Shown here piece by piece: positions 1 through 64,000 of a stretch of 64,000 bases of DNA. Every line of letters starts with the position of its first letter. Within the stretch, counting starts at the first letter, position 1. The notes beneath the pieces were generated by a model, which did no database searches, was not told the DNA's origin, and worked only from the letters and a program-made list of their open reading frames with translations. The DNA is taken from positions 620,001 through 684,000 of the forward strand of contig NZ_JAEUGD010000042.1 in the NCBI RefSeq assembly GCF_016775155.1, written 5' to 3'. The translations under genes were made by a program, and so were the position numbers. The DNA comes from Fulvivirga marina. Its GTDB lineage: Bacteria > Bacteroidota > Bacteroidia > Cytophagales > Cyclobacteriaceae.

Positions 1-2281
1 TCGATAACTCATGAAGATCGTCAAGGTTCATAGAGTCTGATGGTTCGGTAGCGTCTTCTGTTGAACGAGACTCTTCTTCAGTGGAAATGCCCAGGGTTTC
101 TGCTATTTTAAGAAACAAGTTTTTTTGTGTGAATGGCTTTAGAAGGTACCCATTCATGCCATGTTTGATACAACTTTCCGCTTCTTCTTTAGACGCAGCG
201 GCAGTAAGTGCAATTATAGGGGTATGCCTTTCATGTTGTTTTTCGTATTTCCTGATTTGCTTTGTTACCTCCAGCCCACTTATCTCCGGCATCTGTACGT
301 CCATGAAAATCATGTCATAATGGTTCTCTTTAACGTTAGCAATAGCCTGTTCCCCTGAGCTGATTAGTGTACTGTCTATTTTCCATTTGTCAAATATGAC
401 CTTTATTAATTCCAGGTTATATTCCTGATCATCTACCACTAATATCTTTTTGCCCTCCAAAGGAATATGATAAATAGATGATTTTTTCTTGGCTTCTTTC
501 AGGTCTTCCTTTTTGCCCGTTTTATATATGAGCTCTACTGTGAAAGATGTCCCTGTATTTTCTTCACTTTCTACGGAAATGGTACCGTTATGGAGGCTGG
601 TGATTTTCTTAACAATGGATAAACCTAAGCCAGTGCCTCCATATTTTCTGGTGGTGCCAGAATCAGCCTGTGCAAAATTTTTAAAAATGGAATTAAGCTT
701 GCTTTTGGGAATCCCTATCCCTGTATCAGATACAATCAGCTTTAATTTGACCTTCTCATGTTCTAGTGCCTGCTGGCTGATATTGACTGTAACTTGTCCT
801 GCAGGAGTAAATTTTATGGCATTGCTTATCAGGTTAATTAGTATTTGCCTGAATCTTACCGGGTCTCCAACCAAAATTTCAGAAACGTCATCCTCTATAT
901 TGTAATGGAATTGGAGGTTTTTCTTTTTTATTTGGTTCTGGAATGTATCTACGACATCGATGAGCTGTTGCTCAACAGAAAAACCGATCTCTTCAAGGGA
1001 AAGGTTTCCTGACTCCAGTTTGGCATAATCCAGTATGTCATTGATAATAGTTAACAGGTGATCCCCTGAATGATGAATGTTTTTAAGGTACTTTTGCTGA
1101 TTAGGGTTGAGCGCTGTGTATTCTAGTTGCTCGGTATAGCCAATAATTGAGTTGAGTGGAGTGCGAATCTCATGACTCATGTTGGATAAAAATTCTTCTT
1201 TAACCCTTGCCAGCTTTTCGGCTCGTTCTTTAGCCTCTTTAAGCTTATCCTTATTCTTTTGGTTTCTGGAGATATCGCTGATGATGATAAAAAGCAGAAT
1301 GGCAAAGATGATCAGTGCGATGATCCAGGTCAGGCTCATAATATAAATAGCCTTATCTGTAGCCTTTTGTGCTGCCTCCGCCCGGTTGACGGATATAGTT
1401 TTTTCGCGATCTTCGATTCTGTTAGCCACTTCCCGGATCTCCTTCATAAGATCATTGTCGCGTTGGGTGAGTGCCAGTTCCTGTTCTTTTATTGCTTTGA
1501 TATTCTCGTTTCTTTCCTGTCCGATCTTGGAAATAATCTGGCCAATGTCGCTGGAGTTAAGATCATTGGGTGAATCCTGAAAAGTGTAAAGTCGGTATTT
1601 GCTACTTTGAGTGACGGTATCTGATGTGTTACCGGCTTTTGGAGTTTCTTCTGCTAGTAATTCTGTTGGCTGATCCGTGGTTTCTTCGGGGTGGCTTTCA
1701 TTTCCTCCACCAAAAATTCGTTGAAATATGGATACTTTTTTTTCTTGTTGTCGGGGCTCAGGGATTTTTACTTTTTTAATCCTGTCATAGTTTTCATCAG
1801 GATTGAAGCCTTCGGTTTTGGTAATTGGCTGTGGCGTAGAACTCTTTTCTCTTATTTTGGCTATGTTTTCAAGTACCCGCTCAAGAACTTCTTCTACGCC
1901 CTGATCTTTTTTGATGTCGATGAGCTGTTTAAGTATGCTATACTTTTTCTCTATAAGCACCTGCAACGAGTCCACCATTTTCAGTTGATCTTTATTTTTT
2001 GTTAGCTCATACAGGCTATTAATCTTGTTGTCTATGGTGGATATTGACTGGTAAAATGGCGTTAGGTTTTCTGATTCTCGGGTGATAGTGTATGTTCTTA
2101 CGCTATTTTCAGCATCAGAAAGGTCACTGAGAATTTCCTTAAGAGAAATCAACTTAGGGTTAGGTTGAGATTCCTTTTTAATAGATACAATAAGCTGGGT
2201 TAGCGTATTTTGACCTACAAACCCTATTACTGTAAGTGCTAAAAGTGCTAACGCAAAGGTTAAAATGATTTTACCCTTCAT
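1..2281 (-). CDS. Hybrid sensor histidine kinase/response regulator (C-terminus outside window)
   Basis: An open frame runs from ATG at 2281 leftwards out of the window, giving about 760 codons. Order seen: membrane segment near residues 6-26; a long, partly charged sensor region; a second membrane segment near 320-345; HisKA with H-box MSHEIRTP (His370); HATPase motifs DTGIGIP and GGTGLGLSIV; then a receiver domain with phospho-acceptor Asp661 in MDVQMPEISG and the KPF lysine further on. It is a membrane hybrid kinase that should pass phosphate from His to its own receiver. The missing end may hold an Hpt domain, as in related kinases. The ligand cannot be told. The 18-nt palindrome at 2410-2427 lies upstream. 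The family is certain; the pathway is unknown. Confidence 0.93.
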   Translation of the reverse strand, partial: MKGKIILTFALALLALTVIGFVGQNTLTQLIVSIKKESQPNPKLISLKEILSDLSDAENSVRTYTITRESENLTPFYQSISTIDNKINSLYELTKNKDQLKMVDSLQVLIEKKYSILKQLIDIKKDQGVEEVLERVLENIAKIREKSSTPQPITKTEGFNPDENYDRIKKVKIPEPRQQEKKVSIFQRIFGGGNESHPEETTDQPTELLAEETPKAGNTSDTVTQSSKYRLYTFQDSPNDLNSSDIGQIISKIGQERNENIKAIKEQELALTQRDNDLMKEIREVANRIEDREKTISVNRAEAAQKATDKAIYIMSLTWIIALIIFAILLFIIISDISRNQKNKDKLKEAKERAEKLARVKEEFLSNMSHEIRTPLNSIIGYTEQLEYTALNPNQQKYLKNIHHSGDHLLTIINDILDYAKLESGNLSLEEIGFSVEQQLIDVVDTFQNQIKKKNLQFHYNIEDDVSEILVGDPVRFRQILINLISNAIKFTPAGQVTVNISQQALEHEKVKLKLIVSDTGIGIPKSKLNSIFKNFAQADSGTTRKYGGTGLGLSIVKKITSLHNGTISVESEENTGTSFTVELIYKTGKKEDLKEAKKKSSIYHIPLEGKKILVVDDQEYNLELIKVIFDKWKIDSTLISSGEQAIANVKENHYDMIFMDVQMPEISGLEVTKQIRKYEKQHERHTPIIALTAAASKEEAESCIKHGMNGYLLKPFTQKNLFLKIAETLGISTEEESRSTEDATEPSDSMNLDDLHELS

Positions 2282-2409
2282 GAAAAATAATTAGAAATTG
2301 GTGACCAAACGTCTGAAACATCTGCAAGTAGCATTCCATTTTAAGGTAAACGCATTTTTACAGATTTAGGGGCCATTCAAGGTTCTATTTTATTTTCAAA
2401 TTGACAAAT

Positions 2410-2427
2410 ATTTTCAATATTGAAAAT
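2410..2427. promoter_or_regulatory. Perfect AT-rich palindrome upstream of the hybrid kinase
   Basis: ATTTTCAAT followed directly by ATTGAAAAT makes an 18-nt perfect dyad, 129 bp upstream of the kinase start. It has the form of an operator for a dimeric regulator, but no regulator is known and the region is AT-rich, so chance is possible. Confidence 0.25.
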
Positions 2428-2505
2428 TATTGCCGGAACCTTAGTCCCTCTGGAACTTGGCGCAACTCTCTTTCAATTAGAACAACAAAGGGAAGGAAAG
2501 GTTTC

Positions 2506-2536
2506 AAAGGGCATGTTGAAGTAGGGGCTGCCCTTT
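2506..2536 (-). terminator. Possible hairpin terminator after cysH
   Basis: AAAGGGCA and TGCCCTTT form an 8-bp stem with a 15-nt loop, 36 bp past the cysH stop. No clean U-run follows on the minus strand, so it may be a stabilising hairpin or only a weak terminator. The rest of 2282-2571 shows no gene. Confidence 0.35.
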
Positions 2537-2571
2537 AAAACTTTTATGGGGTTGTTTAGATCGTTGATAGT

Positions 2572-3234
2572 TTATGCATGGAGACCACATTCGGTCTTAG
2601 TCGTATCTGCCCATCGTCCACTTCTACCGGCACCTTTTTTTGTACAATGGAAACAGCCTATAGAGCTATATCCCTGTCCTGCCAGAGGGTGTATGGGGAG
2701 CTCATGTAAAAGCTGATAGAGAGCCACGTCAGAAGGTGACAGATCAATCAAAGGATGAAACTTTATAAGTTCGCCCTTACGCTGGAAGATATCCATGTCC
2801 TTACGGCTATCATTTTGATGAGCCATTAAACCCGAAATCCAGAACTTGAAAGGCTTTTTGACCTGATCCAGAGGCTCTACTTTATTGATGTAGCAGCACA
2901 GATCAGGATTGTACTTCCAAGTTTTGTTGTCATGAGTAAATTTATTTTTGTTGCTTCTGGCTTTGACATTAACCACATTCAGATTTAGTTGCCGGATCAA
3001 TCTATCCTTAAAATCCAATGTTTCATCAAAATGAAAAGTGGTGTCAATAAAGTGTATGGGGTGTTCCGGTGCTACTCTGCTGATCATATGTAGTAGAACA
3101 ACAGAAGAGGTTCCGAATGAGGAAGTAACCAGTATATCCGACGAGGGATGATTCTGGAAAAGCATTTTTAGTCGCTCTTCCGGAGTTTTCGACGAATACT
3201 CTTCATTAGCTTCTTGTAGATTCATAGTTGTCAT
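2572..3234 (-). CDS. cysH: Phosphoadenylyl-/adenylyl-sulfate reductase
   Basis: This PAPS-reductase-family protein of 220 aa reduces activated sulfate to sulfite. The P-loop-like region TSSFGTSS lies at 37-44. The C-terminal KTECGLH motif (Cys216) is the catalytic cysteine that carries the S-sulfo intermediate. A CC pair (113-114) and a CxxC pair (194, 197) are the four ligands of a [4Fe-4S] cluster; enzymes with this cluster mostly prefer APS to PAPS, so an APS reductase is likely (inference). It is the last gene of the sulfur operon. Its start overlaps the sirC stop by one base, implying translational coupling. No cysD/cysN (ATP sulfurylase) is present in the window, so sulfate activation must be encoded elsewhere. 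Confidence 0.93.
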   Translation of the reverse strand: MTTMNLQEANEEYSSKTPEERLKMLFQNHPSSDILVTSSFGTSSVVLLHMISRVAPEHPIHFIDTTFHFDETLDFKDRLIRQLNLNVVNVKARSNKNKFTHDNKTWKYNPDLCCYINKVEPLDQVKKPFKFWISGLMAHQNDSRKDMDIFQRKGELIKFHPLIDLSPSDVALYQLLHELPIHPLAGQGYSSIGCFHCTKKGAGRSGRWADTTKTECGLHA

Positions 3235-3830
3235 TACTTTGAGACTAATTCTTTGGTCTTATCGTTTAATATTCTCACTTTCTCTGAAAAGGAAACTTTT
3301 AAACTGTTTCTTATTCTATTCAGGTTGTTAACCAATTCATTGGTTTCATCAGGGAGTATATCTTCCAGTACTTCCCTGAAACGTTTGGCAAATGTCGGGG
3401 ACTGTCCATTGGTTGATATTCCAATTTTCAGATTCCCTTTTGTAACAGTTGATCCAAGATAGAAATCGCACAGATCGGGTGTGTCCGCTACGTTGGTCAG
3501 TATACCTTTAGCTCTTGCCATTCCATAAATGACTGCATTAAGGTCTCTGTTATTGGTAGCTAGTATTAGTAGTTGAATGCCACTGTGAAGATCGCTGGGT
3601 AAAAAGGCTCTTTGGTGTAACGAGATCGTATCAATACCATTTACCCGTGCTCTTATGTCCTCACTAATTTCACGCCCAACAAGTACAATGTTTGCCCTGG
3701 GATCATTTTTAAGCAGGGCATTTAATTTTTCCAGGGCCACATTCCCTCCACCAACAATGAGGGTCTTAAGTTGCCTTATCTTTAAAAAAACTGGAAACAG
3801 ATTGTTGTTAGAATTCATCTTTTTTGGCAT
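3234..3830 (-). CDS. Precorrin-2 dehydrogenase/sirohydrochlorin ferrochelatase (Met8/SirC-like)
   Basis: 198 aa with the N-terminal NAD-binding motif VGGGNVALEKLNAL (about 26-39) of the CysG N-domain/Met8 family. It oxidises precorrin-2 to sirohydrochlorin and may insert iron to make siroheme, the prosthetic group of the sulfite reductase in the same operon. The start overlaps the end of cobA by 23 bases and its stop overlaps the cysH start, a tightly coupled arrangement. A short C-terminal helical part (about 150-198) fits the Met8/SirC fold. Whether it has ferrochelatase activity as well as dehydrogenase activity cannot be told from sequence. Confidence 0.88.
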   Translation of the reverse strand: MPKKMNSNNNLFPVFLKIRQLKTLIVGGGNVALEKLNALLKNDPRANIVLVGREISEDIRARVNGIDTISLHQRAFLPSDLHSGIQLLILATNNRDLNAVIYGMARAKGILTNVADTPDLCDFYLGSTVTKGNLKIGISTNGQSPTFAKRFREVLEDILPDETNELVNNLNRIRNSLKVSFSEKVRILNDKTKELVSK

Positions 3831-4560
3831 TTAATGGTTCATGAACATTAAGGTACTCACTGACTGATTCACCTATTACAATCAGTGCAGGAGCCGGGAT
3901 GCCTTGACTTTGCTTCACTATGGAGCTTACAGTGCCAGTAACTACCCGCGCTGTAGGAAGTGAGCCCTGTGATATAATGGCGACCGGTGTGTCGTGCTTT
4001 TCCTGTGACTGATAGATTGAGACAATCTCGGGAAGCTTACCTAATCCCATGAAATAAACCACAGTGGCGGAAGATTGAGCCGCAAGTCGGGCGTCAGTAG
4101 ACAGCTTACCATTTTTGTTTGTGGCTGTTACTACCCAAAAGCTTTCATTTACCCCCCTTGTAGTTAATGGGATGCCATAGTAGCCTGGTAAATTTAGGCT
4201 TGAAATACCAATAACTACGTCAGTATGAATGCCAAAAGCCTTAGCATAGTCAATCTCCTCCTTGCCGCGGGCGAAAATTAGAGGGTCACCACCTTTTAGT
4301 CGAACTACATGCTTGCCCTGAAGGGCATATTCTACTATGAGCTGGTTGATTTCATCCTGAGTCGAACTATGGGTGCCGGCCCTTTTTCCAACATATATTT
4401 TTTCGCAGGTACTTACAGCATATTTTAATAACTGTTTATTTACTAATGCATCGTAAAGCAATACTTCTGCTGATGCTATGGCCTTTACACCTTTTATAGA
4501 GATGAGGTCCGGATCTCCTGGTCCGGCCCCAACTAATGTCAATTGTCCTGTTTTACTCAT
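3808..4560 (-). CDS. cobA: Uroporphyrinogen-III C-methyltransferase
   Basis: 250-aa SUMT enzyme that makes precorrin-2 from uroporphyrinogen III with two SAM molecules, the first committed step to siroheme. The family signatures VGAGPGDPDLIS (about 11-22) and VRLKGGDPLIFARG (about 82-95) are intact. Its ATG overlaps the stop of the upstream sulfite reductase by four bases (ATGA), so the two are probably translationally coupled. Length is typical for a stand-alone SUMT (no CysG fusion; the partner domain is encoded by the next gene). Use of SAM by this enzyme fits the SAM riboswitch at the head of the operon. Confidence 0.93.
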   Translation of the reverse strand: MSKTGQLTLVGAGPGDPDLISIKGVKAIASAEVLLYDALVNKQLLKYAVSTCEKIYVGKRAGTHSSTQDEINQLIVEYALQGKHVVRLKGGDPLIFARGKEEIDYAKAFGIHTDVVIGISSLNLPGYYGIPLTTRGVNESFWVVTATNKNGKLSTDARLAAQSSATVVYFMGLGKLPEIVSIYQSQEKHDTPVAIISQGSLPTARVVTGTVSSIVKQSQGIPAPALIVIGESVSEYLNVHEPLNAKKDEF

Positions 4561-6683
4561 GCCTTGTAGTAGTTAGAAATTACCTCTTTGTCTTTTCCAT
4601 CCTGAGCTTCATCCTTTCTTAGGACAAGAGCCTTTTGGTAGAAGTTCTTTGCTTGTTCATGGTACTCCTTGGCAAACGCAGGCTCAGGAGTGTTTTGGTT
4701 GATCTGAAGAACAGTAGCTTCGAAATCGACCTGAAGGGCCAAGGCGTCAAAATGTTCAGTAAAGTCTTTGATGATACCAATGTGTGTGTTACAATGTACA
4801 TCTCTGCTCAATAGCAACGCTTTGGCAGTAATTACAAAAGTGCTGTAACTATGGTAAATGGAGTCTGAATAATATCCGTTTTCCAGTGCTTCACCTGAGT
4901 AATGAAGCCTTTCTTCGGCATCATTAAATATGGTGCTTACGACATCAAAGCTTACACCGGCACATTCTCCAGTTCCAATTTCAGGCACAAAGGCTTCTGT
5001 TTCACCCCAATCCAGGTAGTCATCCTGGGTTAATGACTGGACGTCAGCAAGAGACTTTAGCAAGTTGTAGAAATACATTTTGCCCTGTCTCAGATAATAG
5101 TAGTTGAAGTATTCACCTTCCTCAGAGTTGGCATCAAAGTCATTCAGTAACCATCTTACAGCTTCAGGTATTTTTTTGGTTGGTAGCTTGATTACTTTGT
5201 CTGCAATAAAGCCACGTCCGTGTTCATCAATGCCGCCCCCTAATACTACCTGAAGTGCCGGAATAATTGATTTTCCATTTTTAATAGAGCTTCCGTGAAA
5301 ACCTATGTTGGCAATCATGTGCTGGCCGCATGAGTTCATACAACCGCTTATTTTAATATGAATATCAGCATCCGCAATCAGAGAGTGGTATTCGTTGCTG
5401 ATCATTTTTTCCAACTCTTCTGCCACACCTGTGCTGTTGGTTACGCCAAGGTTACATGTGTCAGTGCCAGGGCAGGCGGTAACATCAATAATGGTATCAG
5501 CACCAGGTGCTGCAATTCCAAGGTGATTCAGAACGTAATGCAAATATGGCAAGTATTCTTTTCTTGCGTATTTGAGCAGCAGTCCCTGGCCGACAGTTAC
5601 ACGGATGTCGTCAGCAATGTAGCCTTTAGTTAACCTTACAAGCTCGCGTGTTTTTTCAGCATTAATGTTACCTAGTGGCAGACGTACTTTGATAGCATAA
5701 AAGCCTTTTTGTTTTTGCTCAAATACGTTTGTGTCAAGCCATTTCTGGTATTCCTGCTCATTGGTGATTTTTACATCGGGGGTTTCCCGTTTTTCTGGTA
5801 TTTCCACAGCAATAGCTTCTGTTTCAATCGGGTAAGTTTTGAATGCATTAGCTGTTTGCTCCTGTTTAACCAGTTCCATGAACTTTTCTAGTCCGAGACC
5901 TCTTTTTGGATCTATAAGGAATTTTAATCTGGCCTTGTGTCTTTTCTCACGCTCACCATAACGGTCAAAAACCCTTAAGCCAGCCTCCATGAACGGAATG
6001 ATTTTGTCTGCAGGCAGAAATTCGTAAGCTGTTTGAGCTATGAAAGTCTGAGCTCCCAGACCTCCGCCAACTACTACTTTAAAGCCCTTTATGCCATCCT
6101 GGATTTTTGGAATGAAGCCAAAGTCATGGATGTATGTAAAAGCAGAATCTTTTTCACTTGAAGAGAAAGCAATTTTTATTTTCCTTCCCATGTCTTGGCA
6201 TATAGGGTTTCTCAGGAAGAATTCAGAGGCAGCATGTGCATAAACTGCAACGTCAAATGGTTCTTCCGGATCTATTCCAGCCATTGAAGAGGCGGTGATA
6301 GTTCTTACAGTATTACCGCAGGCTTCTTTGGTTGTTACTCCTGTCTCTTCCAGTTTTGCCCACATTTCAGGTGTGTCTTCCAAGTGCACATAGTGCAGCT
6401 GAATATTTTGCCTTGTTGTAGTATGCAGGTTTCCATTAGTGTATTCTTCAGAGAGGTCAGCTATACGTATCAGCTGCTCGCCGGTAAGCTTACCGTAAGG
6501 TAGTTTAAGGCGGAACATCTGCACGCCAAGCTGACGTTGCCCATATACACCGCGAGCCAGTCGGAACGCTTTGAATCGCTCCTCCTGGATCTCTCCTTTT
6601 TTAAACTGTGATATCTTTTGTTGTAGCTCCTGAATGTCTTTTTGAGCTGCTTTGGAGATCTTTTGGTCTAGTACTATGCTCAT
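4557..6683 (-). CDS. Ferredoxin-dependent siroheme sulfite reductase with C-terminal HEPN-like extension
   Basis: 708 aa. Two ferredoxin-like/nitrite-sulfite reductase repeats carry the siroheme-[4Fe-4S] ligands as C-x5-C (404, 410) and C-x3-C (448, 452). It reduces sulfite to sulfide, presumably with electrons from the ferredoxin encoded two genes upstream. Sulfite rather than nitrite is preferred as substrate because of the cysH, siroheme and metZ neighbours; the fold alone does not separate the two. The core ends near residue 550. Residues about 565-708 form an extra helical domain resembling the HEPN-like tail of some Bacteroidota reductases (my assignment, moderate). It is preceded by the Cys-leader attenuator at 6721-6856, so it is probably controlled separately from metZ. 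Confidence 0.9.
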   Translation of the reverse strand: MSIVLDQKISKAAQKDIQELQQKISQFKKGEIQEERFKAFRLARGVYGQRQLGVQMFRLKLPYGKLTGEQLIRIADLSEEYTNGNLHTTTRQNIQLHYVHLEDTPEMWAKLEETGVTTKEACGNTVRTITASSMAGIDPEEPFDVAVYAHAASEFFLRNPICQDMGRKIKIAFSSSEKDSAFTYIHDFGFIPKIQDGIKGFKVVVGGGLGAQTFIAQTAYEFLPADKIIPFMEAGLRVFDRYGEREKRHKARLKFLIDPKRGLGLEKFMELVKQEQTANAFKTYPIETEAIAVEIPEKRETPDVKITNEQEYQKWLDTNVFEQKQKGFYAIKVRLPLGNINAEKTRELVRLTKGYIADDIRVTVGQGLLLKYARKEYLPYLHYVLNHLGIAAPGADTIIDVTACPGTDTCNLGVTNSTGVAEELEKMISNEYHSLIADADIHIKISGCMNSCGQHMIANIGFHGSSIKNGKSIIPALQVVLGGGIDEHGRGFIADKVIKLPTKKIPEAVRWLLNDFDANSEEGEYFNYYYLRQGKMYFYNLLKSLADVQSLTQDDYLDWGETEAFVPEIGTGECAGVSFDVVSTIFNDAEERLHYSGEALENGYYSDSIYHSYSTFVITAKALLLSRDVHCNTHIGIIKDFTEHFDALALQVDFEATVLQINQNTPEPAFAKEYHEQAKNFYQKALVLRKDEAQDGKDKEVISNYYKA

Positions 6684-6720
6684 ATCACTACTTTTTTAAA
6701 TTTTTTAAAATTCTTTTAAT

Positions 6721-6755
6721 AAAAAAAGGCCTCTTCTGAGTATCCGGAAGAGGCC
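6721..6755 (-). terminator. Intrinsic terminator of the Cys-leader attenuator before the sulfite reductase gene
   Basis: On the minus strand GGCCTCTTC (6755-6747), a 10-nt loop (6746-6737) and GAAGAGGCC (6736-6728) form a perfect 9-bp stem, followed by seven U at 6727-6721. It lies 32 nt past the short leader stop and ends 37 nt before the sulfite reductase start. Transcripts from the operon promoter must pass it to reach the sulfite reductase, cobA, sirC and cysH genes. Confidence 0.88.
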
Positions 6756-6785
6756 TTTTGATGCTTTTTATTCCTGACCGGATAC
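6740..6785 (-). promoter_or_regulatory. Candidate antiterminator pairing of the Cys attenuator
   Basis: GTATCCGG (minus strand, 6785-6778) begins two bases after the leader stop codon. It is the exact complement of CCGGATAC (6747-6740), which covers the terminator loop and the last base of its left arm. This 8-bp pairing would compete with the terminator. A ribosome resting on the leader stop codon would cover the first segment and allow termination. A ribosome stalled on the Cys codons about 20 nt earlier would leave it free. The pairing is seen; the mechanism is inferred. Confidence 0.65.
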
Positions 6786-6787
6786 AA

Positions 6788-6856
6788 TTATTCCTTCATG
6801 TGCTTACAACAAGTACAACACATACAGAAAATGACGTTATTTAACACTTGCCTCAT
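6788..6856 (-). CDS. Cys-rich leader peptide (22 aa) overlapping the metZ stop
   Basis: The ATG at 6856 overlaps the metZ TGA (ATGA), so ribosomes finishing metZ can restart here. The peptide has five Cys codons within seven (Cys11, 13, 14, 16, 17; segment CMCCTCCKHMKE), then a TAA. It is followed immediately by the antiterminator half-site and an intrinsic terminator. Composition, size and position match a classical leader peptide of amino-acid attenuation, here sensing charged tRNA-Cys ahead of the sulfite reductase genes. A small metal-binding or thiol peptide is the alternative reading. Too short for standard gene calling. Confidence 0.75.
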   Translation of the reverse strand: MRQVLNNVIFCMCCTCCKHMKE

Positions 6857-8037
6857 TTTGATGCTCTCAATGCGTTTTCTATGTCTTCCAGTATATCATT
6901 TACATTTTCCAGGCCTACTGATATCCTTACCAGTCCTGGAAGTATGCCTACCTCAGCCCTCTCCTCATCAGTAAGTTTTGAGTGAGTAGTTGAAGCAGGG
7001 TGTGTGGCAATAGTTCTGGAATCTCCCAGGTTAGCTGTAAGAGACATCATTTTGAGGCTATTCAAAAACTTACGGCCACGATCGAATCCTCCAGTGACTA
7101 CAAATGAAACTAGTCCACCACCCAGTTTCATTTGCTTTTTAGCTAACTGACTTTGTGGGTGAGATCCTAAAAACGGATATTTTACCAGCTCAAGCTCGTC
7201 GTGCCCTTCCAGATATTCGGCTATTCTTATAGCACTGTCGCAGTGACGATCCATTCGTACAGCCAGGGTTTCGAGGCTTTTACTTAGCAACCATCCGTTA
7301 AAAGGTGACAGTGAAGGTCCTGTATGTCTGGTGAAAAACCTGATTTCATCGATCAGTTCTTTTGTGCCCAATATTGCCCCGGCAATGGTTCTGCCTTGCC
7401 CGTCTATAAACTTGGTGGCAGAGTGTGTTACCAGGTGTGCCCCATATTTGGCAGGTTGTTGCAAATACGGAGTAGCAAAACAGTTATCAACGTTTAAGAT
7501 CAGGTTATGCCTTTTGGCTAGTAGTCCAAGCCATTCCAGATCAATAATATCTAAGCCAGGGTTTGAAGGTGTTTCAACAAAGATCATTTTGGTGTTGGGT
7601 TTGATCTTGTCTTCCCACTCATCCTGATTGTTGATATCTGCGTAAGTATGCTCAATTCCCCATTTAGGGAATACCTGCGTGAAAAGCTGATGTGTAGAAC
7701 CGAAAACAGATCTTGAAGCCAATATGTGATCGCCGTTCTTCAAAAGAGCTGCCATGCTGCTAAACATTGCAGCCATTCCTGAGGCAGTGGCTATACCATC
7801 TTCTGTGCCCTCCATAGCGCAAAGCTTGTTGATAAACTCTGTGTTGTTAGGGTTAGAAAACCTTGTATATATATTGCCATCCAGTTCATCTGCAAATAAT
7901 GCACGGGCTTGTTCCGCATCTTCAAAAGTAAAACTTGACGTCATGTAAACAGGTACGGAGTGCTCATTATACCCTGAGCGCTCACTCTGGTTACGTATGG
8001 CTTTGGTTTCAAAATGTTTGTATTCGGGCATGTTCAA
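6853..8037 (-). CDS. metZ: O-succinylhomoserine sulfhydrylase (Cys/Met metabolism PLP enzyme)
   Basis: 394 aa of the Cys/Met-metabolism PLP family. It has the N-terminal YTRFSNPN phosphate-binding motif, the aspartate in LNVDNCFATP, and the PLP lysine in THSATKFIDGQG. The most likely reaction is direct sulfhydrylation of an activated homoserine with sulfide to homocysteine (MetZ). Cystathionine gamma-synthase and other close relatives cannot be excluded by motif reading. It would consume the sulfide made by the sulfite reductase. It lies 15 bp after the ferredoxin gene, and its stop codon overlaps the ATG of the 22-aa Cys leader. Being behind the SAM riboswitch but in front of the Cys attenuator, it can be expressed without the sulfite reductase genes. 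Confidence 0.88.
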   Translation of the reverse strand: MNMPEYKHFETKAIRNQSERSGYNEHSVPVYMTSSFTFEDAEQARALFADELDGNIYTRFSNPNNTEFINKLCAMEGTEDGIATASGMAAMFSSMAALLKNGDHILASRSVFGSTHQLFTQVFPKWGIEHTYADINNQDEWEDKIKPNTKMIFVETPSNPGLDIIDLEWLGLLAKRHNLILNVDNCFATPYLQQPAKYGAHLVTHSATKFIDGQGRTIAGAILGTKELIDEIRFFTRHTGPSLSPFNGWLLSKSLETLAVRMDRHCDSAIRIAEYLEGHDELELVKYPFLGSHPQSQLAKKQMKLGGGLVSFVVTGGFDRGRKFLNSLKMMSLTANLGDSRTIATHPASTTHSKLTDEERAEVGILPGLVRISVGLENVNDILEDIENALRASK

Positions 8038-8052
8038 TCTTTCTGTTTTAAT

Positions 8053-8400
8053 TTATGAGGCATGTAGCCACTGTTGTTTTTCTGATAACTCATCGTTTGT
8101 CTCTTCATAATCGGGGTCAGGTACGCAACAATCTACCGGACAAACGGCTGCGCATTGAGGCTCTTCATGAAAGCCTACGCATTCGGTACATTTACCTGAA
8201 ACGATATAGAAAAAACTGTCTGAGACAGGCTCCTGTTGTTCATCTCCGGGGGTGACTGAGCCGTCTTCGAGCTCTACCTCCGAAAGTTCAGTGCCGTCAC
8301 TCCACGACCACTCTTCGCCACCTTCGTAGATGGCGGTATTGGGGCATTCTGGCTCGCAGGCCCCGCAGTTAATGCATTCTTCAGTTATTAATAGTGCCAT
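8053..8400 (-). CDS. 4Fe-4S dicluster ferredoxin
   Basis: 115-aa ferredoxin with a first cluster motif CxxCxxCxxxC (Cys9, 12, 15, 19) and a second cysteine set in [13 protein letters not shown] (71, 74, 83) plus Cys87, 91 and 92. An acidic insert of about 45 residues (30-65) separates them. As first structural gene of the sulfur operon it is the obvious electron donor for the ferredoxin-type sulfite reductase, and possibly for the APS reductase cluster (inference from context). No strong Shine-Dalgarno sequence is visible, as usual in this phylum. The 138-nt untranslated stretch before it holds competing hairpins (8453-8550). Confidence 0.9.
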
Positions 8401-8452
8401 GTTAAATGTTAGGTTTTAGGTGTTTTAGGTATTAAAAATTTGTCTTGGATTT

Positions 8453-8550
8453 GGGGAAATGACATATGTTTATCCCCGTGCGTTGAAGGATGTTAACGCA
8501 CCTGTTGATCAAGGGCCAAAGTGTTATGTTGCTTTAGCCTAACAGGTACA
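8453..8550 (-). promoter_or_regulatory. Competing hairpins between the poly-Cys leader and the ferredoxin gene
   Basis: Segment A (minus 8550-8541, the last Cys-Thr-Cys codons) pairs with segment B (8506-8497, AACAGGTGCG) over 10 bp including two G-U pairs. B also overlaps one arm of a perfect 7-bp hairpin GTGCGTT/AACGCAC (8501-8478), so the two folds exclude each other. A further hairpin GGGGA/TCCCC spans 8477-8453. No U-run follows. The stretch 8460-8401 is C-rich and nearly G-free on the minus strand, as in Rho-loading sites. The layout suggests leader-translation-dependent control by Rho or by start-site masking, but the mode is inferred. Confidence 0.5.
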
Positions 8551-8664
8551 ACAACAACAGCAACAACATATATTTATGTTGCCGTGCTTTGAAAAAGAAA
8601 TATGTGATACCTGACCCTGCCGGTGTTTCTGTAACTCTAAGTAAGATAGATTTGAATTGTTCAT
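8539..8664 (-). CDS. Poly-cysteine leader peptide (41 aa)
   Basis: The minus-strand ATG at 8664 opens a 41-codon frame whose residues 33-39 are seven consecutive Cys, followed by Thr40, Cys41 and TAG. The Cys codons are TGT except one TGC. It starts eight bases after the 3' strand of SAM-riboswitch helix P1 and ends 138 nt before the ferredoxin ATG. A Cys run at the end of a short ORF heading a sulfur-assimilation operon is the hallmark of a Cys-responsive attenuator, as described for mycobacterial poly-Cys uORFs. The N-terminal 32 codons look unremarkable. That this is merely a TGT triplet repeat without translation remains possible. Confidence 0.75.
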   Translation of the reverse strand: MNNSNLSYLELQKHRQGQVSHISFSKHGNINICCCCCCCTC

Positions 8665-8671
8665 TTTTTAG

Positions 8672-8801
8672 CCAATTTATATTCTCCCATTTCGCCACCT
8701 GACGAACATTCAGGATCAGGATTTGGCACCTGTATCACTTTTGATTGATGGTTGCCAGAGGGTCTTAGAGCCTGTCTCTCACCTCATTCTTTATAAATCA
8801 A
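8672..8801 (-). promoter_or_regulatory. SAM-I (S-box) riboswitch
   Basis: On the minus strand, helix P1 is TTGATTTATA (8801-8792) with TATAAATTGG (8681-8672), including two G-U pairs. Between them lie the conserved S-box blocks GAGGTGAGAGAC, CTCTGGCAACC (GGCAACC at 8756-8750) and GGTGCCAAATCC (8730-8719), in the right order and spacing for the P2/P3/SAM pocket. It heads the ferredoxin-metZ-sulfite reductase operon, a typical S-box target. No intrinsic terminator follows P1. The expression platform may instead act on initiation of the poly-Cys leader, whose ATG lies eight bases downstream (inference). Confidence 0.87.
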
Positions 8802-8828
8802 CTACTACAGAGTAGGTAATTGATGTTA

Positions 8829-8861
8829 CAAATATAAAATTGTAAAAGTTAGAACTGCAAA
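8829..8861 (-). promoter_or_regulatory. Bacteroidota-type promoter of the sulfur operon
   Basis: TTTG (8861-8858), a 21-nt spacer and TATATTTG (8836-8829) match the Bacteroidetes sigma-ABfr consensus TTTG-N19-21-TAnnTTTG exactly. The start of transcription would fall about 20 nt before riboswitch helix P1. Confidence 0.75.
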
Positions 8862-8986
8862 CTTTTCTGGAATTTTATTTTCATATAAGAAGAAATGTCG
8901 TCGATTTAACATTTAAAAACAATGTATAAAACAACTATTTTCATGAATGGGTATTATAAAATAACGAATTATTCCACATATTATAA

Positions 8987-9015
8987 TTGGATTAATTCCT
9001 TTTTAGGTAATATTG
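8987..9015 (+). promoter_or_regulatory. Possible promoter of the M42 aminopeptidase gene
   Basis: TTG (8987-8989), an 18-nt spacer and TAATATTG (9008-9015) resemble the phylum promoter with one mismatch in the -7 box and a slightly short spacer, 54 bp before the ATG. Confidence 0.3.
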
Positions 9016-9068
9016 AATAAGCCAAGGTTTTTAACTAAAAGAACTGATTAAATTAAAATATAGGAGCT

Positions 9069-10118
9069 ATGGGAATAGACGTTAAACTACTAAAAAAGGT
9101 GTGCGAAGCACCTGGTGTTCCTGGTTATGAAAGTAGAATAAGAAATATTGTACTTGAAGAGATAGAGTCATTGGTAGATGCTGTTGAGGTGGATAACTTA
9201 GGTAATGTAATCGCTTTTAAGAAAGGAGCGTCAAGTGAGAAAAGAGCCATGGTAGCGGCTCATATGGATGAAATAGGCTTTATTGTTACTCATATTGATG
9301 ATAAAGGGTTTGTTCGTTTCACCACATTAGGAGGTTTTGATCCCAAAACACTTACTGCTCAACGTGTAATTATCCATGGTAAGCAGGATGTAATGGGAGT
9401 GATGGGGACAAAGCCCGTACATGTTATGAGTCCGGAAGAGAAGACAAAGATGCCAAAGGTTCAGGATTACTATATTGATCTGGGTATGACTAAAAGCGAA
9501 GTGGAGAAAGTCGTGAGTATTGGTAATCCTATTACCAGAGAGCGTGAGTTGGTCGAAATGGGAGATTGTGTTAACTGTAAGTCTATTGACAACAGGGTAT
9601 CGGTATTTGTGCTCATTGAAACATTAAGATCTATTAAGAAGTTACCCTATGATACATATGGGGTGTTCACCGTGCAGGAAGAAGTAGGAATTAGAGGTGC
9701 TAATGTTGCTGCTCATACGCTTGATCCTGATTTTGGATTTGGCCTGGATACAACAATTGCATATGACCTGCCAGGTGCTCAGGCGCACGAAAAGGTGACA
9801 TCATTGGGAGAGGGAACGGCCATAAAAATAATGGATGCAATGACCATCTGCGATTACAGGATGGTAGATTATATGAAAGAAATTGCTGACAAGTTCATGA
9901 TCAAATGGCAGCCTGAGCTCTTGACAGCTGGAGGTACGGATACTGCTGGAATACAGCGCATGGGAAAAAGAGGGGCTATTTCAGGGGCAGTTTCTATACC
10001 TACAAGGCATTTGCATCAGGTGATAGAAATGGCGCACAAAGAAGATATTGAAGGTAGTATAAAATTACTGAAAGCGTGCCTGGAGTCATTAGATCAGTAT
10101 GATTGGGCGCACAAGTAA
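9069..10118 (+). CDS. M42 family metallopeptidase (glutamyl/deblocking aminopeptidase type)
   Basis: 349 aa. Motifs of the M42 dinuclear metalloaminopeptidases are in order: AAHMDEIGF (metal His and Asp), the CKSIDNRV region, VQEEVGIRGA (catalytic Glu and metal Glu), GLDTT (metal Asp) and PTRHLHQV near the C-terminus (metal His). GGTDTAG lies between the last two. The enzyme should trim N-terminal residues from peptides in the cytoplasm; M42 relatives often form large tetrahedral assemblies. A clear purine-rich GGAG lies six bases before the ATG. It is transcribed divergently from the sulfur operon. The next gene follows 21 bp later and may be co-transcribed. Substrate preference cannot be read from the sequence. 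Confidence 0.92.
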   Translation: MGIDVKLLKKVCEAPGVPGYESRIRNIVLEEIESLVDAVEVDNLGNVIAFKKGASSEKRAMVAAHMDEIGFIVTHIDDKGFVRFTTLGGFDPKTLTAQRVIIHGKQDVMGVMGTKPVHVMSPEEKTKMPKVQDYYIDLGMTKSEVEKVVSIGNPITRERELVEMGDCVNCKSIDNRVSVFVLIETLRSIKKLPYDTYGVFTVQEEVGIRGANVAAHTLDPDFGFGLDTTIAYDLPGAQAHEKVTSLGEGTAIKIMDAMTICDYRMVDYMKEIADKFMIKWQPELLTAGGTDTAGIQRMGKRGAISGAVSIPTRHLHQVIEMAHKEDIEGSIKLLKACLESLDQYDWAHK

Positions 10119-10139
10119 ACGTATTGAAAAATTGAAATC

Positions 10140-10778
10140 ATGAATATAAAAAAATATTGCTCGGCTTTAATATTTGTGCTGAGTTTGTTTATTGGGTTCT
10201 CTTCTTCTGGGCAAAAGAAGACATCTAAACCTGTTCGTATCAGTGGGGTAGTGCTGGATGCTGATGATCGAAAAGAGGTGCCGTATGTAAGTATCCGAAT
10301 TGCTGGTACTATGTATGGTACAGCTGCTGATAATAATGGGTACTTTTCGTTGTTCATTAATCCGGGTGATACTTTGTTGTTTACTTCCATTGGCTATAGA
10401 GATGCCACCTTTGTCATGCCATATGACCTCAATTCAGAGCAGTATTCTCTGGTGCAGCTTATGAGGAAGGAAACCGTTATGCTGAGTGAAGTAGTAGTGT
10501 TTCCATGGCCCGATATCAAAACCTTTGAGAGCGCTTTTCTTGACGTTAAACCTAAGCGCAATATGGATGATCTCGTGTTTGAAGTGCAGAGAGATATTAA
10601 GAAAACGGTTAAGGACAATGAGGAGTATGAGTACTATTCTGACCAGATGCGTTATAATAGACTATATGAACTTCATGGTGTTATTCCTCCCAATAACTTT
10701 CTAAACCCTATTAGGTGGGTAAACTTTATACGAGATGTGAAGCAGGGTAAGTTTGAAGAAAAGAAAAAGGATAAGTAA
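10140..10778 (+). CDS. Exported CarboxypepD_reg-like domain protein
   Basis: 212 aa with an N-terminal signal peptide (hydrophobic residues about 6-22, ending FSSSGQ) followed by a carboxypeptidase-regulatory-like beta-sandwich (about 30-110; motif RISGVVLDADDRKEVPYVSI and a later DTLLFTSIGY). This is the domain found at the N-terminus of many TonB-dependent receptors, but here no plug or barrel follows. The C-terminal half is charged and has no recognised fold. Related Bacteroidota proteins are small envelope proteins of unknown function. It follows the M42 gene closely. Confidence 0.8.
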   Translation: MNIKKYCSALIFVLSLFIGFSSSGQKKTSKPVRISGVVLDADDRKEVPYVSIRIAGTMYGTAADNNGYFSLFINPGDTLLFTSIGYRDATFVMPYDLNSEQYSLVQLMRKETVMLSEVVVFPWPDIKTFESAFLDVKPKRNMDDLVFEVQRDIKKTVKDNEEYEYYSDQMRYNRLYELHGVIPPNNFLNPIRWVNFIRDVKQGKFEEKKKDK

Positions 10779-10826
10779 TAGTTAATTGGAGAAGGTTGAT
10801 GGTGCCAGCTATCAACCTTTCCTTTG

Positions 10827-11207
10827 CTAGAGGATGCTTTTACCTACCCAATGGCCTGCGAAAACTGCAAGAAGACCCAAAGTCAGGCTGACAAAAATGT
10901 AAATGAAGGCTGTAGGAACCAATTTTTGGTTGATGAAAAAAAGATTTTCATACGCGAAGGTGGAAAAAGTAGTGAAACTACCACAAAAACCTACTGCTAA
11001 TAGAAGTCTCATGGTATCATTGGGTATATTGTTTTTCAGTAGAAAACCTGTAATAATTCCCAGTATAAAACTTCCGATAACATTTACAGTAAGTGTACTT
11101 ACTGGGTATATTGACGGGAATCGTTTATCAATGAGTATGTAAGTCAGGTAGCGGGCTATGCTCCCCATAAAACCACCAAGGCCGACAATGAGTACATTCT
11201 TAAACAT
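10827..11207 (-). CDS. crcB: Fluoride ion channel CrcB/Fluc
   Basis: 126 aa with four membrane helices and the Fluc signatures GGFMGSIARY (about 11-20), GSFILGIITGF (about 46-56) and GFCGSFTTFSTF (about 73-84). Dual-topology dimers export fluoride. The start lies four bases after the stop of the upstream membrane-protein gene (11211-11654), so the two are probably co-transcribed. No crcB/fluoride riboswitch motif is seen in front of either gene. Confidence 0.93.
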   Translation of the reverse strand: MFKNVLIVGLGGFMGSIARYLTYILIDKRFPSIYPVSTLTVNVIGSFILGIITGFLLKNNIPNDTMRLLLAVGFCGSFTTFSTFAYENLFFINQKLVPTAFIYIFVSLTLGLLAVFAGHWVGKSIL

Positions 11208-11210
11208 ACT

Positions 11211-11654
11211 TTAAGATCGCATTTTTTTTGCACATTTCTTTTTTAAGTAATTGACCACTTTGGGATAATCCGTGTGTTCCTGATAAGAAAGTGATAATTG
11301 CTTTTTATCGTCAAACTGGATTTCAAGCTCTTTATATGTGCCAGTGGCTGTTTTTACCTGAGTTTCCTTCCAGTAATCTATATCTTTTATTTTGTAGCTC
11401 TTTTTCTTGAAGCGGGTAGGGAAGGTAATATCCAGTTTTTCCTTGCCTATGGCTATTATCTTATATCCGAATATAACTTTGGCGGCAAGACCTAGAGATA
11501 AAGGGAACAGGATAATAACAATAACATATTGATACCAGGCTATATCGCTATTGTCAATCATGAAGGAAGCCGTGTAGATGGCCACGGCTAGGCTTATTGC
11601 AATGAACAGACCAAGAGAAAAAAGAGTGCCTACTTTAGGTTTGGCTACTATCAT
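11211..11654 (-). CDS. Membrane protein with PH-like domain, unknown function
   Basis: 147 aa from the chosen start (MIVAKPKVG). An upstream in-frame ATG at 11717 would add 21 hydrophobic residues and cannot be excluded. Two membrane helices (about 10-30 and 40-62 of the shorter form) precede a beta-rich tail with YKIKDIDYWKETQ and LEIQFDDKKQLSLS, as in bacterial PH-like (bPH) domains. C-terminal residues are strongly basic (KKKCAKKMRS). It sits directly upstream of crcB. No function is assigned. Confidence 0.65.
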   Translation of the reverse strand: MIVAKPKVGTLFSLGLFIAISLAVAIYTASFMIDNSDIAWYQYVIVIILFPLSLGLAAKVIFGYKIIAIGKEKLDITFPTRFKKKSYKIKDIDYWKETQVKTATGTYKELEIQFDDKKQLSLSYQEHTDYPKVVNYLKKKCAKKMRS

Positions 11655-11786
11655 AAGGTTAAAATTTGGTGCAAAGAAAAGAAAAGGAGTAAAATAAGGC
11701 ATCGTTCTAAAGAACAATTTGAGTGTTTAGACTTGTGAAAATCTCATACTTCATTAAAAGCAATGCTTAACCTTGGTGAAATTGTT

Positions 11787-12830
11787 TTAAGGGAAATGGT
11801 AGGATGGCTTTTGTTCTAGCACTGTATCGAGGCTTTTTTTTAAGATCTCACCCATTGAATTGCATCCTAGAAAATCTCTGTTTTTATAATGACGAGCAAG
11901 CTCCTGCCTTAAAGTATATACATTTTCAATGGGTGAGATCTCGTCTTCACTCATGGCTTTGAGTAGTTCTTCTATTTTTATCTTGCTGGCCTTTAGTCTA
12001 GTAGCGATAAGTGAGCGTTCTTCCTTTTGGTATTGTTTTACTGTTTCAGGAGTCATACACTTTATCCCTATTTCTATTAGAGGATTGTTTTGTTTGAAAT
12101 ATTGGGGTAGATAAATAGATTTCCTTCCTTCGTAGGATTGTTGATCAAAATCGATGGCTCTTATTCTGTAATCCACTTCCTCGAAGTCAGGAGTGATATC
12201 AATCACAAAATTACTGGAGTGCATGTCTCCTAATAGCCTTACAAAGCATCTTTCGTTAAACTTTACAAATTCTTTAGCCAGTCGGATTTTGTTAAGATTT
12301 TTATCATGGAGATGATATTTCATAAACTGATCTCCAGGGATACCTATGATGTGCTCTTCAATGAGTGTATCGCCGTCTACAAAATAGCTCATACGATTAG
12401 GGGATAGCAGGTGCTCTAATTCGAGGCCGTATATCCTGGAGGCATCGGCAGTTTTGATATAGAAGTAATCAAAGTTATCATTGATGCGGTTAACTATTCT
12501 TACCCGAAAAGGTTGAGTGTTGCCATAAACACAAAGGTCAATCCGGTCTACAAATAAGTGCTGCATAACTGACAGGTCGCCATCAGCCTTGAGAATAGCA
12601 TATATCTTTTTTAGACTGTGATGAATATGCTTCATGTCATCCTGAGGGTAGAAAACAGATTCCCAAAGAGTGTCTTTATTGTTTTTGTCGAGCAGAGGAA
12701 TGGAATTATCATACCTGAGAAGATCACTATACTTAATGGGGAGCCTTATTTCCCGGTCGTTGTCAATTAGGTAGTTGCGAAGGTTTTCGCTGATCTTATA
12801 GATGTTTTTCTTCTTGTCTATTATGGCCAT
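11787..12830 (-). CDS. Unknown protein with protein-kinase/APH-like catalytic motifs
   Basis: 347 aa, no signal peptide. The segment GDMHSSNFVID (about 205-215) followed by IRAIDFDQQSYEG (about 227-239) resembles the catalytic loop H-x4-N and the metal-binding DFD of aminoglycoside-phosphotransferase/protein-kinase-like folds. An earlier TLIEEHIIGIPGD would be the hinge region. An N-terminal nucleotide-binding lysine is less obvious. It might phosphorylate a small molecule or a protein, but the assignment rests on motif resemblance alone. It is a single gene, leftward, with a 453-bp intergenic region in front. Confidence 0.65.
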   Translation of the reverse strand: MAIIDKKKNIYKISENLRNYLIDNDREIRLPIKYSDLLRYDNSIPLLDKNNKDTLWESVFYPQDDMKHIHHSLKKIYAILKADGDLSVMQHLFVDRIDLCVYGNTQPFRVRIVNRINDNFDYFYIKTADASRIYGLELEHLLSPNRMSYFVDGDTLIEEHIIGIPGDQFMKYHLHDKNLNKIRLAKEFVKFNERCFVRLLGDMHSSNFVIDITPDFEEVDYRIRAIDFDQQSYEGRKSIYLPQYFKQNNPLIEIGIKCMTPETVKQYQKEERSLIATRLKASKIKIEELLKAMSEDEISPIENVYTLRQELARHYKNRDFLGCNSMGEILKKSLDTVLEQKPSYHFP

Positions 12831-13065
12831 CTGCTCCTGAGTCGTTTTATTGGTGAATATAAGCTTTTATTGTCGTTTAGAGAAAGTGGAGAATCTTGTA
12901 TTCTTATAATCTTAAGCGGGGATATAGTCTCTTTTTGGGATTCAATTCCCAAAAGAAGTTCACCTTATTATTAAAGGTAAATTGTAAGTGTCTGATTTTC
13001 AGTTGAAAAATAATATTGTGTCAATTGGTACACATGTTGAATATATTAAAGCATAAAATGGTGAG

Positions 13066-13186
13066 ATGAAAAGAGAATGGGAAGCCAGAAAGCTCATTCT
13101 CTTCAAAATATAAATGTTGGCGCATTAATACCTAAATAGTTGGTTTTTTTAGGCTGGTCCGGCTGCTAAGCAGTCGGGCCTTTTTT
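13066..13186 (+). ncRNA. Possible small RNA or leader: hairpin plus orphan terminator
   Basis: The intergenic region 12831-13283 holds no clear gene. On the plus strand AAGAGAATG (13071-13079) and CATTCTCTT (13095-13103) form a 9-bp hairpin. It is followed by a strong intrinsic terminator: GGTCCGGCTGC (13156-13166), loop TAA, GCAGTCGGGCC (13170-13180), six T. No plus-strand gene lies upstream of this terminator, so a short transcript probably ends here. A 15-codon ORF (13066-13113) is present but unremarkable. The start of the transcript is not located. It could be an sRNA or an attenuated leader of the sigma-factor gene 98 bp downstream. Confidence 0.4.
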
Positions 13187-13283
13187 ATTTTGTGCTCAAA
13201 AGTTTTTTAACTTCCCTGTAACCTTTTAAATCAGGTTCAGTATCCAACCCTGAAAATTCAAAAAAGGTAAAACTCAGGATCAG

Positions 13284-13823
13284 ATGACAGATGAAATGCT
13301 CATGATGGCCGTAAAAAACGGAGACCTCCAAAAAGCCTCGGAACTCTTTGATCGCTATCATAAGCCGCTATATAATTTCTTTGTTAAGATCACCTTTGAT
13401 AGGGATCTTGGCCATGATCTAACCCAGAATGTTTTTTTAAGAATGATCAAATACAGGTCATCATATCGTCAGGACAAACAATTCAGGCCATGGATCTATC
13501 AGATGGCCAGAAATATATATGCTGATCATTTTAGAAAAAGTAAGATACTGTATTCAGATTATACCGGGGTGGAAGACCTTAAGAATAGAATTGCTGCTGT
13601 AGATGAAGTGATTGAGGAAGATGAAAGGCAGAAGCTACTTTATATTTCGTTGTTCAAATTGTCGCCCGAGCAGAGAGAGGTCCTTATCCTTACAAGGTTT
13701 CAGGAAATGAAGTATGAAGAGGTAGCGCAGGTTTTAGACTGTTCGGTCGCCAATGTGAAGGTAAAGGTATACCGGGCAATAAAGCAGCTGAGAGAAAAAT
13801 ATTTAGAACTGGAAAAGATTTAA
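13284..13823 (+). CDS. ECF-type RNA polymerase sigma factor
   Basis: 179 aa with sigma-70 region 2 (about 20-85; DLGHDLTQNVFLRMIKY and the -10-recognition part FRPWIYQMARN) and region 4 (about 120-175; LSPEQREVLILTRFQEMKYEEVAQVL helix-turn-helix). It directs RNA polymerase to a small regulon. The next gene starts four bases past its stop and encodes a membrane protein with the shape of an anti-sigma factor, the normal partner arrangement. The two DUF4097 genes further downstream are likely targets or co-operon members. Confidence 0.92.
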   Translation: MTDEMLMMAVKNGDLQKASELFDRYHKPLYNFFVKITFDRDLGHDLTQNVFLRMIKYRSSYRQDKQFRPWIYQMARNIYADHFRKSKILYSDYTGVEDLKNRIAAVDEVIEEDERQKLLYISLFKLSPEQREVLILTRFQEMKYEEVAQVLDCSVANVKVKVYRAIKQLREKYLELEKI

Positions 13824-13827
13824 TGTC

Positions 13828-14616
13828 ATGGATGAACAGAAAATGAATGACCTGATGATTGACTATATCGATGGTAATCTCACGGGGGAGCTCAAAGAGT
13901 TCGTGACGAAATACATCGAAAAGAACTCTGAAAACAGGCGGAAATATGAGGAGTTGAAAGCAGCTATGTCCCTTTTGGAGCATGATACACAGCTGGAGCC
14001 TGACAATAGTCTGAAGACGGATTTTATGTTGGCCTTGATAGAAGAGGTCGAAGCTGAGCATGATCGTAAAGTAAAACCAATTAAGAAAAGTGTATGGAAA
14101 TTATCACCTTTTCAGTTGGCGGCATCTTTAGCGCTTATCGTGTCAGGAGTATTTATAGGGATGTGGTTAATGAAGGCGGATAGTAATAATCAGCAAATCG
14201 CAGAGATAAAAAAAGAGATGGAAGATACTAAGCGTCTTGTGATACACTCTCTCACCGATAATTCATCTGCCAGCCGAAGGTTGCAAGGGGTCAATGCTTC
14301 ATACTCGATTGGTGATGCAGATGATGAAATAGTGAATGCCTTGATCAGGACTATGAATAACGATGAAAATGCCAATGTGCGGTTAGCAGCAGTAGAGGCA
14401 CTGGCAAAATTTGCTGATGAGCCAAAGGTGCTGAATGCCCTGATTGAATCTATGGAGACTCAGGCTGACCCTTTAATACAAATTACATTGATCAACTTGA
14501 TGGTTAAGCTTAAAGAGAAAAAGGCATTGGACGAACTGAAAAGAATTATTGAAGATAAAAAGACCATGGAAACAGTCAAAGATGAGGCTCACATGGCAGT
14601 TTTTAAATTATCATGA
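13828..14616 (+). CDS. Anti-sigma-factor-like membrane protein with HEAT repeats
   Basis: 262 aa. The N-terminal 1-75 are helical and begin like the anti-sigma zinc-finger region of the family (MNDLMIDYIDGNLTGELKEFVTKYI), but the Cys/His ligands of a zinc finger are missing. One membrane helix lies at about 95-114, then a short coiled coil (120-135), then HEAT-repeat modules (about 155-260; NANVRLAAVEALAKF, DPLIQITLINLMVKL). It probably holds the upstream sigma factor at the membrane, with the HEAT part in the periplasm as sensor or docking platform (inference). HEAT repeats replace the usual small C-terminal sensor. Confidence 0.75.
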   Translation: MDEQKMNDLMIDYIDGNLTGELKEFVTKYIEKNSENRRKYEELKAAMSLLEHDTQLEPDNSLKTDFMLALIEEVEAEHDRKVKPIKKSVWKLSPFQLAASLALIVSGVFIGMWLMKADSNNQQIAEIKKEMEDTKRLVIHSLTDNSSASRRLQGVNASYSIGDADDEIVNALIRTMNNDENANVRLAAVEALAKFADEPKVLNALIESMETQADPLIQITLINLMVKLKEKKALDELKRIIEDKKTMETVKDEAHMAVFKLS

Positions 14617-14692
14617 TCGCGAAGTATAAATGTGCACTAAGTATGATGGTGATCGGGACTGAAAATAAATAGGATAACAAAAGATAGAACAG

Positions 14693-15463
14693 ATGAATGC
14701 TCAATTAAAAAATGTATTAGGTGTAATTGTATTTACTTTACTAGCGTTGCCGACTTTGGCTCAGCATAAAATAGCCATGACTTCAGGAATGTTGGAGTTG
14801 AAGGAGTTGACCAACGTTGCTGTTGAAGGATACTCTGGGAATGAGGTCGTAATCGAGACAGCCGGCTCATATAAAATACCGGAGCGGGCGAAGGGCCTGA
14901 AGCCCGTAAATGGCATGGGTTTGACTGATAACACGGGGATAGGTCTTTCAGTAAAAGATGAGGGTAAGGATCGTAAAGTGGTGCAACAGGTCGCACGGAA
15001 TAACGATGCTAAATATCTTATTAAGGTGCCAAAAGGAGTGAAAGTAAAGTATGTTAATTCCAGTATACACGGTGATGATTTTCAGGCAAAGAATATTGCA
15101 GGTGAAATGGAAGTGCAGACACTAGGCGGTGATATTAAGATGATCGATGTTACAGGGCCAATGACGGTAAACTCAGTGCATGGGAATGTTGATGTAGTTT
15201 TCACTAATGTATTTCAGGACTTGCCCAGTAGTATAGCTACGGTGCATGGAGATCTGGATGTGACCCTGCCCAAATCCACTAATGCAAATTTGAGTTTGGC
15301 AACTAATTGGGGAGAGGTGTACTCTGACCTTGACATCAAAGTGGAGAATGCTGATGGTATGAAAGTGTACGGAGATAAAAAGATTAGTGGGAAACTAGGG
15401 AGTGGAGGTGTAAACTTATCGCTGTCAGCTACGCATGGTAATGTTTATCTCAGAGGCAAGTAA
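14693..15463 (+). CDS. Exported DUF4097-type beta-solenoid protein
   Basis: 256 aa with a signal peptide (about 1-23, ending TLAQ). The rest is beta-rich with repeated short strands (VNSSIHGDDFQAKNI, VQTLGGDIKMIDV, VNSVHGNVDVVF), as in DUF4097/putative-adhesin proteins. It ends with ATHGNVYLRGK, closely like the end of the next protein (SKYGNVYIRK), so the two are related. Found behind sigma/anti-sigma genes in many Bacteroidota; the molecular role is unknown. 77 bp follow the anti-sigma-like gene. Confidence 0.82.
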   Translation: MNAQLKNVLGVIVFTLLALPTLAQHKIAMTSGMLELKELTNVAVEGYSGNEVVIETAGSYKIPERAKGLKPVNGMGLTDNTGIGLSVKDEGKDRKVVQQVARNNDAKYLIKVPKGVKVKYVNSSIHGDDFQAKNIAGEMEVQTLGGDIKMIDVTGPMTVNSVHGNVDVVFTNVFQDLPSSIATVHGDLDVTLPKSTNANLSLATNWGEVYSDLDIKVENADGMKVYGDKKISGKLGSGGVNLSLSATHGNVYLRGK

Positions 15464-15509
15464 AACCTTGGTCAGGTTTTAAAAACTAATCTGATAACAA
15501 CAATACAAC

Positions 15510-15559
15510 AAAGTGCCTTTCCTGTTCGCATTCCTTGCAGGGCAGGAAAGGTGCACTTT
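15510..15559. other. Long hairpin between the two DUF4097 genes
   Basis: AAAGTGCCTTTCCTG (15510-15524) pairs with CAGGAAAGGTGCACTTT (15543-15559), a stem of about 15 bp with a two-base bulge. No T-run follows. It may be an mRNA-processing or stability element separating expression of the two genes, or a weak terminator. Confidence 0.45.
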
Positions 15560-15594
15560 CTCAAAACATTTACTAAGGTCTAAACTCAACAACA

Positions 15595-16344
15595 ATGAAA
15601 AATTTACTGATCGCAGTGCTTTTTGTGTTGCCTGGTATTTTATATTGCCAGACAGAAATTAACCAGTCTTTTGATGCTTCAGCAGTTAGTTCTATTAGTT
15701 TGAATTTTACATATCCAGAATTGATACAGATTAAAACATGGGACAAAAAAGAGTTGCTGATTAAAGGAACGGTTATGATCAATAATGGTGAAAATGACAG
15801 TGCTTTTAAGCTCAAATCAACACATGATAATAGTAAGCTTGTCATTAACTCTGAAATAGAAAATCTCGACGATCTCCCTAAGAAAATAACGGTCAAGAAA
15901 GATGGAGAGACTTATGTGTTTAATACAGATAACTGGAATGATCCGGAGTTAAAGAAATTTTATAAGGAGAATGGGCAGGGGCATGAATATGTCACACATG
16001 GTGTTCATAAAGAGATAAAACTGGAAATTTTCGTACCATCAAACAAAGCACTTGAAGTCAATGCAAAATATGGTATTGTTGAGGTGCTTTATTATGAAGC
16101 TTCGTTGGAAATCAATGCAAAATATGGTGGAGTTGATGTTAGCGTTTCTCCGTCTTCACGGCGTAACATACAGGCTCGAACAAAATTTGGGGAGATATTT
16201 ACCAATCTGGGCGATGATTTTGAATATACGCGAAGTGATGTACTTGATTATGGGAAATGGATCGTAGTGTCCAAAAAATTAAATGGAGGTGGAGTAAAGT
16301 GCTATTTAGAGTCTAAGTATGGCAATGTTTATATCAGGAAATAG
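15595..16344 (+). CDS. Exported DUF4097-type protein, paralog of the preceding one
   Basis: 249 aa with a signal peptide (about 1-19, ending LYCQ). Beta-solenoid-like repeats include LEVNAKYGIVEVLYYEA and LEINAKYGGVDVSVS, and it closes with SKYGNVYIRK. It resembles the upstream gene in length, signal peptide and C-terminus, indicating tandem duplication. Presumed role is in the periplasm or on the outer surface; function unknown. Downstream, CCTCGAAAG (16352-16360) can pair with CTTTCGAGG (16412-16420) across a long loop, a possible end of the transcript. Confidence 0.82.
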   Translation: MKNLLIAVLFVLPGILYCQTEINQSFDASAVSSISLNFTYPELIQIKTWDKKELLIKGTVMINNGENDSAFKLKSTHDNSKLVINSEIENLDDLPKKITVKKDGETYVFNTDNWNDPELKKFYKENGQGHEYVTHGVHKEIKLEIFVPSNKALEVNAKYGIVEVLYYEASLEINAKYGGVDVSVSPSSRRNIQARTKFGEIFTNLGDDFEYTRSDVLDYGKWIVVSKKLNGGGVKCYLESKYGNVYIRK

Positions 16345-16451
16345 AAAACCGCCTCGAAAGGTTTTTGATAGATATTTCTGACTTGTTTGAGGTGTTTAAA
16401 TGAAGATGAAACTTTCGAGGAAGCCTCCTATTAAATTAATTCCTTCGTTTG

Positions 16452-16895
16452 TTAGTGGGTTTTTAAATGATCAACCCTTTTTTGTCTTTCGTCAAGTGAA
16501 AATTTTCCTGATCCAGTAATAAATACCAAGATCAATAACGCTAATATGATAACTGCCATGGGTAATTCCATATAGTTATCGGAAGTAAGCATCATTTTAT
16601 AATTAAAAATGACTGCTCCGGCAAGTATGGGGATGTTCAAAAAGCTCATAAGCCGGGTGTAAGCTCCTAGAATAAGAATTATTCCACATACCAAATGAAC
16701 GAAAACGATAACCTGTCCGAGGTGTGCTGCAATGAAAATCCAGCCCACCGAGGCTATGTTTTCCGTAAAACTTTCAAAATTGATGGTAAAAATCGCTCCC
16801 TTGTAAACGATAAACAATCCTACCGCAATTCTAAGGAAATCTACCCATATCGGAGGGTGGATAGAATCCAGCCAATGGTTGAATTTATTGACCAT
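16452..16895 (-). CDS. DoxX family membrane protein
   Basis: 147 aa with four membrane helices (about 18-38, 50-75, 80-100 and 107-130) and the DoxX-type start FLRIAVGLFIVYKGAIF. Members are small inner-membrane proteins, some of them quinone-linked oxidoreductase subunits, but for most no function is known. It is convergent with the DUF4097 gene and has no obvious operon partner. Confidence 0.83.
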   Translation of the reverse strand: MVNKFNHWLDSIHPPIWVDFLRIAVGLFIVYKGAIFTINFESFTENIASVGWIFIAAHLGQVIVFVHLVCGIILILGAYTRLMSFLNIPILAGAVIFNYKMMLTSDNYMELPMAVIILALLILVFITGSGKFSLDERQKRVDHLKTH

Positions 16896-17032
16896 AATGA
16901 TTCTATTTTATCTATATATAATTTAGACAATATTACTGAGAAAATCAATTCCTGGATGTGTGATAAGTTTGGAGAAGGAAAAAGACCAGAGAAGGGTTAG
17001 TCTATGATGGTTGTTTCGATTGAAGAGCTAAG

Positions 17033-17070
17033 ACAGGCTACAGGGCTTTAGTGTGAGCCCTGTAGCCTGT
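17033..17070. terminator. Strong 15-bp hairpin, terminator or transcript end
   Basis: ACAGGCTACAGGGCT (17033-17047) and AGCCCTGTAGCCTGT (17056-17070) are perfect complements with an 8-nt loop, followed by TTTT on the plus strand. It lies 25 bp past the end of the minus-strand lipoprotein gene and probably ends that transcript, although its U-run faces the other way. Confidence 0.65.
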
Positions 17071-17094
17071 TTTAATCTTAGGATGGAAATTGGA

Positions 17095-17589
17095 TTATTC
17101 TTGAGTCTGAATATCCTTAAGTTGGTCTTTTGCGTTTTTCATAGCGCTCAACATCAATTTTCTGACTTTTTCTATTTCAGCTTTTTGCAGTGTGTAGTAG
17201 TTTATCACTTGCTCATGATCCTCTACGTTATCCTGAGGTTCAAAATCGCGCATCCATTGCATCATTGCTTCATCTGCCTCTTCTAGCTTCTTTATGCCAT
17301 TTTCTAGCGCCTGGAGAACTTCTTTATTGCTGTCCTTCTTTTCTCTGACCAGATCCAGTTTTACCTGAAGTTCACCTTTTAGTTTCATCATATTGTCCAT
17401 TTGAGGCATCACTTCATCGTGTACGGCCATCACTTCGTCATATAATGCCTTTTCAGCCCTTTCTTCTGCAGGCAATTCCTTGTCTTCAATGGTTATGTCT
17501 TCCGAACTCTGTTTTTTGCCTTCTCCGCATGATGAGGCAAATACTCCCAATGTTGTGCAAAGGCAGATGGTGTATATTAGTTTTTTCAT
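17095..17589 (-). CDS. Small helical lipoprotein, unknown function
   Basis: 164 aa from MKKLIYTICLCTTLGVFASSC. An upstream in-frame ATG at 17640 is unlikely because it puts 17 residues before the signal peptide. The lipobox ASSC marks lipidation at Cys21. The mature part is long charged helix (KLKGELQVKLDLVREKKDSN; IEKVRKLMLSAMKNAKDQLK), probably coiled coil. Viability-associated Bacteroidota lipoproteins of this look are poorly studied; no function is offered. It is divergent from the macroglobulin gene 129 bp away. Confidence 0.75.
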   Translation of the reverse strand: MKKLIYTICLCTTLGVFASSCGEGKKQSSEDITIEDKELPAEERAEKALYDEVMAVHDEVMPQMDNMMKLKGELQVKLDLVREKKDSNKEVLQALENGIKKLEEADEAMMQWMRDFEPQDNVEDHEQVINYYTLQKAEIEKVRKLMLSAMKNAKDQLKDIQTQE

Positions 17590-17718
17590 GATTTTGATTT
17601 TGGTTCTGACAAAAATATTGATTAGAAAAATTTCATACAAGCAACTATGTAATTAGCCTTATTTTTTAAATTATTTTCCGATATTGTTGTCCTTAGAATA
17701 TATAATCTTATAACTACT

Positions 17719-20700
17719 ATGACTGAAGTCAAAAGGACAAACAAAAATAAGTATTTCATTGGGGCGGGTATAGGCGTTGTTGTCGTGCTACTTGCATTTT
17801 TTTATTTTAATCGGACCGGTAAAGCAGGTAGTATTGAAGAAACTAAGGTAAACCCTGCCTTTTCAGCGTATATCTCCTCGTACACGGCAGGAGTGGTTTC
17901 CTCGAGTTCAAGTGTTCGTGTTCGTCTTGCAATGGATGTTGCTGATTCTACCCAGGTTGGTCAGGAAACGGACAAAGATGTCTTCAGTTTTGATCCAGGT
18001 ATAAATGGTAAGGCTGTTTGGGTTGACTCAAGGACGGTGGAATTTCAACCTTCGGAAAGACTTAAGTCAGGGCAGATTTATCAGGTTAAGTTTCATCTGG
18101 CAAAAGTTGCTAAAGTTGCAGAGGATCTGCAGGAGTTTGAATATCAGTTTCAGGTAGTAGAACAGAACTTTGATATAGAAATTGAAAATATCGAAACTGT
18201 TGATAAAACCACACTCAAGGAGCAGCAAATTGTTGGGGTGGTATACACAGCAGATGTAGCAGACAATGAAGATGTTGAAAAAACGGCTCAGGCTGTACAA
18301 GATGGAACAACTCTTCCTATGGCATGGAGTCATAACCAGAATGAACATAGATTTATCATAGGAGATGTCAAACGTAAAGATCAGAAAAGTACGGTTAGTG
18401 TCAGTTTGGATGGGTCTCCATTAGATGTCGAAAAAAAATTGAATGAAGAGGTAGTAATCCCTGCTTTAGGTGATTTTACTATGGTTGATGTTAAGGTGGT
18501 ACAAAGCCCGAATCAATATCTTATACTGCAGTTTTCTGACCCTATAAAACCAAAGCAAAACCTTGAAGGGCTTATTACCATTCAGGGGTTACGTACTTTG
18601 GACTTTGATATCAAAGGGAATCAAGTCCTTATTTACCCTCCGGTAAGACAAACAGGGGAAAAAACAGTTACAGTCTCTCCTGGTATTAGGAATATTCTCG
18701 ACTATAAAATGAAATCGGGAGATTCAAGGAACATTACCTTCGCCCAACAGAGTCCGGCAGTGAAACTGGTTGGGCAAGGAAATATCCTTCCAAGTTCTGA
18801 TGGTTTGATCTTTCCATTTGAGGCAGTAAGCCTGAAAGCTGTTGATGTTGAGATTATTAAAATATATGAAAACAATGTAATTCAGTTTTTGCAGACTAAT
18901 GATTTTGATGGCAATCAACAACTTAGAAGGGTAGGAAAACCAGTGTTGCGCAAAACTATTCCTTTAAATACTTCAGGTATTGTTGATCTTGGAAAGTGGA
19001 ATCGCTTCACCCTGGATATTTCAGAGTTGATAAAAACAGAGCCTGGAGCAATATATCAGGTGCGATTAAGCTTCAGAAAGCACCACTCAGCTTACTACTG
19101 TGGCGAAACTGAGGCTGAAGAAAATATGGTTCCTCTTGAGGAACAGGCCTGGGAGAATGATGAAGACGAGTTTAATGCTTATGATTCTTACGAATCTTAT
19201 CACTATGATCCTGAATATCGCTGGGATGAGCGGGACAATCCATGTCATGTTTCATATTATAGTAGCTACGGTAGAGATAAAAGTGTGAAAAGAAATGTAT
19301 TGGCCTCTGACCTCGGTATGATTGCCAAGCGAGGTAATAGTGGTGAATTAATGATTGCCGTTACAGACCTGAAAACGACAGAGCCTATAGCAGGTGTTCG
19401 GGTGGATGTCTATGACTTTCAGCAGCAAGTACTAGCTTCTGCCATTACTGATGCTGATGGTTTTGCAGTGATGCCTCTCAGTAAAAACCCGTTTGTAGTA
19501 GTAGCCAGTAGAAATAGTGAGAAAGGATATCTGAAAGTGAACGATGGCGCTTCTTTGTCATTAAGTAATTTTGATGTTTCTGGTTCAAAAATTGAAGAGG
19601 GGCTAAAGGGCTATATCTATGGCGAAAGAGGTGTATGGAGACCCGGAGATACACTGCATTTGACCTTTGTATTGGAAGATAAGCTTAAGAAACTTCCAGA
19701 GACCCATCCTGTAATATTTGAGTTGTATAATCCTTCTTATCAGTTAGACCGGAAAATGGTTCGTTCCACAGGTGAGAATGGCTTTTACAACTTTAGTGTG
19801 CCTACTAGTGCAGAAGCACCCACCGGTAACTGGTCTGCTAAAGTAAAAGTTGGTGGTGCAGAATTTTCTGAGCGGATCAAAATTGAAACGGTAAAGCCTA
19901 ACAGGTTAAAGATTAACCTTGACTTTGGAAAGGATAAAATAACCTCAGAAGATAGTCAGGTCAAGGGAGACCTTGAAGTGAAGTGGCTACATGGAGCACC
20001 TGCACGAAACCTAAAAGCCGAGTTTGAAGTACTGCTGGTTCCTTCAAAGACGAAATTTGATAAATTTCTGGCGTATAATTTTGATGATCCTGCAAGAGAC
20101 TTTCAGAGTGAAAGCCAAAAGGTTTTTGAAGGTTATGTGAATGACGATGGTAAAGCAACTGTAAATGCTAACCTGTCTACAGAATCTGCAGCGCCTGGTA
20201 TGTTAAAAGCTTTCTTTAAAGGTAAAGTATTTGAAGAGGGTGGTAATTTCAGTATCGATAACTTTTCAATGCCTTACTATCCTTATAACTCATTTGTGGG
20301 TATGAAGCTTCCTGAATCCAAATCATGGAGCAGGTTGTTCTACAATAAGCCTAATCAAATTGATATTGCCACCGTTAATGCAGAGGGGCAGCCGATTTCA
20401 AGAAATAATTTGGAGGTAGAAGTTTATAAGCTAGGCTGGCGCTGGTGGTGGAATCAGGATGGAGAGTCGGTAGCCAATTACATTAGCCGTAGCAGCATGG
20501 ACCCCAAAGTAAAGGGTAAAGTTAATACTACCAATGGGAAGGGTACATTTAAATTTGAGTTAGATGACTGGGGAAGGTACTACGTTAGAGTATGCGACCC
20601 CGTTAGCGGACATTGTACAGGAGAAATACATTACACATCATGGGGCGGAGATGGAGGCAGTGTGCCCGGTGGTGCTACCATGTTAAACTTCACTTCTGAC

Positions 20701-23307
20701 AAACAGAAATATCAGGTAGGAGAAAAAGTTACCGTTACCATACCAAGTAGTAATCAGGGGCGAGCTCTTGTAAGCATTGAAACAGGCAGCAGAGTACTGG
20801 AGACACATTGGGTGCAGACTCAAAAAGGAGAAACTACCTTTACATTTGAAGCATCCGGAGAAATGGCTCCTAATATTTATGTCTTTGTCACCTTGCTTCA
20901 AAAGCATGAGCAGACGGTGAATGACCTGCCAATTCGTATGTATGGAGTGATACCGGTTGCCGTTGAAGATCCCAAAACAATTTTAAAGCCGGTAATCCAG
21001 ATGCCAGATGTGCTTGTGCCTGGTGAGGAGGTGACCATTAAGGTTTCCGAGGAGGCTCAAAAGAAGATGACTTACACCGTGGCAGTGGTGGATGAAGGAC
21101 TTCTTGATCTTACTAAATTTAAAACGCCTAATCCATGGTATACTTTCTATGCTCGAGAGGCACTTGGTGTGAAAACCTGGGATTTGTATGAATATGTTCT
21201 GGGGGCGTTTGGTGGTAAGCTGGAAAGGCTGCTCGCTATTGGTGGTGACGATGAAGGTGTAGAAAAGCCTAATACAAAAGCCAACAGATTTGAACCTGTA
21301 GTCAAATATCTGGGGCCGTTTACGCTGGAGAAAGGAGAGATCAATACCCATAAGTTTATAATGCCGCAATACATAGGTTCTGTCAGAACGATGGTGGTTG
21401 CAGGCTATGAGGGTGCTTATGGCAGCGCAGAAAAGGCAACTCCGGTGCGTCAGTCGTTGATGGTATTAGGTACTCTGCCAAGGGTATTGGGCCCTGAAGA
21501 AACGGTTAAGCTTCCGGTTACAGTCTTTGCTCAGGAGCAGAGTGTGAAAAACGTAAAAGTGAAAATTGAAACAAATGACCTAATAGAAATTGTGGGATCT
21601 GCCACTCAATCGGTTACTTTTAATGAGGTTGGCGATAAGGTGATATACTTTGATTTAAAAGTCAAACCTCAGTTGGGGATAGGAAACGTCGATATCGTAG
21701 CTACATCGGGAGGTAAAACAGCGAATCATCACATTGAACTTGATGTGAGAAACCCAAATCCGCCTGTGGTGAAAGTGATGGATGCATTGCTGGAAGCAGG
21801 GCAGGCCTGGAATACAAATTTCGATCTTGTGGGTATGTCAGGTACAAATACTGCGACGTTGGAAATATCTAACATTCCTCCTATCAACCTTGAGAAGAGA
21901 TTGAAGTACCTCATTAGGTACCCTCATGGTTGTATAGAGCAAACAACATCTTCAGTTTTTCCTCAGCTTTACCTTACGGATATTACAGAGCTCAATGACG
22001 CTGAAAAGGCAAAAATTGAGTCAAACATCAAAGCTGGTATCGAGCGTCTGAAAACCTTCCAGAAGAGTGACGGAGGATTCTCTTACTGGCCGGGAGGGGA
22101 AGACTCCAATAGCTGGGGATCAACATATGCAGGTCATTTTCTCGTAGAGGCTGAAAAGCGTGGATATAACGTGCCGGGAAATATGCTCAGACAGTGGAAG
22201 CGCTATCAGAAGCGGAAAGCGGCAGAATGGAGGGAAAGAAGTAACAGCTACTACAGTTCGGAATTAATGCAGGCCTATCGCCTTTACACCCTGGCTCTGG
22301 CGGGAAATGCGGAAACGGGAGCTATGAATCGTTTGAGAGAAAAGGGTAATCTATCTTCAGCCGCAGCGTGGAGGTTAGCGGCTGCTTATGTGAAAGCAGG
22401 TCAAAAAGAGGCTGCAGAGAAACTGGTGGAAAACCTGGAGACAGTGGTGAAGGACTATCGTGAACTGAGCTATACCTACGGTTCTTCGACAAGAGATGAA
22501 GCTATGATCTTGGAAACATTGAGTATGCTGGACCAAAGGAAAAAGGCTGTTCCTGTTTTGCAAAGGCTGTCCGCTGCCCTTGGTGACAACGGCCGTTGGA
22601 TGAGTACACAAACCACAGCCTATAGTCTGATTGCTATAGGTCAGTTTGCCGGTGGTGAAAATCGCACAAAGGAAATAACTTTCAGCTATAAACTGAATGG
22701 AGCGGGAGCTGTAGAGACAGCAACGCAGCTTCCGGTTGCTCAGGCAAATCTCAATGTGCAAAAAGTAAATGGAAACAATATTGAGGTAAACAACCCTACT
22801 TCAGGAATCCTTTATGCACGGCTTATTATGGAAGGTACACCTACCAGAGGGCAGGAGCAGGCATCGGAAAGCAACTTGAAAATGAAAGTGTCATATACCA
22901 ATACCGATGGAGAGTACATCAATCCTGAAACTCTGGAGCAGGGAACGGACTTTGTAGCAGAGGTTACTATTACCAACCCTGGTGTAAGAGGTACATATGA
23001 AAATATGGCACTTTCCCAGATCTTCCCGTCAGGTTGGGAGATACATAATGCCAGATTGAATGATATGGAGGACTATACAGCAAAAGATAAGCCCGACTAT
23101 CAGGATATTAGGGATGATAGGGTTTATACTTATTTTAGTTTAAGGCCCAATGAGAAAAAAACTTTCAGAGTACTGCTGAACTCGAGCTATCAGGGAGGTT
23201 ACTATATGCCTGCCATCAGCTGTGAAGCTATGTATGATAATACAATCAGTGCAGTTATTGCTGGGAGGGAAGTGAAAGTAATTAAAGCAGGTAGTGATAC
23301 TCCTTAA
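17719..23307 (+). CDS. Bacterial alpha-2-macroglobulin family protein
   Basis: 1862 aa. A membrane anchor (about 12-28, GIGVVVVLLAFFYF) replaces the lipobox seen in YfhM-type members. The macroglobulin domains (MG2 near 650-740) are followed by the bait-type region, then the thioester motif CIEQ (Cys1405, in PHGCIEQTTSS) with the helical thioester domain (about 1390-1700; KTFQKSDGGFSYWPGG). Bacterial A2Ms trap and inactivate foreign proteases in the periplasm and are usually paired with PBP1C. A PBP1C gene is present at 40964, not adjacent. An unusual acidic, Tyr-rich insert lies at about 470-515. A terminator follows at 23334. Confidence 0.93.
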   Translation: MTEVKRTNKNKYFIGAGIGVVVVLLAFFYFNRTGKAGSIEETKVNPAFSAYISSYTAGVVSSSSSVRVRLAMDVADSTQVGQETDKDVFSFDPGINGKAVWVDSRTVEFQPSERLKSGQIYQVKFHLAKVAKVAEDLQEFEYQFQVVEQNFDIEIENIETVDKTTLKEQQIVGVVYTADVADNEDVEKTAQAVQDGTTLPMAWSHNQNEHRFIIGDVKRKDQKSTVSVSLDGSPLDVEKKLNEEVVIPALGDFTMVDVKVVQSPNQYLILQFSDPIKPKQNLEGLITIQGLRTLDFDIKGNQVLIYPPVRQTGEKTVTVSPGIRNILDYKMKSGDSRNITFAQQSPAVKLVGQGNILPSSDGLIFPFEAVSLKAVDVEIIKIYENNVIQFLQTNDFDGNQQLRRVGKPVLRKTIPLNTSGIVDLGKWNRFTLDISELIKTEPGAIYQVRLSFRKHHSAYYCGETEAEENMVPLEEQAWENDEDEFNAYDSYESYHYDPEYRWDERDNPCHVSYYSSYGRDKSVKRNVLASDLGMIAKRGNSGELMIAVTDLKTTEPIAGVRVDVYDFQQQVLASAITDADGFAVMPLSKNPFVVVASRNSEKGYLKVNDGASLSLSNFDVSGSKIEEGLKGYIYGERGVWRPGDTLHLTFVLEDKLKKLPETHPVIFELYNPSYQLDRKMVRSTGENGFYNFSVPTSAEAPTGNWSAKVKVGGAEFSERIKIETVKPNRLKINLDFGKDKITSEDSQVKGDLEVKWLHGAPARNLKAEFEVLLVPSKTKFDKFLAYNFDDPARDFQSESQKVFEGYVNDDGKATVNANLSTESAAPGMLKAFFKGKVFEEGGNFSIDNFSMPYYPYNSFVGMKLPESKSWSRLFYNKPNQIDIATVNAEGQPISRNNLEVEVYKLGWRWWWNQDGESVANYISRSSMDPKVKGKVNTTNGKGTFKFELDDWGRYYVRVCDPVSGHCTGEIHYTSWGGDGGSVPGGATMLNFTSDKQKYQVGEKVTVTIPSSNQGRALVSIETGSRVLETHWVQTQKGETTFTFEASGEMAPNIYVFVTLLQKHEQTVNDLPIRMYGVIPVAVEDPKTILKPVIQMPDVLVPGEEVTIKVSEEAQKKMTYTVAVVDEGLLDLTKFKTPNPWYTFYAREALGVKTWDLYEYVLGAFGGKLERLLAIGGDDEGVEKPNTKANRFEPVVKYLGPFTLEKGEINTHKFIMPQYIGSVRTMVVAGYEGAYGSAEKATPVRQSLMVLGTLPRVLGPEETVKLPVTVFAQEQSVKNVKVKIETNDLIEIVGSATQSVTFNEVGDKVIYFDLKVKPQLGIGNVDIVATSGGKTANHHIELDVRNPNPPVVKVMDALLEAGQAWNTNFDLVGMSGTNTATLEISNIPPINLEKRLKYLIRYPHGCIEQTTSSVFPQLYLTDITELNDAEKAKIESNIKAGIERLKTFQKSDGGFSYWPGGEDSNSWGSTYAGHFLVEAEKRGYNVPGNMLRQWKRYQKRKAAEWRERSNSYYSSELMQAYRLYTLALAGNAETGAMNRLREKGNLSSAAAWRLAAAYVKAGQKEAAEKLVENLETVVKDYRELSYTYGSSTRDEAMILETLSMLDQRKKAVPVLQRLSAALGDNGRWMSTQTTAYSLIAIGQFAGGENRTKEITFSYKLNGAGAVETATQLPVAQANLNVQKVNGNNIEVNNPTSGILYARLIMEGTPTRGQEQASESNLKMKVSYTNTDGEYINPETLEQGTDFVAEVTITNPGVRGTYENMALSQIFPSGWEIHNARLNDMEDYTAKDKPDYQDIRDDRVYTYFSLRPNEKKTFRVLLNSSYQGGYYMPAISCEAMYDNTISAVIAGREVKVIKAGSDTP

Positions 23308-23333
23308 ATAATTATTAGGCTTCTATAAAAAGG

Positions 23334-23368
23334 TGCCCGGAGATTCAAGGAAGCTTCGGGCATTTTTT
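23334..23368 (+). terminator. Terminator after the alpha-2-macroglobulin gene
   Basis: TGCCCGGAG (23334-23342) and CTTCGGGCA (23354-23362) form a 9-bp stem with one G-U pair, followed by six T. A near copy lies at 25610-25643. The rest of the 227-bp gap to 23535 shows no gene. Confidence 0.85.
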
Positions 23369-23534
23369 GACCCAACTCCATTATCTTTCTGTCCTGTTGC
23401 TGATGTTTTTCTGCTAACAACTAAATGTTGTAGTCACAAAGACCTCTTTCGAATATTAATACCTTTATTATCTATAAATTTTTTTAGAATAATCCAGAAA
23501 ATAATAATACCTTGCGGATTGATTTTTATGAGTT

Positions 23535-24116
23535 ATGTTTGAAGATTTTCCTGCTTGGTGGGATGCCCTGAGTATAATTGAGAAGATTTATTGGGGGTTT
23601 GCTATTCCATTTACTGTTTTATTTGTGCTTCAGATGGTGTTGACCCTCATTGGTGGAGAAGTTGAAACTGAAGGAGGAGCAGATTTTGATATTGAAACAG
23701 ACCATGGAGCAGGCTTTCAGTTCTTTACTATAAAGAACTTTGTTGCATTCTTTACCATATTTTCATGGACCGGTATCGCCTGTCAGGACGCAGGTCTGAG
23801 TATTTTAGGGACTATTGCGGTTTCAGTGATTGCCGGAGTACTCATGATGCTAATCATGGCGGCATTGTTTTATTCCTTCAGCAAGCTTACAAGTAGTGGG
23901 ACCTTAAAATTGCAAAATGCTAAAGGGGGTGTTGGAGAGGTCTATCTTACGATAAAAGCAAAAAGGGGTAATATAGGCAAAGTGTCTATTATGGTGCAAG
24001 GCTCTTTTCGCGAGCTTGACGCCATTACGGATGATGATCAGGACCTTACCAATGGGATGGTTATCACAGTTCGGGATGTTATAAACGGCAATTTATTACT
24101 AGTATCTAAAAGTTAA
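23535..24116 (+). CDS. NfeD/YqiJ-like membrane protein with OB fold
   Basis: 193 aa. Three or so membrane helices (about 20-40, 65-85, 90-115) are followed by a C-terminal beta-barrel-like domain (about 120-190; GVGEVYLTIKAKRGNIGKVSIM) of the NfeD OB-fold type. NfeD-family proteins are encoded next to and act with flotillins in membrane microdomains. The flotillin gene starts 11 bp downstream, so the pair is almost surely one operon. Confidence 0.8.
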   Translation: MFEDFPAWWDALSIIEKIYWGFAIPFTVLFVLQMVLTLIGGEVETEGGADFDIETDHGAGFQFFTIKNFVAFFTIFSWTGIACQDAGLSILGTIAVSVIAGVLMMLIMAALFYSFSKLTSSGTLKLQNAKGGVGEVYLTIKAKRGNIGKVSIMVQGSFRELDAITDDDQDLTNGMVITVRDVINGNLLLVSKS

Positions 24117-24127
24117 CTTCAGTTTCA

Positions 24128-25588
24128 ATGGGTGAATCATTTATTATTATCGTAGCGGCCGTAGCCGTTTTTATTTTCGTCCTTTTAATAGGGCTTTTTA
24201 AGCGCTACAAGCGATGTCCTTCCGATAGAATACTGGTTGTTTATGGTAAGGTAGGTAAAGGTGGCGATGATCTGGGGCGTTCCGCCAAGTGTATCCATGG
24301 TGGGGCGGCATTTATCTGGCCTATTATTCAGGATTACGAGTTTTTGGACTTGACCCCAAGTTCTATTGAGGTTAATTTGACCAATGCGCTAAGTAGGCAA
24401 AATATTCGGGTTGATGTACCCTCAAGATTCACCGTAGGTATTTCTACTGAAGAGGGGGTTATGAATAATGCTGCTGAGCGACTCTTAGGACTTACCCAGC
24501 AAAATATACATGACCTGGCCAAAGATATCATATTCGGTCAATTGAGGCTCGTAGTGGCCACAATGGATATAGAAGAAATTAACAGCAACAGGGATAAATT
24601 CCTGGCTAACGTGGCGTCCAACGTTGAAGCTGAATTGAAAAAGATCGGCTTGAAGTTGATTAACGTTAACGTAACAGATATAAAGGATGAGTCCGGTTAC
24701 ATTGAGGCGTTAGGTAAAGAAGCTGCTGCAAAAGCTATAAATGATGCACGTAAAAGTGTAGCGGAAAAGACCAGAGATGGTATGATTGGTGAGGCCAATG
24801 CCGTGCAGGAGCAAAGGGTTAAAGTTGCTGATGCAGATGCAGGAGCCGTGGAGGGTGAAAACCTAGCCAAAATTAAAGTGGCTCAATCGGATGCTTCGAG
24901 GAGAGAGAAGGAAGCAGAGGCACAGAAAATAGCCATAGCTGCTGAAAAAGTTCAGGCGGCGAAGGCACTAGAAGAGGCGTACGCCGCAGAGCAGGAAGCT
25001 GAAAATGCAAGGGCCACAAGAGACAAAGCTTCGCAAACCGCTGATATTGTAGTGCCTGCCGAGATTGATAAACAGAAGGTGGAAATAGCCGCAGAGGCAG
25101 AAGCTGAGATGATAAGGAGAAAAGCAAAGGGTGAGGCTGATGCTATTTTATTTAAAAAACAAGCAGAGGCGCAAGGTCTCTATGAAGTACTTACTAAGCA
25201 GGCTCAAGGTCTGGAGCAAATAGTGAAGGCAGCAGGAGATAATTCTAAGGATGCTGTGTTGTTGTTGGTTGCAGACAAGCTGCCTGAACTCGTAAGAATG
25301 CAAACTGAAGCCATCAAGAATATCAAGATTGATAAAATCACTGTATGGGAAAATGGTAGTGAAAAGGATGGTAAAACATCAACGGCGAATTTCATATCAG
25401 GAATGTATAAATCAGTTCCTCCGTTACAGGAGATGTTCAATATGGCTGGTATGGAGCTTCCTGAATATCTCAAGGGAAAATCATCTGGAGAAATTCAGCA
25501 AATGGCAGAAGAAGTAAAGGGAAAGCAGGTTGCAAAAACTCCTGATAAACCCAAAACACCACCTGAAGAAAAAGGTAAAAAGGAGTAG
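24128..25588 (+). CDS. Flotillin-family protein (SPFH domain)
   Basis: 486 aa. The N-terminal membrane insertion helix (about 5-22) is followed by a SPFH domain (about 30-195; RCPSDRILVVYGKVG, FTVGISTEEGVMNNAAERL). Then comes a long Ala/Glu/Lys-rich coiled coil (about 195-355; EAEAQKIAIAAEKVQAAKAL, EEAYAAEQEAENARATRDKA) and a glycine-poor tail ending in a basic, proline-rich stretch. Flotillins form oligomeric scaffolds that organise membrane domains. Partner is the NfeD-like protein just upstream. Confidence 0.92.
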   Translation: MGESFIIIVAAVAVFIFVLLIGLFKRYKRCPSDRILVVYGKVGKGGDDLGRSAKCIHGGAAFIWPIIQDYEFLDLTPSSIEVNLTNALSRQNIRVDVPSRFTVGISTEEGVMNNAAERLLGLTQQNIHDLAKDIIFGQLRLVVATMDIEEINSNRDKFLANVASNVEAELKKIGLKLINVNVTDIKDESGYIEALGKEAAAKAINDARKSVAEKTRDGMIGEANAVQEQRVKVADADAGAVEGENLAKIKVAQSDASRREKEAEAQKIAIAAEKVQAAKALEEAYAAEQEAENARATRDKASQTADIVVPAEIDKQKVEIAAEAEAEMIRRKAKGEADAILFKKQAEAQGLYEVLTKQAQGLEQIVKAAGDNSKDAVLLLVADKLPELVRMQTEAIKNIKIDKITVWENGSEKDGKTSTANFISGMYKSVPPLQEMFNMAGMELPEYLKGKSSGEIQQMAEEVKGKQVAKTPDKPKTPPEEKGKKE

Positions 25589-25609
25589 ACCCAATACGGG
25601 GAATTCTTA

Positions 25610-25643
25610 TGCCCGGAGTTTCAAAGAAGCTTCGGGCATTTTT
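25610..25643 (+). terminator. Terminator after the flotillin gene, near copy of that at 23334
   Basis: TGCCCGGAG (25610-25618) and CTTCGGGCA (25630-25638) with five T. Over 33 bases it differs from 23334-23366 at only two loop positions. The remaining gap to 25870 holds nothing recognisable. Confidence 0.85.
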
Positions 25644-25870
25644 CTGCCAGGCTCGAATACAGCCACCCTCAGTTCTGTCATCACAACAAGGACAGCGGGA
25701 AGTTGTCCCTTTATTCTGCAGAAGCGTACCGGTTAGCTATTCGGATTGAGCTTGTTTCCCATAATAGAAACTTGCTTCTTCATTCGTGCTTCTTTCATGG
25801 CAATAAACTGTGCTTTATTTACCAACAACCCTACAGTAAAAGTGTCTGACACTACCCAAAAGCAAGGTCA

Positions 25871-27439
25871 TCAAGCCGCTTTCCTTTGCTTTTTTAATAT
25901 GACCTGAGCCTTCTCACTAATGACCTCCGCTACCGAACGCTTTTGTATCTTACATTCGAGCCAAGCAATAATGTCAAAATAAATAAAAGCCCTTTTTTCA
26001 TAAGGATTACTTTGTAATGGGAGAAGCTGTTTTCTCAGTTTCTTAAACTCAGGTATAAGCTTGTCTTCGGTAAATCTATAGCTGAGCTTTTTCAGAAACT
26101 TGAGAATATATTTTTGGAAATCATACATATCGTCCTTTTTGAGTAGGAAGCGATAGGTCGATCTGATGTAGTAGTCTATTACATCTACATTGCCAAGTTC
26201 GTAATGGCTAATCAGGTTTAGTATTCTGGCAAACGAGTGAATGTCTTCTCTGATATCTACCTTGTCAGAATTGATTATCCGATTCAGCCATGAGATGGCA
26301 TCGCTGTAGTTGGAGTTTCCAAAATAAAGACAGGCAATTTTATAGTACATGATCATGGTGGAGTGGTTGTCCAGTTGAGTGATGAACTGCTCCAGACCCG
26401 GTTTGATCTTGGTGAGTAGCGAAACCCCAAGGTCAAAATCACCCAGCATAAAAAAACGATTGAACTCATGTACATAAGAATATTTTAACAACTTCAACCG
26501 GATGTTTTCGTTGATCACGTTTTTGGGAAATTGTCTGATCTCTCGTAATTGTCTGCTGGTTTCTACAAACTCATAATATTTGTAGATTTTATATTGCGCA
26601 ATCATCAGGTTGTTGATAGCGCTCAAGTACATATCTACTTTGGATATTCTGATCTCCTTGTGCTTGTCAAAAAGGGCTACCCATTTTTTAGCAAACTTAT
26701 AACCGTTCTCAAAATCCTGGATGAAAAAGTAATAGTTTACAAAAAGACTGTACAGGTTGAGTTTTTCGTTCAGTGAAAGCTCCTCTTCATTGAAGCTGGG
26801 CATGCTGATACTGAACATATTCACTATTTTCTCATAATCAGACTTGTTTCTGATAAAGCCTATTTTATAATATAATGAGTTTAGCTTTACTGACAGGTTA
26901 GTAAATGAATTGATATTGTTGATCCGGTTGTTTGTGTCCTGCACTTCTTCAATGATCCGGTTTACCCGGTTTTGGTTACCCGGTCCAACCGTTTGGGTAA
27001 GTACATTCTTTTCCCATTTTAGTATCTCCAGCTGTAGTTCAAGGTTATCAATCTTATGGGCTTGCTTTTTAGCCTTTTTCAAAACTGTAGCACACTGATC
27101 ATACAAACTCCTGTTAAATAAAATCTGTGCATGATCAATCATTTCCCTGATCTGAATGTCCAGAACTGTGGATTGGTTATATTGTCTGATACCCTGTAAT
27201 ATCTTTTTATAAAGATGGGCTTTAAGGTTTGAAAGCTGTTTTGGATTAATAGAAGGGTCCTTTTTTAATAATGCCTCTTCATCAAAGTGCCCCTGAGTAT
27301 CTATCAGATCAAAGAGTCTGATATACTTTTTGTCATGGCCGCTTTCTTCAGCGCTTACAAAGAGTCTGAAATAGCGTTTCTCACTTTTCTTTAGGGACTT
27401 TATCAGGTGGAACAAGGCGTCAGACTTCTTCTTTGACAT
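25871..27439 (-). CDS. Large helical-repeat protein, unknown function
   Basis: 522 aa, no signal peptide. Almost wholly alpha-helical with TPR-like spacing (VLKKAKKQAHKIDNLELQLEI, YYKIACLYFGNSNYSDAISWL). The basic N-terminus (KSLKKSEKRYFRLFVSAEES) resembles a conserved Bacteroidota family of cytoplasmic helical proteins whose role is not known. Monocistronic and divergent from leuA. Protein-protein interaction scaffold is the only safe statement. Confidence 0.7.
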   Translation of the reverse strand: MSKKKSDALFHLIKSLKKSEKRYFRLFVSAEESGHDKKYIRLFDLIDTQGHFDEEALLKKDPSINPKQLSNLKAHLYKKILQGIRQYNQSTVLDIQIREMIDHAQILFNRSLYDQCATVLKKAKKQAHKIDNLELQLEILKWEKNVLTQTVGPGNQNRVNRIIEEVQDTNNRINNINSFTNLSVKLNSLYYKIGFIRNKSDYEKIVNMFSISMPSFNEEELSLNEKLNLYSLFVNYYFFIQDFENGYKFAKKWVALFDKHKEIRISKVDMYLSAINNLMIAQYKIYKYYEFVETSRQLREIRQFPKNVINENIRLKLLKYSYVHEFNRFFMLGDFDLGVSLLTKIKPGLEQFITQLDNHSTMIMYYKIACLYFGNSNYSDAISWLNRIINSDKVDIREDIHSFARILNLISHYELGNVDVIDYYIRSTYRFLLKKDDMYDFQKYILKFLKKLSYRFTEDKLIPEFKKLRKQLLPLQSNPYEKRAFIYFDIIAWLECKIQKRSVAEVISEKAQVILKKQRKAA

Positions 27440-27607
27440 CGTAATTATAAGGTAAATAATATTAGCCCAATTTAGGTAATATTATTGTTTTATGCTAAAA
27501 GTATTCTTTTAGAAACTGTAATTAATCGATTTTTAGGTATTTACAGCGGCTGTTATTCCCCATACATTTGATCTAATAAAGTTGATTATAATGAGAAGAA
27601 ATAGCCT

Positions 27608-28774
27608 ATGAGTAACCGCATTCAAATTTTCGATACTACCCTAAGGGATGGAGAGCAAGTGCCAGGGTGTGGATTGTCTAAGAAAGAGAAGATAATTATA
27701 GCGAAAGCACTGGAAGAGCTGGGGGTAGATATCATAGAAGCCGGTTTCCCTATTTCCAGTCCTGGGGATTTTGAGGCTGTCAAAGCTGTGTCAAAAGAGG
27801 TTGGAGATGTTACGGTATGCGCTTTGTCACGAGCAGTAGAGAAAGATATAGAGTGTGCAGCAGAAGCACTTAAATACGCAAAAAGGCCAAGAATACATAC
27901 AGGGATCGGTACGTCGGATCAACATGTATTTACAAAAATACGAACGACCAGAGAAGATATACTTGAGCGTGCTAAAGGATGTGTGCGCTACGCTAGAAAG
28001 TTTGTTGGCGATGTAGAGTTTTATGCCGAAGATGCTGGGCGTACCGATAATGAGTTTTTGGCTCAGGTTGTAGAAGCTGTAATTAAAGAAGGAGCAACCG
28101 TGGTCAATATTCCTGATACCACTGGTTATTGTTTGCCTGAAGAATATGGTAAGAAGATCAAATATTTGATTGATAATGTTAAAGGAATAGAAAATGCAAT
28201 AATATCTACCCACTGTCATAATGACCTTGGACTTTCTACTGCTAATAGTATTGAAGCGATCAAAAACGGAGCTCGTCAAATAGAGTGTACTATTAACGGA
28301 ATCGGGGAAAGAGCAGGGAATACTTCACTTGAAGAGGTAGTTATGATCCTGAAAAAGCATCACTGGCTCAATTTTGAAACCGGTATCAATACACGTCAGA
28401 TCTATCCGATCAGCCAACTCGTATCAACTACTATGAACATGCCTGTACAGCCCAACAAAGCTATTGTTGGTAGCAATGCATTTGCTCACTCTTCTGGTAT
28501 TCACCAGGATGGTGTGATCAAAAACAGGGATAACTATGAAATTATCGATCCCGAGGAGGTTGGTGTAAATGAGTCTTCAATCATTTTAACGGCAAGAAGT
28601 GGCAGAGCTGCATTGAATTTCCGAATTGGCAAATTAGGTGTGCAGTTGAGCAAAGATCAATTGGAGCATGTGTACCAGAGGTTTTTGCAGGTAGCAGACA
28701 GGGTTACAGTTGTCAATGATGCAGAGCTTAAAAACCTCGTCAGTAAATACCTTATCACCAACGTTAATTTTTAA
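27608..28774 (+). CDS. leuA: 2-isopropylmalate synthase, short form
   Basis: 388 aa. HMGL-like TIM barrel with the start [17 protein letters not shown], the metal-binding HCHNDLGLS and the GIHQDG motif. It joins acetyl-CoA and 2-oxoisovalerate, the first step to leucine. The C-terminal allosteric LeuA dimer domain (about 130 residues, site of leucine feedback) is missing, so feedback inhibition of the usual type is not expected. Homocitrate or citramalate synthase are alternatives on sequence alone, but leuCDB follow directly. A six-codon ORF (27591-27611) overlaps the ATG as ATGA. Confidence 0.9.
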
Positions 28775-28788
28775 AAAGAGAGTTTCTT

Positions 28789-30189
28789 ATGGCGGGTAAA
28801 ACATTATTCGATAAGATATGGGATAAACATGTGGTTCATCAAGTAGAAAATGGACCGCAAGCTTTATATATAGACCGTCACTTTATTCACGAAGTGACGA
28901 GTCCACAGGCATTTAATGGGTTAAAGGCGCGGGGCATTGGTGTGTTCAGACCAGAAAAGACCATAGCTACTGCTGATCATAATGTGCCTACAGAAAATCA
29001 GCATTTGCCAATTAAAGATCAGCTTTCAAGGCACCAGGTAAATACCCTGGTTGAAAACTGTAAAGAGTTTGGAGTTGAGTTATATGGTCTGGGGCATCCT
29101 TACCAGGGTATTGTACATGTAATTGGCCCGGAGTTAGGAATCACACAGCCAGGGATGACAATCGTATGTGGTGACAGTCATACTTCTACTCATGGAGCAT
29201 TCGGAAGCATTGCCTTTGGTATTGGTACTAGTGAAGTAGAGCAGGTGTTTGCCACACAGTGCATTCTTCAGAAGAAGCCTATGAAGATGAAGATACAGGT
29301 AGATGGTAAGCTCAAAAAGGGTGTGTTATCAAAGGATATTATACTACACATTATTTCGATGCTAACTACCAGTGGTTGTACTGGGTATTTTGTGGAGTTT
29401 ATGGGAACAACTATACAGGAATTATCCATGGAAGCTCGCATGACAATCTGCAACATGAGCATAGAAATGGGGGCACGAGGAGGAATGATAGCTCCGGATG
29501 AGACCACTTTTAGCTATTTGAAAGGTAGAGAGTTTGCTCCTAAAGGGGACGTTTGGGAGAAAAAGCTTGAATACTGGAAGACCTTAAAAACAGATGAAGA
29601 TGCTGTTTTTGATAAAGAGTTTTATTTCAATGCCGATGATATTGATCCTATGATCACCTATGGTACCAATCCAGCTATGGGCATTAGCATAACAGGAAAT
29701 ATACCTGCTACATCAAATGGGAGTACTGATCCTAACCTGAAAAAGGCCTTGCAATACATGGACCTGCAAGGAGGTGCTCAATTATTGGGTAAAAAGATAG
29801 ACTACGTTTTTATTGGTAGCTGTACCAATTCCAGAATAGAGGACCTTAGGCTGGTAGCTGAGTTGGTAAAAGGAAAGAAAAAAGCTGACCACGTACATGC
29901 CATGATCATACCAGGGTCACGTCAGGTTGAATTGCAGGCTCGGTCTGAAGGATTGGATAAAATATTGGAAGGTGCAGGCTTTGAGTTAAGGCAGCCAGGC
30001 TGTTCCGCTTGTCTTGGAATGAATGAAGACAAAGTTCCTAAAGGGATGTACTGTGTTTCAACCTCTAACAGAAACTTTGAAGGGCGGCAAGGGCCGGGAG
30101 CGCGCACTATGCTCGCCAGCCCATTAACGGCAGCAGCAGCTGCTATTAATGGCTATATAACAGATGTAAGAGAGATGATTGATAAATAA
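28789..30189 (+). CDS. leuC: 3-isopropylmalate dehydratase large subunit
   Basis: 466 aa aconitase-family subunit. Substrate and cluster motifs are intact: [27 protein letters not shown] with a cluster Cys, and [13 protein letters not shown] with the two other [4Fe-4S] ligands. Together with LeuD it isomerises 2-isopropylmalate to 3-isopropylmalate. It starts 14 bp after leuA, and leuD follows four bases after its stop. Confidence 0.96.
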
Positions 30190-30193
30190 AAGC

Positions 30194-30784
30194 ATGGAAA
30201 AATTTACAACCCTGACATCAACTTGTGTTCCAGTGCCATTGCAGGATGTGGATACAGATCAGATAATTCCAGCCAGATTCTTAAAGGCAACTACCCGAGA
30301 GGGGTTTGGTGACAATCTTTTTTGTGATTGGAGATACAAGGAGGATGGTCAGCTCAATGAAGAGTTTGTGTTGAACGATAAAAAATATAAGGGAGAAATT
30401 TTGGTAGCAGGGAAGAATTTTGGCTGTGGATCCAGCCGTGAGCATGCTGCATGGGCCATCTATGACTATGGTTTTAAAGTAGTTGTATCTAGTTTTTTTG
30501 CAGATATTTTTAAGAATAATGCATTAAATAATGGCTTGCTTCCTGTACAAGTTACAGATGTTTTTCTGGATCAGGTTTTCGCAACCATTGAGAATGACCC
30601 TGAAGCAAAGATTAGAATCAGTCTGCAAGATCAGGAAATAAGCGTTGTTGGATCCAACCTCGTGGAGAACTTCGAGATTAACCCATATAAGAAGCTTTGC
30701 CTTCAAAAAGGGTATGATGATATAGATTTCCTTTTGAGCAAAATTGATGAGATCGAAAAGTATGAATTGATGGAGAAGGATTAA
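30194..30784 (+). CDS. leuD: 3-isopropylmalate dehydratase small subunit
   Basis: 196 aa from ATG at 30194 ([10 protein letters not shown]). An in-frame TTG at 30179 inside leuC is a less likely start. The swivelling-domain motifs [13 protein letters not shown] and [17 protein letters not shown] are present. Forms the LeuCD isomerase with the upstream product. The leuB ATG is 76 bp downstream, so the four leu genes appear to be one transcript. Confidence 0.95.
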
Positions 30785-30860
30785 TGACAGTTGAGACGGT
30801 CCTGGGGGAGCTTTTGGTTTGATTTTTCAGGACTGTTTCTTTAACCATGTAAAATATAAT

Positions 30861-31937
30861 ATGAAAAAACATATAGCAGTATTATCTGGAGATGGTATAG
30901 GCCCGGAAGTAACGGCCCAGGCATTAAAGGTGCTAAAAGCAGTTGGAGAAGTTTATGGCCATGAGTTTGCTTACAAAGAAGCTCTAGTAGGTGCCTGTGC
31001 TATTGATGCCACAGGTAACCCGTTTCCGGAAGAGACAGAGCAAGTGTGTCAGCAAGCTGATGCTATTCTTTTTGGAGCTATTGGTCACCCAAAATATGAT
31101 AACGATCCCAAAGCTAAAGTCAGACCAGAGCAGGGGTTATTAGCTATGAGAAAGAAGCTGGGCCTGTTTTCCAATGTCCGCCCGGTTAAGAGTTATAAAG
31201 CACTGTTACCCATTTCCCCACTTAAAGAGGAAATTATAGATGGTACTGACTTTGTTGTTTTTCGTGAGTTGACCGGTGGTATTTATTTTGGGCAGCCTAG
31301 AGGTCGTTCTGAGGATGGTAAAAATGCTTTTGATACCTGTGCATACTCAACAGATGAAATTACCAGGGTTTCCAGGTTAGCATTTGAAGCTGCGCAGAAT
31401 AGAAGAAAGAAAGTGACACTAGTGGATAAAGCCAACGTATTGGCTACTTCCAGGCTATGGAGAGAAACAGTTAAAGAACTGGTGTCAGAATACCCTGATG
31501 TAGAACTGGATTTTATGTTCGTTGATAATGCGGCCATGAAAATCATTCAGAACCCGCGTGATTTTGATGTAGTGCTCACTGAAAATATGTTTGGAGATAT
31601 CATTACTGATGAAGCTTCTGTTATTTCAGGGTCTCTTGGTATGCTGCCTTCAGCATCCATTGGCTTGAACCAGAGTTTATATGAGCCAATTCATGGATCA
31701 TATCCTCAGGCAGCAGGAAAGAATATTGCTAACCCCTTTGGAGCCATACTTTCAGCAGCTATGCTTCTCGAGTATTCATTTGGGATGATAGAGGAGAGCA
31801 AGGCTATCAATGATGCTGTGATGCAGGCCATGGATGAAGGTTTTGTTACTGAAGATATCAATAAAGATCAAGCTAAGGGAACCGAGGAAGTAGGTGATCA
31901 CGTGACAGAATATATCAAGCAATTGACCACAGTTTAA
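30861..31937 (+). CDS. leuB: 3-isopropylmalate dehydrogenase
   Basis: 358 aa from ATG at 30861 (MKKHIAVLSGDGIGPEV). An upstream in-frame TTG-type start at 30819 would add 14 residues unlike the family. Motifs include the FGAIGHPKYD region, FRELTGGIYFGQPRG, DKANVLATSRLWR and the NAD-site segment EPIHGSYPQAAGKNIANPFG. Oxidatively decarboxylates 3-isopropylmalate to 2-oxoisocaproate. It ends 245 bp before ilvE; that gap holds a separate promoter and a leader attenuator. Confidence 0.95.
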   Translation: MKKHIAVLSGDGIGPEVTAQALKVLKAVGEVYGHEFAYKEALVGACAIDATGNPFPEETEQVCQQADAILFGAIGHPKYDNDPKAKVRPEQGLLAMRKKLGLFSNVRPVKSYKALLPISPLKEEIIDGTDFVVFRELTGGIYFGQPRGRSEDGKNAFDTCAYSTDEITRVSRLAFEAAQNRRKKVTLVDKANVLATSRLWRETVKELVSEYPDVELDFMFVDNAAMKIIQNPRDFDVVLTENMFGDIITDEASVISGSLGMLPSASIGLNQSLYEPIHGSYPQAAGKNIANPFGAILSAAMLLEYSFGMIEESKAINDAVMQAMDEGFVTEDINKDQAKGTEEVGDHVTEYIKQLTTV

Positions 31938-31969
31938 ATATAGGGCTATGAAAAAAAATAATAAATGCA

Positions 31970-32002
31970 GTTGCGCTTTCAGGAATTTTTTGCCTAGCTT
32001 TA
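31970..32002 (+). promoter_or_regulatory. Possible promoter of the ilv operon
   Basis: GTTG (31970-31973), a 21-nt spacer and TAGCTTTA (31995-32002) approach the phylum consensus TTTG-N19-21-TAnnTTTG, with one mismatch in each box. It would give a very short 5' end before the leader ATG at 32018, typical of attenuators. Confidence 0.45.
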
Positions 32003-32017
32003 TTTCAAGAAATAAAA

Positions 32018-32092
32018 ATGAAGAACCAGAATACCATCATATCACTAGTCATTATTAGCGTCATTATTATGATAGCGACAGGGGACTGGTGA
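32018..32092 (+). CDS. ilv leader peptide rich in Ile/Val (24 aa)
   Basis: A 24-aa ORF lies between leuB and ilvE. Its residues 7-19 read IISLVIISVIIMI; in all it has seven Ile, two Val and one Leu. An intrinsic terminator follows 24 nt after the TGA. Size, composition and place are those of ilv-type attenuation leaders such as ilvL of enteric bacteria. Ribosome stalling for lack of charged tRNA-Ile/Val would favour transcription of ilvEDBNCA. A short membrane peptide is the alternative. Confidence 0.78.
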   Translation: MKNQNTIISLVIISVIIMIATGDW

Positions 32093-32131
32093 ACATAGGT
32101 ATATCTAAAAATATGTAAAGCGCCATCCCCT
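32079..32131 (+). promoter_or_regulatory. Candidate antiterminator pairing of the ilv attenuator
   Basis: AGGGGA near the end of the leader ORF (about 32080-32085) is the exact complement of TCCCCT in the terminator left arm and loop (32126-32131). The first element is covered by a ribosome at the leader stop codon but free when a ribosome stalls in the Ile/Val run. This is the same logic as at the Cys attenuator. Only six pairs are seen. Confidence 0.5.
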
Positions 32132-32149
32132 ACGGATGGCGCTTTTTTT
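32117..32149 (+). terminator. Intrinsic terminator of the ilv attenuator
   Basis: AAAGCGCCATCC (32117-32128), loop CCTAC, and GGATGGCGCTTT (32134-32145) form a 12-bp stem running into a T-run to 32149. It lies 34 bp before the ilvE start and therefore inside the upstream leader of the operon, not behind a structural gene other than leuB. Confidence 0.9.
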
Positions 32150-32182
32150 ATGTCCAATTTTTAATAAACAACTTCTAAAGCC

Positions 32183-33073
32183 ATGTATTACAACGACGAC
32201 ACCATAGTTTTCCACGACGGAAAATGGCTAAAAGCCGGAGAGGCTAAAGCGAGTTTGTACGACCAGACCTTACATTACGGAAATGGAGTATTTGAAGGAA
32301 TACGCTCGTACAAAAATGTAAACGGATGTAACATTTTCAAAGCGAAGGAGCACTACGACAGGTTACAGTACTCCGCTGAAAAAATGCACGTCAACCTGTC
32401 ATACTCAACAGAAGAGCTGATTAACATTACTTACGAGCTTCTGGATAGAAATAACCTGCGCGATGCTTATATCCGTCCGGTAGTCTACTCTGGTCCATAC
32501 ATGGGGTTAACTCCTGCAGAAGAAACGCACGTGTTTATTGCTGCTTGGGAATGGGCTAAATATTTGGGTACTAATCCGCTGCACGTCATGGTGTCTTCGT
32601 ATCAGCGGCCTAACCCGAAATCATGCCACGTTGAGGCTAAAGTTGTCGGACATTACACAAATTCTATTCTTGCTACCACCGAGGCCAAGCGTCTGGGGTA
32701 TGATGAGGGCTTATTGCTAGACATGCATGGGAATGTTGCAGAAGGCTCGGGTGCCAACTTCTTTTTTGAAAAAGAGGGTACACTTTACACTCCGCCAGCA
32801 GGAAATATTTTACCGGGAATAACCCGCTCAACAGTGATAGAACTTGCCCGCGAACTAGACATCAGGGTAGTGGAGAAGCATTTCACTGTAGATGAAGTGT
32901 ATGGTGCAGATAACGCCTTCTTTACGGGCACGGCCGTTGAGATAGCACCAATCGCTTCGCTTAATGGAGAAAAATTTAAAGGTAATTGGGAAGATTCTGC
33001 CGGACATAATATCTACCTCATGTACAGGCAGAAAGTAAAGTTTAATGAATATCAGGGATTGACAATCGTTTAA
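32183..33073 (+). CDS. ilvE: Branched-chain amino acid aminotransferase
   Basis: 296-aa class IV aminotransferase. GNGVFEGIRSYK (about 34-45) and the PLP lysine in EAKVVGHYTNSILA (about 152-165) are present, with GSGANFFFEKEG further on. Transfers amino groups to and from the 2-oxo acids of Val, Ile and Leu. First structural gene after the Ile/Val leader attenuator; ilvD begins three bases past its stop. Confidence 0.94.
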   Translation: MYYNDDTIVFHDGKWLKAGEAKASLYDQTLHYGNGVFEGIRSYKNVNGCNIFKAKEHYDRLQYSAEKMHVNLSYSTEELINITYELLDRNNLRDAYIRPVVYSGPYMGLTPAEETHVFIAAWEWAKYLGTNPLHVMVSSYQRPNPKSCHVEAKVVGHYTNSILATTEAKRLGYDEGLLLDMHGNVAEGSGANFFFEKEGTLYTPPAGNILPGITRSTVIELARELDIRVVEKHFTVDEVYGADNAFFTGTAVEIAPIASLNGEKFKGNWEDSAGHNIYLMYRQKVKFNEYQGLTIV

Positions 33074-33076
33074 ATA

Positions 33077-34756
33077 ATGCAAAAAGTATTAAATAAATAT
33101 AGCCAAAAAGTAACTCAGGATCCTACACAGCCGGCTGCACAGGCCATGCTACACGCCATTGGTCTTACTGATGAGGATCTTAAAAAACCTCAGGTAGGTA
33201 TAGTAAGTACAGGGTTCGAAGGGAACCCTTGCAATATGCACCTGAATGATTTGGCAAAGGTAGTGAAGAAAGGAACCATCAGTAACGAACTGATTGGGCT
33301 GATCTTCAACACTATTGGAGTTAGTGATGGTATTTCTATGGGCACACCTGGCATGCGATATAGCTTGCCATCAAGAGATATTATTGCTGACTCCATTGAA
33401 ACTGTGGTTAACGCCCAGTCATATGATGGGTTGGTAGCCGTGGTTGGATGTGATAAAAATATGCCTGGTGCCATGATGGCCATGGGGCGTTTAAACCGTC
33501 CGGCGATATTGATTTATGGGGGGACCATAGCACCTGGGTGTTACCGCGACAAAAAGCTTGACGTAGTTTCTGCATTTGAAGCTTTGGGGCAAAAAATGGC
33601 AGGCTCAATTTCTCAGGAGGATTTTCAGGGAATAGTATCTCATGCCTGCCCCGGCCCTGGCGCATGTGGTGGTATGTACACTGCCAACACCATGGCCTCT
33701 GCAATAGAGGCTCTAGGATTGAGTCTTCCATTCAGCTCATCTAATCCTGCACAAAGTCCCGAAAAGGAAAATGAGTGTGTGTTGGCAGGAGAAGCCATTA
33801 AGTATTTGATATATAATGATATCAAGCCAAGAGATATCGTTACAGCGAAGTCATTTGAAAATGCGGTAGCACTGATAACCGTGCTGGGTGGCTCAACAAA
33901 TGCTGTACTACACCTGCTGGCTATTGCTAAAGCTTTTGAAGTACCGCTTACCCTTTCAGATTTTCAAAAGGTGAGTGAAAGAACACCTCTGTTGGCAGAT
34001 CTTAAGCCAAGTGGTAAATATCTCATGGAGGACCTGCACCGGGAAGGGGGAGTGCCCGCCGTAATGAAAATGATGCTGGACGAAGGCCTGCTTCATGGGG
34101 ATTGTTTGACTATTACCGGTAAGTCAATCAAAGAAAACCTTGAAGCTGTAAATGGTTTGAGTGACAGTCAGCCAATCATTAGTCCGGTTGATAAACCGAT
34201 TAAGGAAACTGGGCACATCAGAATATTAAAAGGTAATCTAGCCCCAGAAGGAGCTGTAGCAAAGATCACTGGTAAAGAGGGAGAGGTGTTTGAAGGGACA
34301 GCCCGGGTTTTTGAGGGCGAATTTGATGCCAATGATGGGCTGGCGGCAGGCAAAGTAAAATCGGGTGATGTAGTTGTGATCCGATATGAAGGACCTAAGG
34401 GGGGGCCCGGTATGCCTGAAATGTTGAAACCGACCTCGTCTATCATGGGAGCAGGGTTAGGTAAAGAAGTGGCATTGATCACCGATGGTAGGTTTTCGGG
34501 AGGAACCCATGGGTTTGTAGTGGGACATATAACCCCTGAGGCCCAGGAAGGAGGACCGCTTGCCATCGTAAAAGATGGTGATGTGATCCGTATTGATGCC
34601 AAAAATGACACCATTGATTTACTCATTGATGAGGCTGAGATGAAAGACAGATTCAGTAAATGGGTAGCACCGCCACTTAAGAAAACAAGTGGAGTACTGT
34701 ATAAATATGCTAAGAATGTTTCATCCGCATCGCAGGGATGCATAACTGATCAATAA
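33077..34756 (+). CDS. ilvD: Dihydroxy-acid dehydratase
   Basis: 559 aa. The Fe-S cysteines occur in [23 protein letters not shown] and [17 protein letters not shown], and the C-terminal substrate motif [19 protein letters not shown] is intact. Converts dihydroxy acids to 2-oxo acids in Val and Ile synthesis. Three bases separate it from both neighbours, ilvE and ilvB. Confidence 0.96.
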
Positions 34757-34759
34757 ATT

Positions 34760-36490
34760 ATGGAGACACTAACCAAAACAGTTGGAGCTGAATTAAAAAT
34801 GACACAGACAATGACCGGTGCTGAAGCCGTCATTCAATCGCTTCTTGCAGAAGATGTCGATACTGTCTTTGGTTATCCCGGAGGGGCCATCATGCCCATT
34901 TACGATGCACTATTTGATTATCAGCATTTTATTAATCATGTATTGGTACGTCATGAACAGGGGGCAACACATGCAGCACAGGGCTTTGCCCGTGTAAGTG
35001 GTAAGGTTGGAGTATGTTTTGCCACTTCAGGGCCGGGGGCCACCAACCTCATTACCGGACTGGCAGATGCTATGATTGATTCCAACCCATTGGTGTGTAT
35101 AACGGGGCAAGTGGCATCACATCTTTTAGGAACTGATGCTTTTCAGGAGACTGATGTACTTGGTGTTTCAATGGCAGTTACCAAATGGAACTGCCAGGTG
35201 ACAAAAGCTGAAGATATTCCCGGAGCGATAGCCAAAGCTTTTTATATCGCTCGTTCAGGAAGGCCAGGCCCGGTATTGATAGATATTACAAAGGATGCTC
35301 AATTTGGACAGCTTGAGTTCAATTATGAACCCTGTGGAATAATCAGGAGTTATGTTCCAAAACAAAAGCTGGATATTGAAAAGGCCAGAGAGGCAGCAGA
35401 ACTGATCAATAATGCCAAAAAACCTTTCCTTCTCGTAGGCCAGGGGGTAATACTGTCACAGGCTGAACAGGTAGTGTTAAATCTTGTTGAAAAAGCGGAT
35501 ATACCGTTTGCCTGGACGCTAATGGGACTTTCTGCAATGCCTACCGACCATGAATTAAATATGGGTATGCTCGGTATGCACGGCAACTATGCACCAAATA
35601 TAAAAACCAATGAGTGTGATGTGTTGATTGCTGTGGGTATGCGATTTGACGATCGTGTTACCGGCGATGTTTCCAAATATGCCAGGCAGGCGAAGGTTAT
35701 CCATATCGAAATAGATCCGGCTGAAATCGATAAGATTATTCCTGCTGATGTACCGTTGTTGGCAGATGCAAAAGAAGCAGTATCAATTCTTAGTGAATTG
35801 GTGCTCCCTAATAAGCATGCAGACTGGGTGGATAGCTTCCGCGAAATGGCTGCTATTGAAGAAGAAAAAATAATCACGAAAGACTTATTCCCTCAAAAAG
35901 AAGGGATGACCATGGGAGAGGTGGTTAGAAATGTATCCCAAAAGTTGGATGGAGATGGGGTGCTGGTTACGGACGTTGGTCAGCATCAGATGGCAGCTTC
36001 CAGGTACTTTCAGTTCAAAAGAACACGCAGCAATGTTACATCAGGGGGTCTTGGCACTATGGGGTTTGCTTTGCCGGCCGCTCTGGGTGCGAAGCTAGGG
36101 TGTCCGGAAAGGGATGTGGTAGCTGTTATAGGAGATGGAGGGTTCCAAATGACATTACAGGAGCTTGCAACCATTTACCAAACCAAAGCTGCTGTCAAAA
36201 TCCTTGTTCTCAACAACAATTTCCTAGGTATGGTACGGCAGTGGCAACAGCTGTTTTTTGATAAGAGATACTCTTTTACAGAAATGGTCAACCCTGATTT
36301 CGTCAAGGTCAGTGAGGCTTATGGGATACCTGCCCTTAAAGTAGAGGGCAGAGAAAATCTTGACGAAGGCCTCAAAACCATGCTCGAAACAGAGGGACCT
36401 TTCCTGCTGGAAGTTATGGTGGAGAAAGAAGATAACGTATTTCCAATGGTTCCTACCGGAGCTTCAGTTTCAGACATAAGATTAGAGTAA
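34760..36490 (+). CDS. ilvB: Acetolactate synthase large subunit
   Basis: 576-aa ThDP enzyme. The N-terminal GYPGGAIMPIYDALF and LVRHEQGATHAAQGFAR carry the ThDP glutamate; the C-terminal GDGGFQMTLQELATI is the ThDP/Mg motif. Condenses pyruvate with pyruvate or 2-oxobutyrate. The first 17 residues may be trimmed if translation starts at the in-frame ATG at 34799 (MTQTMTGAEAV). The regulatory subunit gene follows two bases after the stop. Confidence 0.95.
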   Translation: METLTKTVGAELKMTQTMTGAEAVIQSLLAEDVDTVFGYPGGAIMPIYDALFDYQHFINHVLVRHEQGATHAAQGFARVSGKVGVCFATSGPGATNLITGLADAMIDSNPLVCITGQVASHLLGTDAFQETDVLGVSMAVTKWNCQVTKAEDIPGAIAKAFYIARSGRPGPVLIDITKDAQFGQLEFNYEPCGIIRSYVPKQKLDIEKAREAAELINNAKKPFLLVGQGVILSQAEQVVLNLVEKADIPFAWTLMGLSAMPTDHELNMGMLGMHGNYAPNIKTNECDVLIAVGMRFDDRVTGDVSKYARQAKVIHIEIDPAEIDKIIPADVPLLADAKEAVSILSELVLPNKHADWVDSFREMAAIEEEKIITKDLFPQKEGMTMGEVVRNVSQKLDGDGVLVTDVGQHQMAASRYFQFKRTRSNVTSGGLGTMGFALPAALGAKLGCPERDVVAVIGDGGFQMTLQELATIYQTKAAVKILVLNNNFLGMVRQWQQLFFDKRYSFTEMVNPDFVKVSEAYGIPALKVEGRENLDEGLKTMLETEGPFLLEVMVEKEDNVFPMVPTGASVSDIRLE

Positions 36491-36492
36491 GC

Positions 36493-37032
36493 ATGATACG
36501 AAAATATACCATAAGCATATTTACAGAGAATTTTTTCGGCCTTCTCAATAGAGTAACTATCATATTCACCAGGAGAAGGATCAATATCGAAAGCCTGACG
36601 GTCTCAGAATCAGAGATCAAAGGAGTACACCGGTATACACTGGTGATAAAATCTGAAGAAGAGAGAGTCAAGAAACTGGTAAAACAGATTGAGAAGTTAG
36701 TAGATGTGCTTAAGGCCTTCTACTATATCAATGAGGAAACCGTTTTTCAGGAAATAGCCCTTTACAAAGTGTCTACTCACGCACTAAAAGAGGGTAGAAA
36801 TTTTGAGCGGCTGATCAGAGAACATCATGCACGAATGTTGACAGTGGAGTCTGAGTTCGTGGTTATTGAAAAGACCGGACATAAGGAGGAAACACAGGAA
36901 CTGCTGAGAGAACTGCAGCCCTTTGGAGTGCTCGAGTTTGCAAGGTCAGGTAGAGTGGCGGTTTCAAAGCCCATGAAAAAGCTTTCATCTTACCTCAAAG
37001 AGATGGAAGAAGAACAACTAGTAAGTGCATAA
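36493..37032 (+). CDS. ilvN: Acetolactate synthase small (regulatory) subunit
   Basis: 179 aa. The N-terminal ACT domain (about 3-75; YTISIFTENFFGLLNRVTII, RRRINIESLTVS) binds valine in this family, followed by the C-terminal IlvH-type domain (about 85-165). It should confer feedback control and full activity on the large subunit. Adjacent to ilvB, 55 bp before ilvC. Confidence 0.94.
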   Translation: MIRKYTISIFTENFFGLLNRVTIIFTRRRINIESLTVSESEIKGVHRYTLVIKSEEERVKKLVKQIEKLVDVLKAFYYINEETVFQEIALYKVSTHALKEGRNFERLIREHHARMLTVESEFVVIEKTGHKEETQELLRELQPFGVLEFARSGRVAVSKPMKKLSSYLKEMEEEQLVSA

Positions 37033-37087
37033 TGCCTTACAACATCATTTAAAAAGAATAATTAATAACAATAACCCTAATTAAGCT

Positions 37088-38134
37088 ATGGCTAAAATTA
37101 ATTTCGGCGGAGTAATCGAAGAAGTAGTTACCAGGAATGAATTTCCTTTGGAAAAAGCACGGGAGGTGCTAAAAGATGAAACGGTAGCCGTGATCGGATA
37201 TGGAGTACAAGGTCCAGGACAAGCATTGAACTTAAGAGATAATGGTATCAATGTGATTGTAGGGCAGAGAAAAGACTCTAAAACCTGGGATAAAGCTGTT
37301 GCCGATGGTTGGGAGCCAGGTAAAACGCTTTTTGAAATAGAAGAAGCTTGTGAAAGAGGTACTGTGATTCAATATCTACTTTCTGATGCGGGGCAAATTA
37401 CTCTATGGCCAACCGTAAAGAAGTATTTGACACCGGGTAAGGCACTATATTTCTCTCATGGCTTCGGAATCACTTATAAAGAAAGAACAGGAATAGTTCC
37501 CCCTGAAGATGTAGATGTAATCCTTATTGCACCAAAAGGTTCAGGTACCTCGCTGAGAAGAATGTTCCTGGAAGGGCGTGGACTTAACTCTAGTTATGCA
37601 ATATTTCAGGATGCTACTGGTAAAGCTAAAGACCGTGTTGTTGCACTTGGTATAGCTGTAGGTTCGGGCTACCTTTTTGAGACTACTTTTAAAAGAGAGG
37701 TTTATAGTGACCTTACTGGCGAAAGAGGTTCTTTGATGGGAGCTATCCAGGGTATTTTTGCAGCTCAGTATGAAGTTTTGAGAGCCAATGGTCATACACC
37801 ATCTGAAGCTTTCAATGAAACTGTTGAGGAATTGACTCAATCATTGATGCCACTTGTTGCGGAAAATGGTATGGATTGGATGTACGCCAATTGCTCTACT
37901 ACCGCGCAGAGAGGTGCTCTGGATTGGTGGAAGAAGTTTAGAGATGCTTCTAAGCCTGTATTTGAAGAGCTGTATACTGAGGTGGCCAAAGGAAATGAGG
38001 CTCAAAAATCAATAGACAGCAATAGCAAAGCGGATTATCGTGAAAAGCTCGAAGAGGAATTGAAAGAGCTGAGAGAATCTGAGATCTGGCAAGCTGGAGC
38101 TGAGGTAAGGAAGCTACGTCCGGAGAGTGCATAA
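37088..38134 (+). CDS. ilvC: Ketol-acid reductoisomerase
   Basis: 348 aa with the Rossmann motif VIGYGVQGPGQALNLRDNG, the catalytic-region HGFGITYKE, and the knotted C-terminal domain (YSDLTGERGSLMGAIQGIF). Isomerises and reduces acetolactate/acetohydroxybutyrate. The phosphate loop GQRKDSKTWDK with Arg and Ser residues suggests NADPH use (inference). Confidence 0.95.
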   Translation: MAKINFGGVIEEVVTRNEFPLEKAREVLKDETVAVIGYGVQGPGQALNLRDNGINVIVGQRKDSKTWDKAVADGWEPGKTLFEIEEACERGTVIQYLLSDAGQITLWPTVKKYLTPGKALYFSHGFGITYKERTGIVPPEDVDVILIAPKGSGTSLRRMFLEGRGLNSSYAIFQDATGKAKDRVVALGIAVGSGYLFETTFKREVYSDLTGERGSLMGAIQGIFAAQYEVLRANGHTPSEAFNETVEELTQSLMPLVAENGMDWMYANCSTTAQRGALDWWKKFRDASKPVFEELYTEVAKGNEAQKSIDSNSKADYREKLEEELKELRESEIWQAGAEVRKLRPESA

Positions 38135-38159
38135 ACGACTCCCTGGAAATTAAAATTTC

Positions 38160-38198
38160 ATCAAAAGTCCTTCAATTAAAGAGTTAAGGGCTTTTGAT
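38160..38198 (+). terminator. Hairpin between ilvC and ilvA, possible partial terminator
   Basis: ATCAAAAGTCCTT (38160-38172) pairs with AAGGGCTTTTGAT (38186-38198) over 13 bp with one G-U, followed by AATTTTAG. The T-run is weak, so it may only lower ilvA expression relative to the rest of the operon. Confidence 0.5.
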
Positions 38199-38255
38199 AA
38201 TTTTAGTAGAACTTCACGATGTGTAGAAAAGTGAGAGAGATAAATTATTAATGAA

Positions 38256-39518
38256 ATGCCTCGGACAAAAGTCAACAGAATATCGATAGACAATATACTC
38301 GCAGCAGCGGAAAATCTTAAAGGTGTAGCGATAAGAACCCCTCTGATGCCCAATCTTCATTTATCAGAGCGCTATAATGCCAAGATTCAACTTAAAAGAG
38401 AAGATCTTCAGGTGGTGCGGTCTTATAAAATTCGTGGGGCATATAATATGATCCAGAGCCTGAATGATGAGCAACTAAAAAATGGTGTGGCATGTGCCAG
38501 TGCAGGTAACCACGCACAGGGAGTAGCTTTGGCTTGTAGCCTGAAAAAGATCAAGGGCACAATTTTTATGCCTTCACCAACGCCAAGTCAAAAAGTAAAT
38601 CAGGTGAAGATGTTTGGTAAGAAGTATATTGATGTAGTACTTACAGGAGACACATTTGACGATGCTTTCCATGAGGCTATTGCTTTTTGTGAAAAGGGCG
38701 ATGTGGCTTTTATTCCGCCGTTTGATGATGAAAGGATCATCGAAGGGCAGGCCACAGTAGGCAAAGAGATACTTGAAGATAGTACTGAATCTGTTGATTA
38801 CCTTATTTTGCCCATTGGAGGTGGTGGATTAGCATCCGGGCTGGCCAGCTACTTTAAGGTACTATCCCCATCTACCAAAATCATTGGTGTGGAACCTGAG
38901 GGAGCTCCTGCAATGAAGAATTCCATAGAAAAGGGGGAGCTAGTAACACTGGATAATATTGACAAGTTTGTGGATGGCGCGGCAGTAAAAAGAGTGGGAG
39001 ATATAACTTTTGATATCTGTAAAGACCTGCTTGATGAAGTAATAACGGTGCCTGAAGGTTTAGTTTGCGGGGAGATATTGAGGCTGTATAATGAGCAGGC
39101 AATAGTGGTTGAGCCTGCCGGAGCCTTGTCCATAACTGCGTTGAACGTTTTGAAAGATAAAATTAAAGGAAAAAATGTGACCTGCGTTGTCAGTGGTAGT
39201 AACAATGATATTACTCGAACTATGGAAATCAAGGAACGTTCTTTACTATACGAAGGGCTAAAGCATTATTTTATAGTTAACTTCCCACAGAGAGCGGGAG
39301 CGTTAAGAGAATTTCTAACCGAAGTACTGGGTAAGAATGATGATATTACTCATTTTGAATACTCCAAAAAGAATAGCAGGGAAAGAGGACCGGCATTGAT
39401 AGGTATTGAATTGCAAAACAGGTTAGATCTCAAGCCATTAATGTCGAGGATGGAAGTGAAGAGGTTTAAATATGAGTATATTAATGATCAGCCCCAGCTA
39501 TTTCATTATTTAATTTAA
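38256..39518 (+). CDS. ilvA: Threonine ammonia-lyase (biosynthetic, single ACT-like domain)
   Basis: 420 aa. The PLP lysine lies in VVRSYKIRGAYNM (about 53-65), the phosphate-binding glycines in LPIGGGGLASGLAS. A C-terminal ACT-like domain (about 335-415; YFIVNFPQRAGALREFLTEVLG) is the isoleucine feedback site in this family. It deaminates threonine to 2-oxobutyrate, the entry to isoleucine. It is last in the ilv cluster, 121 bp after ilvC. Confidence 0.94.
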   Translation: MPRTKVNRISIDNILAAAENLKGVAIRTPLMPNLHLSERYNAKIQLKREDLQVVRSYKIRGAYNMIQSLNDEQLKNGVACASAGNHAQGVALACSLKKIKGTIFMPSPTPSQKVNQVKMFGKKYIDVVLTGDTFDDAFHEAIAFCEKGDVAFIPPFDDERIIEGQATVGKEILEDSTESVDYLILPIGGGGLASGLASYFKVLSPSTKIIGVEPEGAPAMKNSIEKGELVTLDNIDKFVDGAAVKRVGDITFDICKDLLDEVITVPEGLVCGEILRLYNEQAIVVEPAGALSITALNVLKDKIKGKNVTCVVSGSNNDITRTMEIKERSLLYEGLKHYFIVNFPQRAGALREFLTEVLGKNDDITHFEYSKKNSRERGPALIGIELQNRLDLKPLMSRMEVKRFKYEYINDQPQLFHYLI

Positions 39519-39542
39519 AATCCCTAAGTTGAATTTTAATAG

Positions 39543-39576
39543 AAAAGGCTTCCGATTTAAAACCGGAAGCCTTTTT
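39543..39576. terminator. Bidirectional terminator between ilvA and the metzincin gene
   Basis: AAAAGGCTTCCG (39543-39554) and CGGAAGCCTTTT (39564-39575) are perfect complements with a 9-nt loop, with T-runs on both strands. It serves the converging ilvA and metalloprotease genes. Confidence 0.9.
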
Positions 39577-39605
39577 GTTTATTCGTGTGCTAAGTGACTA
39601 GTGAA

Positions 39606-40781
39606 TTAAGGGCATTGCTCTCCTGGTTTGAGAGGTCTCGAGCTTTGAGAAACTGAGATTGTTTTAGTGCCAGCAGCTCCGCCATTAACAGTAACTGTAC
39701 CTCTTCTTGAAGGTTCACATACCATATTGTATGGAGCTACACTAATAGTAAAAGACCCACTATTGGAACCACTTGAAGGAGAAACAGAAATCCAGCTGGC
39801 ATTGTCGGTAACCGTCCAGCTTACGTTAGCGGAAACTGTAATAGTACGACTGCCTGATGTATAGCCAAAACTTACTGAAGTAGGAGAAACAGATAAAGTA
39901 GGATCACCGGGAGGGTTAGTTGATCCAGGGTACAAGGTGGTTAAAGCTGTAGCGTCATAGTTACTAAACTCCCCGTTTTCAGAACCGTTGAAACATGCAA
40001 GCATAATGGAGTTCATGTCAACATTTGTAGTAGATGGCGTACCTGGTATGTGTATGGCACCTACACCAGCGCTACCTTCATTACCTCCAGAACCACATGA
40101 AATTGAACGATTGAAGTAGTCTGTATGTCGTAGGCCTACACAATGCCCAATCTCATGAGTCATAACATGCTCAACTACGTTTAGACCATAATTGGAGGTT
40201 CCAGACTGGATCTCAACCCATTTATATGGATTTCCTCCCGATGGAAAACCAGCTCTTCCTCCACCACTACCAGATACTCGTGTTACTACAATGTCATAGT
40301 TGCTTGAGTTTGTTCCAAAGGCAAGTGTAAACGTAAGACCCAGGTTTAGATTGTTGTAATTGTCAACCGCCATCTGTAGAGCAGATCGCATAGTAGCATC
40401 CAGGTAAGAACTATTGGTGCCGCTGGCGTAGTAACCAAGTACTTTGATGGTTTTTGGAGAACTTACCTGGTTGGTAGTCCGATACTGCTCTGTTTTCGGG
40501 CCGTTACCCTCGTTATGTAACATTTCTTCCAGTAGTTTTGGAGAGATTTTGATGTCATTTTCAAGAACATAAACCTGTTCAGACTCTCCAGTAACGACAT
40601 TGTTGAATGTTTCAAATCGGATGTCGCTAACATCGAAGCCAAGTTTTGAAAACTGGGATAAGGTCTGTTCGTCTACCTGCGGTTCTTGAACGGGGTCAAC
40701 ATTAGGTTCTTCCGAGCAGGAGAACACCATAAATGCCAAGAACGCAACGATTCCCAGCAGTGAAATTCTGATCTTTTTCAT
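39606..40781 (-). CDS. Secreted lipoprotein metzincin with C-terminal BACON domain
   Basis: 391 aa. Signal peptide with lipobox MVFSC (Cys22). The catalytic zinc motif HEIGHCVGLRH (H-E-x2-H-x2-G-x2-H) marks a metzincin-like protease of the dual-action HEIGH type. A BACON domain occupies about 295-385 (LSVSPTSVSFGYTSGSRTIT, SWISVSPSSGSNSGSFTISV), a module often binding glycans or mucin in Bacteroidota. It is likely exposed on the cell surface and degrades external protein (inference). Convergent with ilvA; divergent from the PBP1C gene. Confidence 0.9.
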   Translation of the reverse strand: MKKIRISLLGIVAFLAFMVFSCSEEPNVDPVQEPQVDEQTLSQFSKLGFDVSDIRFETFNNVVTGESEQVYVLENDIKISPKLLEEMLHNEGNGPKTEQYRTTNQVSSPKTIKVLGYYASGTNSSYLDATMRSALQMAVDNYNNLNLGLTFTLAFGTNSSNYDIVVTRVSGSGGGRAGFPSGGNPYKWVEIQSGTSNYGLNVVEHVMTHEIGHCVGLRHTDYFNRSISCGSGGNEGSAGVGAIHIPGTPSTTNVDMNSIMLACFNGSENGEFSNYDATALTTLYPGSTNPPGDPTLSVSPTSVSFGYTSGSRTITVSANVSWTVTDNASWISVSPSSGSNSGSFTISVAPYNMVCEPSRRGTVTVNGGAAGTKTISVSQSSRPLKPGEQCP

Positions 40782-40963
40782 TTTCAGTTGGTTAAGTGAA
40801 TTAATGATTGTTTGATTAATTTTTATAAAGATATCGGGTGTGGGATATGGGGGAAATACCCGCTTTCGGGTAAAATTTTTTATACCTGAAAGTAGCTATG
40901 GGTTACTGATAAAAGATGGTTGATTTTCCTTCTTTTGAGTATTGATTTTACGACTTTTGCAAT

Positions 40964-43336
40964 GTGTGGAGCTATATTCGAAATAAAAAGAAGTGGTTTG
41001 TAGTGCTGGTCAGCTTAATGGTAATGCTAGGCTATTACCTGATGTTGCCGGAAAAACTATTTGATGCCCCTTATTCAACTACATTGGAGAGTAGAGATGG
41101 ACAATTGTTAGGAGCAGCAATTGCTTCTGATGGACAATGGCGTTTCGCAGAAGTAGATTCGGTGCCTGTTAAATTTGAAGAGGCACTTATACACTTTGAG
41201 GATGAAGATTTTTACTACCACCCTGGTTTCAATCCATTTTCATTGCTAAGGGCTACCTGGCAAAACCTGCGTTCGGGTAAGGTGGTAAGCGGAGGAAGTA
41301 CCATAACCATGCAACTCGTAAGGTTGAGTCGTCGCGATAAACCGCGTACCCTATGGCAAAAGTTAATTGAAATTGTATTGGCTACTCGCATTGAGTTTAC
41401 TTACTCGAAAGAAGAAATACTTAATATGTATGCTTCCCATGCACCTTTTGGAGGCAATGTAGTTGGTCTCAATACAGCTACCTGGCGATATTTCAACAGA
41501 GGGGCCGAAGATATTTCATGGGGAGAGGCAGCTTTGCTGGCTGTACTACCTAACAGCCCAGCTCTTATTCACCCAGGCAGGAACAGGGATGACTTGAGGG
41601 CTAAAAGAGATCGTTTACTGGATAAGTTACTTTCAGAAGGTGTGATTGACTCTTTGACCAATCAACTTGCGAAATCAGAATCCATACCAGACAAGCCCTT
41701 GCCACTGCCTCTGTTAGCGCCTCACTTACTGACCAGGGCTATAAAGGATGGTCATGAACAACGGAACATTACGAGTACAATAGATCTTTCTTTACAAAGG
41801 CGAGTATCTAGAATTGTTGATAACCATCATAGTACTTTGAGAGGTAATGAGGTGCACAATGCTGCGGCTATAGTTGCCAACGTTCGTTCAGGGGAAGTGC
41901 TTGCCTATGTAGGCAATGTTCGGCAGGCAGGTCGTGAACATAACAATTATGTAGATGTAATCACAGCTCCGAGAAGCACGGGCAGTATACTGAAACCCTT
42001 TCTTTATGCAGCTATGTTGGATGAAGGGCAGATCCTACCGTCATCACTTATTCCTGATGTTCCGGTTTTTATTAGTGGGTTTGCTCCTAAGAATTTCTCC
42101 CGGACATATGATGGTGCTGTACCGGCAGATCGGGCTTTGTCACGGTCACTGAATGTGCCTGCTGTACAAATGCTCAGACAATATCGCTATGAAAAATTTC
42201 ATTCCCTGCTGAAGGAACTCGGAATGACCACGCTGGTACAATCCCCTGATCACTATGGCTTGTCCCTTATACTTGGTGGGGCAGAAGGTACACTTTGGGA
42301 TATCAGTGGTATGTATGCAGGTCTTGCGAATACATTGAACCATTATAATAGTCATAGTGATAGATATCGGTATAGCGAGAGTAGTTACAAACCTTTACAT
42401 TATACAGTACAGGTATCAGGTAGTCAGGAGGAACGCTCGGATACCGGGATTCTTAGTGCAGCGGCAATTTATCATACCATGGAGGCCTTGCTTGAAGTTT
42501 ACAGACCTACAGAGGAGTCATCTTGGGAAATGTTTGATTCATCTCAAAAAATAGCATGGAAAACAGGTACCAGCTTTGGCTATCGGGATGCCTGGGCTGT
42601 GGGCGTAACTTCTGAGTACGTGGTAGGTATTTGGGTAGGAAATGCCGATGGAGAGGGGAGGCCAGGGCTGACAGGTTTACAGGCTGCAGCACCTTTAATG
42701 TTTGATGTTTTTGACATTTTACCTAAATCGTCCTGGTTTGATCAACCACTATCGGAAATGTTATCTATGAATATATGTAGGGAAAGTGGTTTCCGTGCCA
42801 CGGAGTTTTGTACTCAAATAGATACGATGCAGATCATTAAGTCAGGTGATCGGGTAAGGGGCTGCCCGTATCATAAGCCAGTACATCTTGATGTTAACGG
42901 ATATCGTGTTCATGCGGACTGTGAACCAGTGAGTAATATGGAGCATACTTCTTGGTTTGTATTACCACCTGTGCAGGAGTATTACTACAGGTCAAAAAAT
43001 CCGGCCTATAGAAAACTTCCGCCCTATCGTAAAGATTGCCTTTCAGATCAGGTGAGCATTGCCGCTATGGAGGTTATATATCCTAAAAAAAATTCTATTA
43101 TTTATATTCCTAAGGAGCTGGATGGAAGCTTGGGAAGTGCTGTTTTTGAAGTAGCTCACCGACGTCCCGAAACCACCATTTATTGGCATCTTAACAATCA
43201 GTTTGTTGGGGCAACAACCAGGATTCATCAGCTTTCTGTGAGTCCGCCGGCAGGAAATTATGAATTAACGCTAGTGGATGACAAAGGAAAATACATTGCT
43301 CAAAAATTTAAAATCATTTCAGAATCAGGTAAATAA
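40964..43336 (+). CDS. pbpC: Penicillin-binding protein 1C
   Basis: 790 aa from GTG. A membrane helix (about 10-28) is followed by GT51 transglycosylase (about 55-230; EDEDFYYHPGFNP, GGSTITMQLVRL), transpeptidase with Ser341 in GSILKP (about 290-600), and a BiPBP_C beta domain (about 690-785). PBP1C is the usual partner of bacterial alpha-2-macroglobulin; here that gene lies at 17719, 17.6 kb away. A downstream ATG (about residue 20) would cut into the membrane helix, so GTG is preferred. Confidence 0.92.
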   Translation: MWSYIRNKKKWFVVLVSLMVMLGYYLMLPEKLFDAPYSTTLESRDGQLLGAAIASDGQWRFAEVDSVPVKFEEALIHFEDEDFYYHPGFNPFSLLRATWQNLRSGKVVSGGSTITMQLVRLSRRDKPRTLWQKLIEIVLATRIEFTYSKEEILNMYASHAPFGGNVVGLNTATWRYFNRGAEDISWGEAALLAVLPNSPALIHPGRNRDDLRAKRDRLLDKLLSEGVIDSLTNQLAKSESIPDKPLPLPLLAPHLLTRAIKDGHEQRNITSTIDLSLQRRVSRIVDNHHSTLRGNEVHNAAAIVANVRSGEVLAYVGNVRQAGREHNNYVDVITAPRSTGSILKPFLYAAMLDEGQILPSSLIPDVPVFISGFAPKNFSRTYDGAVPADRALSRSLNVPAVQMLRQYRYEKFHSLLKELGMTTLVQSPDHYGLSLILGGAEGTLWDISGMYAGLANTLNHYNSHSDRYRYSESSYKPLHYTVQVSGSQEERSDTGILSAAAIYHTMEALLEVYRPTEESSWEMFDSSQKIAWKTGTSFGYRDAWAVGVTSEYVVGIWVGNADGEGRPGLTGLQAAAPLMFDVFDILPKSSWFDQPLSEMLSMNICRESGFRATEFCTQIDTMQIIKSGDRVRGCPYHKPVHLDVNGYRVHADCEPVSNMEHTSWFVLPPVQEYYYRSKNPAYRKLPPYRKDCLSDQVSIAAMEVIYPKKNSIIYIPKELDGSLGSAVFEVAHRRPETTIYWHLNNQFVGATTRIHQLSVSPPAGNYELTLVDDKGKYIAQKFKIISESGK

Positions 43337-43425
43337 CGGTCACTTTGGTTGGTAAAAATTGGTGAGTTAGTTATCTTATTTTAATTTTTACTATCTTTAT
43401 CTAGTAAATTTTTTAAACTAAAGAT

Positions 43426-44658
43426 ATGTTAGGCCAAGTAATTTCATGGAGGCTCAGGTTCTTGCCTCTGTTTTTTGTCGTTTTGCTAGCTTTCTCGAAT
43501 ACAGTATTTGCATCGGGAAATAATTCAGAACCTAATTCCACTGAAACTAGCTATGTTGTTATTGGTGCATTTGCTTATCAAAATAATGCAATTCGCTTTA
43601 CTGCATTTGCCAGGGAGCAAATGCTTGATGCCAACTATGCACTCAACCCTAATCGCAACTTATATTACGTATATGTATTTTCCTCGCCAAATGTAACTGA
43701 GGCGATTGAAGAAGTTCGTCGAGTAAGGACTATTCCAGGTTTTAGTGATGCTTGGGTGTATCAGGGACCTTTGGGTGAATCAACTATGTCCACACCAAGT
43801 GTTATTACATACAAAGAGGAAGACATTGAAGAAGTTGATGAGAGATACGAACCGGAAGAAATGAACGAAGAGCAGGTGGAGGAAAAAGATGAGCCGGAAA
43901 TGGTTGAAGAGAAAATAGACAATGGAATAGGTAAAAAGGAAGGGTACTACTATTTATACTTCAATGCAACTAACAAAAAGACATTGAAGGAAGTAAAAGG
44001 TAATGTTAAAATTCTGGATCTTGAAAGAATAAAGGAGATAGGAGAGGGGAAAACGCATGAAATTGTGGAACTGAAAGACCCGAATAACGGAACGGGTCGG
44101 ATTAAATTAATCAGCGACATATTTGGCTTCAGGGAAATACAACATGAAATTGACCTCGATGAGCCCGTTAATGATACTACCAGGACATATACATCTATGG
44201 TAGGAGATTCTATCATAGTGGACTTTGAACTTGAAAGATTTAAAAAGGGAGATGTGTTAGTGATGTACAATGTGTACTTTTTTATCGATGCTGCCATTAT
44301 GAAGCCTGAATCTGTATATGAACTCAATAATTTCCTTGATATGCTTTCTGAGAATGATAAATTAAAGGTGAGGATCCATGGACATACCAATGGAAACTCT
44401 AAGGGTAAAATAATTTACCTGAATCAGGATGATAAAAACTTTTTTAATATCAATGCCAACCATAAAGAAACTATCGGGAGTGCCAAGAAGCTATCCTTGT
44501 ATAGGGCAGAGACCATTAAGCAATGGATGTTGGAGCAAGGCATAAGTGAAGACCGGATTGAAGTAAAAGGCTGGGGTGGCAAAAGAATGTTATATGATAA
44601 GTTTGATCCTTTAGCCTATAAGAATGTTAGAGTGGAAGTAGAGATACTTGCAGAGTAA
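43426..44658 (+). CDS. Exported SPOR-like/OmpA-like protein (first paralog)
   Basis: 410 aa. Signal peptide (about 1-30), SPOR-like domain (about 40-115; SYVVIGAFAYQNNAIRFTAF, YYVYVFSS), acidic linker (about 125-165), a middle beta region, and a C-terminal OmpA domain (about 285-410; RIHGHTNG, KGWGGKRMLYD). OmpA domains bind peptidoglycan; SPOR domains bind denuded glycan strands. Likely a periplasmic or outer-membrane cell-wall linker. The same architecture follows in the next gene. Confidence 0.83.
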   Translation: MLGQVISWRLRFLPLFFVVLLAFSNTVFASGNNSEPNSTETSYVVIGAFAYQNNAIRFTAFAREQMLDANYALNPNRNLYYVYVFSSPNVTEAIEEVRRVRTIPGFSDAWVYQGPLGESTMSTPSVITYKEEDIEEVDERYEPEEMNEEQVEEKDEPEMVEEKIDNGIGKKEGYYYLYFNATNKKTLKEVKGNVKILDLERIKEIGEGKTHEIVELKDPNNGTGRIKLISDIFGFREIQHEIDLDEPVNDTTRTYTSMVGDSIIVDFELERFKKGDVLVMYNVYFFIDAAIMKPESVYELNNFLDMLSENDKLKVRIHGHTNGNSKGKIIYLNQDDKNFFNINANHKETIGSAKKLSLYRAETIKQWMLEQGISEDRIEVKGWGGKRMLYDKFDPLAYKNVRVEVEILAE

Positions 44659-44726
44659 AAAATATTAAGTTTGAACATGTACTTCTGCTATTTAGGGAAC
44701 TTTTACACTTACCCTCACTTGTTTTT

Positions 44727-46007
44727 ATGTTTTTTAACATGAGCCCACTGACTAAAAGAGCCTTTGCTTTTTGTATTAGCTTGTTTTTAGCGATACAATT
44801 TACCTCCTTTTCTCAAAAGCAAAAGCCTGTTGAGATGGAGGCTGGGTACTACTTGGTAGTAGGAGCATATTCACCTAATAAAGAGTACTATGCTAAGCGG
44901 TATGTAGCTGAAATAAAAAAAAGTGGCAAGGTGGCTGATTACGGTTTCAATAGTAAGAAGAACCTTTATTTTGTTTATCTCGACTTTTCTAAGAATTATA
45001 AGGCTGCCATAAACGAAATGCGTAGTACTAGAGAGAGTGAGCAGTTTAGAGATGCCTGGGTTTTTGTTTGTTCAGGGGGTACAGGTATGGATGTGGGTGA
45101 AAATCAACTTACAGATGTGAATAAAGACAGTAATCAGCCTGATACTGATGCAGGTAAGGTTCAACATACTGACGAAAAGAAAGGCAAAGAAGCCAAGAGG
45201 GGTAATAATACTGCCGAAGAGGATGAAGTTGAAGAAACTTCTGATGAGACAATGGAGGGAGACAGTTCGGGGAAAGAGAAAACAGGGACTTTAAAGGACT
45301 ATAAGATAATGTTTCAGTTGGAAAATGCCCGTAACAGTAAAAGTGTTAAAGGTGAGGTCCAAATTATTGATTCTGAAAGAGCTAAGTTGTTAACTGTAGC
45401 TAAGAGTGAAAAGGAAGTTGATCTGCCAGACCCTAATAACAGTACTGGTAACCTGGTACTTATTTGCGATGTGTTTGGGTACAGAAAAAGTCAAAGGAAT
45501 ATAAACTATTATCACCCCTTTAAGGATACCACTTCAGCGGAAATCGATGTAAAGGAGGATGTATACGTGGTTAATTTTGATCTGGTGCGTTATCACGTAG
45601 GAGATATTGTGGTTATGTACAACGTCTATTATTTCAATGATGCCGCAATCATGCGTCCTGAATCCAGGTATGAGGTGAATAACCTCTTGGAAATGATGCA
45701 GGAAAACCCCAACTACCGTATAAGAATACATGGACACACCAATGGCAAAAGTCCGGGAAAGATCATAAAAATGGGAAGAGCTGGTAGTTACTTTAATTTG
45801 TCTGATTCCAATAAGCAAGGTTTTGGCTCTGCAAAGCAACTTTCCAAGGAGAGAGCTGAAATTATTAAATCTTACCTTGTAGAAAAAGGTATATCTGCAG
45901 ATCGTATGGAGATTAAGGCCTGGGGTGGAAGACGCATGTTGTATGATAAGTTCAGCGTTAAGGCGAAGCACAATGTAAGGGTGGAAATTGAAATCCTTGC
46001 CGAATAA
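44727..46007 (+). CDS. Exported SPOR-like/OmpA-like protein (second paralog)
   Basis: 426 aa. Same order as the preceding protein: signal peptide (ending TSFSQ), SPOR-like (YYLVVGAYSPNKEYYAKRYV), long acidic linker (about 130-185), beta region, OmpA domain (RIHGHTNGKSPGK, KAWGGRRMLYDKF). Close similarity at corresponding blocks indicates tandem duplication with a diverged linker. 68 bp separate the two. Confidence 0.83.
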   Translation: MFFNMSPLTKRAFAFCISLFLAIQFTSFSQKQKPVEMEAGYYLVVGAYSPNKEYYAKRYVAEIKKSGKVADYGFNSKKNLYFVYLDFSKNYKAAINEMRSTRESEQFRDAWVFVCSGGTGMDVGENQLTDVNKDSNQPDTDAGKVQHTDEKKGKEAKRGNNTAEEDEVEETSDETMEGDSSGKEKTGTLKDYKIMFQLENARNSKSVKGEVQIIDSERAKLLTVAKSEKEVDLPDPNNSTGNLVLICDVFGYRKSQRNINYYHPFKDTTSAEIDVKEDVYVVNFDLVRYHVGDIVVMYNVYYFNDAAIMRPESRYEVNNLLEMMQENPNYRIRIHGHTNGKSPGKIIKMGRAGSYFNLSDSNKQGFGSAKQLSKERAEIIKSYLVEKGISADRMEIKAWGGRRMLYDKFSVKAKHNVRVEIEILAE

Positions 46008-46037
46008 ATATATTCACCAGTAAATTGCCAAAAGTTG

Positions 46038-46058
46038 GTACAAAGTTGGGCTTTGTAC
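46038..46058. terminator. Hairpin between convergent genes
   Basis: GTACAAAG (46038-46045), loop TTGGG, CTTTGTAC (46051-46058): a perfect 8-bp stem in the 58-bp gap between the OmpA-like gene and asnB. No T-run, so a weak terminator at best. Confidence 0.4.
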
Positions 46059-46065
46059 AACAGCA

Positions 46066-47964
46066 CTACGTACAATGCCTTTTCCACCACCATTGAAAAA
46101 CTATCAATCCCCATATACGTGCATGCACATCACCTGGGTTTGAAGAGAAAAGTTTACGTTTTAGTTTTCTGGTTTCTGCAACATTAAAGATACCCTGTTC
46201 CTCAATAAAGTCATCTCTAAGTAGATCATCGTTAATCATAGATTTCATTTCTCTTCTGAACCATTTGAGGAGAGGAACTTCAAAACCTTTCTTAGGTCTG
46301 TTATATAGCTCCTGCGGGAGAATATCTCTAAAGCTGTCTTGCACTATTCGTTTCCTGATATGTCCGTTTATTTTAGATGAAACTGGCAATGAAAAGGCAA
46401 ACTCAACAACCTCATGGTCCAAAAAGGGTACGCGGACTTCAAGGCTGTTTGCCATTGACATTCGGTCTACTTTTGTGAGCATGTCATCTGGCAATACAAG
46501 ATTTATATCAGTATAAAGTATATCATTGATATCTTCTTTCTCAGGAATCTTCTGGAGAATATTATGTTTGAAATTGAGGTAATTCTGGCGGTTAATTGAT
46601 GACAAGGTGTTGGGACTTAGTAGTCTATTGATGTCCGGTTCAGAGGCAAAGCCTGCCCATTGCCAGTAACGTTCTTTACTGGTGAGTTTCATGCCTTTGC
46701 CAAAACGGTGTAATTGGCGAAATTTGTTTGTCAAAGGGTTACTTCTTGATTTGGGTAGAAGTGACCATACAGGAGTCAGAGTACCTACCGCTTGAGCTGC
46801 GATGCCGCCCTTTATCATTTTTAGAAATGCAGAATGTTTATTGTATCCAGAAAATAACTCGTCTGCTCCATCTCCAGAAAGCGCGACTACAGAGTGTTTG
46901 CGAGTTTCCTTTGAGAGTATATATACGGCAATAGCTGAGGAGTCGGCAAAAGGTTCATCAATATAGTCGAGAATATCATTTACATGTTTGTAAAGATCAT
47001 TGTTGGTCAGGGAGAAAACTGTGTGCTCTGACCCGATCTTTTTTGCAACTAAACGTGCATATTCGGTTTCGTCAAAGAATTTTTCGTCTTTATAGCCAAT
47101 AGAGAAGGTGTGCAGATCAGGTTTGTGCCGATGTGCCAGCGTGGCAATTACGGAAGAATCTATACCACCACTTAGAAAGGAACCTATCGGAACATCAGCA
47201 ACCAGCCTTCTTTGAACGGATTGTTCCATGAGCTGGAAAAGCTTGTCTTTTTGATCACCATAGCTTAACGAGGTGTATTTATTTTTGTCAAAAGGAACTT
47301 TGTAGAAGCATTCGGTTACAACTTTTCCGTTTTTAATGAGAAGCGAATGGCCAGGCAATAGTTTCTTTACATCCTTGAAAATGGTTTTTGGCGCTGGAAT
47401 ATAATTAAGTTGTAGATAAGTATATAATGCTGTATAATCGATGTTTTTTTCAATACCATAAGTAAGGATTGATTTCATCTCGGAGGCAAACAGCACCCTG
47501 TTTTCATCGTTCATATAATAAAGGGGCTTGATTCCCATTCTGTCACGGGCAATAAAAACAGATTGCTCTTCCTTATCGTAAATGGCAAACGCAAAAAAGC
47601 CATTTAGTTTTTGAAGACAGTCCTTACCTTCAGTAATATAAAGATAGAGTAGCACTTCAGTATCGGAGCTCGAGGAGAAATTTATTCCTTTGGCCATGAG
47701 GCCTTGTTTTAAGCTCTTGTAGTTGAAGATTTCGCCGTTGAATACAATAACATAGCGGCCACTCTCATCAGTCATTGGCTGGTGGCCACTGGCAGTGGTG
47801 TCAATGATTGATAGCCTTCTGTGTCCCAAGGCTACGATGTTGTCATTATAAATATCCTGAAAATCTGGCCCTCTACGATCCAAGGCCATGGTGGCATTGT
47901 TAACATTGATCATGCTAATCCTGCCGACCATATTGAAAGCATAAACTCCGGTTATTCCGCACAT
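46066..47964 (-). CDS. asnB: Asparagine synthase (glutamine-hydrolysing)
   Basis: 632 aa. N-terminal nucleophile Cys2 (MCGITGVYAF) and glutaminase domain (about 2-210), then the synthetase domain with the PP-loop SFLSGGIDSSVIA (about 263-275) and the GDGADELFSGY motif. Converts aspartate and glutamine to asparagine; in some genomes close relatives amidate cell-surface compounds. It follows the histidine kinase gene after 12 bp and may be transcribed with it. Confidence 0.92.
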   Translation of the reverse strand: MCGITGVYAFNMVGRISMINVNNATMALDRRGPDFQDIYNDNIVALGHRRLSIIDTTASGHQPMTDESGRYVIVFNGEIFNYKSLKQGLMAKGINFSSSSDTEVLLYLYITEGKDCLQKLNGFFAFAIYDKEEQSVFIARDRMGIKPLYYMNDENRVLFASEMKSILTYGIEKNIDYTALYTYLQLNYIPAPKTIFKDVKKLLPGHSLLIKNGKVVTECFYKVPFDKNKYTSLSYGDQKDKLFQLMEQSVQRRLVADVPIGSFLSGGIDSSVIATLAHRHKPDLHTFSIGYKDEKFFDETEYARLVAKKIGSEHTVFSLTNNDLYKHVNDILDYIDEPFADSSAIAVYILSKETRKHSVVALSGDGADELFSGYNKHSAFLKMIKGGIAAQAVGTLTPVWSLLPKSRSNPLTNKFRQLHRFGKGMKLTSKERYWQWAGFASEPDINRLLSPNTLSSINRQNYLNFKHNILQKIPEKEDINDILYTDINLVLPDDMLTKVDRMSMANSLEVRVPFLDHEVVEFAFSLPVSSKINGHIRKRIVQDSFRDILPQELYNRPKKGFEVPLLKWFRREMKSMINDDLLRDDFIEEQGIFNVAETRKLKRKLFSSNPGDVHARIWGLIVFQWWWKRHCT

Positions 47965-47976
47965 ATCTGCATAGTT

Positions 47977-50088
47977 TTAAGCTGTAGGGATGTGCAAAGT
48001 AAACTCACTGCCCTTATTTAATTCTGATTTCAAGTCAATTTTTATTCCGAGAATAGATGAGGCTTTCCAGGCAAGGTAAAGCCCTAAGCCGTTGCCTTTT
48101 GATTGGGCACTAGCCTTAAAAAAAGCATTGAATACACTAGGTTGGAACTCCTTGGGAATGCCTTCGCCGTTATCAGATATTGTTATACAGTATTCTTTTT
48201 CCTGTCTTCTGCCATTTATATTCACATGAAGTGCTTTTTTATTACCATAAGTAAGGGCATTTTCAACAATATTATGAATAACCACTGCCAGAAGTTCCGA
48301 GTTGCTGTTAATCACGGTTTTTTCTATATCAACATATAATGTAGCCTTGTTAAGTTTCTCGGTATCTTTGTTAAGCTCAATCACTTTGTGAGTTAATTCC
48401 TGCAATTCCACGTCTTCCAGTTTAGAAGGGGCATGGTTTACCGTATGACTTATTTGCAATTTACGCAGCATATTGTCCATCCGGTTGGCGGTAGCTTTAA
48501 GGCGCTCTAATATATCTGTGAGATCGGGACTGGAGACATGTTTGCGGGCAAGGTTTTCAAGGCCTAAAATGGTGGCAATGGGCTGGCGTATGTCGTGAGA
48601 CGCATGGTATAGAAAAATATCCAGCTCCTCATTAATACTTTTCAGGCTCTTGGTCCTTTTTTCTACTTCTAACTCCAGGTTATCATTTATGACCTGAATT
48701 ACTCTATTTTGTTCCGTCAATTGTTCACTTTGAGACTCAATACGCTGCTTTTGTTCTGCCAATAGCCTGTTATCCCTTTTCCTGGCGTTGAGGTTAATGT
48801 AGAGCAAGGCGGCCACTATGATAATAATGCCTAAAGCGGCTGCACTGGCTATGATAATAATATTTCTATACTCAATTCGCTGCTCTTGAAGTTCATTGTT
48901 TTTGGTAAGAAGATCTATCTCTTTTAGTTTACTATCAAAATCATAATTGGCCTTTACCTGAGCCAGTTCTACCTGTTGTTTCTTGTTTAGCAATGTATCC
49001 TTTAGAGCTGCGTATTTTTGTTGATAAGTCAGTGCACTTTCAAACTCTTCTTTGTTGGCATGCCAGGCGGAGAGGTTTCTATAGTAATGAGCTCGTATGA
49101 TGTCTGTATTGTTGACTTTGCTCCCAAATTCGTACAAGGAGCTGTCAAAGTAAACTTTTGCTAGTTCCTCATTACCAATATTACTGTAAATTTCACCAAT
49201 TGTCATGGCGGAATTTGCAGCACTTATCCATTCTTTAAATTTCTTGCTAGCTCGGAGATCCTGCTTAAGGTAGGTGAGTGCTTTTTCATATTCACCCTTA
49301 AGCATATATACTGAACCCATGTTTCCAATAGTAAGGTTTACCCAAAACTCATTGTCTAACTGTAGTGCCAGGCTTCTTGAAGCATCTAGGTAATAGATAG
49401 CACTATCATAAGCCCTTAAACCTCTATAAGAAATGCCAATAGTGTTAAGTAGGTGCATGAGGTTGTACTTGTATTTATTGGAGAGTCTGCTGGTGTCAAT
49501 CCTGTCATATATTCTTTTGGCCGTATAGCTATAGCGTATGGCATCTTCCAGGTTGCCGGTGCTGTAATTCAGGTTAGCCATAGTGTATTGAACCTGGGCG
49601 GCTTCCAGAGAGTCGATCTTTATCAATACTTCATAGGCGTGAAGTAAGTGTTTGAGTGCATCATCTTTTTTTCCCAATGCATCATAGACACCCCCCATGC
49701 TTACCAGGATGTCCCCCAATAGCCGGAAGTCTTGCCTGGATGTGGCGAGTCCTGCTGCATGGTTAAAATGAGCCATGGCCAGTGAAAGATTATTTCTATT
49801 ATTGTAAAGCTGGCCAAGGTTGCGGTTGCACAATAATTTGATAAGGAAAAGGTCCTCCTTTTCGGCAAAAGATAAGAGCGATTTTTGTAATACCTCAGTC
49901 TCATCGGAATAGTTATTATATAGAGAATCAAAATACGATATTAATTCTTCATCTGTTTTCTCTTTAATTTCCTTAAAATGCGAGGGAAAAGAATCAAGTT
50001 GAGCCAGAGCATGACCATGTGAAAAAAATACAAATACTATAAAAGTTATAAAAACTTGTCGAACTCTCATGGAAGACACTTTATCCAA
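47977..50088 (-). CDS. TPR-containing sensor histidine kinase
   Basis: 703 aa. Signal peptide (about 7-29, ending GHALA), periplasmic TPR repeats (about 70-390), a membrane helix (about 400-425; IIIIASAAALGIIIIVAALL), coiled coil, HisKA with His498 in ASHDIRQP, and HATPase with DNGEGIP and GNGLGLYLAW. No receiver domain. Common in Bacteroidota, partner regulator not adjacent. Possibly co-transcribed with asnB. Confidence 0.9.
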   Translation of the reverse strand: MDKVSSMRVRQVFITFIVFVFFSHGHALAQLDSFPSHFKEIKEKTDEELISYFDSLYNNYSDETEVLQKSLLSFAEKEDLFLIKLLCNRNLGQLYNNRNNLSLAMAHFNHAAGLATSRQDFRLLGDILVSMGGVYDALGKKDDALKHLLHAYEVLIKIDSLEAAQVQYTMANLNYSTGNLEDAIRYSYTAKRIYDRIDTSRLSNKYKYNLMHLLNTIGISYRGLRAYDSAIYYLDASRSLALQLDNEFWVNLTIGNMGSVYMLKGEYEKALTYLKQDLRASKKFKEWISAANSAMTIGEIYSNIGNEELAKVYFDSSLYEFGSKVNNTDIIRAHYYRNLSAWHANKEEFESALTYQQKYAALKDTLLNKKQQVELAQVKANYDFDSKLKEIDLLTKNNELQEQRIEYRNIIIIASAAALGIIIIVAALLYINLNARKRDNRLLAEQKQRIESQSEQLTEQNRVIQVINDNLELEVEKRTKSLKSINEELDIFLYHASHDIRQPIATILGLENLARKHVSSPDLTDILERLKATANRMDNMLRKLQISHTVNHAPSKLEDVELQELTHKVIELNKDTEKLNKATLYVDIEKTVINSNSELLAVVIHNIVENALTYGNKKALHVNINGRRQEKEYCITISDNGEGIPKEFQPSVFNAFFKASAQSKGNGLGLYLAWKASSILGIKIDLKSELNKGSEFTLHIPTA

Positions 50089-50139
50089 TTTTAAAAAAAA
50101 TAGCCTGATATCAAAACCTATTAGGTAACGATCAGGTGT

Positions 50140-53064
50140 TTATGATAAGGCTGCATACAATATTTCTACGGGGTGTAGTGCCTTTCGCGTTGTTCCGTCC
50201 TTTATCTGGTGTCTGCAACTAGTACCATTAGCAGCAATGATCACATCTTCTGGTTGTTGCCTTACAGTTGGAAATAATACAAGCTCACCAATGTTCATAG
50301 ATACCTCGTATTTTTCCTTTTCGTAACCAAATGAACCTGCCATACCACAGCACCCAGAAGGTATCATGTGTACCTCGTAGTTTTTAGGTAAGGATAAAAC
50401 ACGCTTGGTAGGTACTAATGATGACAAAGCTTTCTGGTGACAATGGCCATGAAACTTGATTACCTTTTTATCTTCACTAAAACTTGATTCTGTTATCAGA
50501 CCTTTTTTTATTTCTCTTTCAAGGAATTCTTCAATCAGAAATGTGTTTTTCGCCAACTTCTTGGCAGTCTCCAGGTCTACTGTTTCTGCCAGATCAAGAT
50601 ACTCATCACGAAAACTTAATATAGCAGATGGTTCAATGCCAATTAAGGGAGTCTCCTCAGAAATAATTGACTTAAAAATATCAACATTCCTTTTGGCAAC
50701 CGTTTTTGCCTTGTCAAGCAGGCCTTTTGATAAAAAGGTACGACCACTTTCTTCATGGTCAATGAGCCTAACTTCATATCCCAACCGATCCAGTAACTTA
50801 ATAGTTGTAACACCAATTTCTACGTCGTTGAAATTAGTAAACTCATCACAGAAAAGGTAAACAGCTCCAATCCTTTTTTGAGCAGAAGGGTTGTAATTTT
50901 TTTTATACCATGAGCGAAGTGTATGCTTGTGTAACAATGGCATGGACCGTTCAATGGCAAATCCTGAAATTAACTTGGCCAACTTCGAAGTTATGGGGTT
51001 AGTAAATGTGAAATTGTACAGGCCGGGCATCAAGGCTGCCAGTTTGTTTAAACGGGTAAAGCTGGCAATGAGCTGTGTTCGAAATGGAACACCATTGCTT
51101 TTATAGTATTGGTGTTGCCATTCAGCTTTCAGTTTACCTACATCCACATTAGAGGGGCATTCGGATTTACAGCCTTTGCATGATAGGCAGAGATCCATTA
51201 CTTCTTTTATTTCTTTGCTATCAAAGGGATTGGGTTTTGTTGAGTTGGTTAAAACTTCTCTAAGAATATTTGCTCTGGCCCTGGTAGTGTCTTTTTCATT
51301 TTTGGTAGCCATATATGAAGGACACATAGTACCCCCGGTTAAATGTGTTTTTCTACAATCACCGGAGCCATTACATAGTTCTGCTGAGCGAAGAATCCCT
51401 TGGTATTGACTGAAGTTCATGGTGGTGTCAAACTCACGTGTTTCTTGCCCTGGCTTATACCTGAGGCTACTATTCATGGGTGGGGTATCCACAATTTTTC
51501 CCGGGTTGAACAGGTGGTTTGGGTCCCATGCATTTTTAATTTCCTTTAGTAGCTGGTAGTTGGCATCACCGATCATAAACGGAATAAATTCACCTCGAAG
51601 TCTTCCGTCTCCATGTTCACCGCTAAGAGACCCTTTATATTTTTTGACAAGGTGAGCTATTTCATCTAATATGGTCTTGAAAAGTTCATTGCCCTCTTGT
51701 GTTTTTAGGTTGATAATTGGTCGCAAGTGTAGCTCCCCAGAACCAGCGTGGGCATAATGAACGCAGTATAGGTTATGTTTGGTTAGTATTTCATTGAAAT
51801 CCCGGATGTATTCAGGGAGATCATTTACATCAACGGCCGTATCTTCAATTACTGGTACAGGCTTAGCGTCACCAGGGATGTTGCTGAGTAAACCTAACCC
51901 TGCTTTTCTTAGTTCCCACACCTTTTTGGTATCGGGGCCGGTAACAATAGGGAAGTGGTAACCCATTTTTTCTTGCTGTAGCTCCTCGATAAGTGCATTT
52001 GCCTTTTTCATCAACTCTGCCTCACTTTCTTCACGTAGTTCAACCACCAAAATAGCCTGAGGGTCATCTTTGATAAAAAAGCGATTTTGTCTTTGCTGAA
52101 TGTTGCCTTTGGTGCATTCGAGAATGTAGTTGTCCATCAACTCGCATGCAGTGGGTTCATACTTCAGAGCAATTAAATTGCCTTTAAGCGATTCATAAAC
52201 TGAAATAAAGTGAACACATACCAATGCCTGATATGCTTTTGGTAGAGGCTGTAAAGCAAGTTTTGCTTCAGTTATAAAAGCAAGAGTCCCTTCTGAACCG
52301 GCAATGAGCTTACAGAAATTAAATGGTTCGTTAACCTCTTCAAAGACACTACAATGCTTTAACAGGTCAATAGCATAACCCGTATTCCTGCGAGGAACAG
52401 ATTTTTTAGGAAAGTTTTCATCGATCTGGACCTGGTTGGCCGGATTGGATAGAATACTTTTTATGTTCTTATATATACTTCCTTCCAGATTACTCTGGTC
52501 GCATTTTTTTTCAAATTGTTCGTCTGTAAGTGCTTGAAAAGCAACTTCAGATCCATCACTTAAAAAGGCATTAACAGCTATGAGGTGCTCTCTGGTACTG
52601 CCATAAATGACAGAATTTGAACCGCATGAGTTATTTCCTATCATACCCCCGATCATAGCCCGGTTGGCCGTGGAAGTTTCTGGTCCAAAATATAGCCCAT
52701 ATGGTTTGAGGTGCATATTTAGCTCATCTCTGATAACACCAGGTTGTACACGAACCCATTTCTCCTCTTCATTGACCTCAAGTATGCCAGTGAAGTAACG
52801 GGATACATCAACGATTATGCCTGCTCCAACTACTTGCCCGGCCAGTGAAGTTCCTGCTGTTCTGGGGATCAGGGATATTTTGTGTCTATTGGCAAAGCTT
52901 ATAAGCAGTTGCAGGTCATTATGATCTTTTGGGAACGCCACTGCCATAGGCATTTCGCGATACGCGGAGGCATCCGTAGCGTAAAGTGATTTATAGGTTT
53001 GATCATAATGTAGCTCGCCGGCTAGGGCATTTTTCAATTCCGTAAGTTCCTTCTCCCTGATCAA
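50140..53064 (-). CDS. YdiJ-like FAD-linked oxidase/Fe-S oxidoreductase
   Basis: 974 aa. FAD_binding_4 domain (about 35-260; RTAGTSLAGQVVGAG, GGMIGNNSCGSNSVIYGSTRE), FAD-linked oxidase C domain (about 270-530), a 4Fe-4S ferredoxin segment with CLSCKGCKSECP (about 629-640), and a CCG-type C-terminal half (GHCHQKAL, PSGCCGMAGSFGYE). E. coli YdiJ oxidises D-2-hydroxyglutarate; other family members act on D-lactate or glycolate, so substrate is open. It carries both FAD and Fe-S parts in one chain. Confidence 0.9.
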   Translation of the reverse strand: MIREKELTELKNALAGELHYDQTYKSLYATDASAYREMPMAVAFPKDHNDLQLLISFANRHKISLIPRTAGTSLAGQVVGAGIIVDVSRYFTGILEVNEEEKWVRVQPGVIRDELNMHLKPYGLYFGPETSTANRAMIGGMIGNNSCGSNSVIYGSTREHLIAVNAFLSDGSEVAFQALTDEQFEKKCDQSNLEGSIYKNIKSILSNPANQVQIDENFPKKSVPRRNTGYAIDLLKHCSVFEEVNEPFNFCKLIAGSEGTLAFITEAKLALQPLPKAYQALVCVHFISVYESLKGNLIALKYEPTACELMDNYILECTKGNIQQRQNRFFIKDDPQAILVVELREESEAELMKKANALIEELQQEKMGYHFPIVTGPDTKKVWELRKAGLGLLSNIPGDAKPVPVIEDTAVDVNDLPEYIRDFNEILTKHNLYCVHYAHAGSGELHLRPIINLKTQEGNELFKTILDEIAHLVKKYKGSLSGEHGDGRLRGEFIPFMIGDANYQLLKEIKNAWDPNHLFNPGKIVDTPPMNSSLRYKPGQETREFDTTMNFSQYQGILRSAELCNGSGDCRKTHLTGGTMCPSYMATKNEKDTTRARANILREVLTNSTKPNPFDSKEIKEVMDLCLSCKGCKSECPSNVDVGKLKAEWQHQYYKSNGVPFRTQLIASFTRLNKLAALMPGLYNFTFTNPITSKLAKLISGFAIERSMPLLHKHTLRSWYKKNYNPSAQKRIGAVYLFCDEFTNFNDVEIGVTTIKLLDRLGYEVRLIDHEESGRTFLSKGLLDKAKTVAKRNVDIFKSIISEETPLIGIEPSAILSFRDEYLDLAETVDLETAKKLAKNTFLIEEFLEREIKKGLITESSFSEDKKVIKFHGHCHQKALSSLVPTKRVLSLPKNYEVHMIPSGCCGMAGSFGYEKEKYEVSMNIGELVLFPTVRQQPEDVIIAANGTSCRHQIKDGTTRKALHPVEILYAALS

Positions 53065-53184
53065 AATTGTTTTTGTTTATTTTGAGTTTGAAAATTAATC
53101 GCTTTTTTTTTTTGTAAAAAGGTCTTTAGCAATTATGTTGAGGACGATTTTCATTTTTTTAACTTTTTTGCTTCCATCTGACCC

Positions 53185-53655
53185 ATGAGACAAGCTCAGT
53201 CATTATTTTTTATTGCTTTACTTATAATTATGGCCTCTTGTGGTTCTGCAAAGAAGGCACAGGTACGGCTGAATAAAGTTAACACAGTAATCAAAACGGC
53301 ACGCAGTTATATTGGCACCCCATACCGATGGGGAGGTACAACCCGTGCAGGTATGGATTGTTCAGGTTTGCTGATCAATAGCTACTCGTCTATTGACTAT
53401 CCTTTGCCCAGAACTTCAGCTGCCCAGAGTAAGGTGGGGCAAAAAGTGAAAATGAAAAACCTCGAGCCCGGCGATCTGGTGTTTTTTGCTACAGGTAAAA
53501 AACGACGGAAAATTACTCATGTTGGCTTAGTTACTTATGCAAGAAAGGATAAGGTAAAGTTTATCCATAGTTCATCGTCTTTAGGAGTAGTTGAGAGTAA
53601 TCTGAACTCGAAATATTACCGGAAAAGATTTATTGTAGGAAGAAGACCATTCTAG
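53185..53655 (+). CDS. NlpC/P60 peptidoglycan hydrolase, lipoprotein
   Basis: 156 aa. Signal peptide with lipobox MASC (Cys19). The C40 catalytic Cys59 is in GMDCSGL, His112 in ITHVGL, and a third polar residue His128 in FIHSSS. Cleaves peptide stems of peptidoglycan, probably D-Glu/L-Lys-type links. 35 bp before tRNA-Ala. Confidence 0.92.
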
Positions 53656-53688
53656 ATTTTTTTAATATATTTGCTGTCCATTTCAAAA

Positions 53689-53763
<75 letters not shown>

Positions 53764-53766
53764 CAA

Positions 53767-53794
53767 AACCCAGTCAAATTTGGCTGGGTTTTTT
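53767..53794 (+). terminator. Terminator after tRNA-Ala
   Basis: AACCCAG (53767-53773) and CTGGGTT (53784-53790), with CAAATTTG between, then TTTT. The rest of the gap to 53994 is empty of recognised features. Confidence 0.8.
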
Positions 53795-53993
53795 GTTTTC
53801 ATGGAATGTATTCTATATACGAGTAAAACCGGATCAAAAAATCATTTACAGTTCTTAATGGTTCAAAGCGTGTCCAACAATATCTACCAAGCTGATAACA
53901 GCTTGATCTGTTTCAATCATTTTTTTACGTGTAAGAAATTAAGAGAAGATACCAGAGGTATAAATTAAAGGTTGTCCGTTTATATTGATAGCT

Positions 53994-54605
53994 ATGAGAA
54001 GTACTTTTTCAATAGTATGTATGGTGATCACCATTACCGTGGCATGTACCAATAGAAAAATAAAAGAGATAGCTCATGTGGATAGTGCTATTGTAGTGCT
54101 TAGGGCAGATAGTGTAAACACAAATGTTAATAATAGTATAGTGTTGACCGACCTGCCTTTGATAGATTCTACACTTATTGTTGTGGATACAGTGACAGGT
54201 TTGGTATGGATGAAGTATGACTTTAGCTATCAGGAAGGTCGTTTTCTAAGTGTCTGGGAAGAGATCTTTGAATGGAAGAGTAAAATGAATGAACTAAAAT
54301 ATGCTGGTTTTGATGATTGGCGAGTACCAACAATTAAAGAATACCGGACAATAAACAAAAATAGTACGGACCGAAAGCAATATGCTATTAAGTTTAATGA
54401 AATCGATTCTATTTCAGCTTGGGGCGACGGGGCATACGCCTTTTGGAGTGCTACTACACCGAATAAATATACAGCGAGTTATATGAGTTTTATTGAGGGA
54501 TTTGCAACCTCGGGCCATAGGGAAAAGCAAATGGGATATGGTAAACTTAAAGGTGAATTGGGTATGAGTGTGCGGTTGGTGAGAGAGGGTAATGTTAATT
54601 TGTGA
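53994..54605 (+). CDS. DUF1566 (Lcl-type) lipoprotein
   Basis: 203 aa from ATG at 53994; a TTG at 53985 adds three residues. Lipobox ITVAC at about 16-20. The DUF1566 motif appears in VDTVTGLVWMKYD and GFDDWRVPTIKEYRTI, with the closing VRLVRE. Such proteins are surface-exposed, some collagen-binding in Legionella. No partner gene. Confidence 0.82.
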   Translation: MRSTFSIVCMVITITVACTNRKIKEIAHVDSAIVVLRADSVNTNVNNSIVLTDLPLIDSTLIVVDTVTGLVWMKYDFSYQEGRFLSVWEEIFEWKSKMNELKYAGFDDWRVPTIKEYRTINKNSTDRKQYAIKFNEIDSISAWGDGAYAFWSATTPNKYTASYMSFIEGFATSGHREKQMGYGKLKGELGMSVRLVREGNVNL

Positions 54606-54626
54606 TACATTTGATTTTATTTGATC

Positions 54627-55790
54627 TCATTTATCTATCATCTTTTTGTGAATTGTTAGGATAGCAATATCAGAGGTTAGAACCTCTTTTCTCAGCCTTA
54701 AGCATGGTTTCTCAACCAACAAGTAAAGAATTAAACTAACACAGCCCGCAGCAATGAAGCAAGCCCAGAAAATCCAATCACTTAAAAGTGTTATTTCAAA
54801 CTCTCTTATCCAGCGTTTGGTAAGGTTAAAGATCAACTTATGGGTCAGGTAAAGCGAATACGATAATGTAGCCACCACTAAAGTTATTCGGGACCTGATT
54901 TTATAAAAAAAGCATGTAGGGCTAATTGCCGCAATCAGAATAATACCATAGGCTAGGGAGATCATAGTAAAACCATAGGCTGTTGTATTGAAAGAGACTA
55001 GGTTTTCTGATATTTTGTAGGCATAGAGTAGCATGCAGATTCCAATCAAAAATATCAGGTTTCCATGCTTTTTTAACCTACTTAAGAGCTTTGAGTCGAA
55101 GGCAGCCATGGACGCTATAGTGATTCCTACAACTAAACCATCCATCCTGGTGTGACTAGGGTAATAGATTTTTTCAAAAAAACTGAAGGTCATGGCTTTT
55201 GCATCGATGTCTATTAGTGGCTGAACATATTCCGACCAGCTATATAGCCTTAACACTATACTCAAAAGTATCAATCCGGTAATTAAATAGAATACCTTTT
55301 TTCGAAAGTTGAGTGTCCCGATCGTAAGTAGGATCAGGGGGAAGATAACATAAAATTGCTCTTCAATACACAAAGACCATGCATGAGAAAAGGTGTTTTC
55401 AGTTTCAATATCCAATCCCAGGTTTTGGGTAAAGGTTAGGAATTTCCATAAAGGAGGCATACCTCTGCCTCCCCGTAGGTTTGGCAAGGCGTAGTAAACG
55501 ATCAATACTGTAAAGTATGCCGGTATAATCCGGAAAGCCCTTTTCAGATAGAACCGTTTAAAGGAGATGCTATTTGATGTTTTGACCTCACTGAGTAGTT
55601 GATAACCGATAAGATAACCGCTTAATACGAAAAACAGATCTACACCTGACCACCCGATAAGGGCCACTGGCTGCAACCATTTTGGGGTTCCTGGACCAAA
55701 ATGAAAGACCATAACCAGAATAATAGCAATGGCTCTTAGGTGATCCAGTCCGTGCAGTCTGTTTGTTGAGTAGGGGAAAAGCTTGGACAT
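54627..55790 (-). CDS. Acyltransferase 3 family membrane protein (OafA/YrhL-like)
   Basis: 387 aa with about ten membrane helices. GLDHLRAIAIILVMVFHFG holds the family's R and H near residue 30; GVDLFFVLSGYLIGY and RRAF-like RAFRIIPAYF follow. Moves acyl groups to surface sugars or peptidoglycan; acceptor unknown. No glycan cluster adjacent. Confidence 0.88.
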   Translation of the reverse strand: MSKLFPYSTNRLHGLDHLRAIAIILVMVFHFGPGTPKWLQPVALIGWSGVDLFFVLSGYLIGYQLLSEVKTSNSISFKRFYLKRAFRIIPAYFTVLIVYYALPNLRGGRGMPPLWKFLTFTQNLGLDIETENTFSHAWSLCIEEQFYVIFPLILLTIGTLNFRKKVFYLITGLILLSIVLRLYSWSEYVQPLIDIDAKAMTFSFFEKIYYPSHTRMDGLVVGITIASMAAFDSKLLSRLKKHGNLIFLIGICMLLYAYKISENLVSFNTTAYGFTMISLAYGIILIAAISPTCFFYKIRSRITLVVATLSYSLYLTHKLIFNLTKRWIREFEITLLSDWIFWACFIAAGCVSLILYLLVEKPCLRLRKEVLTSDIAILTIHKKMIDK

Positions 55791-56102
55791 TAAAGTATTT
55801 GTCAGTTGAAGGGGAGTTTGCCGATGATCCTGATAATTAATATTTCTAAATTACCGAAATTTAATTTTATGGCGTTAAGCAAATGAGAGAATCTAAGCCG
55901 TCTAAGGTTAGTATTTATGCTGTGGTCGTCATTATTATCAGATTAAAGTACTTCTGTAATCCTGTAGTAACCATTGTTGTGATTTGCATAATGAGGGTTG
56001 TTATTCTTTGTTTTAACAATGAAATGACCATACTTTCTATAGTTGCTCTTTGGTGAATGAGTGCTGGGCATTCTCTTAAATGATGATTAATTGCTCATAT
56101 TC

Positions 56103-56119
56103 ACAAGTAAATCTTACTT
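56103..56119. promoter_or_regulatory. 17-nt dyad in the gap before the NTase-like gene
   Basis: CAAGTAA and TTACTTG separated by three bases lie about 100 bp upstream of 56223. Operator-like, no known binder. The 432-bp gap 55791-56222 shows nothing else clear. Confidence 0.2.
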
Positions 56120-56222
56120 GCTAGTAACGAAGGGATAAATATCATTATAATGAAAATGCCTTAATTTGCATCTTAGAAATAGTTGGAAAGGCGTTATTTT
56201 TGAAGGCAAATATGATTTTGAC

Positions 56223-56774
56223 ATGACTAAGTTTGTTAAGGATAAAAGTGCTAACATCCTTAATTTTTTGGCAATGAACAGAGTTGTAGCTCAATTTTCT
56301 CGGGTGAAGAAGGGAAATGATCGGTCGGGGGTATTAAATATTTCCAATGATGTTTTTGCTGATTTTTTTGAAGAGCTTAATGAACGAGAAATTCATTATT
56401 TGGCAGTTGGGGATATTGCAGGTGCATATCATGGCTATCCGAGAACTAGCGGGGGCCTTGAACTATGGCTGTCTCATGATGACGAAAACATACAAAAAAT
56501 ACAGCACTTGTTAGAATTAGGGGCACCGATAAATGCGGATAGTGAGGGAAGGGTTGTTAAATTTCGTGGTGAAACTTTTAAGCTTACCATATACCTTCAA
56601 ATGTTGCACTATACTCAGCAGGATTTTTGCCGTTGTCATTCAGAATCGGAGTTAGCCGTTGTTTTGAATACTACCATACCGGTGCTTGGAAAAAAGGACT
56701 ATACTCGTGAAATGGGGATACCATCAAAAACGGGAAATAGAAAAATGATCAAGAACCAGGAAAGTCAGAACTAA
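56223..56774 (+). CDS. Nucleotidyltransferase-like protein, unknown function
   Basis: 183 aa from ATG 56223 (MTKFVKDKSA); a TTG at 56166 is a weaker start. The central segment IHYLAVGDIAGAYHGYPRTS (about 77-96) followed by GLELWLS resembles the minimal NTase core of DUF6036/AbiEii-type proteins, but the metal-binding aspartates are not all seen. A defence or toxin role is possible for some relatives, but no antitoxin-like partner is adjacent. Confidence 0.6.
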   Translation: MTKFVKDKSANILNFLAMNRVVAQFSRVKKGNDRSGVLNISNDVFADFFEELNEREIHYLAVGDIAGAYHGYPRTSGGLELWLSHDDENIQKIQHLLELGAPINADSEGRVVKFRGETFKLTIYLQMLHYTQQDFCRCHSESELAVVLNTTIPVLGKKDYTREMGIPSKTGNRKMIKNQESQN

Positions 56775-56900
56775 TTGGCGTGTTGTAAAACTTATGCTTG
56801 GGTTGACCGTTTAAATAAATGTATAAAAATATTAAGTCCGGGAACTCTACTAAACAGGTGAAAGTGCTGGTTTATGTAGGCCTTCCCGGCACCAATTACC

Positions 56901-57479
56901 TCACATTAAATCAAATTTCTTTCCCATATCACTTAGTGTTCTATTAAGGCTACGTGCAGTTACACCAAGATAATTGGCTATATCCTGTTTTGAGATATGC
57001 TGTAATAATTCGGGAAATTCATTCATAAGCCGAAGAAGTTTATCTTCTATGGTATGAGACTGATTGTACCCATGTCTGATAGCCTTGTATTTTACTTTAT
57101 TGGCAAATGCTTTAAGTATCAACTCATTGAATTTACTGTTTGATCTCAAAAGCTTATGAAACTTATCTCCTTTAATTTCAAATACTTGTAAGTCAGTGAT
57201 GGCTTCTATAGAACAAAAGCTAAGGTGCTCATTGATTGTTTCGATCTCACCAAAAATCTCCCCATCAGAAAAAAACTCCTGGATAAAATCCTTTCCATTA
57301 TCCTCACTTAAATAGCATTTTGCTATACCACTTTTTATAATAAAAACAGAGAAAACCTTTTTGCCCTGCTTAATTAGACTTTGTTTAGGAGAGTAGTTTT
57401 CTAAGAAGAAATGGTTGAAACTTTCAGTCTCATAAAGCCTGCTTACAAACGCTAATAAATCTTTGTTTATTCTTACCAT
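56901..57479 (-). CDS. Crp/Fnr family transcriptional regulator
   Basis: 192 aa. A cyclic-nucleotide-binding-like beta barrel (about 20-110; EFFSDGEIFGEIETI) and a C-terminal HTH (about 150-190; ISKQDIANYLGVTARSLNRTLSDM). The Fnr cysteines are absent, and cAMP-pocket residues are incomplete, so the signal is unknown. It is divergent from the HD-domain gene; a 12-nt dyad lies at 57492-57503. Confidence 0.87.
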   Translation of the reverse strand: MVRINKDLLAFVSRLYETESFNHFFLENYSPKQSLIKQGKKVFSVFIIKSGIAKCYLSEDNGKDFIQEFFSDGEIFGEIETINEHLSFCSIEAITDLQVFEIKGDKFHKLLRSNSKFNELILKAFANKVKYKAIRHGYNQSHTIEDKLLRLMNEFPELLQHISKQDIANYLGVTARSLNRTLSDMGKKFDLM

Positions 57480-57491
57480 ATTTTACCGGAG

Positions 57492-57503
57492 GGACAAATG
57501 TCC
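57492..57503. promoter_or_regulatory. Dyad upstream of the Crp/Fnr gene
   Basis: GGACAAATGTCC is a symmetric dyad 13 bp before the regulator start and 82 bp before the divergent HD-domain gene. It may be an autoregulatory operator; binding is not known. Confidence 0.3.
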
Positions 57504-57584
57504 TTTGTTATGAAAAGTGGTTGCTTTTCCTTTGCAAAAAAGAAATGACCGGTTAAGGTCTTACAAAGATAAAATTAATCAAAG

Positions 57585-58160
57585 ATGCAACTAGATAACT
57601 TGTCAAAGCAGTTAGAATTTATCAAGGAGATTGATAAGATCAAATATATTCAGCGCAAGACTCGTCTGTTCAATAGTGACAGAAATGAGAATGATGCTGA
57701 ACATAGCTGGCACCTTGCCGTGATGGCACTTGTGTTGGTAGAGCACTCCAATGAAGATATTGATTTGTTAAAAGTTCTTAAAATGGTGTTGATCCATGAT
57801 ATTGTAGAGATAGATGCAGGGGATACATTTTTGTTTGATAGTCAAAGAGATGATTCTAAAGAGTCGGAAGCGTTAGCTGCAAGACGCATATTTGGAATGT
57901 TGCCTGAGAAACAGGCAGAGGAGTTTATGGCTATTTGGGAAGAATTTGAAGAAGGTAGTACTCCTGAGGCCAAATTTGCCCATTCTCTTGATAGGTTAGA
58001 GCCCGTTTTGCAAAACGATTCAAATAATGGAGGTACTTGGGCGGAGCATGATGTGCCTCATGAAAAGGTGATCAAGAAGGTCAGCGTAATGAACAACGGT
58101 TCGACGATATTGTGGAGCCATGCTGAGAAATTGATAGGAAGGTTTTATTCTGAGGAGTGA
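57585..58160 (+). CDS. HD-domain phosphohydrolase (YfbR/HDDC2-like)
   Basis: 191 aa. Metal motif: His in DAEHSWHLA, HD in VLIHDIVEIDAGD (about 68-80), and Asp in HSLDRLEPVL. The arrangement matches 5'-deoxynucleotidase YfbR/HDDC2. It would remove phosphate from deoxynucleoside monophosphates (inference). Shares its promoter region with the Crp/Fnr gene. Confidence 0.87.
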   Translation: MQLDNLSKQLEFIKEIDKIKYIQRKTRLFNSDRNENDAEHSWHLAVMALVLVEHSNEDIDLLKVLKMVLIHDIVEIDAGDTFLFDSQRDDSKESEALAARRIFGMLPEKQAEEFMAIWEEFEEGSTPEAKFAHSLDRLEPVLQNDSNNGGTWAEHDVPHEKVIKKVSVMNNGSTILWSHAEKLIGRFYSEE

Positions 58161-58225
58161 CGGCTTGAAAATTGCGTTCAGTCTCGGGGCGACTGCTGGT
58201 ACGGTCGGCCTTATTACCTGTAGCT

Positions 58226-58235
58226 GGTGCGAGCT
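58226..58235 (+). repeat. Target-site duplication, left copy
   Basis: GGTGCGAGCT directly flanks the left end of the IS element and recurs at 59635-59644. Confidence 0.85.
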
Positions 58236-59634
58236 CAATGCCGTTAAGTTAAGGTAATTTGGATTTTTTTTGGTATTATAGAAGAGTAATAAGAAGAAAG
58301 TAGGAATCGGAGCCCTGTTTATAGAAGGGCTTTTTTAAAACACAATAAAAACTATTGATAATGAGTGATTTATCAATAGGAGTAAAACTGATCCTAAGGC
58401 ATTCACCCGTACCAGAAAACTTTCTTTCAAAGGGCTCCTACTCAATATAGCAAGCTTTACAAGACCCGGGGTTCAAACAGAATTAGATCGATTTTTTAAA
58501 GCCATCTCCAATTCATCAACTTCATTTGAATCGATATCTAAAAGTGCATTTACGCAATCCCGAAGAAAATTAAAACCAGATGCCTTTATTGAGTTAAGAA
58601 GAAACCAACTGGAATACTTTAACCAATTTGCACCTGATAAAAGGAGGTAGAAAGAGAAAAGAGTAGTTGCAATTGATGGCAGCCTTTTAAATTTGCCGCA
58701 TACTGATGAAGTAAAAGCTGGATTTGGATCTGTCAAAAACCAACATGAAGATGTGGTAAGTGCAAGATGTTCATTTGCGTATGATGTGTACAATGAATTG
58801 ATATTAGATGCATCTATTGCACCGAGAAGAAGCTGTGAAAAAGAGTCGGCCCTTAATCACTTATCCAGGCTAAACCCCTCCAGCGATATACTGGTTTTCG
58901 ACAGAGGCTATCCAAGTCAGTGGCTGATGGGTTTACTTGATAAGAAGGGCTTTAAATTTTGTTTTCGCTTAAGCACTGCCTGGAAAAAGATACAGGTGAT
59001 CATATGAATAGCAGTAAAGATGATATAGACTGGACGATGGTTAGGTCCTCCAATCGGGAATGGGGTAAGCTCAAAACTTATGGATTGGGTAGAAAATTGG
59101 AAGGATTGAGATTACTATCCATATCATTATCATCAGGAGAAAAGGAAATACTAATAACCAATTTGACTGATCGTAAAAACTATAGCATTGATGACATAAA
59201 AGAACTTTATAATCTACGATGGGGAGTGGAAGAGGGGTATAAATCCTTTAAAAAAGTATTACATATTGAGCACTTCTCTGGTAGAACAGTACAGGCAATA
59301 AATCAAGACTTTCATGCGCGGGTTTTCATGTTGAATATGGCATCCATTATAAGAAAGCAGGGCTTATACTTTTCAAAGTCCTCACCCATAAACAAGAAAA
59401 GGCATAGATATACGGTAAGTAAAACACAAGCTATCGCAAAAACTAAAGATTTTTTGCTCGATATCTTCTATAGCAAAAGGTTAAGAAAAATTATTCAACA
59501 AATGCTGAAAATATTAAATAGAAGACTTGAAATGATACGGCCGGGCAGATCCTTTCCAAGGCCTAAAACATCTTCAAGGAGAAGAAGTAAAATTATCAAT
59601 TTAAAAGGTATTTAAGCTTAACTTAACGACATTG
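58236..59634 (+). mobile_element. IS4-family insertion sequence, 1399 bp
   Basis: Left end CAATGCCGTTAAGTTAAGG (58236-58254) and right end (59616-59634) are inverted repeats matching at 17 of 19 positions, flanked by the 10-bp duplication GGTGCGAGCT. Inside is one decayed DDE transposase. Terminal repeat and duplication length fit IS4. The intact duplication argues the element has not moved or recombined since it arrived, but its transposase is dead. Confidence 0.9.
58375..59615 (+). pseudogene. IS4-family transposase, inactivated
   Basis: The transposase reading begins near 58375. It is broken by a stop codon (TAG at about 58648, after APDKRR) and by a frameshift near 58975-58985, where frame 58693-59007 must pass to frame 58959-59615. 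The DDE elements persist: AIDGS, FDRGYPS, and the E-region EEGYKSFKKVLHIEHFSG. A basic tail closes it. A trans-acting copy elsewhere could still mobilise the ends. Confidence 0.88.
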
Positions 59635-59644
59635 GGTGCGAGCT
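59635..59644 (+). repeat. Target-site duplication, right copy
   Basis: GGTGCGAGCT directly follows the right end of the IS. With the IS removed, CTGTAGCTGGTGCGAGCT-TGT-AGCTCGCATCAGCTACAG forms a near-perfect 18-bp hairpin, so the insertion is inside a palindrome. Confidence 0.85.
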
Positions 59645-59706
59645 TGTAGCTCGCATCAGCTACAGTAAGTGCCAATCGATTTGCATCATACTTATCCAAG
59701 GTATTT

Positions 59707-60330
59707 TTAATGGCTCTTTTTAAAGGTGGAGTTTTTCCATACACGCATCATCTCCTTTTTGTGTTCTTCATCGTTATAATTGATACTTACCCCAAAATCA
59801 AAACCATTGATGTGTCTGCTGTACATGTTCTGATTGAGTATGACCTCACCTCCATTTCCATATACCGTAATTTTAAATAAAGCAAAGTTTAGCCCGTCGA
59901 CAACTTCTGAGGATGACGAGGTATCTATCTTGATACCTTGATTTATATAGGTTTGATAAAGTAATTCTTTTAACGCAGCGTTGTTATCTTCCCATTCTCC
60001 TTCATAGCTCAGTGGGAATGGTTCGGAGCTGGATTGGAAAATGTTGAAGCTATTTTTTTGAAAACTGATCAAATGCTTTAGTCCACTATAGTTAATACTA
60101 TCTTTCATAACCTCCTGCATAGCTTGTTTGCCCTTTTCATCATTGGCATCCAATTGATCTTTTTTTACTATTTCCCATCCCTTAGGGATTTCAATTGTCC
60201 AGCCTATTTCATGGCTACGATAAATATTTCCTTTGATTAGCCCCTCATCGGTTTGCTTGGCAGGTTTACTTTTATTGCAGGAAAGGAACATTGAAAAGAG
60301 AAGTATAGTTGCTATTGATTTGTAAGGCAT
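59707..60330 (-). CDS. Lipoprotein of unknown function
   Basis: 207 aa with lipobox MFLSC (Cys18). The mature part has a beta/alpha pattern starting IGWTIEIPKGWEIVKKDQ, similar in outline to PsbP/MOG1-like folds of periplasmic lipoproteins. No function. Confidence 0.75.
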   Translation of the reverse strand: MPYKSIATILLFSMFLSCNKSKPAKQTDEGLIKGNIYRSHEIGWTIEIPKGWEIVKKDQLDANDEKGKQAMQEVMKDSINYSGLKHLISFQKNSFNIFQSSSEPFPLSYEGEWEDNNAALKELLYQTYINQGIKIDTSSSSEVVDGLNFALFKITVYGNGGEVILNQNMYSRHINGFDFGVSINYNDEEHKKEMMRVWKNSTFKKSH

Positions 60331-60448
60331 GAATGCTGTTTTGGGTTTGCAGAAAAGCTTAATCTACAAATTAATAGACAAACTTATAATTGTTAGTGGG
60401 AGAATATGGTTTTGAGTTGGTGTTGATTACCAACTGGATAAGGATTTT

Positions 60449-60640
60449 CTAGATATTATACACCTTCATCGACCTGTTAAACTCGCCTGGGGTAAAGCCG
60501 ATAATCAGGTTTTTATATGTTAACCCTATCCTTTGGCAAGTCCTGCATTGGGTTATGATGCCGCTTCTTGGGATCATGAGTTTTTTAATGTCACATTTCA
60601 TTTTTGACTGGGAGTTATTGCGTTTTTCAAATAAGGACAT
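60449..60640 (-). CDS. Small CxxC protein, resembles DUF6686
   Basis: 63 aa. ITQCRTCQRIGLTYKNLIIG with a CxxC pair and GEFNRSM near the end recall a small Bacteroidota family. Its N-terminus overlaps the 3' end of the next ORF in another frame. Function unknown; start uncertain. Confidence 0.5.
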   Translation of the reverse strand: MSLFEKRNNSQSKMKCDIKKLMIPRSGIITQCRTCQRIGLTYKNLIIGFTPGEFNRSMKVYNI

Positions 60641-60750
60641 TTTGACTCTTCAATGATTGACCTGATCCTGGTCTTGTTTTTATGCTTGTCTTCAAGTTCC
60701 CGATTCAGTTGAGCCATTAGGGTGTCGTAATTATTGTATTCCATAGTCAT
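60598..60750 (-). CDS. Small hypothetical ORF upstream of the CxxC protein
   Basis: 50 aa from MTMEYNNYDTLM. Highly charged and helical (LNRELEDKHKNKTRIRSIIEE). It overlaps the following small gene by 43 bases, in a different frame. Coding status is uncertain; a frameshifted single gene is also possible. Confidence 0.35.
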   Translation of the reverse strand: MTMEYNNYDTLMAQLNRELEDKHKNKTRIRSIIEESKCPYLKNAITPSQK

Positions 60751-61018
60751 TGAGTTTTGGTGCTTTGATTGACCCTGTACAGCCGCATGTCTTAATATGT
60801 ATGCAGGATCAATAAGGACTTTATTATTTAGATTAATTATAAATAGCATAAAGCTGCTAGTAAACTTTTAAACTGTCAATGCCTATTTTTAGCGATTTTA
60901 ATCACTAGAGGTAGGTAATTAGCTCAGGTTCACACCAGGATTCCATACTTCATTTCAGAATGAAATGTCAGAGAATACTACCCGCTACCTTAGCACCAAC
61001 ATCAACATTTTGAGTTCA

Positions 61019-61480
61019 ATGAAATACACAACAAGAGTGGTTTGGAATAAGGGGCCAGAGGAGCTGTTTACCGATAATAAGTATAGTCGGAGGCATCAAT
61101 GGTCTTTTGATGGAGGCTTAGATGTTAAGGCATCTTCATCACCTCATGTGATACCAGTACCCTTGTCTGATGAATCTGCTGTTGACCCAGAGGAGGCTTT
61201 TGTTGCAGCACTTTCCAGTTGTCACATGCTCTTTTTTCTTTCCCTGGCAGCGAAGGAAACTTATGTGGTCGAAACCTATGAGGATCAGGCAGAGGGAGTT
61301 ATGGAGGAAAATGAAAATGGTAAAATGGCTATGATCAGCGTAACCTTAAAACCCAGAATTGTTTTTTCAGAACAGCATAAAGTTCCCGATTTAAGTGAGG
61401 TGGAGGCATTGCATGAAAAAGCGCACAATAGCTGTTTTTTGGCTAATTCAGTACAATCAAAAATTAATATTAATTTATAA
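61019..61480 (+). CDS. OsmC family protein
   Basis: 153 aa from ATG 61019; an upstream ATG at 60965 adds 18 residues. The first catalytic Cys lies in LSSCHMLFFLS and the second in AHNSCFLANSV. Peroxide/organic-hydroperoxide reductase family. 10 bp separate it from the ACT gene. Confidence 0.87.
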   Translation: MKYTTRVVWNKGPEELFTDNKYSRRHQWSFDGGLDVKASSSPHVIPVPLSDESAVDPEEAFVAALSSCHMLFFLSLAAKETYVVETYEDQAEGVMEENENGKMAMISVTLKPRIVFSEQHKVPDLSEVEALHEKAHNSCFLANSVQSKININL

Positions 61481-61490
61481 AAGTTGCATT

Positions 61491-61886
61491 ATGAAAGATT
61501 TGGTAATACGTTTAAATGATAAGCCAGGGGCTCTGGCAGACATGGGTGAAGCTCTGGCAAGTGCAGGGGTAAGTGTAGAAGGTGGCGGAGCCTGGGTGGT
61601 TAACAGTGAAGGAGTAGCCCACTTTTTGGTTGAAGATGGTGAGAAAGCCCGAATGGCATTGGAGGAAAAGGGCATAGAGGTTGTTCGGGTAAATGAAACA
61701 TTAGTGCAGCGTCTTAAGCAGGATCAGCCAGGCCAATTGGGGAAGATAACCAGAGCCATGGAAAAAGCTGGAGTAAATATAGAAGTACTCTATAGTGACC
61801 ACGATAATCAACTTATATTAGTGGTAGATGATTATGAAAAGGGTAAAGTAGTCTCTGATAACTGGACCCGTGGTGTATATGCATAA
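61491..61886 (+). CDS. ACT-domain protein
   Basis: 131 aa. Two ACT-like units (about 2-60, LVIRLNDKPGALADMGEALA, and about 70-125, QPGQLGKITRAMEKAGVNIE). Such stand-alone proteins bind small ligands, usually amino acids; ligand unknown. It follows OsmC and is followed by a wHTH gene after 7 bp. Confidence 0.78.
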   Translation: MKDLVIRLNDKPGALADMGEALASAGVSVEGGGAWVVNSEGVAHFLVEDGEKARMALEEKGIEVVRVNETLVQRLKQDQPGQLGKITRAMEKAGVNIEVLYSDHDNQLILVVDDYEKGKVVSDNWTRGVYA

Positions 61887-61893
61887 ATAATTT

Positions 61894-62583
61894 ATGGAAG
61901 AATTGGAAAATCAGTTTAGCCAAATTGCGGTGCTCATAGGGGATAAAGCACGCTCAATAATGCTCTGGAATCTTTTGGATGGCAGAGCCTATACCGCTAC
62001 GGAGCTGTCGGTGTGTGCCAATATTTCACCTCAATCCGCCAGCAATCATTTAGCTAAACTGGTTGATGCCAATATCCTTTCTATCAGCAAGCAAGGCAGG
62101 CACAGGTATTACAATTTTAAGAATGATGCCGTAGCACAGGTAGTAGAGTCTATGGCAAGTCTTCTGCCTTTACAGGATGAGGGTAAACCGAAAGTTAAGC
62201 CCGTACCCCCAGGTATAGCCTATGCCCGAACCTGTTATGATCACGTAGCAGGAAGGTTAGGTGTAAGTTTAACAGAATCGTTAGAAGCTAATGGTTTCAT
62301 AAAAGCCTCAGGGAAGGAATATGATCTTACAGATAAAGGGCGGGAGTGGTTTCATACTTTAGGTGTAGATACCGAAGGTTTGAAACAGCAAAAACGATCT
62401 TTTGCCCATCAATGCCTGGATTGGAGTGAGAGAAGGTCTCACCTGGCCGGTGCCTTGGGTGCATCGATGTTACAAGTTATGCTCCAAAAAGACTGGGTCA
62501 GGAAAAAGAATAATACCCGTGAGCTACTCATCACTCCTAAAGGTAAGTTGGAACTGAGCGATCTGTTGAAGCTGAAAATATAA
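61894..62583 (+). CDS. ArsR-like winged-helix transcriptional regulator
   Basis: 229 aa. N-terminal wHTH (about 10-80; ATELSVCANISPQSASNHLAKL, RHRYYNFKND), followed by a C-terminal domain (about 105-225) with no obvious Cys-type metal site. Possibly controls the OsmC-ACT genes with which it is clustered (inference). Confidence 0.85.
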   Translation: MEELENQFSQIAVLIGDKARSIMLWNLLDGRAYTATELSVCANISPQSASNHLAKLVDANILSISKQGRHRYYNFKNDAVAQVVESMASLLPLQDEGKPKVKPVPPGIAYARTCYDHVAGRLGVSLTESLEANGFIKASGKEYDLTDKGREWFHTLGVDTEGLKQQKRSFAHQCLDWSERRSHLAGALGASMLQVMLQKDWVRKKNNTRELLITPKGKLELSDLLKLKI

Positions 62584-62623
62584 TCCTTTTACTTTCAATT
62601 ATTTAAATTTATTAGAACTGGCA

Positions 62624-63094
62624 ATGAATGCGAGAGAAGTTATACTATTGAATTTTTCTGAAACAAGAAGACGCAGTATTAAGCTGTGGCGGGCAATACC
62701 TCATGAATTTCTGGGGTGGCGACCGGATAAAGAGGCCTTTACCATTATAGAAATGATTCGACACGTGCTTGAAGGTGAACACCTATTTCATAAAATAATT
62801 GAAAACAGAGGTAATTTGGGTGATTATAACTCACCCTGGCTCGGGGAGGAATATACTGATGTGAGTAATGAACTGCGATTTGCTGATCAATACAGGTCAA
62901 GATTTATGAGTATGGTTGAAAATCTGGAAGAGGAAGAGTTGGAAAACGTAGAGATTGTAAGGACTGAAGTGGGACAGCGTAAAAAACTGGGCGACTACCT
63001 CAACCGGATGGCCTACCATGAATCGGTGCATACCGGGCAGATGCTGGCATACCTGAGAACCTTGAATATAGGCAGGCCGTTGGTGTGGGATTAA
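62624..63094 (+). CDS. DinB-family protein
   Basis: 156 aa with four-helix-bundle metal-site residues: His at IEMIRHVLEGEHLFH and His in MAYHESVHTGQMLAYL. DinB/YfiT-type enzymes include thiol transferases; specific reaction unknown. Confidence 0.85.
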   Translation: MNAREVILLNFSETRRRSIKLWRAIPHEFLGWRPDKEAFTIIEMIRHVLEGEHLFHKIIENRGNLGDYNSPWLGEEYTDVSNELRFADQYRSRFMSMVENLEEEELENVEIVRTEVGQRKKLGDYLNRMAYHESVHTGQMLAYLRTLNIGRPLVWD

Positions 63095-63095
63095 G

Positions 63096-63848
63096 TTACG
63101 ATAAGGCCATCATTCTTTCCATAAACTCATCGCGCTTGCTTTGAGAGATAGCTATCTGAGTGCTGTCATTCATCAGGATGTAGCCGCCCTCTGATTTTAC
63201 AAACTTTTTGACCTCATGCAGGTTGATCAGGAAGCTATTGTGTACACGCATGAAATTGTGGTCAGAAAGCAGGTTCTCATATTCTTTCAGGTTTTTACTT
63301 ACGATCAACTTTACATCAGGCTTGATGCTGAAATTGGTATAGGAACCGTTGGCCTCACAGTGCGATATGTTTTGTATATCTATAAACTCGAGGCCTTCAG
63401 ATGTTGCCAGACATATCTTTTTGCGTTGATTGGGTTTGTTACCCATGTTCTTGAGTAGCAGGTTTAGCTGTTTTGATGACTCCGCCTTGTCCAACCTCTC
63501 TCTTGCTTTTTCCAGAGCTTCCTGTAGCTCATCTATATCTATAGGCTTAAGAAGGTAGTCCAGAGAACTAAATTTGATGGCTTTTATGGCATATTGTTCA
63601 AAGGCTGTGGTGAAAATGACATCGAAGTTTCGTTCTTTGATCCGGTTGAGTACGTCAAAGCCAGTACCTGTTTGAAGCTCGATATCCAAAAATATCAAAT
63701 CTGGTTTAACTTTGTTGATGAGAGCTACGGCATCGTCTACATTACCTGCCATGCCAAGTACATTTACGTCATTACAAAACTCTAAAAGTAGTGACTTTAG
63801 TGTCTCTTGGCTTCGTACTTCATCTTCTATTATTACTACATTTAGCAT
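63096..63848 (-). CDS. LytTR-family response regulator
   Basis: 250 aa. Receiver domain (about 1-125) with Asp55 in LIFLDIELQTGTGFDVL and KPI lysine; LytTR DNA-binding domain (about 145-245; MRVHNSFLINLHEVKKFV). One base after the stop of the kinase gene upstream (63850), so the two form a two-component pair. Confidence 0.93.
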   Translation of the reverse strand: MLNVVIIEDEVRSQETLKSLLLEFCNDVNVLGMAGNVDDAVALINKVKPDLIFLDIELQTGTGFDVLNRIKERNFDVIFTTAFEQYAIKAIKFSSLDYLLKPIDIDELQEALEKARERLDKAESSKQLNLLLKNMGNKPNQRKKICLATSEGLEFIDIQNISHCEANGSYTNFSIKPDVKLIVSKNLKEYENLLSDHNFMRVHNSFLINLHEVKKFVKSEGGYILMNDSTQIAISQSKRDEFMERMMALS

Positions 63849-63849
63849 C

Positions 63850-64000
63850 TTACATTTTGGGTATGTTAATAATCACTTTAGTGCCCTTGTCAGAATCTTC
63901 AAACGAAACAAGGGTCTTTTGGGGCCTGTTCATATTTATCAGGTCAAGCCGCTTCTTGGTTACAGACATGCCCCTGGATACGTAGACCGTTTTTTTTCTT
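63850..64000 (-). CDS. LytS-type histidine kinase, C-terminal end only
   Basis: The last about 49 codons of a gene entering from the right edge: GMSVTKKRLDLINM resembles the G-box helix of HPK7/8 kinases and the chain ends VIINIPKM. It is the presumed partner of the LytTR regulator, 1 bp apart. Confidence 0.8.
   Translation of the reverse strand, partial: RKKTVYVSRGMSVTKKRLDLINMNRPQKTLVSFEDSDKGTKVIINIPKM

Follow-up and report, generated by a model that had tools for sequence, protein, structure and literature searches.

The gap between a metZ-like gene and the sulfite reductase gene of Fulvivirga marina carries an element which is very likely a trp-type, ribosome-mediated transcription attenuator responding to cysteine. 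It lies in a 64,000-nucleotide stretch of DNA (hereafter the window), whose minus strand presents, from 5' to 3', a SAM-I riboswitch, a first Cys-rich leader (leader A), fdx, the metZ-like gene, a second leader (leader B), a terminator, the sulfite reductase gene (SiR), cobA, cysG-N and cysH (Table 1). This element, attenuator B, probably gates the SiR, siroheme and cysH genes apart from fdx and metZ. The genes behind it provide, from sulfate-derived sulfur, the sulfide required for cysteine. Leader, Cys codons, predicted terminator and complementary pairing, together with their recurrence and co-variation, are found in the sequence and in its comparison with relatives.

The SiR protein remained below every NCBIfam equivalog cut-off, and it was named sulfite rather than nitrite reductase because of its neighbours cobA, cysG-N and cysH. 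Its counterparts in F. kasyanovii and F. imtechensis are 91% and 79% identical to the window protein, and F. kasyanovii also carries attenuator B. A match to a HEPN domain was also observed at its C-terminus (residues 586-646, 25.7 bits for a Pfam cut-off of 22), which is unusual for a sulfite reductase.

Table 1. Features of the operon and of the probable attenuator B, in window coordinates, listed in the direction of transcription.
Feature	Position	Strand	Remarks
Promoter-like site TTTG-N21-TATATTTG	8829..8861	-	5' of riboswitch; weak, 1 site vs 2.45 in region shuffles
SAM-I riboswitch aptamer	8674..8799	-	operon head; RF00162, 60.6 bits (gathering 44.4)
Leader ORF A, 41 aa, ending ICCCCCCCTC* (CCCCCCCTC*)	8539..8664	-	starts 9 nt past aptamer
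YfhL-like 4Fe-4S ferredoxin (fdx)	8053..8400	-	NCBIfam, over cut-off
O-succinyl/O-acetylhomoserine sulfhydrylase-like gene (metZ)	6853..8037	-	directly 5' of attenuator; best NCBIfam 504 bits, cut-off 522
ATGA, leader B start overlapping metZ TGA	6853..6856	-	
Leader ORF B, 22 aa, MRQVLNNVIFCMCCTCCKHMKE*	6788..6856	-	five Cys codons
Segment 2 (antiterminator 5' strand), DNA GTATCCGG, RNA GUAUCCGG	6778..6785	-	
Segment 2 extension AGG	6773..6775	-	predicted pairing with CCU 6753-6751 of terminator 5' arm
Terminator 5' arm AAAAGGCCUCUUC	6747..6759	-	
Segment 3 part, DNA CCGGATAC, RNA CCGGAUAC	6740..6747	-	loop and last stem base; pairs with 6785-6778
Terminator 3' arm (segment 4) GAAGAGGCCUUUU	6724..6736	-	
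U7 tract of predicted intrinsic terminator	6721..6727	-	
Sulfite reductase (SiR; NIR_SIR)	4557..6683	-	first gene 3' of attenuator
Uroporphyrinogen-III C-methyltransferase (cobA/cysG C-terminal half)	3808..4560	-	NCBIfam, over cut-off
Siroheme synthase N-terminal domain protein (cysG-N)	3234..3830	-	NCBIfam, over cut-off
PAPS/APS reductase (cysH)	2572..3234	-	NCBIfam, over cut-off

Leader and predicted terminator and antiterminator in the window

An earlier note on this DNA had described a 22-residue ORF with five Cys codons whose start overlaps the metZ stop as ATGA, and this ORF was recovered. The Cys codons (6826-6824, 6820-6818, 6817-6815, 6811-6809 and 6808-6806, at positions 11, 13, 14, 16 and 17 of the leader) form a cluster ending five codons short of the UAA stop. 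The hairpin at 6759-6721 has a 9-bp core (GGCCTCTTC/GAAGAGGCC) extended by AAAA/UUUU and followed by seven T; the perfect 9-bp terminator with seven U announced in the earlier note is present, and its stem in fact reaches 13 bp. The fold of region 6715-6860 has a z-score of -3.24. When 6721-6856 was compared with the curated Rfam models, nothing scored above gathering, SscA (E 1.2) and BTnc231 (E 1.8) being far below. Elsewhere in the window, the model of the ribosomal protein L20 leader was matched below threshold (13065-13192, plus strand, 22.9 bits for a gathering score of 58.7), probably by chance.

Segment 2 is exactly complementary over 8 nt to 6740-6747, as had been claimed, but this partner does not lie wholly in the terminator loop, since C6747 still belongs to the stem, as its last base, which leaves seven of the eight bases in the loop. 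Taken by itself, the 8-nt complement has a p value of 0.011 among 5,000 shuffled spacers. Together with AGG:CCU, the antiterminator amounts to 11 pairs and invades the terminator 5' arm. The RNA from the stop codon to the loop, without the 3' arm, is predicted to fold as the antiterminator (-13.8 kcal/mol). The full RNA favours the terminator (-23.7 vs -14.7 with the antiterminator forced), and deletion of the 12 nt directly 3' of the stop codon, which include most of segment 2, also yields the terminator (-20.7). The completed terminator is the more stable of the two structures, so that antitermination must be kinetic. The switch of classical attenuators is likewise kinetic.

We infer the following mechanism, which includes translation of the leader, reinitiation after metZ, ribosome stalling, a kinetic mode of antitermination and the direction in which the switch responds. 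A ribosome finishing metZ would probably restart at the overlapping AUG and translate leader B. With ample Cys-tRNA, it would reach the UAA and mask segment 2 (6785-6773) under its footprint, upon which the terminator would form and transcription would end after metZ. With scarce Cys-tRNA, the ribosome would stall on the Cys codons and leave segment 2 free to engage the loop of the terminator and a portion of its 5' arm while the 3' arm is still to be transcribed, which would lead to readthrough into SiR. The spacing, which had been judged to fit such a scheme, agrees with the coordinates; the fit itself is deduced from the size of the ribosome and is not an observation.

The element had also been called complete, which is too strong. 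A 1:2 protector helix was absent from the window (z +0.5), and over the 70 related loci described below its signal was weak, with a mean z of -0.32 and 10 of the 70 below -1.65; permutation gave 0/5000, under a control that does not hold base composition. Clustered Cys codons, a terminator before SiR, an antiterminator exclusive with it and the position of the stop codon agree in silico with an attenuator.

Recurrence upstream of sulfite reductase

Of 196 family genomes, 143 had an SiR match, and 30 loci were taken from them; further homologues came from GTDB species contigs (the best 80 of 131). Once duplicates with the same upstream sequence and loci whose upstream DNA was too short had been dropped, 89 distinct loci were left. 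An automatic rule called an ORF with at least 3 Cys in 8 residues, then a terminator, in front of SiR, with a terminator score cut-off of 19 that was set after inspection of 40 of the 89 loci. A Cys-rich leader and a terminator were called immediately 5' of SiR in 70 of the 89 loci, which share ancestry, so that the counts are not independent. Both elements were found in about 0.06% of 1,780 shuffles and in 0 of 452 upstream regions of other ORFs from the same loci (at least 150 aa), where a terminator alone was present 19 times. Among the 19 uncalled loci, six (L083, L092, L097, L104, L109 and L111) have a Cys-rich ORF with a terminator under the cut-off, L088, L089 and L105 display leader and terminator by other criteria, L077 is partly N-masked, and L004, L034, L058 and L062 have little space between metZ and SiR.

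Two Cys leaders in series were found at 22 of the 89 loci, both with a terminator in 17; eight of these 17 loci are labelled Saprospiraceae. The first of two terminators scores only 17 or 18 in L089 and L106. Tandem terminated Cys leaders 5' of sulfite reductase were noticed in L060, L063, L071, L072, L074, L079, L081 and L085, and further ones in L086, L094, L100, L101, L102, L103 and L107.

The next upstream gene is metZ in 30 of the 70 called loci, where the element is operon-internal, and in five more loci that were uncalled; for the other 40, the DNA examined up to 700 nt upstream gave no metZ. These counts bear on a rival reading, in which the hairpin is a plain terminator closing the fdx-metZ transcript, SiR is expressed from a promoter of its own and the Cys-rich ORF is there by coincidence. 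A strong terminator straight after a gene is indeed ordinary. However, leader and terminator also precede SiR in the 40 loci without a nearby metZ, and they do so at a rate above that of the shuffles and of the other upstream regions. In the window, an AT-rich spacer of just 37 nt separates the U-run from the SiR start, and a minus-strand search from 8828 to 2500, metZ-SiR gap included, gave no TTTG-N17-23-TAnnTTTG site at one mismatch or fewer, in a strict and insensitive test. A scan for sigma-70 promoters stayed at chance level (16 sites vs 16.5 expected). We consider a plain terminator very unlikely and retain attenuation.

The leaders of the 70 loci contain 3 to 11 Cys (median 7), in runs of up to 11. 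Such a peptide might sense something other than Cys-tRNA, the Cys-rich nascent chain binding a metal or reacting with sulfide and stalling the ribosome, with terminator and antiterminator unchanged. Clustered Cys could bind metal, and copper sensing by a nascent exported protein has been reported, according to the accessible part of PMC9973294. Nevertheless, the number of Cys, their spacing and the length of the runs vary freely over the 70 loci and no conserved motif was seen, which suits the counting of codons better than a binding site; moreover, the downstream genes serve cysteine supply. It is therefore highly improbable that the peptide is the sensor, and reading of Cys codons by the ribosome is the interpretation kept here.

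The survey was extended to 80 further upstream regions with a cut-off of 18, 40 chosen from a phylum sample (392 genomes, SiR match with E <= 1e-60 in 64) and 40 from the family sample, several of the latter being genomes already among the 89. Leader and terminator were present in 27 of the 80, including 19 of 40 in the family of the window. The other families with the element were f8 (2/4), f4 (2/9) and f26, f27, f42 and f45 (1/1 each), and it was not found in f7 (0/15), f5 (0/2), f3 (0/3), f17 (0/2) and f56 (0/1) of this set. On sequence grounds, the putative attenuator is widespread but patchy, and far from universal across the phylum.

A scan of the genome of F. marina itself for four consecutive Cys codons gave 51 matches vs 11 for a backwards-pattern control. 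It retrieved leader A, a leader resembling it at C23:89367, and further runs mostly without a short ORF, and is blind to leaders such as B, which has no such run. Two weaker hits were also recorded, L117, where an ORF starting at TTG contains CCCC and a terminator follows 54 nt on, and L112, MCCCCYWSL with a weak hairpin.

Conservation of the pairing and placement of the probable attenuator B

In the called loci, the RNA between the final Cys codon of the cluster and the terminator was paired with the terminator 5' arm plus loop. The mean z was -2.31 vs dinucleotide shuffles, with p <= 0.05 in 48 of the 70 loci; this level was not reached in 22. A first search, restricted to the stop region and beyond, had given p <= 0.05 in 15 of 70, and the search was widened, after this narrow result was known, to everything past the Cys cluster, which a passing ribosome hides. 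Native partners summed to an energy of -1005.6 vs -672.6 ± 22.4 when swapped, with 0 of 20,000 permutations as good; the swap control holds neither composition nor relatedness, whereas the shuffles hold composition.

In all 70 loci, the best pairing uses at least 3 bases of the terminator 5' arm. The antiterminator that the earlier note had placed on the loop is thus upheld as a pairing but not as one limited to the loop, AGG:CCU reaching the arm in the window as well. Similarly, a post-stop location of segment 2 holds in the window but not in relatives, where the segment usually spans the end of the leader ORF, its 5' end lying at a median of 21 nt ahead of the stop-codon end. In 65 of 70 loci it overlaps the footprint assumed for a ribosome at the stop (-18 to +10 relative to the stop-codon end). 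The last Cys codon of the cluster and segment 2 are separated by a median of 11 nt, and a ribosome stalled at that codon may cover part of segment 2 in many loci.

Closer to the window, the Fulvivirga group gave 14 SiR matches in the genus listing, and the 11 with a readable gene start were examined. Seven have a Cys leader and a terminator (L002 and L272-L277), and all seven keep the pairing; four are near-identical and three have altered letters, e.g. GUAUCCGG:CCGGAUAC vs UGUCCGC:GCGGAUA. The latter (L275-L277) retain the pairing despite the sequence change, including G-C to C-G at pair 6778:6747, as read by eye. Covariation in relatives had been proposed as a check: native pairing beats swaps and shuffles and persists with altered sequence in these three loci. 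Leader, antiterminator and terminator co-occur and co-vary in relatives, and this comparison favours the trp-style reading.

Attenuator B is absent from the other four loci (L003, L004, L281 and L282), where metZ and SiR are separated by a short gap devoid of a leader. Three of these four genomes still have leader A behind the SAM riboswitch (L261, L262 and L264), suggesting that loss of B is tolerated. As a separate observation, SiR at G186:C1:2857647-2859774 in this group was matched in two parts that overlap and, judging from their coordinates, lie in different frames.

The internal position of attenuator B may be understood from other loci. In L048, L051, L053, L025 and L031, a SAM-I riboswitch, leader A, leader B with its terminator and SiR follow one another with no fdx or metZ match between, and L057 has the riboswitch and leader B with a weaker Cys ORF in between. 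Since the modules adjoin in those five loci, the layout of the window looks like the same two modules split by fdx-metZ, through insertion here or loss elsewhere.

Among the 30 loci with metZ upstream, the ATGA overlap is found in the window, L032 and L033. The leader starts 0 to 64 nt 3' of the metZ stop in 24 of the 30 and at 183 nt in L044; its automatic start falls inside metZ in L011 and L052, which may be a wrong call. ATGA is present too in L272 of the Fulvivirga group. As the overlap occurs in few loci with metZ upstream, coupling of metZ to leader B may be a local refinement.

Known attenuators and the SAM-I riboswitch with leader A

In trp-type attenuators (E. coli trp and relatives), the leader contains codons for the amino acid of the pathway, a 2:3 antiterminator competes with a 3:4 terminator and the stop codon lies beside segment 2. 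The candidate described here shares these three traits. It differs in having Cys for Trp, an operon-internal position with ATGA, no supported 1:2 protector and an antiterminator lying partly on the terminator loop. Trp-type leader-peptide attenuators are also covered in the accessible part of PMC1262725.

Cysteine attenuators have been predicted before, and the kind is therefore known. According to the accessible part of PMC8632094, the uORFC-8-2 motif upstream of cysS in Rhodobacterales (alphaproteobacteria) is a predicted Cys-codon attenuator with an intrinsic terminator, whose two Cys codons stand in tandem, most often at positions 14 and 15, and whose target is cysteinyl-tRNA synthetase. 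Leader B is likewise a predicted Cys-codon attenuator with an intrinsic terminator but precedes SiR, has five Cys at positions 11, 13, 14, 16 and 17, and falls outside this motif. In Actinobacterial cys operons, short poly-Cys ORFs precede cysteine genes, with the run near the stop and no obvious terminators (PMC1262725, accessible part); mycobacterial Cys leaders are called leaderless (Canestrari et al. 2020, as mentioned in the accessible parts of PMC9094748 and PMC13236596). Leader B, which has a terminator and a cluster five codons from its stop, lies outside this class, whereas leader A resembles it more and would belong by its description. An operon-internal leader-peptide attenuator between two genes of an amino-acid operon, as here, has been predicted between trpR and trpEb in Chlamydia; there the amino acid is Trp, the upstream gene encodes a repressor and, in the accessible part of PMC3937554, a stop/start overlap is not described. 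Finally, leader-peptide attenuation upstream of unnamed amino-acid operons has been predicted in Flavobacterium psychrophilum, within the accessible parts of the set PMC9723704, PMC7366714, PMC8632094, PMC1262725, PMC9094748, PMC13236596 and PMC3937554.

Searched by title and start of abstract, with supplements and most subscription papers outside the search, the literature yielded no Cys attenuator before a sulfite reductase in Bacteroidota. New with respect to the literature searched are the bacterial group, the SiR target and the ATGA-coupled, operon-internal arrangement with a SAM-I riboswitch and then a poly-Cys leader ahead of it. The element points to control of cysteine supply at the RNA level in a group of Bacteroidota for which no such description was recognised among the titles and abstract starts searched, by a classical kind of attenuator located within an operon and perhaps supplied with ribosomes by the upstream gene. 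It opens tests of coupled reinitiation as a driver of attenuation and of the joining of SAM and cysteine signals in one transcript, and its single, double, SAM-linked and lost variants form a natural series for the evolution of attenuators.

The SAM-I (S-box) riboswitch RF00162 heads the same operon but is distinct from the attenuator, which lies about 1.8 kb further downstream. No terminator was found behind leader A in the window. In all 12 loci tested (11 upstream of fdx-metZ, and L097), an ORF begins 8 to 12 nt past the SAM-I aptamer with Cys clustered at or near its stop, and, apart from a single weak score of 17, no terminator was called behind these 12. A SAM-I riboswitch is present at 8 of the 15 loci of a second set and lies upstream of SiR in 7 of these 8. 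Around Fulvivirga, a leader A-like ORF was found in 13 of the 30 SAM-I loci examined among 42 matches listed; of the other 17, ten have a U-tract hairpin behind the aptamer, as judged by eye. This arrangement suggests a riboswitch gating a Cys-reading leader A.

Leader A, devoid of an obvious terminator in the same operon, and the Actinobacterial Cys leaders, equally devoid of one in the accessible part of PMC1262725, would also suit a scheme in which leader B works via Rho or translational coupling and the hairpin mainly shields the 3' end of the metZ mRNA. This fits poorly with a U-tract hairpin kept at fairly constant spacing in 70 loci, starting at a median of 28 nt past the leader stop (quartiles 24 and 31), and with a competing pairing that varies along with the hairpin. 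We give this scheme almost no credence for leader B, for which terminator-based attenuation is favoured.

A combined model may tentatively be drawn, although we think it somewhat likelier to fail than to hold. The operon would be a three-input sulfur controller: SAM-I would decide on translation of leader A, leader A would read Cys-tRNA in a terminator-free manner (perhaps through Rho), and metZ would hand its ribosome to leader B, with fdx-metZ lying between modules that elsewhere adjoin. If so, translation of metZ would itself be a condition for regulated expression of sulfite reductase.

A second SAM-I riboswitch with a poly-Cys leader, MKRSIQHQTGLLAIF...CCCCCCCY, was noticed in the same genome (L125, G000:C23:89367-89387, minus strand). 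By eye, it precedes an apparent PLP enzyme gene of Cys/Met metabolism. The start of this leader, MKRSIQHQTGLLA, is near-identical in six other SAM-I loci of relatives.
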